A stretch of 64,000 nucleotides of DNA from Favolaschia claudopus (Eukaryota > Basidiomycota > Agaricomycetes > Agaricales > Mycenaceae). The stretch lies in the NCBI GenBank assembly GCA_037176885.1, contig JAWWNJ010000042.1, positions 744,001 through 808,000 on the forward strand, in the 5' to 3' direction. Positions 1-64,000 of this stretch are shown piece after piece; within the stretch, counting starts at the first letter, position 1; each line of letters starts with the position of its first letter. The position numbers and the translations under genes were made by a program. The notes under the pieces were generated by a model. It saw only the letters and a program-made list of their open reading frames with translations, ran no database searches and was not told the origin of the DNA.

Positions 1-1627
1 GAGCTATCCATTACCGAGGTGTCTCTGCTGCCCTCCATATTGGGCTCGAATGGGATGCCCAAAGGGCCGTGTAAGCTTTTGGTGTTCATGCGTATGGCCT
101 CTTTGTGATCGTTTTTCAGTGTGGGATGGACGTAAGATATCCGGAAAGAAAGGGTCTCAAGCAAAGGAGGCAGCTCGAGGGAACCTCATTGGATCTCGGG
201 ATCCAGAAGACCACGCTGAAGCACGGAAGGCATGGAACAGGGCTTTCAACGCCGCTGCGATCAAAGGATACGAGCCCATTTTGCTTCGACGGGTGACACA
301 ATTCATTGAGGCTCTGGGATCACAACAAGACCCCACTGTGGATCTGTCTCGGTGGTTAAGTTTCTTCGCGTGAGTTCCATAATTCAGCGAGTATCGCACA
401 TAATCACGGTTCAATCAGGTTCGACTTCATGGGCGACATTGCGTGAGTTCTTGATCAGAAACCTACCCAGACATTGACCGTATCCAGGTTTGGAGGAGGT
501 TTCGAACTTATGCGTGACGGAGACAAAGACGGGATGTGGCACATCATGGAAAGCGGACTTTTGTAAGATTTTCACGTTCGTCGCGGCGCGCTGCAAGTCT
601 GAGTCAAGTCATAGTCTTCCGACGCTCACTCAACAAATACCCTGGTGCATCGGTTTTATCCCATACCTTCCGGTAGGCAAAGAAATGAAGGCTCTCGGGA
701 AATTCGCATTCGACCAGTCTAAGAGAAGAGTTCAAGAGGGATCTGTTCACGACGACCTGTTTTACTATCTGGTTCGTGCTATCCCTCTCCAAGTTCTGTC
801 TCCCCAATTAACGGCTTGAAGCTCGACGACAAACGCGCCGACTCCAATCCGTATCCTTTCCCTCTCGTCGTTTCGAATGCGGTACTCGCAATCGTCGCTG
901 GATCGGATACCTCCGCGACAGTACTCTCCAACACGTTCTTTTTCCTACTCACGCATCCCGCGTCGTATAAACGCCTTCAACTCGAGATCGACGAAGCGTT
1001 CCCCCTTGGGTCTAAAGAGCCGACCGACCCTGCTCTGCTGGCCAATTTACCTTATCTGAATGCGGTCATGTATGTTGTCTCCTTCGAACTATTCTTTGTT
1101 CAGATGATAACGGCGCACCCGTAGCAAAGAATCTTTGCGACTGCTCCCTCCGTTGCCGACCTCAATGCAGCGCGCACCAACCCCGGGAAGCGGTAGCAAA
1201 GTCATAGCCCCCAAGTAAGTCATGCATCCTATCCGTACAACGAGCTGATCTCGAATCGCTTAACATCAGCTTTGTTGTTTCTGAGAGAACCTCCATCATT
1301 GTTCCCCCATACAGCCTCCATCGCGACCCGCGCTACTTCTCACCGAGCCCGGACGAGTTCATTCCTGACCGCTGGCTTGCTGACGAGAAATTCACGGTAA
1401 ACGGCGACGCCTTCATCCCCTTTTCCATGGGACCCGCAAACTGCGCCGGGAAAAATCTCGCGATGCTCGAGCTTCGCATGATTATGGCCTGTGTGATGCA
1501 GAGATTCGAAGTACGGGTGGCGGATGGTTATGATGTGCGACGGTGGGAAACGGAGTTGAAGGACTATTTTGTTATGCAAAAAGGCAGTCTCCCTGTTGTC
1601 CTCACCAGCCGAGCGGCGCAGAAGTAG
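1..1627 (+). CDS. Cytochrome P450 monooxygenase, 5' end outside window
   Basis: Heme-thiolate monooxygenase, expected to be ER-anchored and reduced by a P450 reductase; the substrate cannot be inferred. The gene is already open at base 1, so the N-terminal anchor is missing. Joining about eight exons gives the classic landmarks in order: the ILGSNGMPKGP / WDGRK region (1-70 joined to 120 onward), an I-helix AGSDTSATVL (about 898-927), a K-helix ESLR (ExxR, 1129-1140) created by splicing out 1070-1124, the PDEFIPDRW region (about 1349-1375), and a heme-binding stretch FSMGPANCAGKNLA with the thiolate Cys (about 1420-1461). The arginine usual two residues before the Cys is replaced by Ala, giving a GPANC form that I recall from other basidiomycete P450s. 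The stop TAG is at 1625-1627. Every intron I tested has GT-AG ends and restores frame, so the gene looks intact. Confidence 0.9.
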
Positions 1628-2294
1628 TGGTACCTATATGTGGTCTTGAACGATTGTCTCTTTTTCTTCGAACTGCCTTCCCGTTTTTGTCTTTTCTCGG
1701 ACGTTCTCCAGAGATGAATATGGCTCGGGCCCCTATCTCGGATTATCTTATCTCTACTGATTACTTATCAATATGATGTTTGTTGATGTTGAACGTCCAA
1801 GACAACTCACTCGGTTTGCACTTGCCATTGACTCTTCCCGCTCCGTCAGACCCCCATGGAAGATTCTACCGTTTGGGCTTTAATAACTACATCAGGGCTG
1901 GGCCTGGCAGTCGAACTGTCTCCGACGACGACGGGAGACGACGGAAGCATGAGAGGTGCCAGTCACGGCCGGTGGAGCCGTTGGCGTCCAATTGAAGCTT
2001 CGTCCTAACTCTGGTCGATGCTTCACAAGGTTCACCGCACCGCGCGGTCGATAAACGGTCATGGCTATGCAACTCGTCAACGCGGGATACGTACCAGTAT
2101 CCGATTGCTCCGTTGTTAATCGTTTTACCCAGAGCTTCGAGTTCATTATCTGAACTTCTGAAGCTTGGGGCAGCGGGCTACAACTGGCTATCTTAATTTA
2201 CTCTATTGTTGTCAACAGTTTGAGCGCCTTGGCTACACACTTAACCTTCGCTTTGGGAAGGAGTCCTCTTAGGGCAAACTCTTCCGCCCGCGAC
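1628..2294. other. Intergenic spacer
   Basis: I see no coding exon here. It contains the 3' flank of the P450 and the 5' flank of the next gene. The short ORFs present have no recognisable composition or motif. Confidence 0.5.
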
Positions 2295-3743
2295 ATGTCT
2301 CCCATCCCGCCTGGTTTCAGCATTGTGAAGCTGTCCGTGCAGTTTCTTGCGACAATTGTCTTTGAAATTTGAATCTAAATGACATTCGCAGGTCAGGTCC
2401 AGTGGTATGTACGCATTCGTTCGGAGTGCAGCACTGTGTATTCATTGGCTAAAGGTATGCCACAGATAATTACCTTTCTATTGGAATCAGCTCTTTTTGG
2501 AGTTCTGACCGTTCAAGTGTGTGAGTACTTGTTTTTATTTCAAAGTTATATTCAATGATCTCTATCGAAGGGTTATATTATCAGGCCTTTCCGAATGACC
2601 GGCGGTTTGTCAAGGCTTTGGTGTATTTCACATACCTGCTCCTACTTGTGGACATGCTGCTATCGGCCATCGATGCATTCAGGATCTATGGATCCGGTTT
2701 CGGAGACTTCAGCACCCTTGTCTCTATCAATTTTGCATGGTTTACCAGCCCTATCATGGCCGCAATTGGTGAGAACGATCTTGTTTGTTGGATTGAGCAA
2801 AGGACAATGACCACGCAAAGCGTCGCTGATCGTTCAATGCTTCTATGCCTTTCGGCTTCATATGTTCTCAAAATTCAGACTAATTCCTGTATTGATTGTC
2901 ATTGTGAGATTAATCTATATCTCTTCCTTCCAGCTTGATGTCGTAGCAATTCTTAGTGTTCTTTCGGTGTCAGTATTAGCGGTTTTATCACCGGCGCATT
3001 CAGTTTACAGGGTATGTGGGATCACCGACTGTAGTAGCTTTTCGTGCAACCTTGTAAACCGTCCTCAGCGGGAGACCTTACAAAAGTGAACACTCGGGAA
3101 ATCAAAATCGCCGTTGCGGTAAGCCTACCTTCTTCCTATGACGGCTTCGCTGAAGCATCGTGCAGGTTTATCTTGTGGGATCGGCCGTTCTCGATATCAT
3201 AATCGCAACTTGCACAACATACGCTGTACGTTGCCAAGTGGAGCTGCACTCGAGCTCTCTTTTAATTCAGACTGTCAGTTCATGGTCAAAGACACTGGCT
3301 TCCGGCGGACGCATGCCTTGATTACAAAGTTAATTCGACTGTCAATCGAAACAGGATCTTTGACCGGTATATATTACCGCATATCTTTGGTATGCGAACC
3401 TCGCTGATTTTGCTCAGCACTTGTTGCATTGATAACAGTTGTTCTGAATCTTGCGTTGCCAAACGAGGGCTATTATATCGTCCCACTCCATATCATGCCC
3501 ATGGTATACTCCAACACGATGTTCGCGGTTCTGAACGCCCGGTTCAATATCGTTCACGGGCGTCAAACATATATATCCTCCACAGACCTCATTTCTCTCC
3601 CTACAAATCTTCATAACACCACTGGTGGCACGCACAGTGGGGCAGTGGTGTCTATTGACAGAGAAATGTTCAGCAGCGCAGAAACGGCGCATCCAGTAGA
3701 AATGGTTCCCATTAACAAGGTGTGTGGCGATGATCCAAAGTAA
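2295..3743 (+). CDS. DUF6534-type seven-helix membrane protein
   Basis: Predicted polytopic membrane protein of the large agaricomycete DUF6534 group, whose function is unknown. The start ATG at 2295 gives a Pro/Gly-rich lead (MSPIPPGFSIVKLS). Spliced exons then give an SGP turn, an LFGVLTVQV segment, a YYQAFPNDRRFVKALVYF loop, and hydrophobic helices including LLLLVDMLLSAIDAF, then TSPIMAAI and VLIVIV-like stretches. The C-terminal exon carries the family-like block with GYYIVPLHIMPMVYSNTM, then AVLNAR, followed by a Ser/Thr-rich cytosolic tail ending in GDDPK (stop at 3741-3743). There are about eight exons; intron positions in the middle (2860-3400) are only approximate. No break is visible. 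It is transcribed in the same direction as the P450 with 667 bp between, and I see no functional link between them. Confidence 0.7.
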
Positions 3744-4796
3744 CCATGTTGACAGTTTTTCCAGCATTAGGAAACCGTTGGCAGTCCGCACCTTCATGTG
3801 GGAGAATCCAAAAAACCTAATCCTCCTTGCAGTCTCTGTTCCGTTGCATTCACAAAGTCGGCCTCTTATCCTACACGGATGGTCACTTGCTGTCGTCAAG
3901 AAATTGATGGTACACGATCTATCTGATCATGAGATGGTCACTTTCCCGCAGCATTGTAAGTAGTGTACAGTCGGTTGTTTTAGTCGTATTTATGGTTGTA
4001 GCCCACGAGGCACGACTGGTAAATATTTCGTATTCTCGCAACAGAGACGAATAACAGGCAGTGAGCGACGATCTATGTTGAGCTACTGTACTTCAAGTCT
4101 TCAATCCGAGTCTTGGAGGACTCGGAAACGAGTAACGGATTGAAGCTAAATATTTTATGATAATTTGATGAACTTGTCGATTCTAACTGGCAGAGTAATC
4201 TGGATCCCATTCTCAATTCCAGGATGCCTTTCTGAACACAACTCAAAACGGCTACAGACTGAAAACGAAAAATACAGTACTTACATACAAGTTTTGCCGC
4301 GGCGACGGCGAGTTTGACAAATTGATATACGGTCAGTGTGATTGGGTAGATGCCGCATCAATTTGGCATCAATCAGGGAACTCGAAGCAGCACCTAAGGC
4401 ACCTAGGTTTTGCTTAGGTAATGCCCCTCGGAGAAGGGTTTAATCGTACACTAGAACCCCTCTCCAAGGTCCGGCCTCCGGCGAAGGCGTTACGCAAATC
4501 GCGATGTGATCGGCTTCTTCCTAAATGGGAAATGCCGTGTGCCTTCCTCTAGCCTCTGCCCGCCTTCGGCTCGGCCTTCGTCTCGATGTTTACGCCGTTT
4601 TCTCTGTGATTTCTTGGCCTGCAAGGGGTCTTTGAATATGCTGTACCAGCCTTCTATATACCAGTGTCCTCTATCTTCAAGTTCTAGTCTTCTACACCTT
4701 CCCAAAGCGGCCAATTGCCCACTATGCATGCTTGATTCGTGCTAGATATCTGTCACCTGCTTAGTCTCGTTTAAGATTCTCATGTCTCAACATACA
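3744..4796. other. Intergenic spacer with a nested hairpin
   Basis: No gene is recognised. A nested inverted repeat is visible: CTTCAATCCG (4099-4108) pairs with CGGATTGAAG (4136-4145), and CGAGTC/GACTCG sits inside it around 4107-4125. The rest is unremarkable and AT-balanced. Confidence 0.5.
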
Positions 4797-5075
4797 GCGG
4801 CTTAACCGGCGGCTTAAGCAGACCAAGGCAGGCCCACAGGGATGTACTGTGGCTAGATAATATAATTGAATACCAGTCTTAAGCCGCCTGTAATAAACAT
4901 GAGATGCGACGCGGCTCAAGCAGCTTGAGCTGCGCCTTAAGCGGCTTACTGAGCTGCGCCCAGGGTCATTGGCTTAAGCGGCTCAATGGCTTAAGCGGCT
5001 TATTGGCTTAAGCCGCTCATTGGCTTAAGACCGAAAAATGGCTTAAGACCGAAAAATGGCTTAAGACCGAAAAAA
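4797..5075. repeat. Clustered GGCTTAAG / TTAAGCCGC palindromic repeats
   Basis: Within about 280 bp the core GGCTTAAG, often extended to GGCTTAAGCGGCT, recurs about nine times in both orientations. It changes at the right end into a direct array of GGCTTAAGACCGAAAAAT (three copies, about 5020-5075). CTTAAG is itself a palindrome, so each unit can form a small hairpin. The array ends exactly where the short ORF at 5076 begins. Confidence 0.7.
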
Positions 5076-5285
5076 ATGTCGACCTCGACGAACCTTGATT
5101 TTCGTCCGCTGGCTCCGCAAACGCAGCGGGCGGTGCCCCGACCATCCAGTACTCACCCTCAGCGAGCCTGAGGATCCACAGTGTCTTCAGTCGGAGGAAA
5201 CGACGAAGTCGTCTTGTCCCAAAAAGGAAATCCCGAATCGGTCGCAGGAGGAGGGACGAAAGAAATGAAGATAACTCATAGATGA
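5076..5285 (+). pseudogene. Short ORF with internal stop, possible gene remnant
   Basis: An ATG directly after the repeat array opens a frame (MSTSTNLDFRPLAPQTQ...). It is interrupted by one in-frame TGA after about 31 codons and then stays open to a TGA near 5283-5285. The composition of both halves is protein-like (Ser, Thr, Gly and charged residues), which suggests a decayed small gene or an exon of one. I do not recognise the family, and chance cannot be excluded at this length. Confidence 0.25.
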
Positions 5286-5334
5286 GAAACATGAATGACA
5301 TATAGTGTATCGTTTAATCAGTACAGAGGCTTAA

Positions 5335-6353
5335 CTACCGCCTGTAGCGAAGAATTTCAGACTCAAATGGATTCCGACAAGGAGTATATGTACGCACCAA
5401 TAGCTTTAGCTCGCTCTCGGGAATCTCGTCCCAAGACATCCCAGGAGGTGGAAGACCGCCCTGAATAAAGATCAAAGAGTGCGACGAAGAAGCGGCCGAG
5501 AAACGTACCCTAAAGTAAGTGTGATTACCGTGCTTATAAGCAAGCTCCTTCTCCGGAGATGGCGGTGGCAGAGCGCGCGCCGAGCGACGAGTAGGGCGTG
5601 AGCCCGACGCCCCGTCTGCGGTCTGTTTCTGCTTCTTCGGAGCCGGCGGGGCGTCGTCGGTGTTGCTGACGGAAGGTCCTGATTTGCGCTTTCGTTGGGG
5701 CTTCTCCTCGGCGTCCACGTCCATCTTGTCCGCAGGTCCTCGCGCACCACGCCCAGAGCCGCCGCCCGGTCTCCCTCCGCGACCCCGTTTCGTCGACTTT
5801 GCATCCCTCACAGGTGGCGGAGGGTGCGCCTCGTGCTCACCGTCACTCTCAGGAGCTGGAGTGAGCTCACCGTCACTCTCAGGAGGTTGAGTGAGCTTCT
5901 CTCCGTCGCCCTACGGTAAGACCGTCAGTGATTGCCCCCCTTGCGAGAAACAAACTTACACCGTTCTCGTCAAGTTTCTTGGTGCTCGCCTTGCCCCCGT
6001 CGCCCTGTACGGTAAGGGTTAGCCTTGCGTACGATATCACCGCAGTCACTCACCGCCTTCTCGCTCTCCTCCCCCTCCTCGTGCACCTTCTTTCTCTCCT
6101 CCTCCTCCTTGTCCTTCCCCTTCTTGCTCTTCTCCTTCTCGCTCTCCTCATCCTTCTTTCTCTCCTCCTCCTTCTCCTTCCCCTTCTTGCTCTTCTCCTT
6201 CTCGCTCTCCTCCTCCTTCTCGCTCTCCTCATCCTTCGCACTCTCCTCCTCCTTCTCCTTCCCCTTCTTGCTCTTCTTCCGCTTCGGCGTCGCCTTCTCG
6301 TTGTCGGCCTCCTTTGCCTGAGCCCATGTTGTAATATATATACTAAAAGACAT
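5335..6353 (-). pseudogene. 3' part of a Lys/Glu-rich family-F gene, 5' end missing
   Basis: Reading leftward from 6353, an acceptor-like site precedes an AKEADNEKATPKRKK start and a long Lys/Glu-rich low-complexity stretch (about 6050-6320). Further exons follow with GT-AG borders: GDGGKASTKKLDENG (about 5951-5995), then a stretch with ESDGEL duplicated by a 30-bp tandem repeat (5836-5895), then a basic RGRGGRPGGGSGRGARG region and a C-terminal block ending ESEILRYRR with the stop at 5335. The Lys/Glu linker resembles that of the complete gene at 7208-10194, on the same strand. No N-terminal domain is found upstream. Instead the sequence runs into a dispersed repeat at 6361-6409. I read it as a 5'-truncated duplicate. 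It could instead be the 3' half of an unusual gene. Confidence 0.45.
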
Positions 6354-6360
6354 GAACGTA

Positions 6361-6409
6361 GCCAGGACGAACTGATGTCTAATGTCCCCAACCTAGCCAC
6401 CCCATGGCT
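6361..6409 (-). repeat. Dispersed repeat, copy A (partner at 23030-23080)
   Basis: On the minus strand this reads AGCCATGGGGTGGCTAGGT followed by GGGGACATTAGACA and CCTGGCT. The plus strand at 23030-23080 has the same string with a few mismatches over about 50 bp. The two copies sit next to two different family-F genes, in opposite orientation. Confidence 0.6.
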
Positions 6410-7207
6410 AAAATCATGTATTAAAGGGTTTTTGGCCCCCTGGCTAGGCACCTCTTAGACACTCATTTAGGTAGGTTGTTCCGGCCGGCTAGTTGCCTTT
6501 TTTGGCCACTTCCGCTGTCTATCACGGACCCTCTTCGTTGATACCGGGCTACCGTCATATCAGTTTGACAGGTGAGGATCTCCCTTTATCTCTCTTCCCA
6601 CGCTCTCTTCTACGTTCTCCTTTGGCTCCCCTTCTGCACAGGTACCACTCAATATCTCATGTGCCATACAAGCATATCATTCACCTTTGTAAGATCTCGT
6701 TTCAGGTGCTTAACCAAATACTAATCACTTACAATTAGGATCTCCGAGCTTGCAGCTTACTTACCGGTATTGGACCAAAAGATAGATTTTGAATAAAGGT
6801 GGGCAAATTGCTCAAAACAAAGTGTGCTGCATGAGAACGAATAAAGACGGTGTTGAAGAGTTTCGCCCTCACTAAACACCGAATATCACCAGCCTCCGTT
6901 CAGTATATATATCAAGTCCTCATATTATGTAATCCATTTCTTTGAAAAATCTACCAAGTCCAACGTCCATAACCAAGTCCTATGTCCATACTCAAACTCG
7001 CACCCAAGGATGAAAAAGGATTAAAAGTCAATTAAAATTTGCTATCGAAATGTATTTGAGGCACGACTAACTATCAGTATTGAGTAAAAGGTAATCGTAC
7101 TGCGAATAAATGAATACTGCGAATAGATGAAAAGAAAGAAAGCGGCATAAAGTACGTTCAACGAAAGAAGGTCAAGTCCAGCAACCTTGGGAGCGGCTTC
7201 GGAAGCG
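6410..7207. other. Intergenic spacer
   Basis: No coding exon is recognised. The sequence is AT-richer than its surroundings and includes the 3' flank of the family-F gene to its right. Confidence 0.45.
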
Positions 7208-10194
7208 CTAAGCTGACTGACTGGTGTTGCTCTCCGCGGCACACAACCCACGGAGCATCCACTTTACATCTGTTACGGCCTCAACCCACGCACGCTTCTC
7301 CTCGCTGTCTGAAACCTTCACCAATCTTTGGCCCCACCAATATAACGACGCCACGAGACTCAATGAACCATTGGGACCTGGAGCCCGCAATGAAAGCCAG
7401 TTTTCCGCGGTAGGCTGGGGATACTCCCCTCGCTCGAAGTGATTTGCAGCGTCTGCCACGCGCCACGTCGGCTGAAGCCCCCGCCACCATACCCACCATC
7501 CCTCCTCGTACTTGACTACACTGCCGATTGAGGGACCAAAACCGCCCGACATTGGACCGCCGCGCGTACCGCGTGCAGCCCTGATCCACGACGAGATTTG
7601 AGATGGTCGGTTGGTGGTTTTAAGCCCTGTCGGCAGCTTTTCCCATTTGTAGGCTCGCTCCAACTCGATCATCGTCGCTAGAAGGGCGTTGAAGTTGTCG
7701 CCGAGTTTCGTCGCGGTAACCTCCTTGTAAACCTCCTGGAACCACAGTGCAGCGTCCGCGGGACATTCGGGTGTGTTTGTTTGCGGGGCACGCAGCGGGG
7801 GTGAGCTGGATCGGGGAGGTGATGCAGGTGGGGGAGAATCAACGGTCGGTGGCTCATTGTCTATATTCTCCATTAGAAAACAACCCGTTTGTCATTAAAG
7901 AGCGATATCGCACCTTGAGCACCTGAACTGCCGTCGCCTGAAGGGGTCGCCTTGTTCGCTCCACCTGCCGCTCGGGCTTTCTTCCGTTGTCCGTCCTCAA
8001 TATCATCTGCCTTCCTCTTCCCCCCCCGCTGCTCCTCGTCGTCCCCTTTGCGCTTCTTGCGAACACCCTCAATGTCCGCATCATCTCCAGTCACTGCCGC
8101 GTCCGTTGCCTTACGCTTGACCCCTGCGCCACGTCCGTTCTGGGACGTTTCCTTCGCCTTCTCCCCCTCCTTCGCCTTGGCCTTCTCCTTGCCCTTCCGC
8201 GACCCCTCCTTGTCCTTGTCCTTCTCCCCCTCCTTCGCCTTCTCCTTTTTCTTGCGCGAGCTCTCCCCCTCCTTGTTCTTGTCCTTCTCCCCCTCCTTCG
8301 CCTTCTCCTTTTTCTTGCGCGACTTCTCCCCCTCCCCCTCGTCCTCCTTCGCCTTCTCCCCCTCCTTCGCCTTCTCCTTGCCCTTCCGCGACTTCTCCCC
8401 CTCGTCCTCCTTCGCCTTCCCCTTACCCTTCCGCGACTTCTCCCCCTCGTCATCCTTCGCCTTCTCCTTACCCTTCCGCGACTTCTCACCCTCCTTCTCC
8501 TTGCCCTTCCGATTCTCCGCCTTCTCCTTGTCCCCCTCCTTCGCCATCTCCTTCTTTTTCTGCGACTTTCCCCTGCTTCTCGTCTTAGACGACTCCTCTT
8601 CCTCAGATCCTGAGTCATCCCCGACTTCTCTCTTCTTCTTCCCCGATTTCCCCTGAACTCTCTTCTTCACAGTTTTCCTCTGCCCGCGCACCTCGCGCTC
8701 GACCTCGCTGTCAGTCTCGCTGTCGCCCTCTTCGGATCCGCTTGACGATGTCGTGGATGCATTGCTGTCGTCGTCGCTACCCCATCCGAGGTTTTCGTCG
8801 TCGCCTATCTTGTACTTGGCTCCAGCCAACGGGTCTATGCCCTCCTCGCCATCTTTCGAAGGCAAAGCCGCCTCTCGACAATCCTCCGCAGCTGGGAAAC
8901 GTGTCAGAAAGAAACGGGGTAAGATCGACGATGAACGGAATACTTACTGTACGCCGTTTTTAGCCATTCTTTCATGAAATCTAGGACATCGCGCCCAAAT
9001 CGCGCCTTGGACCACTGGGGGAAGTGACAGGGCGGGACTTCGCGGTTCATACCATGCGAAACGCTAGCATGATATGTAAGAATTTCTCGCATTCAGCAAG
9101 GAATCCCTAACTCACGTTATAGTTCTCAATTCGCCGCCCGCTGCAGGCATTGGTCCACCGAAGACGCTGAAGCCGATCAAGCCAGTGCGTTCTTGGACTC
9201 CGCGATGGACATTCGTCATGAAGACGCCCAGATTGTCAATACACCTATCAAAGTACTGTTGAGAGAGCGAGCTTGGTTCGAATGGAAGAAAAACATACAC
9301 TTGCCGGTCCGCTGGAGCTTTCGATGGCCCATCCTTCATCTTCGTCACATACTCATCCTTCTCCTTCTGCGCCTCGTCCCGCGCGCGCTGCCGAATTGCC
9401 TGCTGTTCCGCCTCCGGCAGCTCTTTGAACAGCTCGCGGGCGACAGTAGCGCGGAAGTTTGCGTCGATGCCTTTAGTTTTGGGTGGCGCGTCGTCGTCGT
9501 CCGTGAATTTTGCCTTCCAACGAGCTTGGACGACAGGGTCTATATCCGTAGAGTAAGATTCGTGCATATATTGCTGATATCCTTGACGAGCTTTGCGAGC
9601 GGACAGAATTCCAGAAAGTTTTGCCAGATAGAGCGCCCAGGGATCTTTAAGCGGGTTGCGCGAGGTGTTTTTGCGAAGGCGGCGAGCCCGGTACTTTAGC
9701 CATCGACCAATTCGCTGAGTTTAAGAGCAAGAGGAAACAGAAGAACGCAGCACAAGAGAGACAGCGTAGATGGGCAAGAATAATGCAAGATAAGACACAA
9801 AAATAGCTTGAGTAACGTCATTGGTCACAATCTCAAAGTCACCTACCGCATTCAAAGTCTCAACGCGCAGGCGCTTCGTCTCTGTCTCTTCCTCGTCGAG
9901 CTCTTCTACCTCTGGGATCGCAAGACGGTCGAACTCTGGCAAGGGCAAGTCGGGCTCGTCCACGTCTGTCAAGCGCCAAGAAATGCGGGCGTGGAACTCC
10001 TTGCACACTTCCGCCAGATAATCGCGTTCCGCGCGCCAGCCGCGCTCCAGGGCATCTGTATAGGCCGGGATGTGTGGTGCCAGAACATCTTCACGCGCTC
10101 CTTCAGCCCATAACTTGAGATTACGCCTATCTTTCTTTTCGACGCGTTTCGCAGTGCGCTTGCGTTTCGATACGACTCGTCCGTTTTTCGCCAT
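7208..10194 (-). CDS. Family-F protein: N-terminal W/Y domain, Lys/Glu-rich linker, C-terminal Trp-rich domain
   Basis: I recognise this as an agaricomycete-restricted repetitive family of unknown function, from shared layout with 26499-29749. Start ATG at 10192-10194. Exon 1 (to about 9847) has a basic lead and a helical domain (GAREDVLAPHIPAYTDALERGW, about residues 32-55) matching the KRGQFLDAWLGEYKEA stretch of the 29749 gene. Exon 2 opens with RIGRWLKYRARRLRK. A predicted helical region follows with KELPEAEQQAIRQRARDEAQ. A linker of about 250 residues (about 8110-8700) is built from imperfect GEKSRKGKEKAKE repeats. The C-terminal exon has TTNRPSQISSWIRAARG, a Trp cluster (GWWVWWRGLQPTW) and LVASLYWWGQRL, ending at 7208. 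The basic linker suggests a nuclear or nucleic-acid-associated protein, which is inference only. No disruption is seen. Confidence 0.7.
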
Positions 10195-10496
10195 TTCTAC
10201 CTATGTAAACCGACTCCGTGGTGAGCTAAGCACGGTTCTATCTAAAGACTTGGAGTCTTACGGGTTTGTTTTAGCTTGATGTGCGAATTCGAGCGAATTT
10301 GCTATGAAGAAGAACACTGTACTCTTTCACGATGAGTGCGAAAACGACAAGTCAGCGTCGGCTCTGAGTATCCCCGCCTGCGCTCCAGTCCTCTCTGCTA
10401 ATCAGACCCAATTGGGTTTTTGATGATCTCCGATTTTGCATAAATCCCCTCGACCAAACAACTCAAAAGTCCCGTCGCCTGTTTCTCTCTCCCACC
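10195..10496. promoter_or_regulatory. Divergent promoter interval
   Basis: This is 302 bp between two divergently transcribed genes (10194 minus, 10497 plus). It includes one GACTTGGAGTC motif near 10246 and a TGCATAAATCC TATA-like site near 10437, about 60 bp before the rightward ATG. No other signal is assigned. Confidence 0.45.
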
Positions 10497-11115
10497 ATGT
10501 CCTACCAATTCCCCGTATTCCCTGCCATGTCCTCTATGGTCACTATGCCCGTCGTCGCGTCCCCCTGCGTTGGTATGTAGTCTGATTACCCTTCATTCAT
10601 ATTTCCCAAACTCATCGGTTCCTTAGTCGTCATGTGTGTCCCTGTCGCCGCCCTCCCCGCCGTCGCCGCTGCCCCCGCCGCTGCCCCTGCTCCTGCTCCC
10701 AAGGCCCCCAAGGAACACAAGGAGAGCGCTCCTCCCGCCCCCAAGGAGAAGGAAACACCCCGACCCGGTGCCGGCCTCCCAGATGCTCTGATCCAGCACC
10801 TCCGTACGGAGGGTCCGTACACCGCCAATGAAATCTTCATCACCGTCCCGACCCAGCCCCTTGACGCCGTTCCGGAGGCCACTCCTGCTCCCGAGTGGTA
10901 TGTTATCACCCGTGGACGGTTTGTCGGCGTCGTCGACCAGTAGTAGGTTCTTTATCTTCCTCGTATTCTTATCTTGCTAATCTCTCCTCATCAGCGCCCT
11001 CTCTGACGCTGCCATCAGCGGTGTCGCTGGAGTGCGGAAGGTATACAATTCCCAGGCCCTCGCGCTCGAAGCCTTCAACTCCGCCCTCCACTGGGGCATC
11101 GTCCAGGTCGTCTAA
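10497..11115 (+). CDS. Small Ala/Pro-rich protein with RNase H1-N/viroplasmin-like domain
   Basis: Three exons: 10497-10572, 10627-10939 and 10993-11115. The second donor is GTAGTA at 10940 and looks like a stop codon if unspliced; removing 10940-10992 restores frame. The first about 80 residues are a hydrophobic/Ala-Pro start (VASPCVVVMCVPVAALPAV, signal- or membrane-like) and a Lys/Pro linker. The C-terminal 60 residues read WYVITRGRFVGVVDH, then ALSDAAISGVAGVRKVYNS and ALEAFNSALHWG. This matches the pattern of the RNase H1 N-terminal (caulimovirus viroplasmin-like) domain: WYVV-x-G-x-x-x-GV, then a V-x-G-V turn, then a helix. Such domains bind RNA/DNA hybrids in RNase H1; here no nuclease domain is attached. 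It is related to the gene at 12657-13823. Confidence 0.65.
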
Positions 11116-12656
11116 AATCCACGTTCGTCTCCCGCTTTTCCCCCTTTCTTTCGCTGACCTGAATCGACGCAGTGCCTGTGTCTTGTCGGCGGTGGATTAA
11201 TTCTGATTAGTTACATTTTGCGTCGTACACCAAACAATGAGTCTTGTGTCCCCCCCCCTTTTGCTTGAGTCAGTCACCGAACCCCAAAATAATTCTTTCC
11301 CGACATGCCAACTTCATCGATTCCTGCAATACCGCTTCGTCGGGCTCATACCTCCCAAATTCACATTTTCCCATGACGACAAACGCAGCCCCGTTTAGGT
11401 TCTTGCACCTAGCCTTCCCGGAATCCCCCGGTTTCGAGCATGATGCGTGGCTCGCATCAACGTTCAGCAGCCGACTGCTCAACCCGCCGCCCCTTCAAGT
11501 TGCTCTCAGCTCGCTTTCCGTTCCAGAGACCGAATGTCAGCAGTCTTGAAGCCACAGCCATATTTCCTCGTCTCTCCATCCCGTATACACGGAGTACACT
11601 TCACTATCGCAGGAACCCGGAAGCATATCCTCGCGTGTCAAGCAATCATCGGGGATGTAATTCCGTCAATGTCACAAGTGGCTATGCTATTGTCCCGTTT
11701 TCCCAATCACTTCCGAATCGGAAGTGACATCTATCACTTGTCGATCCTTCCATGGAACTGGAACGGAACCTTTTGGTACGATTCTCTCTTTCCTCTACGT
11801 CTCGTCGAGTCGTCTGACCTCGCCTTAGTGCACTTCAAATTAATATCCCTGCGCTTTTCTGCAAACGGGCGGATTTTCTCTCATTCCCAAGCTATTATTT
11901 TGGTTTGCCAAGCTTCTTCCCCGACGGTTTCCTACCACGAACTGTATATCGACACATGAACTCCTAAGCGGCCTCACTCCACTGCTAGGCGGCGGCCGCC
12001 AATCCCCTGGGAAGGGCCTGGACTGCCCCAGAAGCTTCTCTTGCTGCAATCCCATGTTTACAGGCTGTATCTGGCAAGATGAATGTCTAAGCGGCCCCAA
12101 ATTCACCGAAACCGTCGCGTCGGGGCGCGCCGTAAGGTGCTTCTGACCTATCAAATGATTTAATCTGTCCGCCATCCCCGTTTTTCCGGATCTTTCTATA
12201 TCCTTCCGAGAATACTTCCCGACCACGAACTGTGTATCAACACATGAACTCCGACGCGATCTCAAAAATTGCTTCTTGAACCCACCTTCAACGCCGTCGG
12301 ACACCACGGCTTGACTTCCGGGCAAGGGAATGTAGGATATCACCGTGATATCAACCCCATTTTAGCATCCTTCCGCCACGATTTTTGACCACATTGACAT
12401 ATGAACTCAGAAGCGAGTACAAAAGCACCAAAAAAGCACGGCATGTATCATAGTCTGGACTCTGGACCCTCGTATGCAATTGTCGATCTCATGGCTATGC
12501 ATCGTTTTTTGTTCCCCGAAGCACCGAAAACGAGCTGAAGTGAACTGGCTTCAATCGATTTGGTTTACCATTTTTCCCACCACTTGTCTTGCCTCCCTTT
12601 GATATCTCTCTCGTTTCCAGCCGCTTCGTCCGCCTCCCCCCGCCCACTGCTCTGAT
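11116..12656. other. Long intergenic spacer with degenerate direct repeats
   Basis: About 1.5 kb without a supportable exon. Two clear copies of CCACGAACTGTATATCGACA plus CATGAACTCC occur at 11935-11970 and 12223-12252. A decayed third lies at about 12372-12415 (CCACGA...CATATGAACTC). Spacing is about 290 and 150 bp. Long frames crossing the region owe their repeated peptides to these DNA repeats. Confidence 0.55.
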
Positions 12657-13823
12657 ATGTCTTCCTCCAAACCTACCTCTTCGAATGTCCCCCGCGCCCT
12701 CACTTTGGCCGAGCTCGATCGCCTCACCCGGGGTCTCACCGATAGCGAAATCGACGACTTCATCGATCGCCTTGGATTATCCACCCTCCTCTCGCAGCTT
12801 CCCCCCGCGCTGCTGAGGCTAATCGAGCGGCTTGTGACCACTCCTTCCGAATTTGAACTGCTCGCGCCGCCGCCCTCGGAAGTCGACGCGCCGCCGCCCT
12901 TGCCAGAAGTCGACGCGCCGCCGCCCTCGGAATCTACGGACCTTTCTTCTGAATCCTCCCTCTCTGACTCGTCTACGTCTACGTCTGACTCTGAGACTGA
13001 GACTGAGACTGGGCTGGAAGTTTACAATATTTCAGGTGCGTCTCGATGTCCTGTACATCGATCTTCCATACTGATCATTAAACTATTAGATGTGGAATTA
13101 TCCGACGCTGAAGCCTCGCCTCCTCCGTCTCCTTCACCACCCTCGTCTCCATCTGGTTCTCCCGAACCTCCCCCGTCTCCCGAGCCCCCGGTTGATCCCC
13201 GTCCAGCTACACCTCCCCGTCCGATTACACCTCCATGCCCAACTCCCGCGCGCTCCTACGAAGTGCGCTCTCCGGAGTTCAACGGCGTTGTTATCTCCTG
13301 GTTCAGGGCTGGTGCTTTAACTTTGCACGTCCCCGGCGCCAGAGCGCGCAACATCGCTGGTACGCCTCGCCGCCGCCAGAAGCGTGCCGCATACGTTATC
13401 TTCTTCGGTGGAGAAGTGGGGGTTTTTACAGAATGGAACGTCGTCGAGTCGCTCATCAAGGGGCACGGCGTGGCCATCCATTGCGGGTTTCCGACTGTCG
13501 CCTCCGCCAATGCCGCCCTCGAGTACGCCAGATCCATGGGTTGGACGGCCGACAGCACTCCGCCTGCTGGGTCTCCCGAAATTCCGCCTGCGACCTCGCA
13601 AAATAGCCCGCTCGCCTTTGGTGCTCAAGACCGTTGGTATGTTGTCTCCCGGGGTGTCAACCCTGGCATCTATCGTTCCCATCTTGAGTGCAGTCTCAAT
13701 GTTACGGCTGTTCCGGGCGCGCTGTACGCCTCATTCGATACCTTGGAAGCCGCCGCCGCCGCTTTTGACCATGCGCAGAACACTGATTTCATTCGCCGTA
13801 TCCCTCGGTCTCGAGCGCTGTAA
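12657..13823 (+). CDS. Protein with two RNase H1-N/viroplasmin-like domains
   Basis: Start ATG at 12657 (TGATATGTC context), stop at 13821-13823. A 54-bp intron (13036-13089, GTGCGT...TTAG) has a length divisible by three, so the unspliced frame also stays open. The N-terminus is helical (about residues 15-65, ALTLAELDRLTRGL...LLRLIERL). Then comes a linker with three EVDAPPP-like repeats (12880-12930), a Ser/Asp/Glu-rich stretch and a Pro-rich stretch. The first C-terminal domain has AYVIFFGGEVGVFTEW followed by GFPTVASANAALEYA. The second has RWYVVSRGVNPGIYRSH followed by SFDTLEAAAAAFDHAQ. Both fit the fold pattern of the RNase H1 N-terminal hybrid-binding domain. No catalytic domain is present. 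The gene at 10497 has one such domain, so the two may be old tandem duplicates. Confidence 0.7.
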   Translation: MSSSKPTSSNVPRALTLAELDRLTRGLTDSEIDDFIDRLGLSTLLSQLPPALLRLIERLVTTPSEFELLAPPPSEVDAPPPLPEVDAPPPSESTDLSSESSLSDSSTSTSDSETETETGLEVYNISGASRCPVHRSSILIIKLLDVELSDAEASPPPSPSPPSSPSGSPEPPPSPEPPVDPRPATPPRPITPPCPTPARSYEVRSPEFNGVVISWFRAGALTLHVPGARARNIAGTPRRRQKRAAYVIFFGGEVGVFTEWNVVESLIKGHGVAIHCGFPTVASANAALEYARSMGWTADSTPPAGSPEIPPATSQNSPLAFGAQDRWYVVSRGVNPGIYRSHLECSLNVTAVPGALYASFDTLEAAAAAFDHAQNTDFIRRIPRSRAL

Positions 13824-14616
13824 TTTCTATATCTTCGTTGAACTACAAATACATTTGCTTCGTTTATTGGACTTGTGCGGGAATTTCGAAACGACTTGGT
13901 GTTATTGAAAGTTTCGCGGCGGACCGCGATTTCTGTTCCGTGTCAGCCTTGAGCAGCCGTTCCCCAAAATAGTCCGAACGGAACACCCCCGGCAATCATT
14001 GCCGTGTCGCCGCGACGGCGAGGACGGCTCTGTGTCACTTGGTCACGTTGGTCACAACACAATCGACGACGACGTCCCGACCTCCTCAGCGACTCTGGGC
14101 GGCCAACAACAGCGCAGAATGAGTATGTGGATGAGCTTCTAACGCTATGAACAAGAATCAGACTCTAAAACATCCTGTGAGGCCCCAAAGGCGTTTTCGA
14201 TGATGAACTCCAAACTTACACTAATTATCTCAGTGCAAGTATACGGTAACAAGGTCCGACTTCACATTATCCCACTTCACCCATTCAAGAAATGCCATTC
14301 AACTCTCAATTACATCGAAACATCTACCAAACAGCTTGGGCATCTTCGTCTTGCAATCCCCTTCCCACAAAACCTCAAGTAAGTGCTCCTCATCGTTATA
14401 AAAAACGCCGACAAAAACAATTTTCTTATTCGTCACCCTCCACTCTCCACAGAGACGGTGAAAATCACCGAGTGTATACATGCAGTACTAATATCCACCA
14501 TATCTCTGTCAACACTCTTTGGCGTCGTTTCCTTCCACTATACTCGCGCTCTTCGACCTCCAAGGCTCATTGTCCGTAAAGAGCACTGCCACTCGCTAAA
14601 TCTCCGCCTCGCCACC
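13824..14616. other. Intergenic spacer
   Basis: No exon is recognised. The stretch just before 14617 is C-rich and ends in a strong GCCACCATGG start context for the next gene. Confidence 0.45.
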
Positions 14617-15274
14617 ATGGCACGCCCAAAATCCAAACTCACAAAGGAGCAACTTCTCGAACGACGGGCGCAGGCAGCTTGGGAATACAGGCAGAGGTGA
14701 ATTAGTACCGCTCGAGGTATGTCTTTAGGCTCACCGGATATGAAACGCGAAAGGCACAGGGCTGCTGTTAATGAGAAAGCCAGACTTCGGATGCGCGCGT
14801 AAGTACTAATTTTGCATTCATCGTATCCTATCGTATCCTCCTGATGCAGGCCTTTGTAGTCGACGGGAAAGGCTTCGCCGCGCCCCCGCAGACGTCCAGT
14901 CGGAATACGCTGTCAGAGCGGCCAGATACCGCCGCGATTATGTCGAGTAAGTTAACTATCTACTTCATTATTAAATAGAGCCTGAACTAACTTCCTCGAG
15001 ACGCACGAGGCGAGCCGTAACATCCGCCGCCCTCCACTCATTATCTAGAACCAAGTCTCCACACGCCAACCGAGCTCCACCTTGCGCTCCGCGGCAACAC
15101 CCAAGATCCCCAGATGACGACGGCAGTTGGGAGGAATGGGAAGACGGTGACGCGGCACAGCGTCGAGGGGTGCGGGATGATCTAGAGGAACAGGATGAAT
15201 CGGAGCTGGAGGAAGGACATTCACGCACTCGAATTCAGTACTATCGGACAGGCAATATTACTTTTATCGATTGA
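14617..15274 (+). CDS. Small Arg-rich protein (module 1), bZIP-basic-region-like
   Basis: Four exons joined by GT-AG introns. The first ends in AG before GTGAAT and joins the second at 14759 after GCACAG; the third starts after TTTGTAG near 14858; the fourth starts after CCTCGAG near 15000. The product begins MARPKSKLTKEQLLERRAQA and continues AWEYRQR, AAVNEKARLRMRARRERLRR, SEYAVRAARYRRDY, followed by an acidic Asp/Glu/Trp tail ending GNITFID (stop 15272-15274). The pattern AxAxxYRxR...EKARxRM is shared with the gene at 31143-31565, and each lies just beyond the 3' end of a TET/JBP-like gene. The Arg spacing resembles a bZIP basic region without a clear leucine zipper. DNA binding is inference. 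Confidence 0.6.
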
Positions 15275-15499
15275 CTCGTTCTTACTCTTACGCTCTGTTT
15301 TTCAATCCTTATGTATTATTTCACGCCAGTAGTAGGAACAAACGGATTTATTTCAAAAAGCACCGTACAAAAACTCGTCGACAGAAGAAATAGAAGAAAG
15401 AGAAAGAAGAAGAGACAAAACGGTATGTAAGTACTAAGTGGGAGGGTGATCATGAGCGTGGGCGAGGACTAAAAAGAGCACGATAAAGGGATATCAATT

Positions 15500-17218
15500 T
15501 TACGCTGCAGTAAGAGAGGGAAGGTCCGCATTTGTGGGAGTGAGGTTGGCAGGGATAGTGGAAGCGGCGGCGGGCGCAGCGGCGGGGGTCGGATTAGGGA
15601 TGGGAAGCTGCAGCGCCGGGCCTGGAGGTGGGTTTGGACCAACAAGATAGGAAAACCTCTGCCAATTATCTTGCAACTCGTCTGGACGTGGAAAGAGGTC
15701 GATTGCCTGACGATGTTTGCGCTGGCGGCGCGCCTCTCGTTCGTCGTGCTCAGCCTCCGTGGCAACCTTGGCGAAATCGATGTCGGTATGGTCGCGGTTG
15801 TGCAGATAGCGGTCTATGCCGGAGCCAGCCCACTGAATGACGGAGTAGCGTTTGTGATGGTCGGGGACTTCGACGAAGGAATAATGGACGAGACCGGGTG
15901 GAAGTAGGATGCAAGCTCCGGGGGGGAATTGTACGACGATCCCAAATTCCCAGAAGATGACATGTCCGCCCTGCGTGTATCTATAGTCGCCAATAGCGGT
16001 GAGGATGGCCCAGCTGTCGGGTTGGTATGGTGGAAGATCACCGCGCCAGTCGGTTTGGCAATGGGGACCGCCGAGTTCGACGGTGACGGCGGAGAAAATG
16101 CTGGCAGGGCAGGGGTACTGTGCGTCCGGTTTAACGAAGCGGAATTCGGATTTCTGACTTTCGAGGGTGCTATATGCGAGGTGGCAGTAGAGTCGGAGCA
16201 TGCCTAAAATAAAGCCGATAAATCCGATGATGCGATAATAGCACTAGCCACAAGCCACAACTTACCATTCGCGAAACCCAGTAGCTCACACATGGCGACC
16301 GTACTCAGCAGCGCGAACAACGCGAGACAGTCAAGAACACGACCCGGCTGGGGTCCTGCCGGCTAGGAGAATATCAATATCAGCTTGCTTTTCTTGACTC
16401 TGGAAAAGAAGAATACACACTGGCTCTGGATCGCGATTGAAGTGTTCACCGACTCCCCCTGATAGAACAGGGTAACCGGCTTCTTGGTGTCGGTTGCGAT
16501 AATCTTGGGCGACACGGGTACAATCCGCGAGCGTTGGATTCACTGCATCGCGATCCCATTCGCGATTGGACGGGCGGCCACCGAGGACGAGAACGACCCG
16601 CCGCTGGGAGACAACGACCCTTGATTTTCTGTCAATGTGGTAAGAACTTCCAAACAATGGCTGAAGAAAGAGCGATTTGACTCACCCGCCGGTCCAGGGA
16701 ATCAGACGCAAGCGGTAAAGAGAAGAGCTGCCAGTGACCTCACTCAGTGCGTAGTCACGGTCCTCAATGAGGCTCGGGTCGAACGCCTCCCCGTCGAGAA
16801 CGCGTATCAACGAGCGGGGGTTGAAGGGGCGAATGATGTCGCCATAGCGCACGGTCATGGCAGTAGACCACAAGTAGCGGTGGCGCTGGGCGCGTTCAGC
16901 GGCGAGAAAGGCTCTTGAGCGCTGGAGTGCATGTTGAGTGATGACGCGAGTGACGGTGGATTCGGTCTGCACCTGTGCGTCGGCATATCCTGCCGCGGGA
17001 GATGGAGCACGCTCTTCGGGCAGAGGATGACCAGGGTAAGGGAGAGAAGGGTCGCTGAGCGCAAGTGTGTGCTGAAGTCGTTCTTTCAGGTCGAAATCCA
17101 GATGAGGCTCCAAGTCGAGGGATCTATCCAGTCCTTGGATTTCAAACGGTGGAATGCGAGCCCCATCCTTGCGAGGAGGGCGAGGAAAGACGTGGTCGGG
17201 GTTAATGATTCGGCGCAT
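15500..17218 (-). CDS. TET/JBP-like 2OG-Fe(II) dioxygenase, module 1, first iron ligand apparently lost
   Basis: Same family as 31907-33776. Start chosen at ATG 17218 because a TATAAAG lies upstream (about 17264-17270) and the frame has no earlier ATG. Exons: 17218 to about 16684; a segment with VVVSQRRVVLVLGGRPSNREW (about 16436-16628); RVLDCLALFALLSTVAM (about 16270-16350); and the catalytic exon 16201-15500. The catalytic core has DSWAILTAIGDY, GGHVIFWEFGIVVQFPPG, LLPPGLVHYSF (distal His) and KRYSVIQWAG (Arg expected to bind 2-oxoglutarate). Where HxD is expected this copy reads TDWRGD, so His seems replaced by Arg with Asp kept; this depends on my alignment. TET/JBP enzymes oxidise 5-methylcytosine or thymine. 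This copy may be inactive or repurposed. The tail is Pro/Ala-rich. It is divergent from the gene at 17521. Confidence 0.6.
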
Positions 17219-17520
17219 GCGGAAAGGAGAGCGAATGGAGTCTTCGTTTCTTTGGGTCAGGACTTTATACGTTCGCGTTTGGGGGGAGGGATGCAACGTT
17301 GGTGCGTGTTAACAGAACACGGTAAGTCACTCCGCAAACGACTCGTTTCAAATTCTCCAAAGATTTGCAGATCCAGATCTGAGCTCGGTCGGCATCAATA
17401 CTTGGTTAGTGATGACGAACCAGCTCGACTCGCCTATCGTCTTCCCGTTTAGTGCGAGTCCGAGCTAGAAGAGGCGACAACTCTTTCTCCCTCTCCCCAT
17501 CTTTCTCCCCCCCATCTTCC

Positions 17521-18915
17521 ATGTCCACTCAACCCACTCCAGCCCCTCGCGCTGCGCCGCGTGCTAGCAACCCACCCCTCTCAACGTCTCCTGCGCACTC
17601 ACCTGGGGACCCTTCTCTTATCGGCCCTGACTCGCTGCCCAACGATACGCCCCAACCCAACACCAACGCTGGTGCTGCGTCCCCCGCAGACGCTGCTGCT
17701 CCGCCTCTTGGTTCGTCGAGAGCCATTCATATACGTCCTTGATACTAATCATCTCGAATTGTTCTTTAGTTTTGAAGGCCTTGTGTTACGAGACACTCAC
17801 CACAAACTCGATCTTTGGTCTGCCTACGTACGTTTAACCCCTTGTCTTCGCCGTCGACCGCTGCTGATAGAACTCAGAGCACAAAAAGTCCACCTTGTGC
17901 GGAGATTTCGCGAGCGCTATTCCGCTCATGCTACTTTCCAGTTTCAAACGACACCCCGCTCCCGCACTCGCCGTGAAGAGCGCAATGCTCGCCACCTCAT
18001 GTCTTACGACGTCGCAACGCAATATTTTCAAGATTTGTACAACGCTCAAGCTCTCGCCACCGCTCAAGCAACTGTAGCGGCTGCCGCGGCCGCTGCCGCC
18101 GCAAACCGCACATCCCAGCAAGCCGATGAGGCTCAACAAGGTGCGGAACAAGTCGCTCAAGGAGCTGGTGATCAGGGGTAAGATTTTGTTTACCTCTATA
18201 ATATAAACTGATAATTCTTGTCAGGAACTCGGACAACGTCGCCCCACCGACTTCACCGATCATCCCGCCCCGCGTATTTTCACTCCCTGACGACCTCAAC
18301 GGCCCCCCCAACGCTGCCGCTGCCGCTGGTTGGGACGATGACGATGACGACGACAACATTCGTCTTGAAGGCCTCGCCGCTTCTTCCTCGTCTGTCGACT
18401 CGGCAGGGGGGAACCCATCCTCCACCGGCGCCTCACCCTCGACTGGGGCCACACCCTCACCCTCCGCCGCTGCCTCGCCTTCCAGCTACCTCCTACGTGT
18501 TTGGTCCCGGTATGTTCTCGTTGTCACGAACTTCTAAATCACTACCTAATATCAAGCATAGACTTGGATTCAACTCCTTCTTCCCGCGTCCTTACACTGA
18601 GACTTTAGAGACTACGGATGATCTGGACGAAGAGACCGCGGCAGATGATACGGTCGAGGCGGCGGTGGCGGCGGCGACTGCTGCTGGTGGTGGACCGTTC
18701 CATATTATCAAGGTACGCGCTCATTTCCAGCTGTGATGATATCTATTGATGTTCGAGCACAGATGCTGAGTATGTACGGGGCAAAACATGTGTATTGCCG
18801 TTGCACGGACGGGAGGCATCGGGAGCTTGAGCGTCGCGAAGCTTTCGCGTTCCACGGTTTCGACGGTGCGGTCGTAATCAAGCGTGCTAGGACCAGTATC
18901 TTGCCAATGGAGTGA
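17521..18915 (+). CDS. Unknown protein between TET-like gene and KDZ transposase 1
   Basis: I do not recognise this gene. Six exons join cleanly. Exon 1 (17521 to about 17711) is Pro/Ala/Ser-rich. Exon 2 gives VLKALCYETLTTNSIFGLPT. The third carries VHLVRRFRERYSAHATFQFQ, then an alanine-rich coiled segment and NRTSQQADEAQQG. The fourth has an acidic run of seven Asp (about 18335-18357) and a Ser/Pro region. The fifth has RLGFNSFFPRPYTETLET and a Val/Ala repeat. The last (18763-18915) has YGAKHVYCRCTDGRHRE and ends SILPME. It starts about 300 bp from the ATG of the leftward TET-like gene and is followed, in the same direction, by the KDZ gene. That position suggests a passenger gene of the transposon locus. 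The second module has no counterpart between its TET and KDZ genes. Confidence 0.55.
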
Positions 18916-19154
18916 ACATCGTTAGCGTATGGCTGTCTGTAGTTTTACGAATAAGTAGTGTTTTTCTTGTCGTTTGCCCAAAACGGGGTCATTGTGCTTG
19001 TCAACACCGTCTAACTTTAACAATCGATTTCTGCTTCCGTCTTGCGCGTCTCGTCTCTCTCCTCTCACTGGGGCGGTTTGGCTCGTGCCGGCGGTGGCTC
19101 TGGCTAGGTCCAGGGTTACAATCCCGGTCAGAGAATGACATAACTCTGTTTGCA
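18916..19154. other. Spacer before KDZ transposase 1
   Basis: 239 bp with no exon. It serves as the promoter interval for the KDZ gene. I could not identify a terminal inverted repeat here. Confidence 0.4.
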
Positions 19155-22100
19155 ATGTCTTTCTTAACCCACTCACAGGCGCGAGCCGCTAATCGTCCCC
19201 AACGCGTCAGCTCTTATGTCGACTACGAAGTGAAACCTGGGGATACGACGGAGGACGCTGATTTCTTCTCTTCGCAAGACGGTCGTCGAGGGGTACGCAA
19301 GTCCGTCAATGTTAGCCCAAGAAAACGCAAATTACTCCCCTCGGAGCTCGACGACTTGGCAAATTGGACCCCAATGCCAGAAAACGACGCAGCGGCAGGA
19401 GAAGAAACAGCAGAGACAGGGGAGAAACGTAGAAGGTATGAGAGCTCGGTGAGTTTTCTTTCGCGATACATTCTGGCTAGTTTGACTAATTTATCGTGAG
19501 GACGATCCTATGAAGAGCTGGCGACCTATGGTTCAATTCTTTCTAGACGAGCTGCTAAGGAGGGAAGGTTTGGGCGACCAGGCTGAATCGTGTTCTTGTT
19601 GCCAGAAGACTTTCACCGCTGGCTGTAGACGCTTTCGGTGCCGACAATGTGGAATCTTTATCCAGTGCAAGGACTGCCTTTTGGAAAGGCACCAGCTAAC
19701 GCCTCTACACACTCCGCAGGTAAGTAAACTCAAGAAAGGCTGCGCAAAACGTCTCTGAATCATTTGTAGGAATGGTTAGGGTCTTACTGGGCGCGCGTCA
19801 CCCTACAATCGTTAGATTTCGTCTATCAAGTCGGCCACGGTGGTCACAAGTGTCCTCATCCAGCTCCGTCTGTGCGCACCATGGTAGTGCTCGATTTCCC
19901 GCAAATTCACGACGTCAACTACCGTTATTGTGCTTGCGATTTATCGGATCGCGCCAATAACCTCGAGCAGCTGCTGCGGAACGATTGGTATCCCGCAACA
20001 ACAGTCGATCCCGCAACATGTGCCACTTTCGCTACCTTGGAAATCTTTCGTCTCGCCGCTGTGGTCGGCGGACTCAATGTCCATGATTTCATTGGCGTGA
20101 TGGAGAAGTCGACTGACCCGTGGGGGGTGGACACAATACCGGTGAGTAAATAATTTTGCTCAAGTAATCTTCCTCATCTAAACGTCGTTCCATAGGATCG
20201 TTACAAGGCGTTTGGCCGGATGTCCCGACAATTTGCCTTCTTGGAGCGCCTCAAGCGGGCTGGGAGAGCGCATGATTCCTCTGGGGTGGAGGCGACGGCG
20301 AAGGGGGAATGCGCTGTACTATGCTGGGCGTGCCCGCAGGAGGGGAAGAACCTACCGGACGGTTGGCGAGACGTGGATCCGCAATTTCAGTGAGTTTAGT
20401 ACATTTATGCGCAGGAGGTCTCCAACTGATACAGCATTCAGGTTTTTGTTCATGTTAATACTTGCAGTTGACGCCAACTTTCGAATGAGGAATCGTCTTC
20501 GCGCCAACGCTCATGAGGATCCGCCCCTCGCTTCGGGCTGGGGATATATGCAAGAGGAGAAGGCGTACAAGACCCATCTCAGGAATGCAGTGCCGGAGAA
20601 AGATGTAAGTACTAGTTTTTGTTCTCAAACGATGACTTCGATAACTTATACTATTATAGATAAGTACTTGCGTTGCCTTTGCTGCACTTGCCCAGAAAGA
20701 CACACGACTGACGACGGGTCTACGATCATCGGGCGTGGGAGCAGTCGTTTGCGCTCGTCATGAGCTTATACGTCCTCAGGGGATGGGAGATTTACAGAAG
20801 GGAGAGCGGTAAGGAGCTTCTTTTATTGTCAAACACAGCGTAATCGTTTTGACTAGGTATATGAATATGGACTACATCGTCCTTGCTGCCGTCTTAGGCA
20901 TAACGCTTCTCTACCTAGCGGTTTGTTATGACATCGTATGCCAATGGAAGATTCGGTTCAGGCAACGGATGGCTTCGATGCCGGAGGATATGCGCATAGA
21001 CCTGGAGAAGACGACGCTCGTATTTGGTTTGCCCGTGTGGCATGCGATGGCACATGAGCGAAAGTGCCAGGTTCAGAATACACTCACGTACCAGGAGGGG
21101 GTCGGTAGAACGGACGGAGAGGGGACGGAGCGAGTGTGGTCGGATTTCAACGAACTGGCTACAGCCACGAAGGAGATGAACTTTGGGGCTCGGGAAGACG
21201 CGATAGAGGACAAGGTGGATCACCATAACACCGAGAAGAACTTGAAGCAAGGTAAAAACATTCTCATATAATTCGAAAGAGGCGCTGAATTGGCACAGGC
21301 TCCACCCTACCCCGCAAATTGATAATCGCCATTGACGAGCGCGACCGCCAGGTTGCCAGCTTCGAGGAGGTCGATCGTACGCTGAAGCCCGAGTTGCGTC
21401 AGGAGTGGCAGGAAATGATCGATGCTTGGAATGCGGACAGAAGCAACCGGAATCCGTATGAGCTGGATGAGGGACAGAACGGTGAGTTATCATTGATTCA
21501 TTCTGTCATGTAGATGCTCAATCCAATGGTGCAGGTGTGAGTGAGGCGTCGATTCGGCTGGAATTAGCAAAGCAAGAGCTGGAAGAAGCGGCGAATGGGA
21601 AGGCGACGCTGCACGGCTCGAGTATAACGTCGTTCTTGGTAATGGGGCTGCAGTTGGAGAATTCACAGTAAGTGACTCGTTATTGGATACATTCAGAGCC
21701 TTACCTTCTTTCCCAGGGATAAGATTCGGACTGAGCTCAAGGGACGATCGCTACTGGCGGGAGAACAGAGCCAACGCGTCGCTGAGCTGCGTCGCGGCTT
21801 TTTTGTCAAGCTACGGAAGTTTCGCGGACTGCAGGCGATTTACGCGCCGACAGCAATCGAAGAGGTGAAGGAGGAAGACGAGGGGCGTGACGCAGACCTA
21901 CCACCACCGCAAGCGGAAGCTGTAAAGCTTTTCTTGCCGTCGGAGATGCTGGGAGTAACGCACCGGGCGGATCTCAAAGGGCTTGCTGAGAAGGAGGCAC
22001 GCCTGCGGGAAGGGCAGCTGAACGACAATATTCGGCGGTTGCGGAGTAGGCTGCATGCAAAGCGGCATTTACTGCAATACCGCAACGATCATTTGGTGGG

Positions 22101-22823
22101 ACAGCGTGGCGGGACGAGAGCCGCAGTTCTGATGGACCAGATAACAGAGAATATCCAGTTAGCGGTGGGACGATATCGGAGAGCGCGTAAGGCTCTGCTT
22201 GCATTGAGGGGCGCGGCTGCATGCGAAGCCTGGAAGGCGTTAGAAGACGACGACATACGGCTGGATCAGGAGCGCGAGGCAGACGCGTTGGCTCGCGAAC
22301 GTTTGGGAGGTGTGGGTTCCAGCAGCCGGAAATCTACCCGGGGTATCATGGCGGCAATATCTTCCAAGAAGAAGAAGATGTCCTGGATTTGGACGCAGGG
22401 CGGCGGTCCTGACGCAGATGAGCAGGAGCTCGTGGATGGTAAGGGATTGCTATTGGAATGAAAAGCCAGCGCTGACAAGTGAATGCAGCGGTGCGCGTGG
22501 AGTGGGCTGCCGCCAAGGCGCGAAGGGATAGGTGGACCGAGGAAGTGCAATTATTGCGTGAAGAAATGAGGCGGGTGCTACGGTTTCTGCAATGGCGGGC
22601 GCTGTGGTGGGAGGATAGGCGTACAATAACGCGAGCTGTGATGCCTGAAGTGAAGGATGGGCTGCAGGCATTCGCAGCGCAACAAGCTGCTGTTTTGCGA
22701 CAAATAGCACGGCGATTCAAATCAAGCTGGGGAGCCTCAGTTTCGATCGCGGTTAGGACTGCACTTGCGGAGGACATGGAGAGACTGGCTGGGGATGCTG
22801 CAATGCTGGTGGTGACAACGTAG
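19155..22823 (+). CDS. KDZ-family transposase 1 with CxC2-like cysteine cluster
   Basis: DNA transposase of the Kyakuja-Dileera-Zisupton group, expected to act in the nucleus with an RNase H-like fold. Start ATG at 19155; about ten exons run to the stop at 22823 without a break. The N-terminus is basic and acidic low complexity. The CxC2-like module begins with ESCSCCQK...CRRFRCRQCGIFIQCKDC and HQLTPLH (about 19585-19720), then HGGHKCPHP and VNYRYCACDLSDRA. The core has AVDANFRMRNRLRANAHED (about 20464-20520), AVCYDIVCQWKIRF (about 20920-20960) and GRTDGEGTERVWSDFNELA (about 21105-21162). These are family-typical blocks carrying the presumed acidic catalytic residues. A long coiled, Arg/Glu-rich C-terminus includes MSWIWTQGG. 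It is clearly diverged from KDZ transposase 2. It lies in the same direction as the gene at 17521, and the TET-like gene is divergent to the left. Confidence 0.85.
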
Positions 22824-23029
22824 GACGTAGCGCTCAATTGCAATAAAAATTACCTTTTTGGGCTGCATAGCGGAGTGGACCGAAAGAGGCAGTATTCACG
22901 TACAAAGGAACACATTCTTTATCTATGATCTACTGTCACCGGAAGCGTTGGCAGCTGTCATGGCCTCCGGTGACAGCTGCCGGCGCCGGAATGTGGTAAT
23001 ATGCAGTAAAATGAGCGGAAAAAGGGCCC
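22824..23029. repeat. Overlapping inverted repeats 3' of KDZ transposase 1
   Basis: Two interlocked perfect 11-bp inverted repeats are present. CTGTCACCGGA (22933-22943) pairs with TCCGGTGACAG (22966-22976), and GGCAGCTGTCA (22950-22960) pairs with TGACAGCTGCC (22971-22981). They could form alternative hairpins just after the transposase, perhaps a terminator or a subterminal transposon structure. Confidence 0.55.
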
Positions 23030-23080
23030 AGCCATGGGGTGGCTAGGTAGGGGACAATAGACAACGGTCCAACCTGGCTG
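23030..23080 (+). repeat. Dispersed repeat, copy B (partner at 6361-6409)
   Basis: Begins AGCCATGGGGTGGCTAGGT and continues AGGGGACAATAGACA and CCTGGCTG. It matches the minus strand of 6361-6409 at about 80 percent over 50 bp by eye. It ends close to the stop of the leftward gene at 23104. Confidence 0.6.
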
Positions 23081-23103
23081 CTAGCAGGGTGGGAGGCTTT
23101 TAG

Positions 23104-24586
23104 TTACAACTACTGGTGTTTGCCTTGCCTTTCCCCTTCGACTTCTGCAGCTCACATCAGACATTTGTGATGTACCGTATGCCGGTGGAAAAACGTACCT
23201 TTTTGTCGCCTTTCTTGTGACCCTTTCCCTTGTCCAAACTATCAGTAGTCGGTCGAGGAAATCCCACCTCGTCTTCTTTTGATTCAAGCTGCTCAAACAC
23301 GAAGGTATCCTCCTCGATCTTGAGGAAGTAGTCAGCGAGGCTGCCGAACTCCCATATATTCCGCCCCGGCAGGCCATCGAGCGAGAACGGAAGCTTGAAA
23401 CGACCTGTGTCGTAGCTGCGGGACGCCACACCCCAGTCGAATTCTTGGCCTGGAAGACAGTGCTCTAACCGAATGTTAGTGGCGAATGAAAATGTCGAGC
23501 GCCACTCACCCCATAACGCCTTGATGTATCTTAGAACGACGTCCTTGATCGCTTCCGGTGGCGTTCGTCCCAGGTCGACGTCAGGCATCACTGGGATGCC
23601 GTCTGGGTTGGTCGAGATGTCAATGACGTTCGCTCGATTGCGGCGCGCTGTGAAAAACATGAGATTCAGGGAGTAGACAGAGCAAAGACAGCGTACGATT
23701 ATACCAGATTTCTTCCATGAACTCCTGCCACTGGTTTCGCCAAGGCTCAAAATCTTTCATCGATTGGATGTGTGGAGCGTCGTCCGCAGCGTTCACGCTG
23801 TAACTACGACACTATTAGCCAGATGAGGTGATCAACAAACAAAAAAGACTCACGTAGAGAAGGCGATGCTGCCATCGGGTCGCTTAAAAGTCAAGTTAAG
23901 GACAGCTGCTATGTCGCCGAGGCGGCCACTCTTGAACAACTCGTCAAGAATATCCCAGATGTTCTCGGCGAAAACCCTCTGATTGTAGTCTACATCACTG
24001 GCCTTCGCCCGTGCTCGAGCTTCCAGAGCGGCGATTTCTTCGTCCGTCAATTCCGCCCACATTTCGCGCTTGACAGTTTGATAGAACGTAATGGGGCGTT
24101 TCCCGGTCGCCGCAGCACGCTTCTTCGCCTCCAACCGGATGGCTTCGTCCTTGTCGAGGCCGTAGATATTGTACGCGGTGACCTGCGCAGTGGAAAAGAT
24201 GGTACTCGGCGGAGGAGGCTTGGTGCCACTGGTGGAGCTCCCAGCACGGAGAGCAGCCTTCGCCGCCTTGGTGCCTGCCTGAGTCCTGTGATTCTGGAAT
24301 TTCTTGCGGATACGCTACATGTGAGTTGCTCAGGCAATGTGAGGATGAACGTAAGTAGTATGGAACACACCTCCTCCCAACGCGTGAGAGTAGTACCCCT
24401 CGCGGTGTCTTGTTCTTCAGAGGGCAGATTGTCCTTGAACAGCTCATGATTCATGAGCTTGGATGCATTGTCCTTGTTCCACTGCGTGCGCTCTTCCTCG
24501 GGAACCTTCAGCCACTCATCGTAAAAAGTGGCCATATAGGCGTCTTGCTCCGGGGAGAACTTGCTCTCGTTTTGTTTTGGTGGCAT
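23104..24586 (-). CDS. Family-F-related protein, short form
   Basis: Start ATG 24584-24586. Exon 1 encodes MPPKQNESKFSPEQDAYMAT, then FYDEWLKVPEEERTQWNK and a TLTRWEE end. Exon 2 opens RIRKKFQNHRTQAGTK, matching the W-x-x-x-I-x-x-W/F-x-x-x-R block of the other family-F genes. It continues with a helical region (FYQTVKREMWAELTDEEIAALEARARAKA) comparable to the helical segment of 7208-10194. Later exons give FEPWRNQWQEFMEEIW, DLGRTPPEAIKDVVLRYIKALW and GLPGRNIWEFGSLADYFLK. The last intron starts with GTACGT after KGDKK and leads to a short Lys-rich final exon ending TSSCN (stop 23104-23106); read unspliced, the frame would stop at 23157. The Lys/Glu linker and C-terminal Trp domain of the long members are absent. 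Function unknown; it is convergent with KDZ transposase 1. Confidence 0.65.
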
Positions 24587-25258
24587 GGCAGATTTCGTAT
24601 ACGAAGGAGAGACGAGAGAGGAAGAGGGGTAAAGTATGGGAGGAAGGATGGGATGGGGGTAGTAGCAGTGGTAGAGGTCGATTGTTAAATAAGGGTTGTG
24701 CCACTAATACGCTTGTACATGTTGCTGCGTTCATTCAACCAAACAAATGTGTCCAAAAGTGGGACGGCGCTTTGGCAGTAGACTAAAATGGTAATTGTGA
24801 AGAAAAGGCAGAGCGCGTCGAGGTAGCGGTTCGGAAGTTCAAGGGAGATACGAAAATAAGTAGAATGGCCGTCCGATATCATAGATAGAGTTCATAGCGT
24901 CGAGTAAAATGTATACATTCCAGTTCGCTTGAGGATGACGAGGCGGGTCTTGAGACGACAAGAACGCGCGGACAGAGTAGAGGAATGGTAGGTGAGCCCG
25001 TAGAATCTTCTTTCACAACGACCTGAAGTCGATAGCACGACATGTAGTCGTATTGCGCGTTCGTGGGGAGGAGGAGGAGGAGGAGAAGGAGAGTGACAAG
25101 AGTGACTGATGTGACAATTCTCCTTCGATTAAATACGCGTCAATACCTCTCGAGCCTGCGCAAGAGCACATACAGTAGATTCATCGCATTTTCAGATGTA
25201 GGAGACAGTTATTCTGGTACATGTACATAGATTACAGAAGAATCGTTACAAATTTGAG
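24587..25258. other. Intergenic spacer with a paired GACNTGNAGTC motif
   Basis: No exon is recognised. Two copies of the motif GACNTGNAGTC lie at 25020-25030 and 25039-25049. A purine-rich GAGGAG run precedes 25100. Confidence 0.5.
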
Positions 25259-25420
25259 CTAATTATCAAGGATTTCCACGTCGGAGTCAAACAGATCGAA
25301 GTCTGAAGTGGTCATGACCAACGGCCGCTCCGCGCGGTCTCCATCCTGTAAAAGCCTTTGCTTCTTAGCCAACACGTCGCGTTCAAGCTCAGCTTTGCGC
25401 TTGGGGGCGTGGAGACAGCA
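25259..25420 (-). pseudogene. Possible orphan 3' exon
   Basis: On the minus strand an open stretch reads KRKAELERDVLAKKQRLLQD and then DFDLFDSDVEILDN before a stop at 25259. It looks like a charged helical C-terminus of a real protein. Upstream it runs straight into the dispersed repeat at 25421-25505, and no further exon is found. It is either a remnant cut by the repeat or a chance open frame. Confidence 0.3.
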
Positions 25421-25505
25421 CATATACTCAGAACAACCAGTTAAACCCTGGGCAGGGCCCACCAGCTTTAATGTGTTATTGCTGGGCTGCAGCCCAACAG
25501 CCACA
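25421..25505 (-). repeat. Dispersed palindrome-flanked repeat, copy 1 (partner 38281-38365)
   Basis: The minus strand reads CCCAGCAATAACACATTAA, then GGGCCCTGCCCAGGGT, then TGAGTATATG. The plus strand at 38301-38365 reads the same with few changes: AATAACTCATTAA, GGGCCCTGCCCAGGGT, TGAGCATATG. Both copies contain the perfect palindrome-like GGGCCCTGCCC core. Confidence 0.7.
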
Positions 25506-26130
25506 ATAACTGGTTATGGCCTGGCTGCAGCCCAGGAGACGGTCTGATGGCACCACGGGGAGGCTGCCGAAGGCGCGAATAAATGATTTTAAATTGAATT
25601 TATTAATTTGTTGTGGTTTCGGACAATTTCGGACTTTTCGGGTTTCTGCCCGCGCCGCGATGCGCCGGCGTTACATGTCACATTCCGTGACACTCGTCCC
25701 TACCAGCGCCCCCTCCCGCTTGCTCCCGCCGGCGTCGCTGCCTATGGCGGCGGTGCTCGTGGGTGTGTACCCCCCTCGTCCTCGTTGTTTGCTGCCGCCG
25801 CCACCGTTTCGCCGCCCGCTCGGCAACCGCCACATTCGCATCAAATCCCGCCCCGCCCTCCCGCTTGCTCCCGCTGGCGCCGCCGCTCCTTCCAGCGGCG
25901 TCGCTGGGTGGCGTTCAGCACTCGGCCTCTCGGCGCTGTCTGTCGCTATTGCCACCGCCTATCGCCCTGCACACCACATCACCCGTCCCCTTCCATCAAA
26001 TGCCGCCCCCCATTACCCGCTCGCCCCCGCCGGCGCCGCCGCTTTTCATCAATTGCCTCTAACCACCTTCTTCGCCTACCACGCTTCCGCCCGCCCGTTC
26101 ACAGCCCGCCGTTCCTGTTCCCGCCGCGCG
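25506..26130. repeat. GC-rich interval with interspersed CCCGCTTGCTCCCGC units
   Basis: Strongly C-rich plus strand. A unit like CCCGCTTGCTCCCGCCGGCG is repeated near 25706, 25858 and (diverged) 26014, about 150 bp apart. Several long frames cross it, but all have low-complexity Pro/Ala/Arg composition, so I do not call a gene. Confidence 0.5.
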
Positions 26131-26187
26131 CTACATTAGCGCCGCCCCGCTACATTAGCGCCGCCCCGCTGCATTAGCGCCGCACGG
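26131..26187. repeat. 19-bp tandem repeat, three copies
   Basis: CTACATTAGCGCCGCCCCG starts at 26131, 26150 and 26169 (the third has one change), directly joined. Confidence 0.85.
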
Positions 26188-26498
26188 AGACTCGTACATA
26201 CCTGTTACTGTAACATAGAGTATGAACGAAATACATTTGAAAGTTTCTTATGCTTGTTGTGTTGGGATTTGGCTGGAAAAAGGCAAGAAGTGTATTCTGC
26301 CAGCGCGTAAAATAGCGCTCTAAAAAAACAAAACAACGCGCGTATTCGAAAATGAAAGAAAAAAAACGAAAAACAGCGCCCCCCGCATCGCTCTGCGCAC
26401 CCTCAGCACCACCCCAAACCCCACCGACAACAAAACAAGCAACTACCACACTCCACCCCCCCGAATCGATCGTATCCGCCGCTCGATCTGTCGCCCAT
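26188..26498. other. Spacer 3' of the family-F gene
   Basis: No exon is seen. The plus strand has A-rich runs around 26318-26370 (T-rich on the coding strand of the leftward gene), which is compatible with that gene's 3' untranslated region. Confidence 0.4.
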
Positions 26499-29400
26499 TC
26501 ACGGATCCTCCTGCATCATATCCCACCCCTCCATATCCTCGTCAGCGTCCTCATCAGCCATAACCTCGTCGATATCCTCCGCCGACAGCCCTTCAGCGAT
26601 GAGAGCCGCCCGTTTTGCAGCATGCTTGTCGAGTTCTGTGGTCCCCATCACCGGTTGAGGGTTGGAAGATGGGGGCTCCTCCATAACGACGCTCGGAGCG
26701 GCTGCAATCACGGTGGGCGTGGAACTCGATGCGTTACGCCAATTCGGGCGCGCTCTCGGCCGCTGAGCGACGGCTACGCCATTGGAGGGCTCAACGTCCG
26801 ACATGGGCTCCGCATCCGAAATCGGGCTGGGGGTGCGCATAGCGGCATCGCCAGGGGTCGCCGGGACTGATAGCATGGAGACGTCGCCCGAAACAACAGC
26901 AGGCAAGGACGTGGTGGTGGGGCCAGTAGCGGTCGCCGTCGTCGTCGATGGAACGAATGAGGGGGCAGCGATTGCATGAAGGACAGGAGAAGGAGGAGCG
27001 GTGGCCACCGTCGCCGAGGGCTGCATAGGGCCGGGCACAGGCGCGGAAGGCGCATCAGGCGCAGGCGAGGAAGACGCATCGGGGCCAGGCGCGGAAGACG
27101 CATCCGTGGGGGGAGCGAAAGACGCATCCGTCGGGGGAGCGGAAGACGCATCGGTCGAGGGAGCGGCCGATGAAGAGTTCGAGGCAGTCGGTTCACTGAC
27201 GGCAAGTTAGAGAATATCAATGCAAGGATTCGAATGAGAAGAATCATACCTTAACTGCTCGAGGGCCCATTTAACATCATCCACCGTGTCCCTCCACTCC
27301 TGAGACTCCTCCTTCAACGCCTTTCGCCACCACAACAAAGCAATGAGCACGCTCAAGTAGCCGTTGAGTCCTGGAATGTCCAAAGACTTGCCGTCTTGGG
27401 ATTTCCACAAGCCGGAGGTTCTCTTCATCTGCAACGAACCGGGTGTCTTGCGAAATTCGGGATTCATTTCATGCCACCATAGGCGGATTTGTTTCCCAAA
27501 GGCGTCGACGTCTTCGATCGCGGGGTTGCCGTTCCTTGCTCTCTGGATCCAACCTCCAATTTGGGAAGGTCGATGTTTGGCCGAAATTCCTTTTTTCTGA
27601 CAGCAAAGTGGCACGTCAGCAATCAGGAGCCAAGCAAAGCGGTCGGAATTTGATTCTCACCGGTGATACGAAGAGTTTCGCTTCTTCCCGCGAAGCCCAT
27701 ACCATGCGAACATCCACCCAACGCGGCCCAAACTGGTCCCCTTCAGCCAGTTGGTCGTTTGACTTCGTGAACCACTCCCGGAGGCCGCGGTTGACGGGTA
27801 ACGGGCGCTGAGGGCGTTCTGCGACGGGTATGTCTTCCTCATCCGCTTGCTCTTCTTCATCTTCCTCTTCGCCTTCCTCTTCGCCTTCATCGTCTGCCAC
27901 GTTTCCCGATGAGTCGTCCCCTTTCCTGCCACCGCTCTTCCGTCCTCGCTTGCGGCTTCCTTTCGCTGGCGCTTTGCCTCGTTTCGACCCCAGAATAGAA
28001 CTCACAGCGTTGTTTAGCTTCAAGGCTTCCAACAACTCCTCGTTCCGCGCGATGTTGTTCGCGCGGACGAGTTCGTATGGGGAGAGACGGCGTAGTTGGC
28101 GGATCTCGTAGGGGAGGTCTCCGCTCACCTCTGCAGCGGCTAGGGTTTTGCGACGGAGAGGGTCGGTGATCTGCAAGCCCTGGAAAGGGTCTTTCGGCGG
28201 TGCGTCTTTCGGCGGTGCGTCCTTCGGCGGTGCGTCTTTCGGCGGTGCGTCATTTTGACTCTTGTTTTGTTCTTCGTGCGCTGCTTCTTGAGCTTTCAGA
28301 TCCTCCTCCTTGCGCGCCTCCGCGACGACGTTCGACAGCTCCAACGAGCTCATTCCCTCCAAAACGGTCTGATATGCTCGTCGTTCGTTTTCCGGCATCA
28401 TTGCCAGCTTGCGGCGGACGGGAGATTCGAAGTCGGTCGATACGATTGATTTCGGTGCAAGGGGCCCTTCAGGAGGTGGGGTTGAAGAGCGAGGTGGGCT
28501 TTCAGGCTCGGGGATGGAGGGTTTTGAGGCAGGAGCAGTAGGGCTCTGTTCTTGGGCGGTCTGGGGCGGCGGCGGTTCATCAGAGTCAGCCGGCGCGGTT
28601 TCACCTTCGGTGTATTGGATGAGGTTCGTTCGACCCTGTATGACGATGAATAATACACTTACGAGTTGCATAAACGAAACGCGAGTAGATCTCCAGAACG
28701 TCCTTGTAATCGACGCCGTTGTGGTCAGGAAAGAACTTCCCATCCGGGCCAGGCGTCTTGCCGGCATTAAGCCTATATCAAACGCGTCAATTCTCTGAAT
28801 TTCGATCAACCTCAAGCTGCAAGTACGCACCCGATTACTTTGACGTCGACCACAGGTTCCGTCTCAAATCGACCAGCCAATAGCATGAGGTTGTAACCCG
28901 TGAACTGAGATATCGCTGAGAGCAGGGGCGTCATCACCTCAGGATAACGCGTTCGTGCCCTGGACGCATCATCAGCATGCAAAAAAGGCTAACAAATCAA
29001 AACTTACAAGGCGCGTTCCTCTTCCGTCACCGGTACCTCCCCCGCAACTGCGGCATTGTACGTCGCAAGCTGTTCGCTGTGGGCCTTCTCCGCCTCCGCG
29101 TGGATCCAGTCGCGGACTTCTTGCGATTCCTCCGCCAACAATGCGGTCGCGACGTCGCATCGCACCTTCATTTGCTGATCCTTCGGCGTGTTGGGGTGCT
29201 CGTCAAGAAACTTCTTGTTGACCTTGTCCTTGTACAGAGCATGCGACATATAGAACTGGAGGTCGCTAAGGCGCTTGGGAGGAGGAGTAGTGGGAGCTCG
29301 AAGTCGTTTGAGAAATGGGGTCCAGACATTCCCGGCCAGCCCAGCGTGAGCACGCCTGTGATTATACCACCCCTTGATCTTCTGCATGGCATTTCAGCTC

Positions 29401-29749
29401 AGCATGGTCGTATACCGCAAGAAAAAAAACAAGGTCCTACCTTTTGGATCTCCTCCTTCGTCGCTGTCCTCGAGGCCTCGTCAGCTTTCGACAACTTCTC
29501 CTCTTCCGGTGCCACCCAGCCCGGGCTGGTGTCAATGATGAGCTGGCCTTCAGGCTCCTCCGTCAAGGCCAAACGCCAATAGAAATTCGCCCAATATTGA
29601 GGAAACAGCCTGAGCCACAAGTTCCCTGTAGTTTTTTTCTTGGACGCCTCCTTATACTCCCCGAGCCAAGCGTCGAGAAACTGTCCTCGTTTTCCAACGA
29701 AGTCGCCTGGGCTTCCACGTTTCTTTGCGGGCGCCGTTGTCGTAGCCAT
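26499..29749 (-). CDS. Family-F protein, long form
   Basis: Start ATG 29747-29749, stop at 26499. Exon 1 (29749-29441) has an N-terminal domain with SPGDFVGKRGQFLDAWLGEY, then LWLRLFPQYWANFYWRL and EEIQK. Exon 2 (about 29387-29008) opens KIKGWYNHRRAHAG and has WTPFLKRLRAP. Exon 3 (about 28958-28833) carries TPLLSAISQFTGYNLMLLAG. A large exon follows with a Pro/Ser region, four direct APPKD repeats (about 28195-28255) and an acidic Glu/Asp tract (about 27835-27890). The Trp-rich C-terminal domain has RPSQIGGWIQRARNG and LNGYLSVLIALLWWRKAL, as in 7208-10194. The final exon has six or seven degenerate DASSAP units (about 27030-27175) and ends MQEDP. Seven or so exons, no break seen. Function unknown. 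It is divergent from the gene at 29862 with about 110 bp between start codons. Confidence 0.7.
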
Positions 29750-29861
29750 GGAAGAAAACTGGAAAAAAATTTGCTGGCCGATTGCCGTGCGTGATGCCAC
29801 ATGTGCGTGATGGCAAATCAGTTCCTTGCCGCTCATAACTAGTTATTCTATCCTAGCACCA

Positions 29862-30446
29862 ATGTCCGACAACCCAGATTTCATCGCTGCTCGCTACGCC
29901 GCCGTTCAGCGAACTTTGGACATGATCAAGGAGGCCGAGGTCCTTCGACAGGCAGCTCAGCTGGAAGATTGGGACTGGGATAAGCATATGGCAATTAGAG
30001 GTGAGTGCGACGCCGCGCCTTTGTTCTCTCCTCTTGTGTATCTTATTTATTCACTCCATTATCCATCTACTTCAGCCTTCCGATCTTTCCAGGGCACCCG
30101 TTTAGCCAAGATCCAACGGGCCGCTGCCCGGCGCTCTGCCCGCCTCCGCTACCTCAGCCGGCGCGACGAGTACGCGCAGCAAACCGACCCCGCATACGCG
30201 CACGTTACGAACGCCGATTTCGTCGAGTTTGGATGGGGTGGAGTTACTGCCGGAGCCACCTGGGGGGAACACACCGACGGCGATTCGCTTTCCTCTTGCG
30301 GAGAAAGCGACGCACAATGGCCACCTAGTAGCCCTGCTCTCAATGATTGGGGGTTCTGGCTCACGGAGGAGCGCGACAAAATATCGCCGTTAATCATTCC
30401 TCACCCTGGTACTTCGCATGTCACCATTGTACCCTTGGAACTATAA
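29862..30446 (+). CDS. Unknown small protein, two exons
   Basis: I do not recognise this gene. ATG at 29862-29864; a 75-bp intron (30001-30075, GTGAGT...TTCAG) has a length divisible by three. The N-terminus is helical (RYAAVQRTLDMIKEAEVLRQ, then QLEDWDWDKHMAI). The middle is basic (RLAKIQRAAARRSARLRYLSR), and the C-terminal part is Gly/Trp/Asp-rich (VEFGWGGVTAGATWGEHTDG, ALNDWGFWLTEERD) and ends VTIVPLEL. A 44-bp tandem repeat begins only 27 bp after the stop. It shares a short divergent promoter with the long family-F gene. The basic helix loosely recalls the small Arg-rich genes but lacks their EKARxRM signature. Confidence 0.5.
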   Translation: MSDNPDFIAARYAAVQRTLDMIKEAEVLRQAAQLEDWDWDKHMAIRGECDAAPLFSPLVYLIYSLHYPSTSAFRSFQGTRLAKIQRAAARRSARLRYLSRRDEYAQQTDPAYAHVTNADFVEFGWGGVTAGATWGEHTDGDSLSSCGESDAQWPPSSPALNDWGFWLTEERDKISPLIIPHPGTSHVTIVPLEL

Positions 30447-30472
30447 TTTCATTTCATTTATCTACTGCTCAA

Positions 30473-30675
30473 ACGTCTGACAATGAACAATTCACCACCG
30501 AATATCTGCTACTCAGACGTCCGACAATGAGCAATTCACCTCCGAATATCTGCTACTCAGACGTCCGACAATGAGCAATTCACCTCCGAATATCTGCTAC
30601 TCAGACGTCCGACAATGAGCAATTCACCACTGAAAAGCGCGACGAAACCCGACAACGAGCAATTCACCAACGAGA
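30473..30675. repeat. 44-bp tandem repeat, about four copies
   Basis: Units begin ACGTCCGACAATGAGCAATT at 30517, 30561 and 30605, with a diverged first unit at 30473 (ACGTCTGACAATGAACAATT). After the fourth the array decays into partial copies of CGACAATGAGCAATTCACC up to about 30675. The middle two copies look identical. Confidence 0.9.
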
Positions 30676-31142
30676 ATCATCGCTTACAGACCTCTTAGAT
30701 AGTATGAGCTGCAACTTTGTAGAAGCCTTGCTGCTTTTGTGTAAGATATAGGTGCAGAGTGCCGCTTCTCTCGTGAAATTGCTGTCGCTGTCCTGTAAGA
30801 CAAGGTCACAAAGCGCAGTGGTTCGTTAAACAGAGTACAATTAGCAATAGGACAGATCAAGATAGGACAGATCAAGATACAAAAGGCGAACAACAGGGCG
30901 GTGTAGCTAACGCATACTCCCAGTCCCAAGATTCTATACCATCACTCTTCATCGCCTGACTCCTGGGCTTCAGCGCGCAGAGCTTCGAGGCGCCTTTTAC
31001 GCCTTTCCAGGATGAGTTAGAATAAGGACGTTAACAACAAAGAGAACCTTACTGTAAGCGTAAGGTATATTGGCAATCAGCCAACAAATGAGAGTTCCTT
31101 TCGTCGTTCGTTAGATAGGCATTCGGGCCACGAGTCGGAAGG
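30676..31142. other. Spacer with a possible extra exon
   Basis: Mostly featureless. GGACAGATCAAGATA is directly duplicated near 30850-30875. On the minus strand about 30955-31015 reads LILERRKRRLEALRAEAQES and GDEE before a stop. It could be a further 3' exon of the small Arg-rich gene to the right, but I cannot place an acceptor with confidence. Confidence 0.35.
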
Positions 31143-31565
31143 CTACTTCTTGCGGTATTTGCGGCTGGCTTCACGGGCGCGAGCGCGACATTCGTCCGCC
31201 AAGGTTTTCTCCTCCTTCGCTCTCTTACGAAGACTAAGTGAAAAACGCCGTCAGTATAATCCACTCACTATCCATGATCACGCACCGAGCCATCCGCTGT
31301 CTCGCCTTCTCCCGCTCCTCCTCCAGATTCCTAGAGCAAAGGTATATTTCGAGGGTTTGCGTCGGGGCTGTACAAGCTAACCTCTGGCGATATCGTGCCG
31401 AAGCCTGAGCACGGGCGACCAGCTCAGCAGGGGACGGAGGTGAGCTACAGATTTAAGCCTGTTGAGCGGCGGAGAGGGAATGCATCAAGGAGAGCACCGT
31501 TTGCGTTTGCGTTTAGTTGTGGTCGGGTTTGTGGGTGAACTGGTATTGGAAGTTGTGGAGGACAT
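31143..31565 (-). CDS. Small Arg-rich protein (module 2), bZIP-basic-region-like
   Basis: Four exons, all joined in frame by GT-AG introns. Start ATG 31563-31565 (MSSTTSNTSSPTNPTTTKRK, ending in KR before GTGCTC). The second exon gives SPPSPAELVARAQASARYRQR, the third NLEEEREKARQRMAR, and the fourth (31233-31143) LRKRAKEEKTLADECRARAR and ASRKYRKK with a TAG stop at 31143-31145. It is the counterpart of 14617-15274: the same AxAxARYRQR start, intron in the same codon position, then EKARxRM, then a basic Arg/Tyr helix. The acidic tail of the other copy is missing here. Like that copy, it lies a few hundred bases beyond the 3' end of a TET/JBP-like gene, which supports a repeated module. Nucleic-acid binding is inferred from charge only. 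Confidence 0.6.
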
Positions 31566-31906
31566 GATGATGGAGAAAGTCAAAGAATGATCACATGGCC
31601 ATGTCTTCGTAAATTGAAAATGAGTAGACCACTTGTCTCGCGTGTCCCTCCCTCAGTCACTCGTAATTCACGGGATTAAACATCTATTTTCTGCTGAGTC
31701 TTTTCAGTAGATCTGCCAACTCAGGTCCTCAACCGACATTGCGTACCTTCTAGGGCAATGGGATGGGACACCACGAACTTGTTACGAAAACGGAGGTTCG
31801 TGATGACCATGATTTGCGAGTGTCATTAAAAATGCATATTTTTCTTAAGAAAATCATGAACGAATTGTTGAGCAGGGGGGCAACTACGTGAAACTACTTC
31901 AATGAT
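31566..31906. other. Spacer between the small Arg-rich gene and the TET-like gene
   Basis: About 340 bp with no exon or repeat that I can support. Confidence 0.4.
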
Positions 31907-33776
31907 CTACTGGGTATGTGTGTCCCAACGGCGATACATTTGCAGCCCCTCAATCCAACGCCTTTTCCGCGCCTCCACCCGTTCCGCTCGTTCCGCATCC
32001 GTCATACTGCTTGCCTCCACCGATACGTCGCTTCGAAAATCATTATCCACGAATCTGAAGATACCGGCTGCCGTATATTGGGTGAAAGAGAACCGTTTTT
32101 CGTGAGGTTGGATGGAAGTGTTTGAGTGTCGAATAAGTGCCGACGGAATCAAAATAGTGTACCCAGGAGGAAAACGGATTATTAATTTCAAGTCCCACAT
32201 TATGAGGTGCCCCCCCTTGTCGGGATCGAAGTTACCTAGGGAAGTGATAGAACACCATCCCCAGGCTAGGTTCGCATAGTCGAGATGGGGAAATGTGAGA
32301 GTTTGTAGATCGAAGTTTAAGGTGGCGGCAGCGAAAACGGAGACATGGGACGCAAAATTGCGTTTCAGTTGCGTGTTCCACCCATGAAGTTTCTCCATAG
32401 TCGAATGATAGTAGCGGTGGAGGTCGGGGGCGTAGGTTTTGAAGACACCTAAGATAATCAGCCAAGTATATATGCCGACAAGCGAGATAACGAACTGTTG
32501 GTGAATCCTGCTATTCTTTGAAAGGGAGCCTGTGCGAGCAGTCCAACGAGAACAATGGTGTTGACAACATCTTGATAGAATGGCTGGGGGAAAGGCTGCC
32601 CTCCGCCCATCGAGTTGCCGTACGCCTTGGCGCGGTAAGTGCCCCGGGGAGGAATTTTCTTAGCTCTCTGCTTTCTCTCCGCCCTACGTGTGCCATAGTA
32701 CACGCCCGAGAAGACTCGGTTGTATATACCATCGCCAGCCTCCTCCATGAGGGCTGCTGCTTTCTGGGCAACCTCTTCGTCCCAGTCAGCATCGCGAGGA
32801 TGTGCTGCGAACACCCCAATGACATAGCGATCCTCGTCGACCAATGGGCCTTGCGTTCTATGAAGGTATCAGAGAAAAAAGATGTGCAGATTGGGAAGGT
32901 AAACCTACTCGTTCCACTCGTACACCCGCATCCCGGGAAGCGACCGAGCCTCGTCGAAGCTGTATACCCGTTGTTCTGGCTCGAAATCCACTGGAGGCTC
33001 GCGGACTCCCATCCACCCCGTACTTGCCACTCCCGGATGGGAGCTGAAGGAGAACGACACGGGAACTGGGGAGCTATCGCGCATACGCTTGAGAGCGACG
33101 ACTTTGGGCGCTTTGGGTGCACCAAGTACTTCCCCGAGGGCCGCGCGCTTGACACTGCGGTTCCCCCGAAGTCGCGCCTGTTTTCTCTCCTTTTTGCTGA
33201 GGGATTGGACTTTTTGAGCTGAGGGTTGTGGTGACTCGGAATCGTCGAGCTTGACGTCCCAACGTTGTCTAGCAGCTTGGACCAGAGGTGTCCGGCGAGG
33301 AGGCTTCGTGGATCGCGGCTGAGGCACGGCAGATGGAGAGGAAGTCAAGTTAAAGTCAGGGAATGGTGGATCTACGTCGGTGATTTCGCTGTTCTCGAAG
33401 TCATCGTCGTTATCGCTTGCTCCATCGTCTTCCTCTTGAGGTCCACTTGCGTGGCGACGGACCATGTCGCTGATTCGGAATCCCGGGATCACAATAGGTT
33501 CATGGTTCTGGATAAATTGTGCATATAGTTTGCCGTTTCGTAGAGCGCGACCTGGAATCAAGTAAGTGGGCCTGCGACAACGGAAAACACGCGTCAAAAC
33601 GCGTAAATTGCAAGAATCTGAGTTATTGTTGATAGTAGAATATGGTAGGACGGTTAAATTACAAAAAAACGCGCAACTCGGCAGTCCCAAAGTCGGGCAC
33701 ACGTCGTTACGGTTGGAGTATGAAAATGGAGGGAAAAGAAGGAGAAACGAGAGCTTAAAGCTGGCTTACCTGCCAT
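31907..33776 (-). CDS. TET/JBP-like 2OG-Fe(II) dioxygenase, module 2, catalytic residues present
   Basis: Likely nuclear dioxygenase of the fungal TET/JBP group, which oxidises methylated bases in DNA. The tentative start is ATG 33774-33776; its tiny exon (donor GTAAGC) does not join the next exon in phase, so the 5' end is uncertain. The large exon (about 33578-32908) begins PTYLIPGRALRNGK and holds an acidic and a basic Lys/Arg linker. Next comes DRYVIGVFAAHPRDADWDEE and TIVLVGLLAQAPFQRIAGF (about 32830-32510). The catalytic exon has FPHLDYANLAWGWCSIT (HxD near 32287-32279), GGHLIMWDLKLIIRFPPG, ILIPSALIRHSN (distal His) and EKRFSFTQYTAAG (Arg). Thus H, D, H and R are all present. It ends RRWDTHTQ at 31907. 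KDZ transposase 2 starts 282 bp away in the opposite direction; linkage of KDZ transposons with TET/JBP genes is a described feature of basidiomycete genomes. Confidence 0.7.
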
Positions 33777-34058
33777 AGTCAACCTTAGTCCAACCAAAGT
33801 CTTGTGCTAGATAACAAAAGCAGGCGCAGTCCAAGTCTTGTGCTAGATAACAAAAGCAGGTGCGTTATGATACCATCAATAACACAAGCAAATACCACAA
33901 CATTCGCTCATTGCTGGTCGATGGGTGGGAGGGGCTCAGGGAGAGGCTCGGGCACCCGCGGTCGGGTGAAGCGCCTGCGCGGCGGTCATCTGGAGCTCCT
34001 TTCCACTCGTTCCTCTTCCGCCGTCGCCACCACACACTCATTTTCGCCCGCCTCATTC
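33777..34058. promoter_or_regulatory. Divergent promoter between TET-like gene 2 and KDZ transposase 2, with 36-bp tandem repeat
   Basis: A 282-bp interval between two divergent genes. TCTTGTGCTAGATAACAAAA followed by GCAGG occurs at 33801 and again at 33837, so a 36-bp unit is repeated twice in direct orientation. A shared promoter or transposase-binding repeats are both possible. Confidence 0.6.
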
Positions 34059-37000
34059 ATGTCAACGGCTGAGTCTGCTTCCCGCCCCAGCAATGCTATT
34101 GTGGTTCGACCTTCGAATGACTTACGGAGACTGTACCACGAGACTGTGCCTTTCACTCCGCCTTCCCCTGTCAAGAGAGCGCGTATCGAAGCATCTACGC
34201 TGCAGCCAAATACTTCTACCTCTACCGTGCAACAGCAAGACAGTGTCAACAACGAGAGCGAGCGATATCAAATGTATTCTGACGACTACGACAATCCTTT
34301 GCCGCCGCCACCCCGTCCAAAGGCACCTCCACCGCGTAAACCAATTTTCTCGGTGAGCTGGCTTCACCGAAAATAGATAATTTTGTTATTCTAACTACCA
34401 GCTCTCAGGATCCGACCCTGTATACGTGGAAAGCCAACTCACGCGAGCGTTTCCTCCTTGAATTAATTCGGCAGGAAGCGTGCGGAGATGCCAGCACCTC
34501 TTTATGCCCAGAGTGCAGGAATCCCGCAGTTCGCGCTGCGTATCGATGTCGAGAGTGCAAGGGTGGCTCCCTCTTGTGCCGAGACTGCTGCGTCCAGCGT
34601 CATCTCTGGAACCCGCTTCATGTAGTAGAGGTAAGCCGCACTTGCAAATAAGAAGATATAAGTTCTTACGTCTGTTTAGGCATGGGATGGGAACCGTTTT
34701 TTGCCAACTTCACTGAAAGCACTCGGCTTAAAAGTGCAATTTGGCCACCCACCGGGTCAGGCTTGTTCCAACCCTGAGCCCGGGCGAGCAGGCTTTATCG
34801 TCCTCCACCACAACGGCATACACGAAGTATGCGTGAGGTTTTGCGGCCCCGGCTGTGCGAACCGAGTAAAGGCTGGTCCGCTGGACACTCAGCTACTGCG
34901 CGGTGGCTGGTATCCTGCGTCCGAGGATCGTCCGCAAACCTGTGTTACTCTGGCTGCTTTGAAGCAGTTCCACGTCTTCTCACTGCAATCGAAGATGTCT
35001 ATGTATGACTACTATCACTCCCTTGAGAAGATCACCCGACACGACGGCGTTGAGCTCCCCGACCGGTACCAGGTTTTCATTCGTGTTTGTAAGGAGTATC
35101 GCCACTTGACGATGCTGAAACGAGCCGGTCGAGCCCATCATGAAGGTGGTGCACGCTCGACGCAGCCCGGCGAGCTCGCTGTCCTTTGTCCCGCCTGCCC
35201 ACGTCCCGGAGTCAATCTTCCCGATGATTGGGAACATGCGTCAAAGGAAGACAGGTACGCTATATCTCGTGTCATTCACTCACTTTAACTAACTGCAATC
35301 TCAGCTTCATCTACATACTATACCTAGCTCTGGACGCGTGTTTTCGCATGAAGCGCGGGCTCATCTCAAGCGAATTGAAGGACCCTGGCCTGGGGAACGG
35401 CATGGCGTTCATGGTCGAGACTGTGCCGTATCGTGAATATCTTCTTACGGTCACTGACCAAGACGAGGCGAGTTCTTCATCGAGATCCTTTACATTTCGC
35501 TAACGTGTCCTAATCTAGATGAGCACCTGTAGCGGACTCGCAGCTTTGGATTACGCCAATACGAAATTCTCGCGCGGATACAGCACAACCGGAGTCGGTA
35601 TGGGGGTCTGCGCGCGGCACGAATTCATCCAACCCAATGGTATTGGCGCCCTACAAAAGGGCGAAAGGTACGTCGCTTCGTTCGTGGCATGCAACATCTA
35701 ATGAACAGTATTCAGGTATTCTAACATGGATTATGTGTTTGGGTCCATCCTGCGCTACCACGACCCGAGGCTACGGAAGATGGTATCCTATGATATCGTC
35801 TGCCAATGGTGGAAGAACTTGATGGAGCGTATGCTGGAGCTGCCGCCGCTCGTGCGCAGCGTCATCGTTCTCTCCCTCATTACCTTTGTGATTCCCAAGA
35901 TGCATATACATGCTCACACACCTATCTGCGGCATCACATTTTCTCTCAATCTCACCCCTGGGAGCGGTGAAACCGACGGCGAGGGGATTGAGCGCCCATG
36001 GTCGAACTTCGGACGGCTCGCGGGTAGTACTAAGTTAATGGGACCCGGTGCCTTCGACGACACCGTGGATGATCATGCCAGCTTTTGGAATTGGCGAAAG
36101 GTCGTGTCGTTGGGTGAGTTTGAGCCTCCTTCTCTGTCTGGACAAACACTCATGACAACCGTCTTGAAGCTGGTACCCTTCGGCGAAGACTCGATAAAGC
36201 TTTGGAGCAGCAAGTTGTGCAGAAAGATGCACTGGATTCATTTTCCCAGCTGCAACAAGATCGTGTGGAAAGCTGGAAGAAAATGGTGCACGATTTTGAA
36301 GACAAGTTGACGACGAAGAATCCATATGAAGTCGTATTCGATGGTATGTGTATCGGTCTTCTAGCGCGCGCGGGTAATAGCTGACGCCTCCAATTGTAGG
36401 GCTGACAGAGAGCGAAGTGAGGCTACAGTTTCAGAAAGAGGAGGAGGAGCAGGCGAGACGGGGTTTACCAGCCAAGCATAAAGTTACACCAAGTTCCTTT
36501 ATGGCTGAATGTTTAGATGTTGAGGAGGAACAGTGCGTTTTCCTGGTTATCGATCCTGATGTAAATGCTGACTCTGCCGCCGAGTAGACGTGAAGTGCGC
36601 GTACAGGTGGAGCTCAAAAAGACCAATACCACCTCCCAGCAGATCGACATTAGCGCACTTCGGACCAAACTCATACGTCGTCTGGAACGGCTTCGAAAGC
36701 TTCAAGCCACTTACAGCCCCGCTTCTCTTCTTGCGTTGGAAAAACGAGATGCTCCCGCTGACGAACAACCCGAGGATGAACCGCTGTATCTGCCCTCATC
36801 GCTGCCGGCTGCTGATCGTGCTGGGGGTGGGTGCACCGAAGGGCTGTTTGAGATGGAGGACCTGATGCGCGATGCTCAGTGTCACAGCTCACTGATGAAG
36901 CTGCGCAATCAATTGGTTATCAAGGCGCGCTTCCTGAACTACAAACAGCTGCACGCCCGTCACCAAGGTGCAACTACTCGTGCACGATCAATTGTCAATC

Positions 37001-37919
37001 GCAATGAACTCAAAATTCGACTTCACTCCGAAAAATACCAGACTGCATGGGCAGCGATTCTTGCTGGGGCGGGAGGAGACGTATCGAAGGTGGGGTGGAG
37101 GAAATTGAGGAAGGAGGATATTAGGTGTATGGAGGATCCAGAGGATATGAAGAAGAAAGAGGAGCGAAGGAAGCGAGCTAAGGCGAGGCGGGCAAAGAAA
37201 GCGGCCGAGCTGCTAAGTCATGCCGTCGATATACCATCTTGGGCGGAGGAAGCGAGCGATGATGAGAGTGACGGAGCCGACGATGGGGACGGGGAAGCAA
37301 GGCAGGGTGGGGAAAACCGAAGGGAGCTTTCGTGGATTTGGATGGCAGCATCATGTGCTGGTACAGATGCAGAGCTGGAGGACGGTACGTGTGCTCTTGC
37401 TGCAGATCCCCATTCTAGCGATACTCATTTACTATTTTCGCAGCGCTGCGTATTGAGTGGTCAAAAACCTACGCTCGATCGAGGCGGTGGAACGAGGAGG
37501 TCAGAATATTGCAAGAAGAATTCCGACGGCTCCCGATTGCACTGGAATTCGAAGCCAGTATGTGGAGGTGGAGATTGGAGGAAGGCACTGCAGCAGACCC
37601 AGAGCTGGATGCGGCATATACGGCGGGGCTGAAGGCGTATGCCCTCGAGCACGAGGCTATGTTTTTGGACCTCGCGGCTCGTGCAAGGGAAACGGAGAAG
37701 GCGCCGAAGCTCGCGAGGGGAAAAATGCGCCGCCGAATCGCAATGGTGGACCCATTCGTTGACGGAGTACCTGTGGCCGTTGAGGAGGATAGAGACGGCG
37801 ACGGCGGCGACGATGACGATGACAGCAACGTGGCGAACAATGAGGCGGAAACAGAAGCAATACCAGGTGTCGAAGATGATGAACAGCTGCTTCTTGGGGG
37901 GGAGGTCGATGATATCTAG
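34059..37919 (+). CDS. KDZ-family transposase 2 with CxC2-like cysteine cluster
   Basis: Start taken at ATG 34059 (MSTAESASRPSNAIVV); the frame is open further upstream but lies in the divergent promoter. A basic/Pro-rich N-terminus is followed by the zinc-binding region SLCPECRNPAVRAAYRCREC, LLCRDCCVQRHLWNPLH (about 34495-34630), then HHNGIHEVCVRFCGPGC. The RNase H-like core has YLALDACFRMKRGLIS (about 35320-35370), MVSYDIVCQWWKNL (about 35780-35822), then ETDGEGIERPWSNFGRLAGS and TVDDHASFWNWRKV (about 35968-36103), which match the canonical family more closely than in transposase 1. The C-terminus is coiled, with ELSWIWMAAS and an acidic tail ending GGEVDDI (stop 37919). About eleven exons, all in frame as read. 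No transposon ends were identified, so mobility is unproven. Confidence 0.85.
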
Positions 37920-38350
37920 CCCATGCCTCGCTTCCTGTCCATTTCCCTTCATCAGCGTCCCAATCAGCGTCCCATTCGCCAGCCCCGTGCCCCCCCTGGT
38001 CCCTGCGAATACAAGCGCCCAGGCGCTTATCCAATACAAGCGCCCAGGCGCTTATCTCGGCATTACCCGACGGTAACTGCATTTACGTTGATTTGATTTA
38101 TCATTGTTTCACTTATTTGCTTAATTAATTGGTGTATATTACAATATCTCAACATAAAAAAGAGGTTTTGACGGCTCCCGAGGTCGTGGGAATCCTTGTT
38201 GACAAGCCGCAAGAAGCCGTTGTGATCCCCCAGTGATCCCCCGAGGCTCCTGTGGCTGAGCCTATGGCCGAGATGCCCAGTATAACATGTTATACAGTTG
38301 CCCAGCAATAACTCATTAAGAGTTATGGGCCCTGCCCAGGGTATAACATG
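37920..38350. repeat. Spacer 3' of KDZ transposase 2 with palindromic repeats
   Basis: A 25-bp unit containing AAGCGCCCAGGCGCTT (a near-perfect palindrome) is repeated in tandem at 38011 and 38036. The perfect 14-bp palindrome TATAACATGTTATA occurs twice, at 38281-38294 and 38342-38355. The two copies bracket the dispersed repeat CCCAGCAATAACTCATTAA...GGGCCCTGCCCAGG that is shared with 25421-25505. Confidence 0.8.
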
Positions 38351-39653
38351 TTATACTGAGCATATGGGGTGGTGGAGACGAGACGGCCCAGCGACGGGGG
38401 TGGAGTCTGCTCGACTCGGCTCATTGAGCTCATCGACGACGGTGTCCAAAGCAGGAGTATGCGCGGGCGGCGAATCAGAGCGGCGCGAAGTCGCAACCGC
38501 GACAGTGTGTTCTTCCTCTGCTGAGTCGCGCGCGCGGCGTTCCCACATGTCAATGTTGGGGCAATGGAAAATCGAGATTAACGGCTTGCGATAAACCATG
38601 TAGCTCCCTCGACCTTCGAGGCTCATGGGGACGGCGGGCGCTTCGACGTAGCCCTCCGTCACGATCGAGTAAAGCACGAGGGGGAGGGAGGAGTAGGGGA
38701 AGTCGTACTCGGAGAGGCTGAAATCGGCAGCGTCTGGCACATAACACTTAACGACATAGGGCGCTTTGTGTGCCTCGAAGTACATAACGAGAGTCATCTT
38801 CCGTCCTGTGAAAAGATGATTAGAGAGAATCCCATAGACGGCGAGACGGGCGGCGGACCTTTGACTGGGAGCAACAACTGAAGCATAGACTCTTCCGGGT
38901 CGAAAGCTGCACAAGGTTCGTTAACAAATCGAGCAGTATTGAGATTCGCAGACGTACCATCTTCAACGATATCTTCAAAGCCTTGTAGACCGGGAACATC
39001 GGAAAGGAGTCGTGAATCCTTCCGCATTCTCTTGGGAACTGTTTGACTCATGAGCAAGCGTCGGGAATAAAACGTCCGATGAATACGTACGATCCATGAT
39101 TTCGGTCGGATCGTCTGGAATATCTTCACGGCCCAGCTCATACAATATACGCCGGATGCCCGTCAATTCATCTGCTGCCAGAAAATGAGAACGGAGTGTG
39201 ATCTCGACAGAATTTTCACCTACACATTCGAATCGCGGCCTTGGGTGGGAGCTCGGGCCAGTTTTCTCCATCTTCACCAAAGAAAAGCTGGTGCAACACG
39301 GCGAAGTCGTTTTCGACAGTGCATATCGTCGAATACAGTTTGTGAACCGCGTTAGCCCTCGGGATGTACTTCTCCAGAACCCCGCGAAGTTGGACCAGTA
39401 TCTCGGGTGACAGCGGTGGACCACGCTGAGTGGGGCAGCGAACGAGATTCTCGGAAGGAATCGATGAAGGGTCACCGCATTCGCAGACCCAAATTCCAAG
39501 TCGCGCAGAAACGACGTCGCCACAGTCTAGCCGGAAAGTATGGGGCCAGTCGTTGGGGCAGGGATCAAGATTGAATTGCGTCAAGTCGGGGAAAGCGAGA
39601 ACTTCGTGAAGGAATGCTTCAATTTCGGTAGAGGGGTCGCTGAGGTATGCCAT
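38351..39653 (-). CDS. Unknown protein 3' of KDZ transposase 2
   Basis: I do not recognise this gene. Start ATG 39651-39653. Six exons join in frame: exon 1 (MAYLSDPSTEIEAFLHEVLA, a CECGDPSS stretch and EDGENWPELPPKAAIRM), a donor GTAGGT leading to SDELTGIRRILYELGREDIP, then LPKRMRKDSRLLSDVPGLQG, then AFDPEESMLQLLLPVK. The last exon starts GRKMTLVMYFEAHKAPYVVK and includes SSLPLVLYSIVTEGYVEAP and a Ser/Thr-rich tail. The stop (HHPICSV) falls inside the dispersed repeat/palindrome region, so the present C-terminus may be secondary. It is convergent with KDZ transposase 2. The lone CxC and scattered Cys do not form a known motif. Confidence 0.5.
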
Positions 39654-41034
39654 GAGGAATGTAGTGAGAAATAAAACGATACCACGCACGGGCTTTTATA
39701 ACTAAACAGTCGTCAAAGCGTACGGTACCAAGCGACCAGGCAAAGCGGTTTCCATTGTCTTCTATCCAAAGCCGTGTCGAGCAGACTAGTGTAGAGTTCC
39801 AAGCGGACTTCCAAACGGGCCTCAGCGGATTCTCGCGATAGATGTCTGGTGAATCAGAACAAGTTGTCGAGTCTTCGACTCTTGAGCGTTAGCCTTCGAT
39901 TCGGCGAGTCCTAATGGCATTGTTTTTGAACAGAAAACGAGACATGAAGTCTCATTCGGACGACTTGTAGTCGTCCGCGCGGTCGTATAGATCCCGAGAG
40001 TCTTGGAGAAGTGTACTGAAAAGTTGAGGCCGGGTGAGCAGAAAGAGGCTGAAAGAGGAAGGAGTGACCGTGACCGTGACAGTCACTCCTCCTCGTCAAC
40101 CCCCAAGTCGACTTCATGTCGCGCTACGCTGACTCCAGGTCGGCTTCATCTCGATTTTTCGGCGCTGCGGCTACCCACTGCTTAAATATGGCTTCTGTAA
40201 ACTTTCGAGATCTACCTCCGGCTGCATATCTCACGGTTGCTCTCACTTCGTCAATGGAGTCGACTTCATGTCGCTCTAAGCTGACTCCAGGTCGGCTTCG
40301 TCCTTGTTCTTCAGCTCCCCGGTTACCTGGTGCTTGAATTTGATTACATGTCTTGGCGTCCTCTGCTCATGGTGAGTAAATAACACCCAGCTATCCAACT
40401 CGTTTTGCGAATGTCTCAGTATTTCTTAGATATGCGTTGCAGCCGATTGCTTGCCCACCTGGTTTTTCTCCAACTATCTTAGGTATCGCGAAAGCTCTAA
40501 CCCCAGCTTCAGGAAATTCTCGTCCGCACACTGGAGCATGCATCGTTTTTGATACTTTGATCATTTACTCAAAACTCGATCCAGACGTTCGATATCTTCG
40601 TTCAGGCATGTTTCATCCCTATTCATAATTACCTTGAACTCACACCAACTTCCAGCCTCTACTCTACGCAAAACCTCTGGCGCTCTTTTCAGAGAAAAAC
40701 GATTCCGATCTTGAACAGGTGCGATTGACATCGCTTTGCAATATCAAAGATCGAGTAAATTCACAGGCTTCCACAGTGTCCCAGTGGTTTTACAAGACGA
40801 TTGATTCGCTAATATAGGACTGCTTTTGTTTGAAATACGATTATAATCTCCATTTTTTCTGTTTTTTTTTTGTCTGTGTGCGCAAATAGCTAAGATATAA
40901 TGTGTGCCGTAGTAACTCGCGTCCCCGGGAGAAAAGTCTCCAACGAATATCCAGCGGCCTAATCCGAGCGCCTCGGGCGTTTCTTCCGCGCTTGCGGGCT
41001 GCTGAACGACGCATTTGGAGCCGCCTTTTGTCCT
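39654..41034. other. Intergenic spacer with three paired GACNTGNAGTC motifs
   Basis: No gene is supported. Motif pairs lie at 39941/39962, 40110/40131 and 40262/40283, each exactly 21 bp apart. The last two are within a directly repeated block of about 40 bp (GTCGACTTCATGTCG...CTGACTCCAGGTCGGCTTC). A minus-strand open stretch near 40880-41060 has protein-like composition but no start or partner exon that I can place. Confidence 0.6.
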
Positions 41035-41350
41035 GACTTCCCACTGCGCTATCAATATCAAACATAGCCAAACACATACTTTGCTCTCTCTTTCTCCTCC
41101 TCACCGGGATCGTTCGGACGCGTCTTTGTCGATCTCGGTGGGCTAAACGACTCATTCGGCGCTCTCCCCTCTAATAAAATCTCAACTTTCTATTCTGCAA
41201 TCGAATTCAAAATACAGCCAAACATCTCTACTTTCTCTGCTCTTCATCCTCACCACAGTCGCTTCCGACGCGATTCGATCGATTTCGGACTATCAAACGA
41301 TTCATTCGGCTCCCGTTTCTCCCAGAAAATTGCAACTTCCCATTGTCAAT
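41035..41350. repeat. Imperfect tandem duplication, unit about 155-170 bp
   Basis: The segment from about 41050 (ACATAGCCAAACA...CTCCTCACCGGGATCG...AAACGACTCATTCGGCGCTC) is followed by a diverged copy from about 41210 (ACAGCCAAACATC...ATCCTCACCACAGTCG...AAACGATTCATTCGGCTCCC). The second copy forms the immediate 5' flank of the next gene, so this may be a duplicated promoter. Confidence 0.65.
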
Positions 41351-41354
41351 TTGT

Positions 41355-42025
41355 ATGCCTCGCCTCCAGCCCAAAGCGAATCCCGGTCGCAGTCTCGAAG
41401 AAAAACGTGCATTGGCGAAGCTGTGGGGCTTTCTTATTCATTTCTATTCGTTTTTCTGATCTTTCTAGCCGCAAACTCGCCCCTGACGAGCAAAAACGCG
41501 CTCTCATCGCGTTTGCTTTCCGTGGCCGCCCTTACCTACGCGAAGGGAAGGGCGTAATTTATCTCAACAGCTCGACTTCGTTGGATCACCCGAAACGCGT
41601 CATTTGGAAAGTAGGGGAAACGCGCAACCTCGTTCGGCGTCAAGAAGACTACCAGCGGTGCGACCGTTCGCACCCTCACACTTGGTTTTTCGCTTTTCAT
41701 GTTCAGCGTCGATTGCTCGCGGGTAAGTTTTCAATTCGTCTAAACTTTGAATTCAAATACTAATTCTCTACTCACAGAACGGATTGTACAGCTTTCTTTC
41801 TTATCAAAATCGAACGGAGGGAAGCGCGTCTACTTCAGACGCAGATGCAGTTGCGGTCACCGCCACCGCGAATACGTCTGGTTTCCAACGCCGAAGTCGT
41901 TGAGCGACATGGTGACGATTATTTTTGATTCTCTCGTGCTCATTGGCGAGACCCAAATTTCTGTGTAAGTTCGCTTGAGCTCGTGTTGTTTATATTCTGA
42001 CCACATTTATAGGGAAGTGCTGTGA
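41355..42025 (+). CDS. GIY-YIG-like (T5orf172/MUG113-type) protein
   Basis: Four exons: 41355-41422 (MPRLQPKANPGRSLEEKRAL), 41469-41722, 41778-41965 and a short last exon ending SVEVL (stop 42023-42025). The core reads GKGVIYLNSS, then VIWKVGETRNLVRRQEDYQRC, AFHVQRRLLAERIVQLSFL and, near the end, YVWFPTPKSLSDMVTII. This fits the GIY-YIG nuclease-like T5orf172/MUG113 pattern seen in many agaricomycete proteins: Tyr in GxIYL, KVG in place of YIG, a conserved Arg in LxRR, and Glu in ERIVQL. A CGH-type RRRCSCGHRHREY segment carries a possible metal-binding pair. Catalytic activity is possible but not shown. It lies just outside the host gene that the retrotransposon disrupted and is convergent with it. 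Confidence 0.65.
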
Positions 42026-42402
42026 GATTGTTCAATCTGCGTGCGAAAATAGAAAAGTTTGTACATGATATTTTGTAAACGGTGATCTTGGAGTTCCTAT
42101 AGTATATAGTTCGCTGTAGATACACTATACTTCCGTACCGTACATACAGTAGTTAATTTCTCGACGGGGGCGTCTTACAACGTGAGTCCCTCTTGAGGCT
42201 ATAATTTTTTCTTACGCTGATTTATTCCTGCAGAGCCAATTGAAACAAGGTTGAAACGCTCATGTGTCAAGGTCAGCTCAATCGATCCGTGAATCGCTAA
42301 CTTTGCTGCAGTAAAGTCGATCATGAAAGGCATCAATGTACGTTCATATTCTACATTTATTCTGAGAACATTCTAACAATTAATTCACGCTCGTCTCTCC
42401 TC
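42026..42402. other. Spacer 3' of the GIY-YIG-like gene and the disrupted gene
   Basis: A convergent interval holding the 3' flanks of both genes. No exon or repeat is assigned. Confidence 0.45.
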
Positions 42403-42452
42403 CTAGTCGTCGAAAATCTCGATGATCTCCCCAGGCTTGCCCATGTTCACGG
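42403..42452 (-). pseudogene. Detached 3' end of the host gene split by the retrotransposon
   Basis: On the minus strand these bases read VNMGKPGEIIEIFDD followed by TAG (42403-42405). Together with 60523-61116 they form one open frame if the element and one ACGG copy are removed. Without the insertion the codon spanning the junction is GCC, continuing KAKA-VNMGK. The last 15 codons are thus now 18 kb away from their gene. Confidence 0.8.
42449..42452. other. Target-site duplication ACGG, left copy
   Basis: The four bases just before the 5' LTR equal those just after the 3' LTR (60523-60526). The fifth base differs, so the duplication is 4 bp. Confidence 0.8.
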
Positions 42453-44249
42453 TGTAACGACTGGCCATTTTTGCGCGTTATATCTGGCTATTTTAAGTCA
42501 AGTGCGGCCCTAAACAACCCAACTACCCGCCACGACTATAGTCTTACTCGACTATCAATAGGAAGTCAGTACCTCTGTTGGTGACACTAAGGAGGGTCAA
42601 AGTGAGCTCCGAGCTGTTGACCGTAAAACCCATCACAGGAGAAAGGCATTATATTAATAGCCTACTGCAGTACTATGGATCTGTTCCATAACAGAACCCT
42701 CAGAAGAGTGACGAAGAGTCAAGTACTTGTGTACTACGGACTTAGACGAAGGTCTACAAGGATGTAGGAGGCGCCGCGGGGGCTATCAGAGTCAACATCA
42801 GTCAAAGGACAGATGCCGCGGGCTGCCGACTATAAATAGACGGCTGGAACAGCGGAAAGGGATCTCATACAGGAGATGCCGGTGCTAGGATCAGAAGGCA
42901 GAGTTATGGCAAGACATGAGGTCTTTGACAGGAGAGTTGATGATGTGATGCTGAAGCCGGACAAGTGCGGCAACTTCATTAGAAATCTATTTCTATATTG
43001 GAGTCAGCGCGGATGACTTGGTGGCTTGATAAATTGGACAACAGACGAGCCTGTGATATTGCGAGTGAATTGGAATGTCCCAAGAATAGTCTCAGGAGTT
43101 ATTAGAGGCGTTGATGGCACCACCGGAAGGGTTGCCGCCAGTGACGGATTGACGGGATCACCAATGATGGCGTTCCGCGGGCTTCCGCAATTCAGTGATT
43201 CAACCGTGGGAGTCATAATTGCTGACTTTCTACCGTTGGATCGACAAGCCAAGAGGCTGCCGAAGGTCCGCCGGGACACCCAAATACCAATATACCATCT
43301 CTCTACTCAATTGGATCGACATTGCTTACTCTGTACTATTTATGTGATGTATTTCTTGGCATTAGTATAAAAGGACCTGTATTTCTCGTTGAGCTGGAGG
43401 ACATCGCGCTCAGTCTATTGGACAGCGTTGGTGAACTCAGGCAGCAACGTAGAGGCATATATAAAGATATTGTCTACTCGTTTGTCTTAATAGAAATTGT
43501 GTTGAAGTTCAGTTCAAGTGTGAATCTAAGCATCGTTTCGAGAGTGTTCACCTGCGGAGGCTTTGCTTTCGAGTAGCTTTGTCGTGGCCTTAGTGTGCAA
43601 GGAACTGCCTGCCTCTACTGCCCGCGGACTGTCTATCTCATTGTAAGGATACGTGTGCTCGAGAGTGAACTAGTATCTCCCTGAGTCTGAGGAAGAGTGG
43701 AACTGTCCATCTGCTGAAGCATTGCGTTGGGACTGCTGGCGCATAACCGGAAGAGATCTGATTAGTCCTCGTCTGAAAGGCTTGTGCTATATAAAGGAGT
43801 GTCAAAGGTTCCTGGAATTTGGAGGTTCAGGTCTATAGTGTAACTGGCGCTATAAGAATTGTGCATTCTGCCGCGGAAACTGTCTGTGGCCATTGTTTCA
43901 ATCTTGCCCTGATATTCAACTGCGTTGGGTATCTTGTATCCTACCGTTTATAGTTCCTATTTTTAGGAAAGGTCCGCGGACGGAATCACTTCCATCTACG
44001 GTGTGTGAGAGCGTGTTTTGTGCAAGGTTCTTACTTGCAAGTCGACTTATATCCTCGTCACTGTGACATCTGGATTTCGGATCGAACCCCACGAACTCTT
44101 CGAGAGACATTTGAGTGTATCTTGTGGAGATATTTGTGTTGTAGTGTTGTGTGTGTTGGTTGATTGTGTTATATATATATTTTGGTGGTAGATTCTCTGC
44201 TGCGCTATATTTAGCACTTCAGTTGATATACTCAAGTGTCAGCGTTACA
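42453..44249 (+). repeat. 5' LTR, 1,797 bp
   Basis: Begins TGTAACG and ends CGTTACA (7-bp terminal inverted repeat). It is identical in my reading to 58726-60522. It contains TATA-like sites ACTATAAATAGA (about 42829) and GCTATATAAAGG (about 43786), and six CCGCGG sites. Several short frames inside are non-coding; their twins recur in the 3' LTR. Confidence 0.95.
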
Positions 44250-44251
44250 TC

Positions 44252-44270
44252 TGGAGCCCACCGCGAGGGG
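44252..44270 (+). other. Candidate primer-binding site
   Basis: TGGAGCCCACCGCGAGG follows the LTR after two bases. It starts with TGG, the complement of the tRNA CCA end. The tRNA species was not identified. Confidence 0.55.
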
Positions 44271-44785
44271 TTCGGTGGTAATTTGTTGATAAAACAAAAC
44301 GCGTTGCTGTAGTTGGGAGAGTCTAGAGAAGGGACTTTCCTGGGTTGTCGAGAATTCCAGCCCAAACCAATCCTCGTACTAGAAAGACGTCGAGGAGAGG
44401 CAGACACCAGCGTAGCCCGTCTCCATTAAATACAGGAGCAGGTGCCAGGAGTTTGCTAGAGCAAGCCAGGGTTGCACTACAAGAACCCGCTCAAACGTCG
44501 ACTTCAAGGAACAGTCTTATACCCGAGTCTGTAAATTGGGGACCCTCGACGTCTGGCAGAAAACCGCGTACGACCAAAAATTCCAGTACAGGACGGTCGT
44601 CTAGTTCGTCACCAGTTAAGAAGAGAAGGAGAGCGCGTTCCGCGGAAGTTATAAATACTTCTGCAGCATTACCTTTTGAGGGACACGCAACCCACTCGGA
44701 CGGCGAGCTATCTGATCATTTGAATCAGACCATCGAGGCTATTTCGAACTCCGTAGCCAAGATAAACCCCCCACAAACAAACACT

Positions 44786-46213
44786 ATGGCTACCTACGAC
44801 GAGATTGATAAGAGCAAAATCCCGGATATTTTTGGGAGACATAACCTGAAATTCGATGACGAAACAGGGGATTTGCCCAAGTATTTGGAAGGGATCGAAG
44901 ATATCATCGCGAAGCAAGGAAAGCTTAGTGAGCAGAGCAAGAAGTGGATAGCACACCACTATGCGAACAGTAAAGTGCAGAAAGAATGGCAGGCTTTGCC
45001 CACCTATACGAATGGAACGTATGAGGAATGGAAGGCGGAATTAATGGATGCTTATCCTGAAGTTCGTGCAGTAGAGAAAGGTTCCCGCGCGGGCTGGGCG
45101 TCTTTCTTGAAACAGTATACAGACCGTCCAGTGAGAATAGACGAGGAAGTTGAATTTGCCAACTATTGTCGAAAGTTCCGCGGACGAGTGGCAGTGATGA
45201 ATAAGGACCGGGAGATGCTTTCTAGGCGCGAGTTGGCGCAAGACTTTTTGAAAGGTATTCACCCTACCTTCAGGGAGACTCTTCGCAATATCGTGCTGGC
45301 CAGAAGTCCGACGGAACTTACTTCGTATCAGCGAGCAAAATCTGAATATGAAGCGCTGCCTGCGAACAAAGGAAAGGCCTATAAACCGGCCTACACTCAC
45401 CCTGATGACTTGTACGAGTGGGGAGACTTTGAGGAAATATTGAAGTCGTTGATCAAGAGTAATGACTCTATTTTCTTCACAACTCCCTCGGATACTAAGA
45501 GGAAGGCTGTTCTATTTTCGGGTAGTTCAGAGGGTGGAGATGAAGCGGCCAAGTTGAAGGCTAGATTGGAGAAGCTGGAGGCTGATTCCAAGGCCAGAGA
45601 GGAGAAAATTCTCCAGTCGAATAAGGAGATTGAGGACAAAGTGGAAAAGACCCTTGCCAATCATCTGGACAAGTTTGCGACGGACCAAAAACAGGTCATG
45701 TCCAAGATGCATGAAGCCTTGACGAAAGGGACTTCCAATTATCCTAGTCGTCCTGCAGAAAGAAGAGAATACGGTGGTGACAGACCATCGTATGCACCGG
45801 ATAGGCCGCCTCTTAGAGAAGGCAAGCCTACGGGCTGTTATTATTGTTGGGATCCTTCGCATTTTGTTGCGGACTGCAAGCACAGAAGGGATGATATTAC
45901 TGGGGGACTGCTAATCCTGAAAGATGGGCGTATGTTCTTCTATGATGGAAAGGCTTTGCCGCGGGAACCCAAGAATAAGAGCTACATGACCAAAGTGCGG
46001 GATTACTATAACAATCGTACTCAGGTGTATTATAACCAAGAGGCGTTTGAGTATTATTATGCTAGTGACCCCACTGCAGCAGCCGCGGAGTCGTTTGCGA
46101 GTGAATCCAGGGAAGAGTCAGACTCTCCTGCCACCGCGGATAGACTGGACAGAATCGAGGAGTCTGTTGCAAAGATAGCGCAGTTTATGGCGGCGCAGAA
46201 GGATTTTCAGTGA
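44786..46213 (+). CDS. Gag-like capsid/nucleocapsid protein of the retrotransposon
   Basis: Structural protein of the element. The first in-frame ATG is 44786 (ACTATGG context), but the frame is open back to 44327 with a Ser/Arg-rich stretch (about 44345-44785), so a non-ATG or spliced start is possible. After MATYDEIDKSKIPDIF come a capsid-like helical region (EWQALPTYTNGTYEEWKAEL, and RRELAQDFLKGIHPTFRETL), a coiled region (LKARLEKLEADSKAREEKIL) and a CCHC zinc knuckle CYYCWDPSHFVADC (CX2CX4HX4C, about residue 350, 45835-45876). After the knuckle, TGGLLILKDGRMFFYDGKAL resembles the DUF4100-type region of agaricomycete retroelements. The TGA stop (46211-46213) is followed five bases later by the ATG of the next ORF in another frame. 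No break. Confidence 0.85.
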   Translation: MATYDEIDKSKIPDIFGRHNLKFDDETGDLPKYLEGIEDIIAKQGKLSEQSKKWIAHHYANSKVQKEWQALPTYTNGTYEEWKAELMDAYPEVRAVEKGSRAGWASFLKQYTDRPVRIDEEVEFANYCRKFRGRVAVMNKDREMLSRRELAQDFLKGIHPTFRETLRNIVLARSPTELTSYQRAKSEYEALPANKGKAYKPAYTHPDDLYEWGDFEEILKSLIKSNDSIFFTTPSDTKRKAVLFSGSSEGGDEAAKLKARLEKLEADSKAREEKILQSNKEIEDKVEKTLANHLDKFATDQKQVMSKMHEALTKGTSNYPSRPAERREYGGDRPSYAPDRPPLREGKPTGCYYCWDPSHFVADCKHRRDDITGGLLILKDGRMFFYDGKALPREPKNKSYMTKVRDYYNNRTQVYYNQEAFEYYYASDPTAAAAESFASESREESDSPATADRLDRIEESVAKIAQFMAAQKDFQ

Positions 46214-46218
46214 TTCCG

Positions 46219-47595
46219 ATGAGGGAGACTCGCTCGCGGAAAGCTCCTGAGGATCCGAAAGCCAAAGACCGCGTTCCAGAAAAACAGAAAAACCAACAAA
46301 AAGATACAGTAGCCGAGAAAGATAATGGGAAAGAGCCCATTAAGCCAGCCAGAGAGAATAGAGTTGAAGTGTTGCTACCGAAGCGTTCCACTCAACCTAC
46401 GAGGAAAGTCACCGTTGAAGAAGTCAGTGATTCTGAGGACGAGTCGGTTGAGGTCAGAAGAAAGAAAAGAGGAGAAGAACTTCCGTTCAAGGATGTGAAA
46501 CCTCTATCTGACCCTCCCGTACGACCCGCGTTCCCGCGAAAACCAGCAGAGGAGCAACATGGCCAAGGGTCATCAGGTTCACGAAGAACAAGAGTGCCTA
46601 AAGATACTCAGCGGCGAGACAAAGCTACCGCGGAGATCGCAGACGCTATTCGGGAAACTGTGATACCAGTCAAAATAGGCACATTGCTGGATAGTAACGA
46701 GATGCTCCGGAAAACTCTTGAGATTGGGGGTCCGCGGAAGAACAAAGCTAAATTTATGAAGACTACTTCTGGTGATATTGTTCCTACCAAGGTGCACAAC
46801 TTTGTCGTCCAAAGGGTGCTTGAGGATGAAGACTCAGACTCTGAGAGCCCCGCGGATGATGAAAGTGAAGCAGAGGATAACGTTCGAGTTGAGACAACGA
46901 CTTGTGAAGTTGTAGATGAGGATGGAAAGACTGTGTCGGTGTTGATGTTTGACACGTTCCCTGAATTGGTTACCTCCAATGATCATGATTTACCGGAGGG
47001 AAGCGTTATTTGTGGGGACCCTGTCCTTCAATACTATGAGTCTCTACCAGAGGGAGAAAAAGCGAAAGCTGTTAAAGTCCCGGCCGCGGGCTCCTCTGCA
47101 AAGCTCAGATGCATTCATCCGTCAGTGAATGGCAAGTATGTGGAAGCCATTACGGATAGCGGCTCGCAGATTGTATCAATGAATGCTCAGTTGGCCAAGG
47201 AAATTGGTTTGACTTGGAATACAAATATAGTCTGTGAGATGGTTGCTGCGAATAGCCAGATTCAGTCCACATTGGGCTTGGCTATAAATGTGCCGTTTAA
47301 TTTTGAAGGGATAGTGATGCACCTTCAAGTTCATATTATTGATGAGGTGCCTTATGAAGTTCTTTTGGGACGCCCCTTCGAAATTTTGTCAGAAGCTGTG
47401 TTTGCGAGCAAGAGAACCGGCGAGGTCGAGATCACAATCACGGATCCGCGCACAGGGAACAAAAATACCTTTGCAACCTCTCAGAGGGGGGTCAAGATAG
47501 ATCGAGACACAGGAAAGCCAGTCCAGACAGCTCCCGCGGAGACCAAACCGGATTTTTGCAAGTCTTCGAGGAACTCAAAGATGGGGGAGAAGTAA
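46219..47595 (+). CDS. Retrotransposon protease ORF
   Basis: Separate ORF of about 458 codons in the -1 frame relative to gag, with the ATG at 46219. The N-terminal two thirds are charged and low in hydrophobicity (RSRKAPEDPKAKDRVPEKQK, and EEVSDSEDESVEVRRKKRGE). The C-terminal part is a retropepsin-like domain: KYVEAITDSGSQIVSM contains the catalytic DSG (about residue 312, 47152-47160), followed by a flap region and VPYEVLLGRPFEILSEAVF, the conserved Leu-Leu-Gly-Arg-Pro-Phe block. The stop TAA (47593-47595) overlaps the next ATG as TAATG. Having the protease in its own ORF between gag and pol differs from the usual gag-pol fusion. Expression by reinitiation or by -1 frameshifting are both possible. 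Confidence 0.85.
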   Translation: MRETRSRKAPEDPKAKDRVPEKQKNQQKDTVAEKDNGKEPIKPARENRVEVLLPKRSTQPTRKVTVEEVSDSEDESVEVRRKKRGEELPFKDVKPLSDPPVRPAFPRKPAEEQHGQGSSGSRRTRVPKDTQRRDKATAEIADAIRETVIPVKIGTLLDSNEMLRKTLEIGGPRKNKAKFMKTTSGDIVPTKVHNFVVQRVLEDEDSDSESPADDESEAEDNVRVETTTCEVVDEDGKTVSVLMFDTFPELVTSNDHDLPEGSVICGDPVLQYYESLPEGEKAKAVKVPAAGSSAKLRCIHPSVNGKYVEAITDSGSQIVSMNAQLAKEIGLTWNTNIVCEMVAANSQIQSTLGLAINVPFNFEGIVMHLQVHIIDEVPYEVLLGRPFEILSEAVFASKRTGEVEITITDPRTGNKNTFATSQRGVKIDRDTGKPVQTAPAETKPDFCKSSRNSKMGEK

Positions 47596-50500
47596 TGGCC
47601 GCGTTTGAGTACAACGACCATGGGGAGTTGGTGTGCACAGGATACGGTTTACCGAAAGAAGGGGATGTTGTTACGCAGGATGACAGGACGATGGCATATT
47701 TATTGGCGTCTAGGGACGCATTTGCAGGAGATAAGAATGCTAGTGTATTGTTGAATCAATACGCGGGGCAGGTAGAGAAAGATAAAGGCACAGATGTCTT
47801 CTTGTTCACGGAATCTGGAAGCCCGGGAAGCCCGAGAAAATCGAACCGTGGAAAGCATGCACCTAATCCGGGTGATAGCTCGGCTAAGTCTGCGTTTGCC
47901 TACATGGAGCGAGATTCCCGCGTGAATGATGATAAAGATAGTTCCGCGGAGGCGGCGGACCGTGCGCTGAAAGTGAACCGTAGAAAGCGAAAATACAAGA
48001 AGAAAAAGAAGAAGAAGAAGTCTAAGAAGACTTCGAAGGCAGAGGGAGCTAAGACAGTCCCTGCTGCGAGGGGGAAGCTGAATTTTGAAGTGCCGGTGCC
48101 GGAAGTACCAAGAGAGCAATTTATTTTTGGAAATTTGGGCATCTCTATGGGAAAACAGCGAGTATTTGCTACTAAGAAGTACAAACCGGTCGCGGAAAAG
48201 ATTAAGCCTATCCTTGGAAAAGTGGATGAGAAGTTCAGGATTGTGCGGAATATCACGGGGGATCCTTTAAAGGATATGCCAAAAATAGAAACGGATATTC
48301 CTGAGATTCACCCAGTAGGAAGATATACCGCGGAGCGAATGGAGGCATTTGAAAAGACTCATAACACTGGGTTCTTATTGCCTGAAGAGATGAAGTTGCT
48401 TCATCATTTTATGATGTTGCATAACGAGCATTTCGCCTGGGAAGAGGATGAGCGGGGGCAATTCAAACATGAATATTTCCCGCCCGTTGATATGCCTGTG
48501 GTACCACATACACCATGGGTATGCTCGCAAATTCCAATTCCGCCTGGACATTTTGAAGAGTTCTGCCGCATCATCAAGTCAAAATTAGATGCTGGGGTGT
48601 ATGAACCATCCAACTCGTCCTACAGGTCACCTATTTTTGCGGTGATAAAGAAAGATGGAAAGTCATTGAGAATTGTACACGCGTTAGAGAGGTTGAATGA
48701 GGTTACAATTCAACACTCTGGGGTACCTCCAGCCACGGAGAAGCTAGCAGAACATTTTGCTGGTCGAGCGTGCGGAGCTTCGTTGGATATGTTTGTCGGA
48801 TATGATAATAGGGACTTAGCGGAATCTTCAAGGGATTATACGACCTTCCAGACGCCGTTTGGGGCACTGAGGTTAGTAAAATTACCGATGGGATGGACCA
48901 ATTCTGTTCCCGTGTTTCACGAGGACGTTTGTACCATCTTGAGAGATGAAATGCCGCATGTAACGATCCCTTACATAGACGATGTACCTGTCCGCGGGGG
49001 ACCTACGAGGTACGAGACAAAAGATGGCGACTGGGAAAGGATTGCTGCGAATCCTGGAATTAGAAGATTTATCTGGGAACATCTCGAGAATTTAAATCGA
49101 GTTGTGACTAGAATGGCTTATGCAGGAGGAACTTTTTCAGGGAAGAAGTTGGTCCTCTGTGCGGATGAGTTTGAAGTTGTAGGGCATATTTGCTCTTACC
49201 GCGGAAGAATTCCCGATCCTAAGAGGGTGGACGTTATTAATAACTGGGGTCCCTGCGACTCTTTCACGCAAGTGAAGGCGTACCTGGGCACCGTGGGTGT
49301 TCTGAGGAGCTTTATTGAAGGGTACGGCGACATAGTTGCACCTATCAATGAGTTAACGAAGAAGGACGTTCCCTTTGTATGGACCGCGGACTGTGATGAG
49401 GCGCAGGCCAAAATTAGAGAAAGGTTGAAAAACTGCCCAGCTTTAAAACCCCTGCGGTACGACTGGGATTCGGACATAGTTATTCAAGTGGATACTTCAT
49501 GGAGAGCTGTAGGAATTATTATCTACCAGCTGGACCCAGATGATCCTAAGAAGAAATACTTTGCACGATTTGCGAGTATAACGTTAGGGAAGACCGAGGC
49601 GAACTATTCGCAACCTAAACGAGAATTGTACGGGTTGATGAGAGCTCTAGAGGCCATGTATTATTGGATTTTCGGAGCAAGGAAGCTTGTGGTTGAAACC
49701 GACGCGTTATACATCAAGGGCATGTTGAAAAACCCTGGAATGGGCCCCAACGCCACGATTAACCGCTGGATTGAAAAGATCTTGATGTTCCATTTTAAGC
49801 TGAAGCATGTCCCTGGTGAAAAGTTTGCACCCGACGGGTTATCAAGGAGAGATCCTTTCCCTGGGGATGAACAATTCAAAAATTCGGAAGAGGGTTATGA
49901 CCAAAATGAACCTCCCGAGGACCATGAGGACGTTTCCGCGGAAGGCCCACAGCCGTTGGAATTCGAGGACTTTAAACACCTTATTGATACCAGAGGTGGA
50001 TATTTCCAGTCGGAGGAGGAACAGCCAGAGATTGTGGACGTTGATGCAGTTTGTATGGAAGATTTCCAACGTGATTGCGAGAGTGCCAGGATGACTGAAG
50101 CTAATCTGGCGAGAGCACGCAGAGAAGCGTATTCGAGGGAGAATAAGCAGATCCCTGAGTATATTTTAATGACGGAGCCTCTGATTCCAAATTTAGAATT
50201 GAAATGGGATGAGGCGAAGCGAGAGCCTTACGATGAAGAGCATCGTTCGGATTGGATGAAAAAGCGAGATGCTAAATTACCATTGGTAAAGGAATGGCTA
50301 GCGGACCCTATGAAAAGGCCCGCGGGAATGAATGATGATGCAGAGTATAGAAGTTTTATGCGCTTCGCCTCACATTTCTTTTTGAAAGGGGGGAGGATGT
50401 ATAAGAAATCTTTTGGCACTGCGAATCAATTAGTTGTTGATAAGGAACACCGCATGTACATGATGAAGGCTGCTCACGACAGTCTGGGTCACCGCGGAAG

Positions 50501-51818
50501 TTATGCAACTAGAGAATTGATTACGCTGCGATTCTGGTGGCCAGGAATAGAAGCAGATGTATTTTGGTACATTGCGTCTTGCGACGCTTGCCAAAACCGA
50601 CAACATACACTGTTGAAAGTCCCGCCAGTTTTGACCCATACTCCAAGTCTATTTCAGGTCATCCATACCGATGTAATGGTAATGGGGCAAGTGTCCAATA
50701 AATGTGGACTAGTTGTTGATGCGAGGGACTCTTTGAGTTCTTGGTTAGAAGCGAGACCGCTTGTGAGAGACACGGCTCACGCAATTGGAATGTTCCTATT
50801 CGAGGAGATAATTTGCCGTTGGGGTTGCCCAAAGCAGATTGTAACGGATAATGCGGGGCAGTTCAAGAAAGCTGTGGAATGGTTGAAACAGAAATACGGA
50901 ATACCAAATATTCAGATTTCACCGTACAACTCTCAAGCGAACGGGAAGATTGAAAGTGGACACTTCCAAATGCGTCAGGCATTGTTCAAAGCGACTGGCA
51001 AGAACCCGTCTAAATGGTTCTGGTTCTTCCATGTTATGCTTTGGTCAGACAGAGTTACGGTTAGAAAGGGATTAGGTTGTTCACCTTATTTTGCGGTCAC
51101 AGGAGCGCATCCAATTCTACCGTTGGATATTGAGGAAGCTACTTGGTTGGTTGAAATACCAGGTCGAGTGTTGACGACCGCGGAACTGATAGGGCTAAGA
51201 GCCAGGGCTTTAGCAAAGCATGTTGCCCATGTTGAACACATGAGGAAGCGTGTAGATCATGCTAAAATGGTTCAAGTCCGTAAACTCGAACGGTACAATG
51301 AACATACGATTAAAAACTATGATTTCAAACCGGGAGATCTGGTTCTCGTGCGCCACACTGAAGTAGAGAAGTCTCTGAACTCTAAGATGGATCAGAAGGG
51401 GAGATACCTTGGCCCAATGGTTGTTATAAGACGTACCAAGGGAGGAGCGTATATCCTAGCTGAAATGAACGGCGCGTTATTCCATGACAGGATAGCCGCG
51501 GGGCGTGTGGTTCCATACTTAGCACGTCGCCGAATGCAAATTCCGCTCAACATCCAAAAGTTTATTGATGTATCTACGGAGACACTCGAAAAGCTAGTGG
51601 ACGATATTCCCACGGAAGGGGAAAAGACAAAGGAGCGCAGCTCAAAGAAGATAAAGGATCTAGCCTTCGATAAAGTAAATATAAGGGTAACACCTGAAGA
51701 CTTCGAAAAGGCTGAGTCCTCAGAATCGGAGACTGGGAACGATGATGATGAAGCAGAGTCGGACGATGAGCCAAAAGAGTCGGTTGGTCCTAGACGGTCC
51801 AAACGCAGGAAGCATTAA
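47595..51818 (+). CDS. Retrotransposon polyprotein: reverse transcriptase, RNase H, integrase
   Basis: About 1,407 codons from ATG 47595, which overlaps the upstream stop. The N-terminal part is charged, with a Lys run (about 47990-48030). RT follows from about residue 340: SSYRSPIFAVIKKDGKSLRI, FQTPFGALRLVKLPMGWTNS and the catalytic YIDD (about residue 460, 48972-48983). RNase H: IVIQVDTSWRAVGII, SQPKRELYGLMRALE and VVETDALYIKGML (about 49480-49710). Integrase: the HHCC motif in HDSLGHRGSY...CDACQNRQ (about 50476-50602), and the DDE triad in VIHTDVMVMG, QIVTDNAGQF and SQANGKIESGHFQ. A C-terminal SH3/chromo-like segment reads FKPGDLVLVRHTEV, ending in an acidic and basic tail. All catalytic residues are present and the frame is intact, consistent with a young and possibly active element. 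Confidence 0.93.
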   Translation: MAAFEYNDHGELVCTGYGLPKEGDVVTQDDRTMAYLLASRDAFAGDKNASVLLNQYAGQVEKDKGTDVFLFTESGSPGSPRKSNRGKHAPNPGDSSAKSAFAYMERDSRVNDDKDSSAEAADRALKVNRRKRKYKKKKKKKKSKKTSKAEGAKTVPAARGKLNFEVPVPEVPREQFIFGNLGISMGKQRVFATKKYKPVAEKIKPILGKVDEKFRIVRNITGDPLKDMPKIETDIPEIHPVGRYTAERMEAFEKTHNTGFLLPEEMKLLHHFMMLHNEHFAWEEDERGQFKHEYFPPVDMPVVPHTPWVCSQIPIPPGHFEEFCRIIKSKLDAGVYEPSNSSYRSPIFAVIKKDGKSLRIVHALERLNEVTIQHSGVPPATEKLAEHFAGRACGASLDMFVGYDNRDLAESSRDYTTFQTPFGALRLVKLPMGWTNSVPVFHEDVCTILRDEMPHVTIPYIDDVPVRGGPTRYETKDGDWERIAANPGIRRFIWEHLENLNRVVTRMAYAGGTFSGKKLVLCADEFEVVGHICSYRGRIPDPKRVDVINNWGPCDSFTQVKAYLGTVGVLRSFIEGYGDIVAPINELTKKDVPFVWTADCDEAQAKIRERLKNCPALKPLRYDWDSDIVIQVDTSWRAVGIIIYQLDPDDPKKKYFARFASITLGKTEANYSQPKRELYGLMRALEAMYYWIFGARKLVVETDALYIKGMLKNPGMGPNATINRWIEKILMFHFKLKHVPGEKFAPDGLSRRDPFPGDEQFKNSEEGYDQNEPPEDHEDVSAEGPQPLEFEDFKHLIDTRGGYFQSEEEQPEIVDVDAVCMEDFQRDCESARMTEANLARARREAYSRENKQIPEYILMTEPLIPNLELKWDEAKREPYDEEHRSDWMKKRDAKLPLVKEWLADPMKRPAGMNDDAEYRSFMRFASHFFLKGGRMYKKSFGTANQLVVDKEHRMYMMKAAHDSLGHRGSYATRELITLRFWWPGIEADVFWYIASCDACQNRQHTLLKVPPVLTHTPSLFQVIHTDVMVMGQVSNKCGLVVDARDSLSSWLEARPLVRDTAHAIGMFLFEEIICRWGCPKQIVTDNAGQFKKAVEWLKQKYGIPNIQISPYNSQANGKIESGHFQMRQALFKATGKNPSKWFWFFHVMLWSDRVTVRKGLGCSPYFAVTGAHPILPLDIEEATWLVEIPGRVLTTAELIGLRARALAKHVAHVEHMRKRVDHAKMVQVRKLERYNEHTIKNYDFKPGDLVLVRHTEVEKSLNSKMDQKGRYLGPMVVIRRTKGGAYILAEMNGALFHDRIAAGRVVPYLARRRMQIPLNIQKFIDVSTETLEKLVDDIPTEGEKTKERSSKKIKDLAFDKVNIRVTPEDFEKAESSESETGNDDDEAESDDEPKESVGPRRSKRRKH

Positions 51819-51874
51819 AGATTGTGGTGGTATGCGCCTCTGTAATCTTAAATTAGAACTTCTCCGCGGAAGGA
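51819..51874. other. Short gap between pol and antisense gene A
   Basis: Only 56 bp separate the pol stop from the end of the antisense gene. It holds one CCGCGG (51864). Confidence 0.5.
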
Positions 51875-54800
51875 TTAAAATGGGAGATCGTACTTGTCAG
51901 GCGATTCGACGGAGTGAATGGAGGTGCCAGGAGGAAGGAGCTTGGACATACGAAGCTCGACGAAGCCGAGAGCGGAGTTGTCGTAGCCGTGAAGGATGAG
52001 TTCCTTGCGCATGTAGGCGAGTTCATGAAGATCATCGATCTTGTTGACCGCTTTGATGAACTGGGCCTTGCGAGCCTTGATGGAAAACTCATGGTGGTAG
52101 GCGAAAGCTTCGTCAAGCTGGTTAAGCATGGTCTCCAGGTCGACGGTGCTGCGACCGAAGATGATAGCTGAAGGGGAGGATTAGCGAGGAATAAGTCTGG
52201 ACATCTATAAATGGACGCACCAGGACCCCCGCGCTTCTTCCAACTTTCGATCATCTTGTCCTTGCTGGTGAAGTCGCAAGGATGGAATTGAATAAGACAG
52301 TTGTGGCAAGGAGGACCCCAACTAGTAGGAGCGCAAGGCTCGACGTTGTGTTTCTTGGCGCAGCAAGAGCACTGTTCAGTCGGCTGGTGATAAAAATAGA
52401 TCAGTCGAAGTTGAAAGTAACAAGTACTGAGGACGCACCTTATTATCCTCCATAAGATAGATGGCAGCTTGAAACTTGGGAAGGATCTCGCTGACCGGGA
52501 CTATGATATCGCGTGCGAAGGCTGCGAGGACTGCGGCAGGATCCATTTCGTCGGGGCTGTCGTAGAGATAATCGTAGTAGTCGTCGTTCTCTTCGTCGTC
52601 TAAGCCGTGGATGCTCATGCAAAGAGAAAAGAATATTATGGGAGAAGACGTTCCTATGAGGCACTGTTTAAATAGTAAACACTGCTGAGGAGATGTCTTG
52701 CCTGTGATTATTTGAATCAGATTTTGTATTGATCATAAGCGGGACGGAAGAAAGTAAAGGAGTGAGACTTGAAGTCTAGGCTTGCCGAGACTTAGAGGCG
52801 CAAAATATCCAGTGGAATAAGGGCTTCAAGGAGCATGTAGGTGGTCACGGCAATGGAGTCGTTCACAAAAAGGCTTCCGCGGCGGCTTGAAGTACTTGAG
52901 AAGTTGAAGTAGAACTGGACGAGTGGAGTTCTATTTTTAGAATTCTGAGCGCGGAAAAAGAGTCTTACAGAACTCCTGAGATGTCCAAGACACTGCGGGA
53001 AATCGGACGAAGTTGGCTTGACAAAACAATTGTATTGCAAGCACTGCTAAGTATATACGAGACACCCGGGGATTTGGACAGTTGCTGGTTGAACAGCAAA
53101 TATGTGCGGTTGAACGCACGACGATACGATAGGGAACACTGAGAGTCGACGGTTTATGTGTCTAAAGAGCGAAGGCACATAGGTATATAGGCCGCGGAAG
53201 GACGATCAAGTCTAGAAGGCGGAAAGGTTTAACTGGAGAGCTATAAAAATAAACGCAGAGACATACCGCGGAACTAGCAGGGCGCATAATGGGATCCTCG
53301 TTGTCGGCGTGATGGATCTTCATGAGCTGCTCGAGCTGGTCATCCATCTCCTCGTAGGCGCGAAGCCAGTAGCGATACTTGAAGGAAGCGAGGGCCATGT
53401 TGCGGCGGAGGTAGCGCTCCCGAGCCTTGAAACCTTGCGCGTCCAAGTGCTTGAGTTGGTTCTGAGAGACCTTCCAAGTCTTGTTGACATCGTCCGAATG
53501 CATGATGGCGATGAGGTCCTTGTCCATGGAGTCTATAATAAAATTTAGACGAAATTAGCTCAAGGAGAAGATGAACTCGTACCAGGGACTTTGGGCTCGT
53601 AGTCGAGGTCGACGTCATCCGGTTCGGTACGGGCACGCTTGTTGCTGCGGTTGGACACAGGGTTCAACGACAAAGCAGGCTATGAGCGAGAATTAAGCAA
53701 AGAAACAGAGTTGACGAATATTTCACGCACCATAAGTGGTTCCGCGGGCGCCATCTACAACAATTGATGAACGTTAAGCGAGAATTCAACCGTGGGATAT
53801 GGGTTACGTACCTTCTCGTCCTCGTCAGGACAAGTGGAAGATGTGTCGGAGTTCTTCGCCTTGGGGCCTTTGCCCTAATAAAACGATGTTATAAAAATAG
53901 AACAAAGTGAAAAGGCGAACGCACAGGAACTTTACGAACATTTTTGAACATGTCCTCTGGAACGGGATCGTCAATGATGCGCACGGACTTGCCGTCGTCT
54001 TGAGGAGCCTTACCGGCAGGGATACCGTCCTTGGGTTTGACAGGGCAGTTGTCCTGGCCGTGCTGGTGGGAAGAGCAAGACGAACAAACGGAAATCTGGG
54101 TGAATGAAGAGGAAAGTGCAGAGGGATAAAAATAGACGCACAGTGTCGTTCTTGCCCTTGGGCGCACTGTTCTTCTGGAAGGAGAGACCAGGGGGCAAAG
54201 AGGAGCCTCCTGCGCGATAGTTGGCTCCCATGGCAGCGATATAGAGAGGGTTGATTCTACCTTCGTCCTTGTCGAGATCCATCTGGAGTTCGTTAATACC
54301 ACGAATAATCTTCGTAACGTCTGAGGAATACCTGATCAGCGACGGAAGCTTCCTCCGCGGAGTCGTCGTCCCCGGAGTCGTCGATGACTTCAACAGACTT
54401 ACCCTGCATTAGAGAGGACAGTTCAGGACCGCGAGGCATGCGACGAGCACGAGAAAGCACCTGTTGAACTTGAGCCTTAGCACGGTGGCCCTTGATGGCT
54501 GCCGCGGCCTTGTCGCGCTTGCTATTCTTGGCGTTGTGGTAGTTGTTGAGCATGCGGTCGATAGCGCCAAGCTGGGAAGTAGGGATCTTGAACTTGGAGA
54601 TCTTGTACTCGTGCCTCATAGCGTTGGAGGCGGCAGTAAGAGCATTGACGACCTTCTCGTTGGAGGGGTGCTGAAGGGACTGAGCGAATAGCTTGAAGTC
54701 CGACTAAAAATAGAACAGAGTCAGCGCGGAAAGCGTTTGGGCATGCAAAAATATGGACGAACCGCCGCGGCTGCGAACGTGCTGAGCGTAGAGTGAATGA

Positions 54801-54903
54801 CAGCCGCAGGGAGAGAGTCTCTGAGGGCGAGGACCCGTTGAAAGTCGCGTTCAGCTTCAAGGATAAGGTTGGACGCTTCGATGAGCGCAGAGCGTGGTGC
54901 CAT
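51875..54903 (-). CDS. Antisense gene A inside the retrotransposon: CCHC knuckle plus Cys6 cluster
   Basis: A multi-exon gene on the strand opposite gag-pol. Start ATG 54901-54903 (MAPRSALIEASNLILEAERD). Introns with GTTCGT, GTATTC or GTGCGT donors join in frame to DFKLFAQSLQHPSNEKVVNA, KISKFKIPTSQLGAIDRMLN, an acidic DDSGDDDSAEEAS stretch, then VCSSCSSHQHGQDNC (CX2CX4HX4C, 54049-54090), a perfect zinc-knuckle spacing. Later exons give MDKDLIAIMHSDDVNKTWKV, an acidic LDDEENDDYYDYLYDSPDEM, and QCSCCAKKHNVEPC followed by PCHNCLIQFHPC (CX2CX8CX8CX2CX6C, about 52285-52385), close to Zn2Cys6 spacing. It ends ESPDKYDLPF at 51875. At least nine exons. Many introns carry CTATTTTTA. The function is unknown; a nucleic-acid-binding accessory protein of the element is likely. 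Exon limits in 53550-53900 are uncertain. Confidence 0.65.
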
Positions 54904-55956
54904 GGCATGCGATGAAGGCCTGTAGGCGACGAAGAAATAAGCAGAGAACAGAAGTCAATTTATAGTTTTGACTAGGAGAGCGTGGTTAAATTGTTAATGA
55001 CCGGCTACGATCGTGAAAAACGAGCCAAGGCTGTTGGTTGCACCTCTAACTGAATTGAATATGCGAGGACGCATCTTTTTTCTTTAGTGAGGGGGAGAAT
55101 ATAGAGCAACAGACAACCGCGGGAGGGTATTGCGCCACCGCGGGCCTTGCAAATTTACCCATAAAGAGACAGGGAAATTTCGTTTTGCTAAAATTAGACG
55201 ATGTAGAGCTGGAGCGTTGCAAAAGCCAAGTTGCGGAAGAGTTTTAAGGCTGAATAATGTCGATCGGTTCCTATACGATCGATTTTAAGAGGCAGTTAGG
55301 GATGATAGTGGTTATTCTATTAAGCAAGAGGCTTGTGGAATATACATGCGGGAGTACAGAACTCTACGTTGAGTATCTACCGCGGTACTTAAGAGAGAGA
55401 GTTTAAACTGTGCTATAAATAGACCCGCGGAAAACTGAAAGAAGAGTAGACTAGAGGAAACTTTTTGACGACTTGAAGAAAAGTGTCAATTAAGTGTCAA
55501 GAATGACTTCTGATTGAAGCACAGGAGAAATTGGACTGATTCCAATAGAAGTTGAAGAAGGGTTTTGACGACGGACTTGGTCAAAATTCTGTCTTCGGCA
55601 ATCTCCGAAGGATTGATGACGGCATGATGGCCGGTTGATGTCGACTTGATGGATTTCTTTAAGACTGAAAGTCTTACGAAAGAGTTCACACGGTTGAATC
55701 AGAACATCAATAGGCGCCATTGGGCGCTAGTGCATTTAACTCTAAGTAGCTGGTTTACAGACAAAGTAAACTACCTATGGCTACTGAGTCGAGATATGTA
55801 CAGATTGTTTTTTTTAGTTGGTCTACGCTACGGCTGGAGACAACAGCACTACAGGAGAAATATCTTCGATTGTTTAAGGACTGGAAGAGGACAGTCCGAG
55901 TACATTCGTAAGTAGTAGTAAAAGTTCAAAACGAACGCGAGCAAAGTTCAGAGGAC
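54904..55956. other. Retrotransposon-internal spacer between antisense genes
   Basis: About 1.05 kb without a supportable exon on either strand. It holds four CCGCGG sites (55117, 55138, 55380, 55425) and a TATA-like GCTATAAATAGA near 55411, which may serve as promoter for antisense gene A or as terminator for gene B. Confidence 0.5.
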
Positions 55957-57884
55957 TCAACCGCGATCAACCTGCTTGCCCTTGTCCGCCTTGGACGGTG
56001 TTTCAACTCCCTTGCCTTTGCGCGCCTTTGACGAACTGGGAGTAGGGGACTCCAACAAAGGGGCGGGACCAAACGCAGGCAGCGGTGTAGAAGGCGGAGC
56101 CGCAGGCTTGGGAGTGGAAGTCGACGCAGCTGGTTTTGCAGGGGACGCTGTTTTTGAAGAAGAAGCACCCGCGGGGGTCAAGTCGTTGAAAGAGGCGATG
56201 GGACGAGCACGCGGATCCACTGTCTTCAACACACCCTTGAGGTCTAAGTCGGGAATGATACGATTGGAAAATTCCGGGTGATAGACGTGTCCGACGACAG
56301 CGCCCGAGTCGTCCGTAACAGGCTTCGCGCTGGAAGTAGCCTCGTGCGCGACAAAGTCCTGTTCCAGTTCGTGGAACGAACGTTTGGAGAGGACGTGTGC
56401 GACGAACTCCCGCGCAAGGTCAGACCCTTCCTTGTCCTCGAAGAAATCATCGAACTGCTCGACGGCGAGGGAACGCTCAGCACCAGAGATAGTGAGGGCG
56501 GTGTCCTGAGCCTGGAGACAGAGATTGTTGATGGCGCGGGTATGAGCGAAGCTGGCGAATTGCGCGTCTTCGTAAGCTTGGACCAGGCGCTGGAGAGCGG
56601 CGGCAATGGTGTGCGGCGCCACCGCGTTGAACGGGCGCATGCACTCCACAAACCGCTTGAAGGTGGTGGGCGTCCAGGTAAACGAGCACTTGTGCTTGTA
56701 CTTCGCGCAACGGCTACAAACAGTGGAGCGGCCACCGACGGGTCTGCATTCGGCGTAGTTGAGAACGCAGTTGAGGCAAGGGAAAGCGACCTTGGAAAGC
56801 AGCGGCGGCACCAGAGAGCTCTGCACGTAAGCCGTCGGAATCTTCATGTGCGCGGGAGCAGGAAGACCTAAAGGAAATGAAAGATTTAGTAAAAGATATG
56901 CATGAGGTAGGAAGGATAAGGGGACTTACCGGTCTCTGGAATATCAAAAAACATTTGCAGCAGCTCCGCGCGAGTCGTAATGTCAATCGAGGGTTCAGCA
57001 GGCGTGGCGGAACGCTCAGGCTGAGGTGTAGGGGAGCGCTCTGGAGAAGGTGTCATAGCCTCACGTCGGCGTTTGGTGGGAGGCGGCCCGTCGTCGTCAG
57101 AGTTCTCGCTGTCAGACATCATAGCAGCCCGGGCTCGGCGTCTGGGTACGGCGACAATGGAAGGGATGGTAAAGTCCCCGCCGATGTGCTTAGCGTTGGG
57201 GTCCGCGGTAATGATAGCACCTTGGAGTTCGGCAGAAGGACGAAGGTTGCGGTAAAGAGCGATGAGCTCTCCCGCGTGGTCGTCTTCGACAACCTTCGCG
57301 ACGTGACGGACGACGTTGGAGAGAGCCCAGAGAAAGGCCTCAATGCTGAGGGGCAAGTCGGAATGCGCCTCGCGATAATGAGCCTAAAACCAAGAAGGGT
57401 TAACAAAAAGGCAGAAAAGTTAGAGAAAAGGGAGACTCACCAGGACAGGAGAAAGCGCTATCACGCTGCGTACTTGTTCGACCGAGGGCGGCGGTGGCTT
57501 CTGCACAAAGAGAGGAACCAAGTCGCGGGCAAGACCGTTATCGAACGGGGCCCACAACGAAGCAGATGGGTCGTCGGAAGGAATCTGAGGCGGCGGAATG
57601 AAAAACGGAGGCGCTGCAGGACGCTTGGGGACGACGACGGGCTCCTCGGCAGGTGGCGATGGGGCTTTGTGAGAAGAAGAGGCTGCAGGAGGTTCTGGAG
57701 ACGGAGACGCCGACTCTTCTGATTCTGGAAGATCGGGCTCGACGTCTTTGGGCAGAACGACGGAGGAACGGCCAGGGCCCACTTTAGCACCGGCTTTAGT
57801 CTTGCGCGGACGCTTAGTGGAGGCCATGGTGGTCTTGCGGGTAGAACGACGAGTTGGTTCGGCGGTGCCTTTCTTAACGGGCAT
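55957..57884 (-). CDS. Antisense gene B inside the retrotransposon: Zn2Cys6-like cluster protein
   Basis: Three exons on the strand opposite gag-pol. ATG 57882-57884 (MPVKKGTAEPTRRSTRKTTM), exon 1 to about 57440 with a basic lead and a Pro/Ser region; exon 2 (about 57385-56932) with SIEAFLWALSNVVRHVAKVV and an acidic/basic PPPTKRRREAMTPSPERS stretch; exon 3 (about 56867-55957) joined after a GTAAGT donor. Exon 3 holds FPCLNCVLNYAEC then VCSRCAKYKHKCSF: spacing CX2CX6CX9CX2CX6C, exactly that of fungal Zn(II)2Cys6 binuclear clusters, with a CxxCxxxKxKC-like second half (about 56690-56790). Helical segments follow (FHELEQDFVAHEATS) and a Pro/Ala/Ser tail with SKARKGKGVETPSKADKGK. Zn2Cys6 proteins are DNA-binding regulators. 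A role in controlling the element is inference. All three introns would be retained in sense genomic RNA. Confidence 0.65.
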
Positions 57885-58715
57885 ACGTCCGGCGACGAGC
57901 ACCAGAGGGAGGTGATTGTTGTGGATGAAAGAGTAAGAGAGAGTCCAAGCAGAGGGCTACTCGGCGACGTAGGCGTCGAGGAGCGCGTCGAAAGGCCAGG
58001 TAGATAACCAAGGAGACAGCCACAGGGTGTAAAACACTGTGTGTGGTGGTGGTGGAAGGAAGGAAGAAGTGGGCGCTAAGAGACGCACCCACTCAGTCTA
58101 TAAGTCAGCGCGGACTTAGAGAAATTTTCTCTAAGTCGCCACGCCTTCAGAGGAACTGAATTGAAAACTCAGTGACTCACCTAGAAGGAAGCACAGAAGA
58201 TGAAAGTTAATCTAGGGCGCAGCCGCAGTAATTAGAAGCCAGTATTAAGGTTTGATGAAAACCTGAAGCTGATTGCCAGGGCAGAGGCGGCCGCGGCGAA
58301 AGATAAGTCGGAGGAACAGATTAGATAAAACGGAAGTGCAAACGCACTTAGGATTAGGGTTAGCGAGAGCCAGGACGACGAAAATTTGACCAAGTCGAAG
58401 AATATAAGGAAAAGAGGTGAAAAACCCCTGTCCGCATATTTCAGACAGAAAGTGTCAATGACGTCATATGCCGTAATGATTGGCGTCCGCGGAAGCAACT
58501 GTCTAAATTAACAGACGGAACGTCTTAGCGAGTAGTGCAGGAGGACTTGACTAAAAACAAGTCGCTCGAGGAAAAAGGGACAGAAAAGTAGTTTGCAGTT
58601 GGTCTAAAAATAGACGTCCGCGGGAGTTGTCATCCTTGCGGTCCACTAGATTTAAAGCCAAAAATAAGCACGGATTTTGGTGCAGGCTATAGACCGGGGA
58701 CGGTCTAGATTTAGT
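57885..58715. other. Retrotransposon-internal region before the 3' LTR
   Basis: No exon is supported. It contains three CCGCGG sites (58291, 58487, 58618) and CTAAAAATAGACG near 58604, and probably serves as the promoter of antisense gene B. Confidence 0.45.
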
Positions 58716-58725
58716 GAAGGGGAGA
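58716..58725 (+). other. Polypurine tract
   Basis: GAAGGGGAGA sits immediately before the 3' LTR, the expected position of the plus-strand primer. Confidence 0.75.
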
Positions 58726-60522
58726 TGTAACGACTGGCCATTTTTGCGCGTTATATCTGGCTATTTTAAGTCAAGTGCGGCCCTAAACAACCCAACTACC
58801 CGCCACGACTATAGTCTTACTCGACTATCAATAGGAAGTCAGTACCTCTGTTGGTGACACTAAGGAGGGTCAAAGTGAGCTCCGAGCTGTTGACCGTAAA
58901 ACCCATCACAGGAGAAAGGCATTATATTAATAGCCTACTGCAGTACTATGGATCTGTTCCATAACAGAACCCTCAGAAGAGTGACGAAGAGTCAAGTACT
59001 TGTGTACTACGGACTTAGACGAAGGTCTACAAGGATGTAGGAGGCGCCGCGGGGGCTATCAGAGTCAACATCAGTCAAAGGACAGATGCCGCGGGCTGCC
59101 GACTATAAATAGACGGCTGGAACAGCGGAAAGGGATCTCATACAGGAGATGCCGGTGCTAGGATCAGAAGGCAGAGTTATGGCAAGACATGAGGTCTTTG
59201 ACAGGAGAGTTGATGATGTGATGCTGAAGCCGGACAAGTGCGGCAACTTCATTAGAAATCTATTTCTATATTGGAGTCAGCGCGGATGACTTGGTGGCTT
59301 GATAAATTGGACAACAGACGAGCCTGTGATATTGCGAGTGAATTGGAATGTCCCAAGAATAGTCTCAGGAGTTATTAGAGGCGTTGATGGCACCACCGGA
59401 AGGGTTGCCGCCAGTGACGGATTGACGGGATCACCAATGATGGCGTTCCGCGGGCTTCCGCAATTCAGTGATTCAACCGTGGGAGTCATAATTGCTGACT
59501 TTCTACCGTTGGATCGACAAGCCAAGAGGCTGCCGAAGGTCCGCCGGGACACCCAAATACCAATATACCATCTCTCTACTCAATTGGATCGACATTGCTT
59601 ACTCTGTACTATTTATGTGATGTATTTCTTGGCATTAGTATAAAAGGACCTGTATTTCTCGTTGAGCTGGAGGACATCGCGCTCAGTCTATTGGACAGCG
59701 TTGGTGAACTCAGGCAGCAACGTAGAGGCATATATAAAGATATTGTCTACTCGTTTGTCTTAATAGAAATTGTGTTGAAGTTCAGTTCAAGTGTGAATCT
59801 AAGCATCGTTTCGAGAGTGTTCACCTGCGGAGGCTTTGCTTTCGAGTAGCTTTGTCGTGGCCTTAGTGTGCAAGGAACTGCCTGCCTCTACTGCCCGCGG
59901 ACTGTCTATCTCATTGTAAGGATACGTGTGCTCGAGAGTGAACTAGTATCTCCCTGAGTCTGAGGAAGAGTGGAACTGTCCATCTGCTGAAGCATTGCGT
60001 TGGGACTGCTGGCGCATAACCGGAAGAGATCTGATTAGTCCTCGTCTGAAAGGCTTGTGCTATATAAAGGAGTGTCAAAGGTTCCTGGAATTTGGAGGTT
60101 CAGGTCTATAGTGTAACTGGCGCTATAAGAATTGTGCATTCTGCCGCGGAAACTGTCTGTGGCCATTGTTTCAATCTTGCCCTGATATTCAACTGCGTTG
60201 GGTATCTTGTATCCTACCGTTTATAGTTCCTATTTTTAGGAAAGGTCCGCGGACGGAATCACTTCCATCTACGGTGTGTGAGAGCGTGTTTTGTGCAAGG
60301 TTCTTACTTGCAAGTCGACTTATATCCTCGTCACTGTGACATCTGGATTTCGGATCGAACCCCACGAACTCTTCGAGAGACATTTGAGTGTATCTTGTGG
60401 AGATATTTGTGTTGTAGTGTTGTGTGTGTTGGTTGATTGTGTTATATATATATTTTGGTGGTAGATTCTCTGCTGCGCTATATTTAGCACTTCAGTTGAT
60501 ATACTCAAGTGTCAGCGTTACA
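58726..60522 (+). repeat. 3' LTR, 1,797 bp
   Basis: Same sequence as 42453-44249, offset 16,273 bp. It ends CGTTACA and is followed by the ACGG target duplication. Confidence 0.95.
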
Positions 60523-61116
60523 ACGGCCTTGGCCTTACGCCTTCTAACAGGCGGCTCAACCTCCCCATCCGATATTTCGATTATCTCCTTCTCCTTCCCG
60601 CTCTTACTGATGGTGCTCTCACCCAGATTCGGAAGCCGTTGGTACTCGAGCTCCTCATTCTCGAACATCTCCGCCTCCTCGGTCAAAAAAGCCGACGAAA
60701 ACGTACGTTTCTCGGCTTTCGAGGTGCTTGCAATCGGCTTGTTTGACTGAACACCGGCCCTAGATGAACCAGCAACGGGCTCGGGCTCTACTAACGGGGT
60801 CAGCTATGTCAATGACGAAGGTAGGAGCAACAAACAAACCTGGCTTGGTCTTGGCAGCCGTGGGCTTGGGCTTGCGTGGCTGGGTGGGGTAGAAAGGATA
60901 AAGCGCGATGTGTGCGTCCTTGATAGCGCGGCGATGCTCAGGAGCTGAATAAAGGTAAGCTTTAGATCTGCCCAGACTGAATATCTTCTCACCGACTGGA
61001 TCGTTCTTGAGCTCGCCGTCAGGGTATGCGGCCATGTATGCGACAACCAAGGACAGAATTTTATCCTTGAGGGGAGACGCAGGGAATTGAGCGAGTTCAG
61101 TGGCAAGGGAAGACAT
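60523..61116 (-). pseudogene. Host gene interrupted by the retrotransposon, main part
   Basis: The family is not recognised. ATG 61114-61116 starts MSSLATELAQFPASPLKDKI, followed by a helical region (LSLVVAYMAAYPDGELKNDP, then FSLGRSKAYLYSAPEHRRAI and ALYPFYPTQPRKPKP). An intron (about 60839-60790, GTTTGT...GTTAG) joins KTKP to VEPEPVAGSSRAGVQSNKPI. The second exon has EEAEMFENEELEYQRLPNLG and ISDGEVEPPVRRRKAKAV, an acidic then basic, SUMO-interaction-like EIIEISDG stretch. At 60522 the frame enters the LTR. The original end (NMGKPGEIIEIFDD, stop) is at 42403-42452. The encoded protein now reads a few LTR codons (VTLTLEYIN) to a stop at 60492, so a C-terminally altered product could still be made. 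A small nuclear protein is plausible. Confidence 0.7.
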
Positions 61117-63064
61117 ATTTTCTGTTTCGTCCCGCCATCTTCACCCGGCTTATATAGGTTTGCCTTTGTCAAAGCGTACAAGCGTATTTGGTCGAGTCCA
61201 AACAGCGATCATATACGATTGTTCAATTGTAGTCTATTATCACCGATATATTTCGGGTAATACCAGGTAATAGCTAGCCACTCCGCCGTGCAACATTTGC
61301 ATCGTATTTTGCAGGTAAGAAGACTGAGAGGACTAGTAGTTGTCGGCAATCTTGTTCTAATCAATAAGCTATGTATATCGGTTCAAATATGAATGGGATA
61401 ATTTTCTTCAAAGTTGCGTGGGCCGGAGGGAACCTCACCCGCTCTCCAGATAATAGAGGGCCTCCGCCTTTGTTCTCAAAACCTCGCTCACAAACGAAAT
61501 GTCGCCAAGCGATTAATGATCAAGCTTCCTTGACAGAATCTGTCAATCACGGACCGAGACCCGAACCAGTCGATCTCAATAAGTACACTGTTGGAACTTG
61601 CGAATTCAACCGCAACCTCAGCTCGTCTGCAAACTGCATGGATGTAAAGGTTTTTGCTCCCTCGGCGAATTCAAACTCTTATCAATTTATTTTTCTTCGT
61701 TAACATCGAATGTGCTTCAATTCCATTTGAATTCCTTTCAATTCGAATAGTTATTCGAAGCTGATTCCATTTCGTTTCTACGCAGTAAGTTCCTTCGTTG
61801 TCTGAGTAAAATGTAAGCTCTGCTTTTGTGATTGTTGACGGACGGCAAAGGTGCTCGGCATGGAGAGCGGCCGCGCGTATGAGCGGGGTATGAGCGCAAG
61901 AAATTTTGAAGGATTGAAAGCAAGTCAGGATCGCGGTGGTCGTGCTGCCGCCTCGTGTACTGCTTGATAACGCGCTGAAGTTGCTTGTTAGTTCTTAGAG
62001 ATCAACGGGCAGGACGACGTCTCGGGGATTCTATCGAGCCGAGCTCAGCAATATTGGGACGAGTGTCGTCGAGCAGAGAGCGGATGTTCCTCTGGACTTG
62101 GTGGATTCATTGGTCGCCTTTGAATAACTGTCTTACATTCTGCTTGCTATGTTGGCTACTCGCACATCCCGATTACTTACTATTTTGAATGCGTTGTCTT
62201 CAAAAACGTACATCGCAAAGCGATTGTTTATTGTACTTGGACATCTACGCACACTATACGTACGAGTGATCCTGACAAGCGTAGTAAGTATATAGAGGAA
62301 CTTAAAGTGGTCCCCATAAATTCAGAACATATGACCGTCACCTCGTGTAAAAAACATCTGAAGCTCAGAGGCGTAATAAGCGTCGACGCGGCGTTCAAAG
62401 TGGCTTGATGGGCGGATGCTTTGAGCTAAGAAGAAACCGAGGTGAGTGAAGACTTGAAGTCTTCCGTGACAGCGACCTGAAGTCTGCTGTCCGCAATTAA
62501 GTAGTCGGCGACGAGCACCCAGCAGACTGACAATGGGAGTTTGCAAGGAGTTTGAGGGCTTGGTGATTGGATCAATGATTTCGGTGCTTTCGGCGATCGT
62601 CGGACTTGAGACTTGGCTCATTTCTCACCAAGTCCAAGCCTCGATTTCCGATTCCTGACTCCACGTCAGAGAGTTCCCTCCAGCGCACCAGTACAGACTA
62701 CAAGTCGTACGCTGACAAGATGACTACAGGTCATCCCGAGATTATCTTGCACGAATTCTGCCGTGTATGCTATTCAAAATTTCAATCGGCAAAAGCACTC
62801 GGTCGTCGCCTTCGACATCGTTTCTAGGTAGCTCTACTCTTCCGGCGACAGGAGCTCAGGGATCTCATCACCATCTAGATCTCCTCCGTCGACCTTCAGC
62901 CCCAGCATCTGAACCGCTCTGAGCGAATCCACTGATCGGCGTATTGGTTTGCCGCACGTCTCGCATATTGTCCACGGACACGCATAATCGTATGTCCTGC
63001 TTTTTTAAGCCTCTAATGTATACACAAATTTACGAATTACGCACTCTATCAGGGACCAATCTAT
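61117..63064. other. Long intergenic spacer with two paired GACNTGNAGTC motifs
   Basis: About 2 kb with no supported gene. Motif pairs lie at 62451/62474 and 62696/62722, the second pair in the reverse orientation. Short frames with protein-like stretches (for example 62606-62827) have no splice partners or recognised domains. Confidence 0.5.
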
Positions 63065-63092
63065 CAGGGACTTGCTCCGGAGCAAGTCCCTG
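63065..63092. repeat. Perfect 28-bp palindrome
   Basis: CAGGGACTTGCTCC (63065-63078) is followed immediately by its reverse complement GGAGCAAGTCCCTG. The left arm is preceded by a direct repeat of CTATCAGGGAC (about 63046 and 63061). It could extrude as a cruciform or end transcription. Confidence 0.85.
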
Positions 63093-63450
63093 TTCTCAAT
63101 CGCGGTCTGCAGATTCAGAGACACCCGCTGGTCCCGCTCGCCTATTTGAAGATCGGTCAGTTGATCCTTGGTTTGTTCTTCCCCGAATGAAACTAACCCA
63201 TCTCATATGCAAGATACGGCTCACCTTTTGAGCCCATAGTAGCGAACTTGCAAGAGGCGGAGGTCAAGAGGAGTCCGCCGATGTATCAGGTCTGTCTGAG
63301 ACTCTGATTCTATCACCATCAGGCTGATTCAGGCAGATCTACGCGCGGTCCACAACAAAAGACAAGAGCTGACGCCAGACTTAATCGATCGGGATAGAAC
63401 AATAAACTGATTCAGTATTAAAGAAACCGTGTGGTCGACGCTGCTCTCAG
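63093..63450. other. Spacer before the last gene
   Basis: About 360 bp, promoter interval of the rightward gene. No specific signal is assigned. Confidence 0.4.
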
Positions 63451-63964
63451 ATGCCTTTCAATCCTGAGACGGCGTCCTCCGTTGTCTACTACCTCTTCCT
63501 TATCGTCGGCGAATATCCCGAGGAATGGGACATCTGCCCTGTCTCCAAGGAGGACGACCATTCCGTCTACCTCTACACCAATACCAAGCATTACTCGGCC
63601 CACCGTATCTGCGACATTGGACGATGGACAAGATTTGTGCGTATTGAAAATCGCTTTGCTCTGTCGCTGAGCTCTTGACACAGTGCTACATTCGGACTGG
63701 CTGTGTCACTCAACGGCTTCCCAAACTACCATTGGATATGTGTAAGACGCTCTCCGACCACATCCGTCTCCTCAAAGCCTATCCTATCCGCAAGTTTCCC
63801 ACCGCTCATGGCTGCCATTGAACTCATTTGTATCTAGGTGAACGTCGCGAATTAGCGGAGACACTCGCCGCTGTCGTCAAACATGACTGGCCCACCGCGG
63901 CTGCCGATGCTCGCGCGCAATATGTGGAGCGACCACGGCGCCGGCGTGCTAAGCGAGCTCGACG
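63451..63964 (+). CDS. Unknown protein, 3' end outside window
   Basis: I do not recognise this gene. ATG at 63451 (TCAGATGCC). Exon 1 (63451-63636) gives MPFNPETASSVVYYLFLIVG, then EEWDICPVSKEDDHSVYLYT and HRICDIGRWTRF. Exon 2 (63684-63741) gives CYIRTGCVTQRLPKLPLDM. Exon 3 (63839-63964) gives CERRELAETLAAVVKHDWPT and a basic ERPRRRRAKRAR, ending at a GTACGT donor at the window edge. Read without splicing the frame would stop at about 63973. Introns have GT-AG ends and restore frame at each joint. The Trp/Cys/Arg content suggests a folded domain followed by a nuclear-localisation-like basic tail. The remainder lies to the right. Confidence 0.5.
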
Positions 63965-64000
63965 TACGTGCTGACAAGATCCATATCTCCATTCACTAAA

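Follow-up and report, generated by a model that had tools for sequence, protein, structure and literature searches.

A young Ty3-type retrotransposon of Favolaschia claudopus with three spliced antisense genes, a swappable cassette and dispersed CCGCGG palindromes

Antisense open reading frames between pol and the 3' LTR have been described in the plant Ty3 elements Retand, Grande and RIRE2; according to the accessible text of that report, 97% of Retand clusters encode a TRP28 domain, about half of these plant elements carry tandem repeats in the region between pol and the 3' LTR, and the function of the antisense accessory genes is described as unknown (PMC11963269). The element that we describe here, from the orange pore mushroom Favolaschia claudopus, resembles them in its long pol-3' LTR region, its antisense genes, its youth and suspected roles in DNA binding and regulation. 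Unlike Retand, it lacks TRP28 (no Pfam-A match to PF04195 in the products of its antisense genes A, B and C or in the B protein of a related family, family 2), has three multi-exon genes, two of them with six-cysteine clusters, and resides in a basidiomycete. The accessible text of PMC11963269 does not contain the word "intron" and names neither a variable cassette nor a dispersed motif. The VANC proteins, which counter silencing for VANDAL transposons in Arabidopsis, offer a second parallel: the available part of that work describes them as partly conserved and partly highly variable, with a motif that is dense in their own element and rare elsewhere (PMC5735166). Our element likewise encodes a protein with both conserved and highly variable parts and contains a short motif, CCGCGG, that is dense within it and rare in the other DNA sampled. 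VANDALs belong to another transposon class, however, and the VANC motifs, as there described, are noncoding tandem repeats that diverge with the protein, whereas CCGCGG stays constant while B varies, and its sites are single and lie also in gag and pol coding sequence. No link to VANC by sequence came up in the course of the analysis.

Some fungal DNA transposons encode a TET/JBP dioxygenase (PMC12730594) and in this resemble our element, as fungal mobile elements with a gene possibly directed against host silencing; they differ in being DNA transposons and in encoding an enzyme and not a zinc-cluster protein, and the part of that report at hand mentions no antisense genes. Ty1, through its copy-number control, is an LTR element that encodes its own regulator, although the Ty1 factor, in the portion of the account available, is a sense-strand product of gag and has no separate variable gene (PMC4599808). 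Among the titles and abstract openings covered by our literature search, none described a fungal LTR element that has genes on the antisense strand, encodes zinc-cluster proteins or bears such a motif. Deltaretroviruses possess antisense genes such as HBZ, which is spliced and acts as a regulator, and in this they are LTR elements comparable to ours; HBZ differs in being a single bZIP gene near the 3' LTR.

The window, by which we mean the whole 64,000-nucleotide stretch of DNA analysed, contains an 18-kb LTR retrotransposon (Table 1) that is of Ty3 type by its paired LTRs, its TG..CA ends, the target-site duplication that flanks it on both sides (ACGG/ACGG) and the order protease, RT, RNase H, integrase. 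Its LTRs are identical and the element is young; the lineage to which it belongs looks active. Along pol, Pfam matches follow in the order RVT_1 (20.8 bits, below the cut-off of 29.6), RT_RNaseH (49.6) and Integrase_H2C2 (60.4), the last two above their cut-offs, and the gag frame gave no match to a gag family in Pfam.

Table 1. Features of the element, in positions of the window.
Feature	Position	Strand	Details
5' LTR	42453..44249	+	1797 bp, TGTAACG...CGTTACA; identical to 3' LTR over 1797/1797
CCGCGG palindromes (49)	42774..60252		6 in each LTR; also spread over gag, protease, pol, the spacers and A; lowest counts are 2 in B and none in C
gag frame	44327..46213	+	open frame; has a CX2CX4HX4C knuckle of its own, CYYCWDPSHFVADC, identified by eye
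Protease frame	46144..47595	+	overlaps gag and pol frames; gag-asp_proteas 31.4 bits, cut-off 28.2
pol frame	47358..51818	+	RT, RNase H, integrase (Ty3 order)
Gene C	51875..52618	-	3 exons: 52618-52439, 52383-52221, 52167-51875; 211 aa
Gene A	53206..54903	-	9 exons: 54903-54763, 54703-54332, 54282-54142, 54095-53925, 53874-53812, 53754-53731, 53679-53583, 53532-53267, 53211-53206; 426 aa; CX2CX4HX4C (CCHC) knuckle in exon 4
Exchanged block	55530..58725		long similarity to type-2 copies ends at about 55.53 kb and returns stepwise between 57.9 kb and the 3' LTR
Gene B (variable cassette)	55957..57884	-	3 exons: 57884-57441, 57383-56930, 56867-55957; 602 aa
3' LTR	58726..60522	+	99.0-99.2% identity in seven other copies

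Judged from its sequence, the accessory region between pol and the 3' LTR is made up of three spliced protein-coding genes, C, A and B. An earlier note on this DNA had proposed spliced genes here, opposite to gag-pol, and this is confirmed (gag, protease and pol lie on the plus strand, the genes of 51875-57884 on the minus strand); it counted two genes where there are three, having merged A and C into one. We rejected a single long gene spanning A and C on the grounds that the spacer between them has indels in one diverged copy, L048, and that the start ATG of C is common to all 9 translated copies. The CX2CX4HX4C knuckle ascribed to gene A is indeed in A, but the variant six-cysteine cluster ascribed to the same gene (CX2CX8CX8CX2CX6C, counted by eye) sits in the separate gene C, where its spacing departs from standard Zn2Cys6 and a Pfam search gave no Zn_clus match; no protein homolog of C was found at E <= 0.001 among 192 candidates. 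We agree with the note that the introns would survive retrotransposition because they lie antisense to the genomic RNA.

The spacing rule of Zn2Cys6 clusters is CX2CX6CX5-12CX2CX6-8C. Gene B, with C-X2-C-X6-C-X9-C-X2-C-X6-C, fits it, with X9 in type 1, X8 in type 2 and X12 in family 2, and the six cysteines are invariant across B proteins of only 28-34% identity, family-2 B included. The description of B as an exact Zn2Cys6 protein holds for this spacing but not beyond it: the Pfam Zn_clus cut-off (PF00172, 21 bits) was reached neither by whole B (9.8) nor by the cut-out cluster (16.7), 5 of the 7 members searched with the cut-out cluster matched weakly, at E values of 10 or less (the best, 0.0074, short of the cut-off), and the basic residues of B lie in the second half of the cluster, whereas those of Gal4-type domains lie in the first. 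A profile search likened the B cluster weakly to the Leu3 DNA-binding domain (E 0.12), and a CHCH protein outscored Leu3 (E 0.0053); we rejected a CHCH (CX9C) fold despite that hit, since the spacing of B is CX2C. Structure prediction for B exon 3 gave a model of low confidence (mean pLDDT 44). The public annotation of the genome has the same spliced B product, from the second Met (P0001, 583 aa, 100%), and protein homologs of B at E <= 0.001 were solely F. claudopus proteins (at least 4 and at least 5, with 7987 and 7994 candidates scored). B, and perhaps C, would in our reading be nuclear zinc-cluster proteins that bind zinc and DNA. In its six-cysteine spacing, and in the form of the palindrome that would be its target, B is like the fungal Zn2Cys6 regulators of everted CGG pairs, such as the yeast zinc-cluster proteins Pdr1/Pdr3 with their site TCCGCGGA (PMC5539612, as far as available); unlike them, it falls short of the Pfam cut-off, carries its basic residues in the opposite half of the cluster and is encoded antisense in a retrotransposon.

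All 10 copies fetched by a match to B carry B (L050 in part), and in 8 of them A and C are both found where expected; a nested element splits the A/C region in L049, and L043 ends before C. Among the matches listed for C exon 3, 60 of 76 lie on the same strand as a B homolog at a distance of 2.5-6.5 kb. The genes are a lasting part of the element, as had been suggested. B homologs are 61-98% identical between copies, exon by exon (Blast identities, which cover aligned parts only). Both GT-AG introns of B, which the note had correctly seen to join in frame, are kept with the open frame in 9 of the 10 fetched copies (L050 is without exons 1-2), and the splice sites are conserved although the introns drop to 45-89% identity. 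With the truncated L050 excluded, dN/dS of B is 0.06-0.18 over 45 pairs, and dS reaches 2.5 and exceeds 1 in 33 of them. The frame of A is intact in 9 of 10 copies read, the window counted, L042 having a frameshift; its dN/dS is 0.27-0.36 against L048 (L049 excluded), 0.10-0.23 between the window and the other close copies, and 0.64 between the window and L042, compared up to the first stop. Gene C is 98-100% identical among 8 copies, the window included, and is in frame in L048 at 78-80% amino-acid identity, with dN/dS of 0.36-0.47 against L048 (L043 and L049 excluded, and in one run also L050). By these ratios A, B and C are all under purifying selection. Reverse frames may be open by chance, and assembly can create artefacts, but an origin of the antisense frames in either is refuted by the purifying selection, the conserved splice sites, the dozens of copies and the homolog in a second family, and we give it next to no credence.

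The two most unusual facts about the element had escaped the earlier note: B is swappable, and CCGCGG is dispersed over the whole. In seven complete copies, identity to the window is 99.0-99.2% for the LTR, 97.6-98.2% for gag, 98.1-98.7% for the RT part of pol, 98.4-98.9% for C and 97.6-98.6% for A, and this backbone is 97.6-99.6% identical overall; these copies were found by an LTR search, so that the uniformity of their LTRs is partly by choice. In the same copies the B exons are 69-82% identical to those of the window in 2, and give no DNA alignment in the other 5 (32-34% as protein; type-2 B was modelled by a simple search for splice sites, and in 4 of 5 models one in-frame intron was removed by hand). 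The exchanged block abuts the 3' LTR, and its limits fall close to those of the B unit. B type shows no association with distances in A-C (P 0.86; 12 copies, with L043, L048, L049 and L053 excluded), gag (P 0.67) or pol (P 0.69); only the adjacent 3' LTR covaries with it, weakly (P 0.028). L043 has a mosaic B, window-like in exons 1-2 (91 and 93%) and L042-like in exon 3 (92%). From these comparisons, B is a cassette of diverged lineages on a uniform backbone. Decay of old copies was rejected as the source of the divergence because 7 of 9 LTR pairs are identical, the others having 1 mismatch and 10 (12 pairs came from the 40 scored among 448 candidates; the complete comparison covers 7 of the 11 pairs other than the window's, and mismatches between LTRs were counted in 9 of the 12). 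Positive selection and hypermutation were rejected on the low dN/dS of B.

Reverse transcription begins near the 3' end after the first jump. It is conceivable, if somewhat unlikely, that the diversity of B is neutral, one backbone having swept recently and gained B pieces of older families by frequent strand transfer near that end. The position of the exchanged block next to the 3' LTR, the mosaics within B and the fact that a related family has its own B would agree with this, but such transfer predicts diverged A and C as well, whereas of the 9 B-matched copies in which A is readable only L048 is diverged (A 88%, C 86%) and of the 76 matches listed for C exon 3, 70 show 92-98% identity; the block borders also lie close to those of the B unit. 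An alternative that we judge improbable is that B is a self-directed repressor, serving copy-number control or superinfection immunity, such that elements with a rare B escape repression by residents and many B lineages come to lie on one backbone. Old B lineages on a uniform backbone, with no association to A-C, gag or pol detected, look like an immunity region, and elements with their own restriction factor exist, as the available part of the Ty1 p22 literature indicates; yet a type-specific target should covary with B, and gag, pol, A and C do not, while the 3' LTR does so weakly. We note that a B of this kind would be comparable to Ty1 p22 in effect and to phage immunity repressors in genetics.

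CCGCGG occurs 49 times in the element against 4.3 expected (z 21.5; next palindrome z 2.7), about once per 370 bp, as single sites in coding and noncoding parts. Among CCG-N0..12-CGG spacings N0 stands out (49 vs 3.2 expected), the next being 9 at N4, and the density of 2.7 per kb compares with 0.24 (45.9 kb) and 0.34 (44.4 kb) in other DNA of the genome. The gag, protease and pol frames hold 5, 5 and 11 (20 distinct sites); synonymous shuffles gave means of 0.73, 0.55 and 0.92 and reached the observed counts in 0 of 1000 each, and codon usage was rejected as the source. Of 8 sites that can be compared with the related family (66% identity), 7 are intact there, and that family has 6 further sites; in L048, at 87.7% identity, 8 of 8 are intact. 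Among close copies the motif is only slightly less variable than its surroundings (4 of 126 motif columns vary, vs 450 of 8172 in the rest and 68 of 844 at other CpGs; the LTR count covers 26 of 30 loci).

We consider the most probable explanation to be that element-encoded zinc-cluster proteins recognise the dispersed CCGCGG and so regulate or protect the element's own copies, much as VANC does for its own; we put this at roughly 0.45. The host would splice the three antisense genes of the Ty3-type element into protein-coding products, and B, perhaps C, would bind the palindromes and act on all copies of its own kind. The likeliest purpose would be that elements stay transcribable against host silencing, as with VANC for VANDAL, or that their transcription is tuned. 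The density of CCGCGG is similar in type-1 and type-2 zones and the backbone is shared, so that recognition of the motif alone does not explain the diversity of B; a host protein, or the product of the conserved gene C, could be the binder. CCGCGG might instead be there for a zinc-cluster activator of the host or have a function in chromatin, recruiting host transcription or keeping the element open, with A, B and C left to other tasks such as countering RNA silencing or helping particle assembly. Yeast itself has zinc-cluster activators whose site is TCCGCGGA (PMC5539612, in the available part), CCGCGG does not track B type and A has a gag-like CCHC knuckle, all of which would suit such a host activator; it is nonetheless unlikely, in that it requires a coincidence of a zinc-cluster gene and a CGG palindrome in the same element, and the dense gag and pol sites exceed the needs of a promoter.

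Under recognition of CCGCGG by the element's own proteins, several ancient B lineages would have moved onto the current backbone via template switching between co-packaged RNAs in reverse transcription, and B diversity may be kept because rare types are favoured against a host factor or resident elements. A bolder and doubtful version would make the whole a self-recognition system, in which a palindromic word spread across the element, coding sequence included, is read by an antisense zinc-cluster set, with B, in many ancient and freely reassorting lineages under frequency-dependent selection, as its immunity or identity locus. If the proteins do read CCGCGG, the anti-silencing by VANC would have its counterpart here in a fungal retrotransposon. 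The accessory region shows clear signs of selection and comes with both a swappable gene and a candidate word for binding, which makes its function directly testable, and the B cassette, a case of old allelic lineages kept in one retrotransposon family, would open transposon self-recognition or host-transposon conflict in basidiomycetes to experiment. Lastly, we note that family 2 has its B homolog in the same place, in an element read in two pieces and with a B model of 2 exons set by eye.

Between pol and the 3' LTR, the Ty3-type retrotransposon in the window carries three multi-exon antisense genes, A, B and C; the earlier note had claimed two, and its gene A proves to be our A and C merged. 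Gene B encodes a six-cysteine cluster, C a variant of this cluster and A a CCHC knuckle. The introns are 46-62 nt long and have GT-AG ends. The model of gene A is least certain at its last intron and at the exon 2/3 junction, both of which were set so that the frame stays open in the other copies. Public annotation contains an identical spliced B that starts at the second Met, a hypothetical protein of Favolaschia claudopus (Mycenaceae, Agaricales) that is identical to the window B along its full 583 aa; among the candidates scored, every database protein that matches B with E <= 0.001 is a hypothetical protein of F. claudopus. The 10-mers TAAAAATAGA (5x) and CTATTTTTAG (3x) are repeated in introns and spacers of the element; by eye, several of them fall at introns of the antisense genes A and C.

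The element and its antisense genes (window positions)
Feature	Position	Strand	Product or basis
Whole element	42453 to 60522	gag etc. +	paired LTRs and target duplication
Gene B	exons 57884-57441, 57383-56930, 56867-55957	-	602 aa
Gene A	nine exons, 54903 to 53206	-	426 aa
Gene C	three exons, 52618 to 51875	-	211 aa

Judged by their sequences, the antisense genes A, B and C are coding. The antisense zone was taken from ten further copies chosen by their match to B, and B is present in all ten, although L050 is without exons 1-2; in the remaining nine of the ten, both B splice junctions are joined with no internal stop. (By eye, LTR-like sequence stands in L050 where exons 1-2 should be.) B exons are 61-98% identical among copies, and B introns 45-89% identical to those of the window. 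Across 45 pairs, B has dN/dS values of 0.06-0.18, and in 33 of these pairs dS exceeds 1. For A, dN/dS relative to the diverged copy L048 is 0.27-0.36, where the top value comes from the frameshifted copy L042; the window and L048 differ by 82.5 nonsynonymous differences over 982 sites and 71.5 synonymous differences over 296 sites. The corresponding values for C are 0.36-0.47. With 150 of 347 candidates scored, the genome holds at least 76 matches to C exon 3, only one of the 76 with an internal stop.

B varies within an otherwise uniform backbone. Seven copies were compared in their LTR, gag, pol and antisense pieces, and their identities to the window are 99.0-99.2% in the LTR, 97.6-98.2% in the N-part of gag, 98.1-98.7% in RT, 98.1-99.6% at the end of pol, 98.4-98.9% in C and 97.6-98.6% in A; the LTR figure is partly a matter of choice, because the seven were selected through their LTRs, and the other figures are free of this. 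B exons in the same seven copies are 69-82% identical in two and have no DNA match in five. In the set selected by its B match, eight of the ten copies have an A that is 98% identical to that of the window; in L048 the figure is 88%, and the A of L049 is unreadable. The five copies without a DNA match in B (L051-L055) have in the same position a B homolog of a second type, with four exons and 544-558 aa, that is 32-34% identical to the window-like type 1 and retains the six cysteines. Seven of nine LTR pairs are identical, one has 1 mismatch and another 10, and carriers of both type 1 and type 2 B were thus inserted recently. B can also be a mosaic, as L043 is window-like in exons 1-2 and L042-like in exon 3. 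L043 itself ends within the A-C spacer, with unrelated sequence beyond.

We found no association of B type with distances in A-C (P 0.86, 12 copies), gag (P 0.67, 9 copies) or pol (P 0.69, 8 copies). The adjacent 3' LTR tracks B type weakly (P 0.028, 14 copies) and the stretch from B to the 3' LTR tracks it strongly (P 0.0006). We infer that pieces of B are probably transferred when the reverse transcriptase switches templates, because the exchanged block adjoins the 3' LTR. Among the matches listed, a B partner is in place for 60 of the 76 C exon-3 matches (39 type 1, 21 type 2), and the other 16 have no listed partner. C identity is 92-98% in 70 of these matches and 76-82% in 6, and both B types occur in both groups, with 37 of type 1 and 19 of type 2 in the former and 2 of each in the latter. 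A further 14 B-like matches among those listed, at 30-31% identity, suggest additional B types or families.

In copy L049, B and A are separated by the insertion of an element of a second family, whose LTR and part of gag are ~66% identical to those of the window over the stretch compared (gag 61% as protein). The position of B in this family was predicted first, and the fetched piece L063 then showed a B homolog there: antisense, immediately before the 3' LTR, and 579 aa long in two exons according to a model set by eye. Its cluster is CX2CX6CX12CX2CX6C, and it is 28-31% identical to type 1 and type 2 alike. Types 1 and 2 of B within one family (32-34% identical, with gag at ~98%) therefore differ from each other almost as much as B does between the two families (28-31% identical, with gag at 61%). 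The nested element lies at about 1305815-1323.7 kb on contig G000:C69 (L049, L063), inside the family-1 copy, and its two LTRs agree completely over the 722 bp in which they overlap; a family-1-like C match stands at 1326810 on this contig, where the family-1 copy would be expected to continue.

The 18 kb of the element contain 49 CCGCGG palindromes against 4.3 expected (z 21.5; 6 per LTR), and the runner-up palindrome reaches z 2.7. There are 2.5-3.8 CCGCGG sites per kb in LTR, gag, PR, pol, the spacers and A, but B has 1.0 per kb and C has 0; the window outside the element has 11 against 14.3 expected, and 15 were counted in 44.4 kb of flanking DNA elsewhere. When CCG and CGG are set at spacings 0-12, spacing 0 gives 49 against 3.2 expected, and the runner-up is 9 at spacing 4. 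The gag, protease and pol frames contain 5, 5 and 11 (20 distinct sites, as the windows overlap) versus 0.73, 0.55 and 0.92 in synonymous shuffles. The word is held at 7 of 8 sites in nested family 2, at 66% identity, and at 8 of 8 in L048, at 87.7%. Close copies give a small signal, with 4 of 126 motif columns variable versus 450 of 8172 others and 68 of 844 at other CpGs.

That zinc-cluster genes and CCGCGG are both conserved in one element suggests that the proteins read this word. In yeast, the zinc-cluster proteins Pdr1 and Pdr3 bind TCCGCGGA, the pleiotropic drug response element (PMC5539612). The closest precedent for the putative reading of a motif by an element-encoded protein is VANC, which locates its own element via a short motif present there at high density and relieves silencing (PMC5735166). 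In contrast to the VANC case, the Favolaschia word does not change with the variable B, and it also lies within coding sequence; for these reasons C may be the reader of CCGCGG and B its partner, with variable parts facing a host factor or other elements. Antisense accessory genes are of a known kind, since plant Ty3 elements have them between pol and the 3' LTR (PMC11963269). Searches of an open-access library, which lacks most subscription papers, turned up no fungal element with three multi-exon antisense genes, with swappable B lineages or with a dispersed palindrome.

The window element (on G000:C42:744001-808000, in an assembly of 264.6 Mb) has LTRs of 1797 bp each with 0 differences between the 5' and 3' copies, a 4-bp target duplication, ACGG, and the Ty3 order of gag, protease, RT, RNase H and integrase. 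Three overlapping frames (gag, protease, pol) span 44327-51818, an arrangement that would seem to call for two -1 frameshifts. Just after the 5' LTR, 44250-44275 has by eye the look of a primer-binding site, with an unusually long stretch complementary to a tRNA 3' end that includes the T-arm. Target duplications of 4 bp match in eight of nine copies and have a central CG (NCGN: ACGG, CCGC, ACGC, CCGT, ACGT, GCGT, ACGC and GCGG), which suggests an integration preference centred on CpG; the exception is a copy on contig C12 whose two flanks are unlike each other. Outside the element, self-alignment of the window reveals a perfect 28-bp palindrome at 63065-63092.
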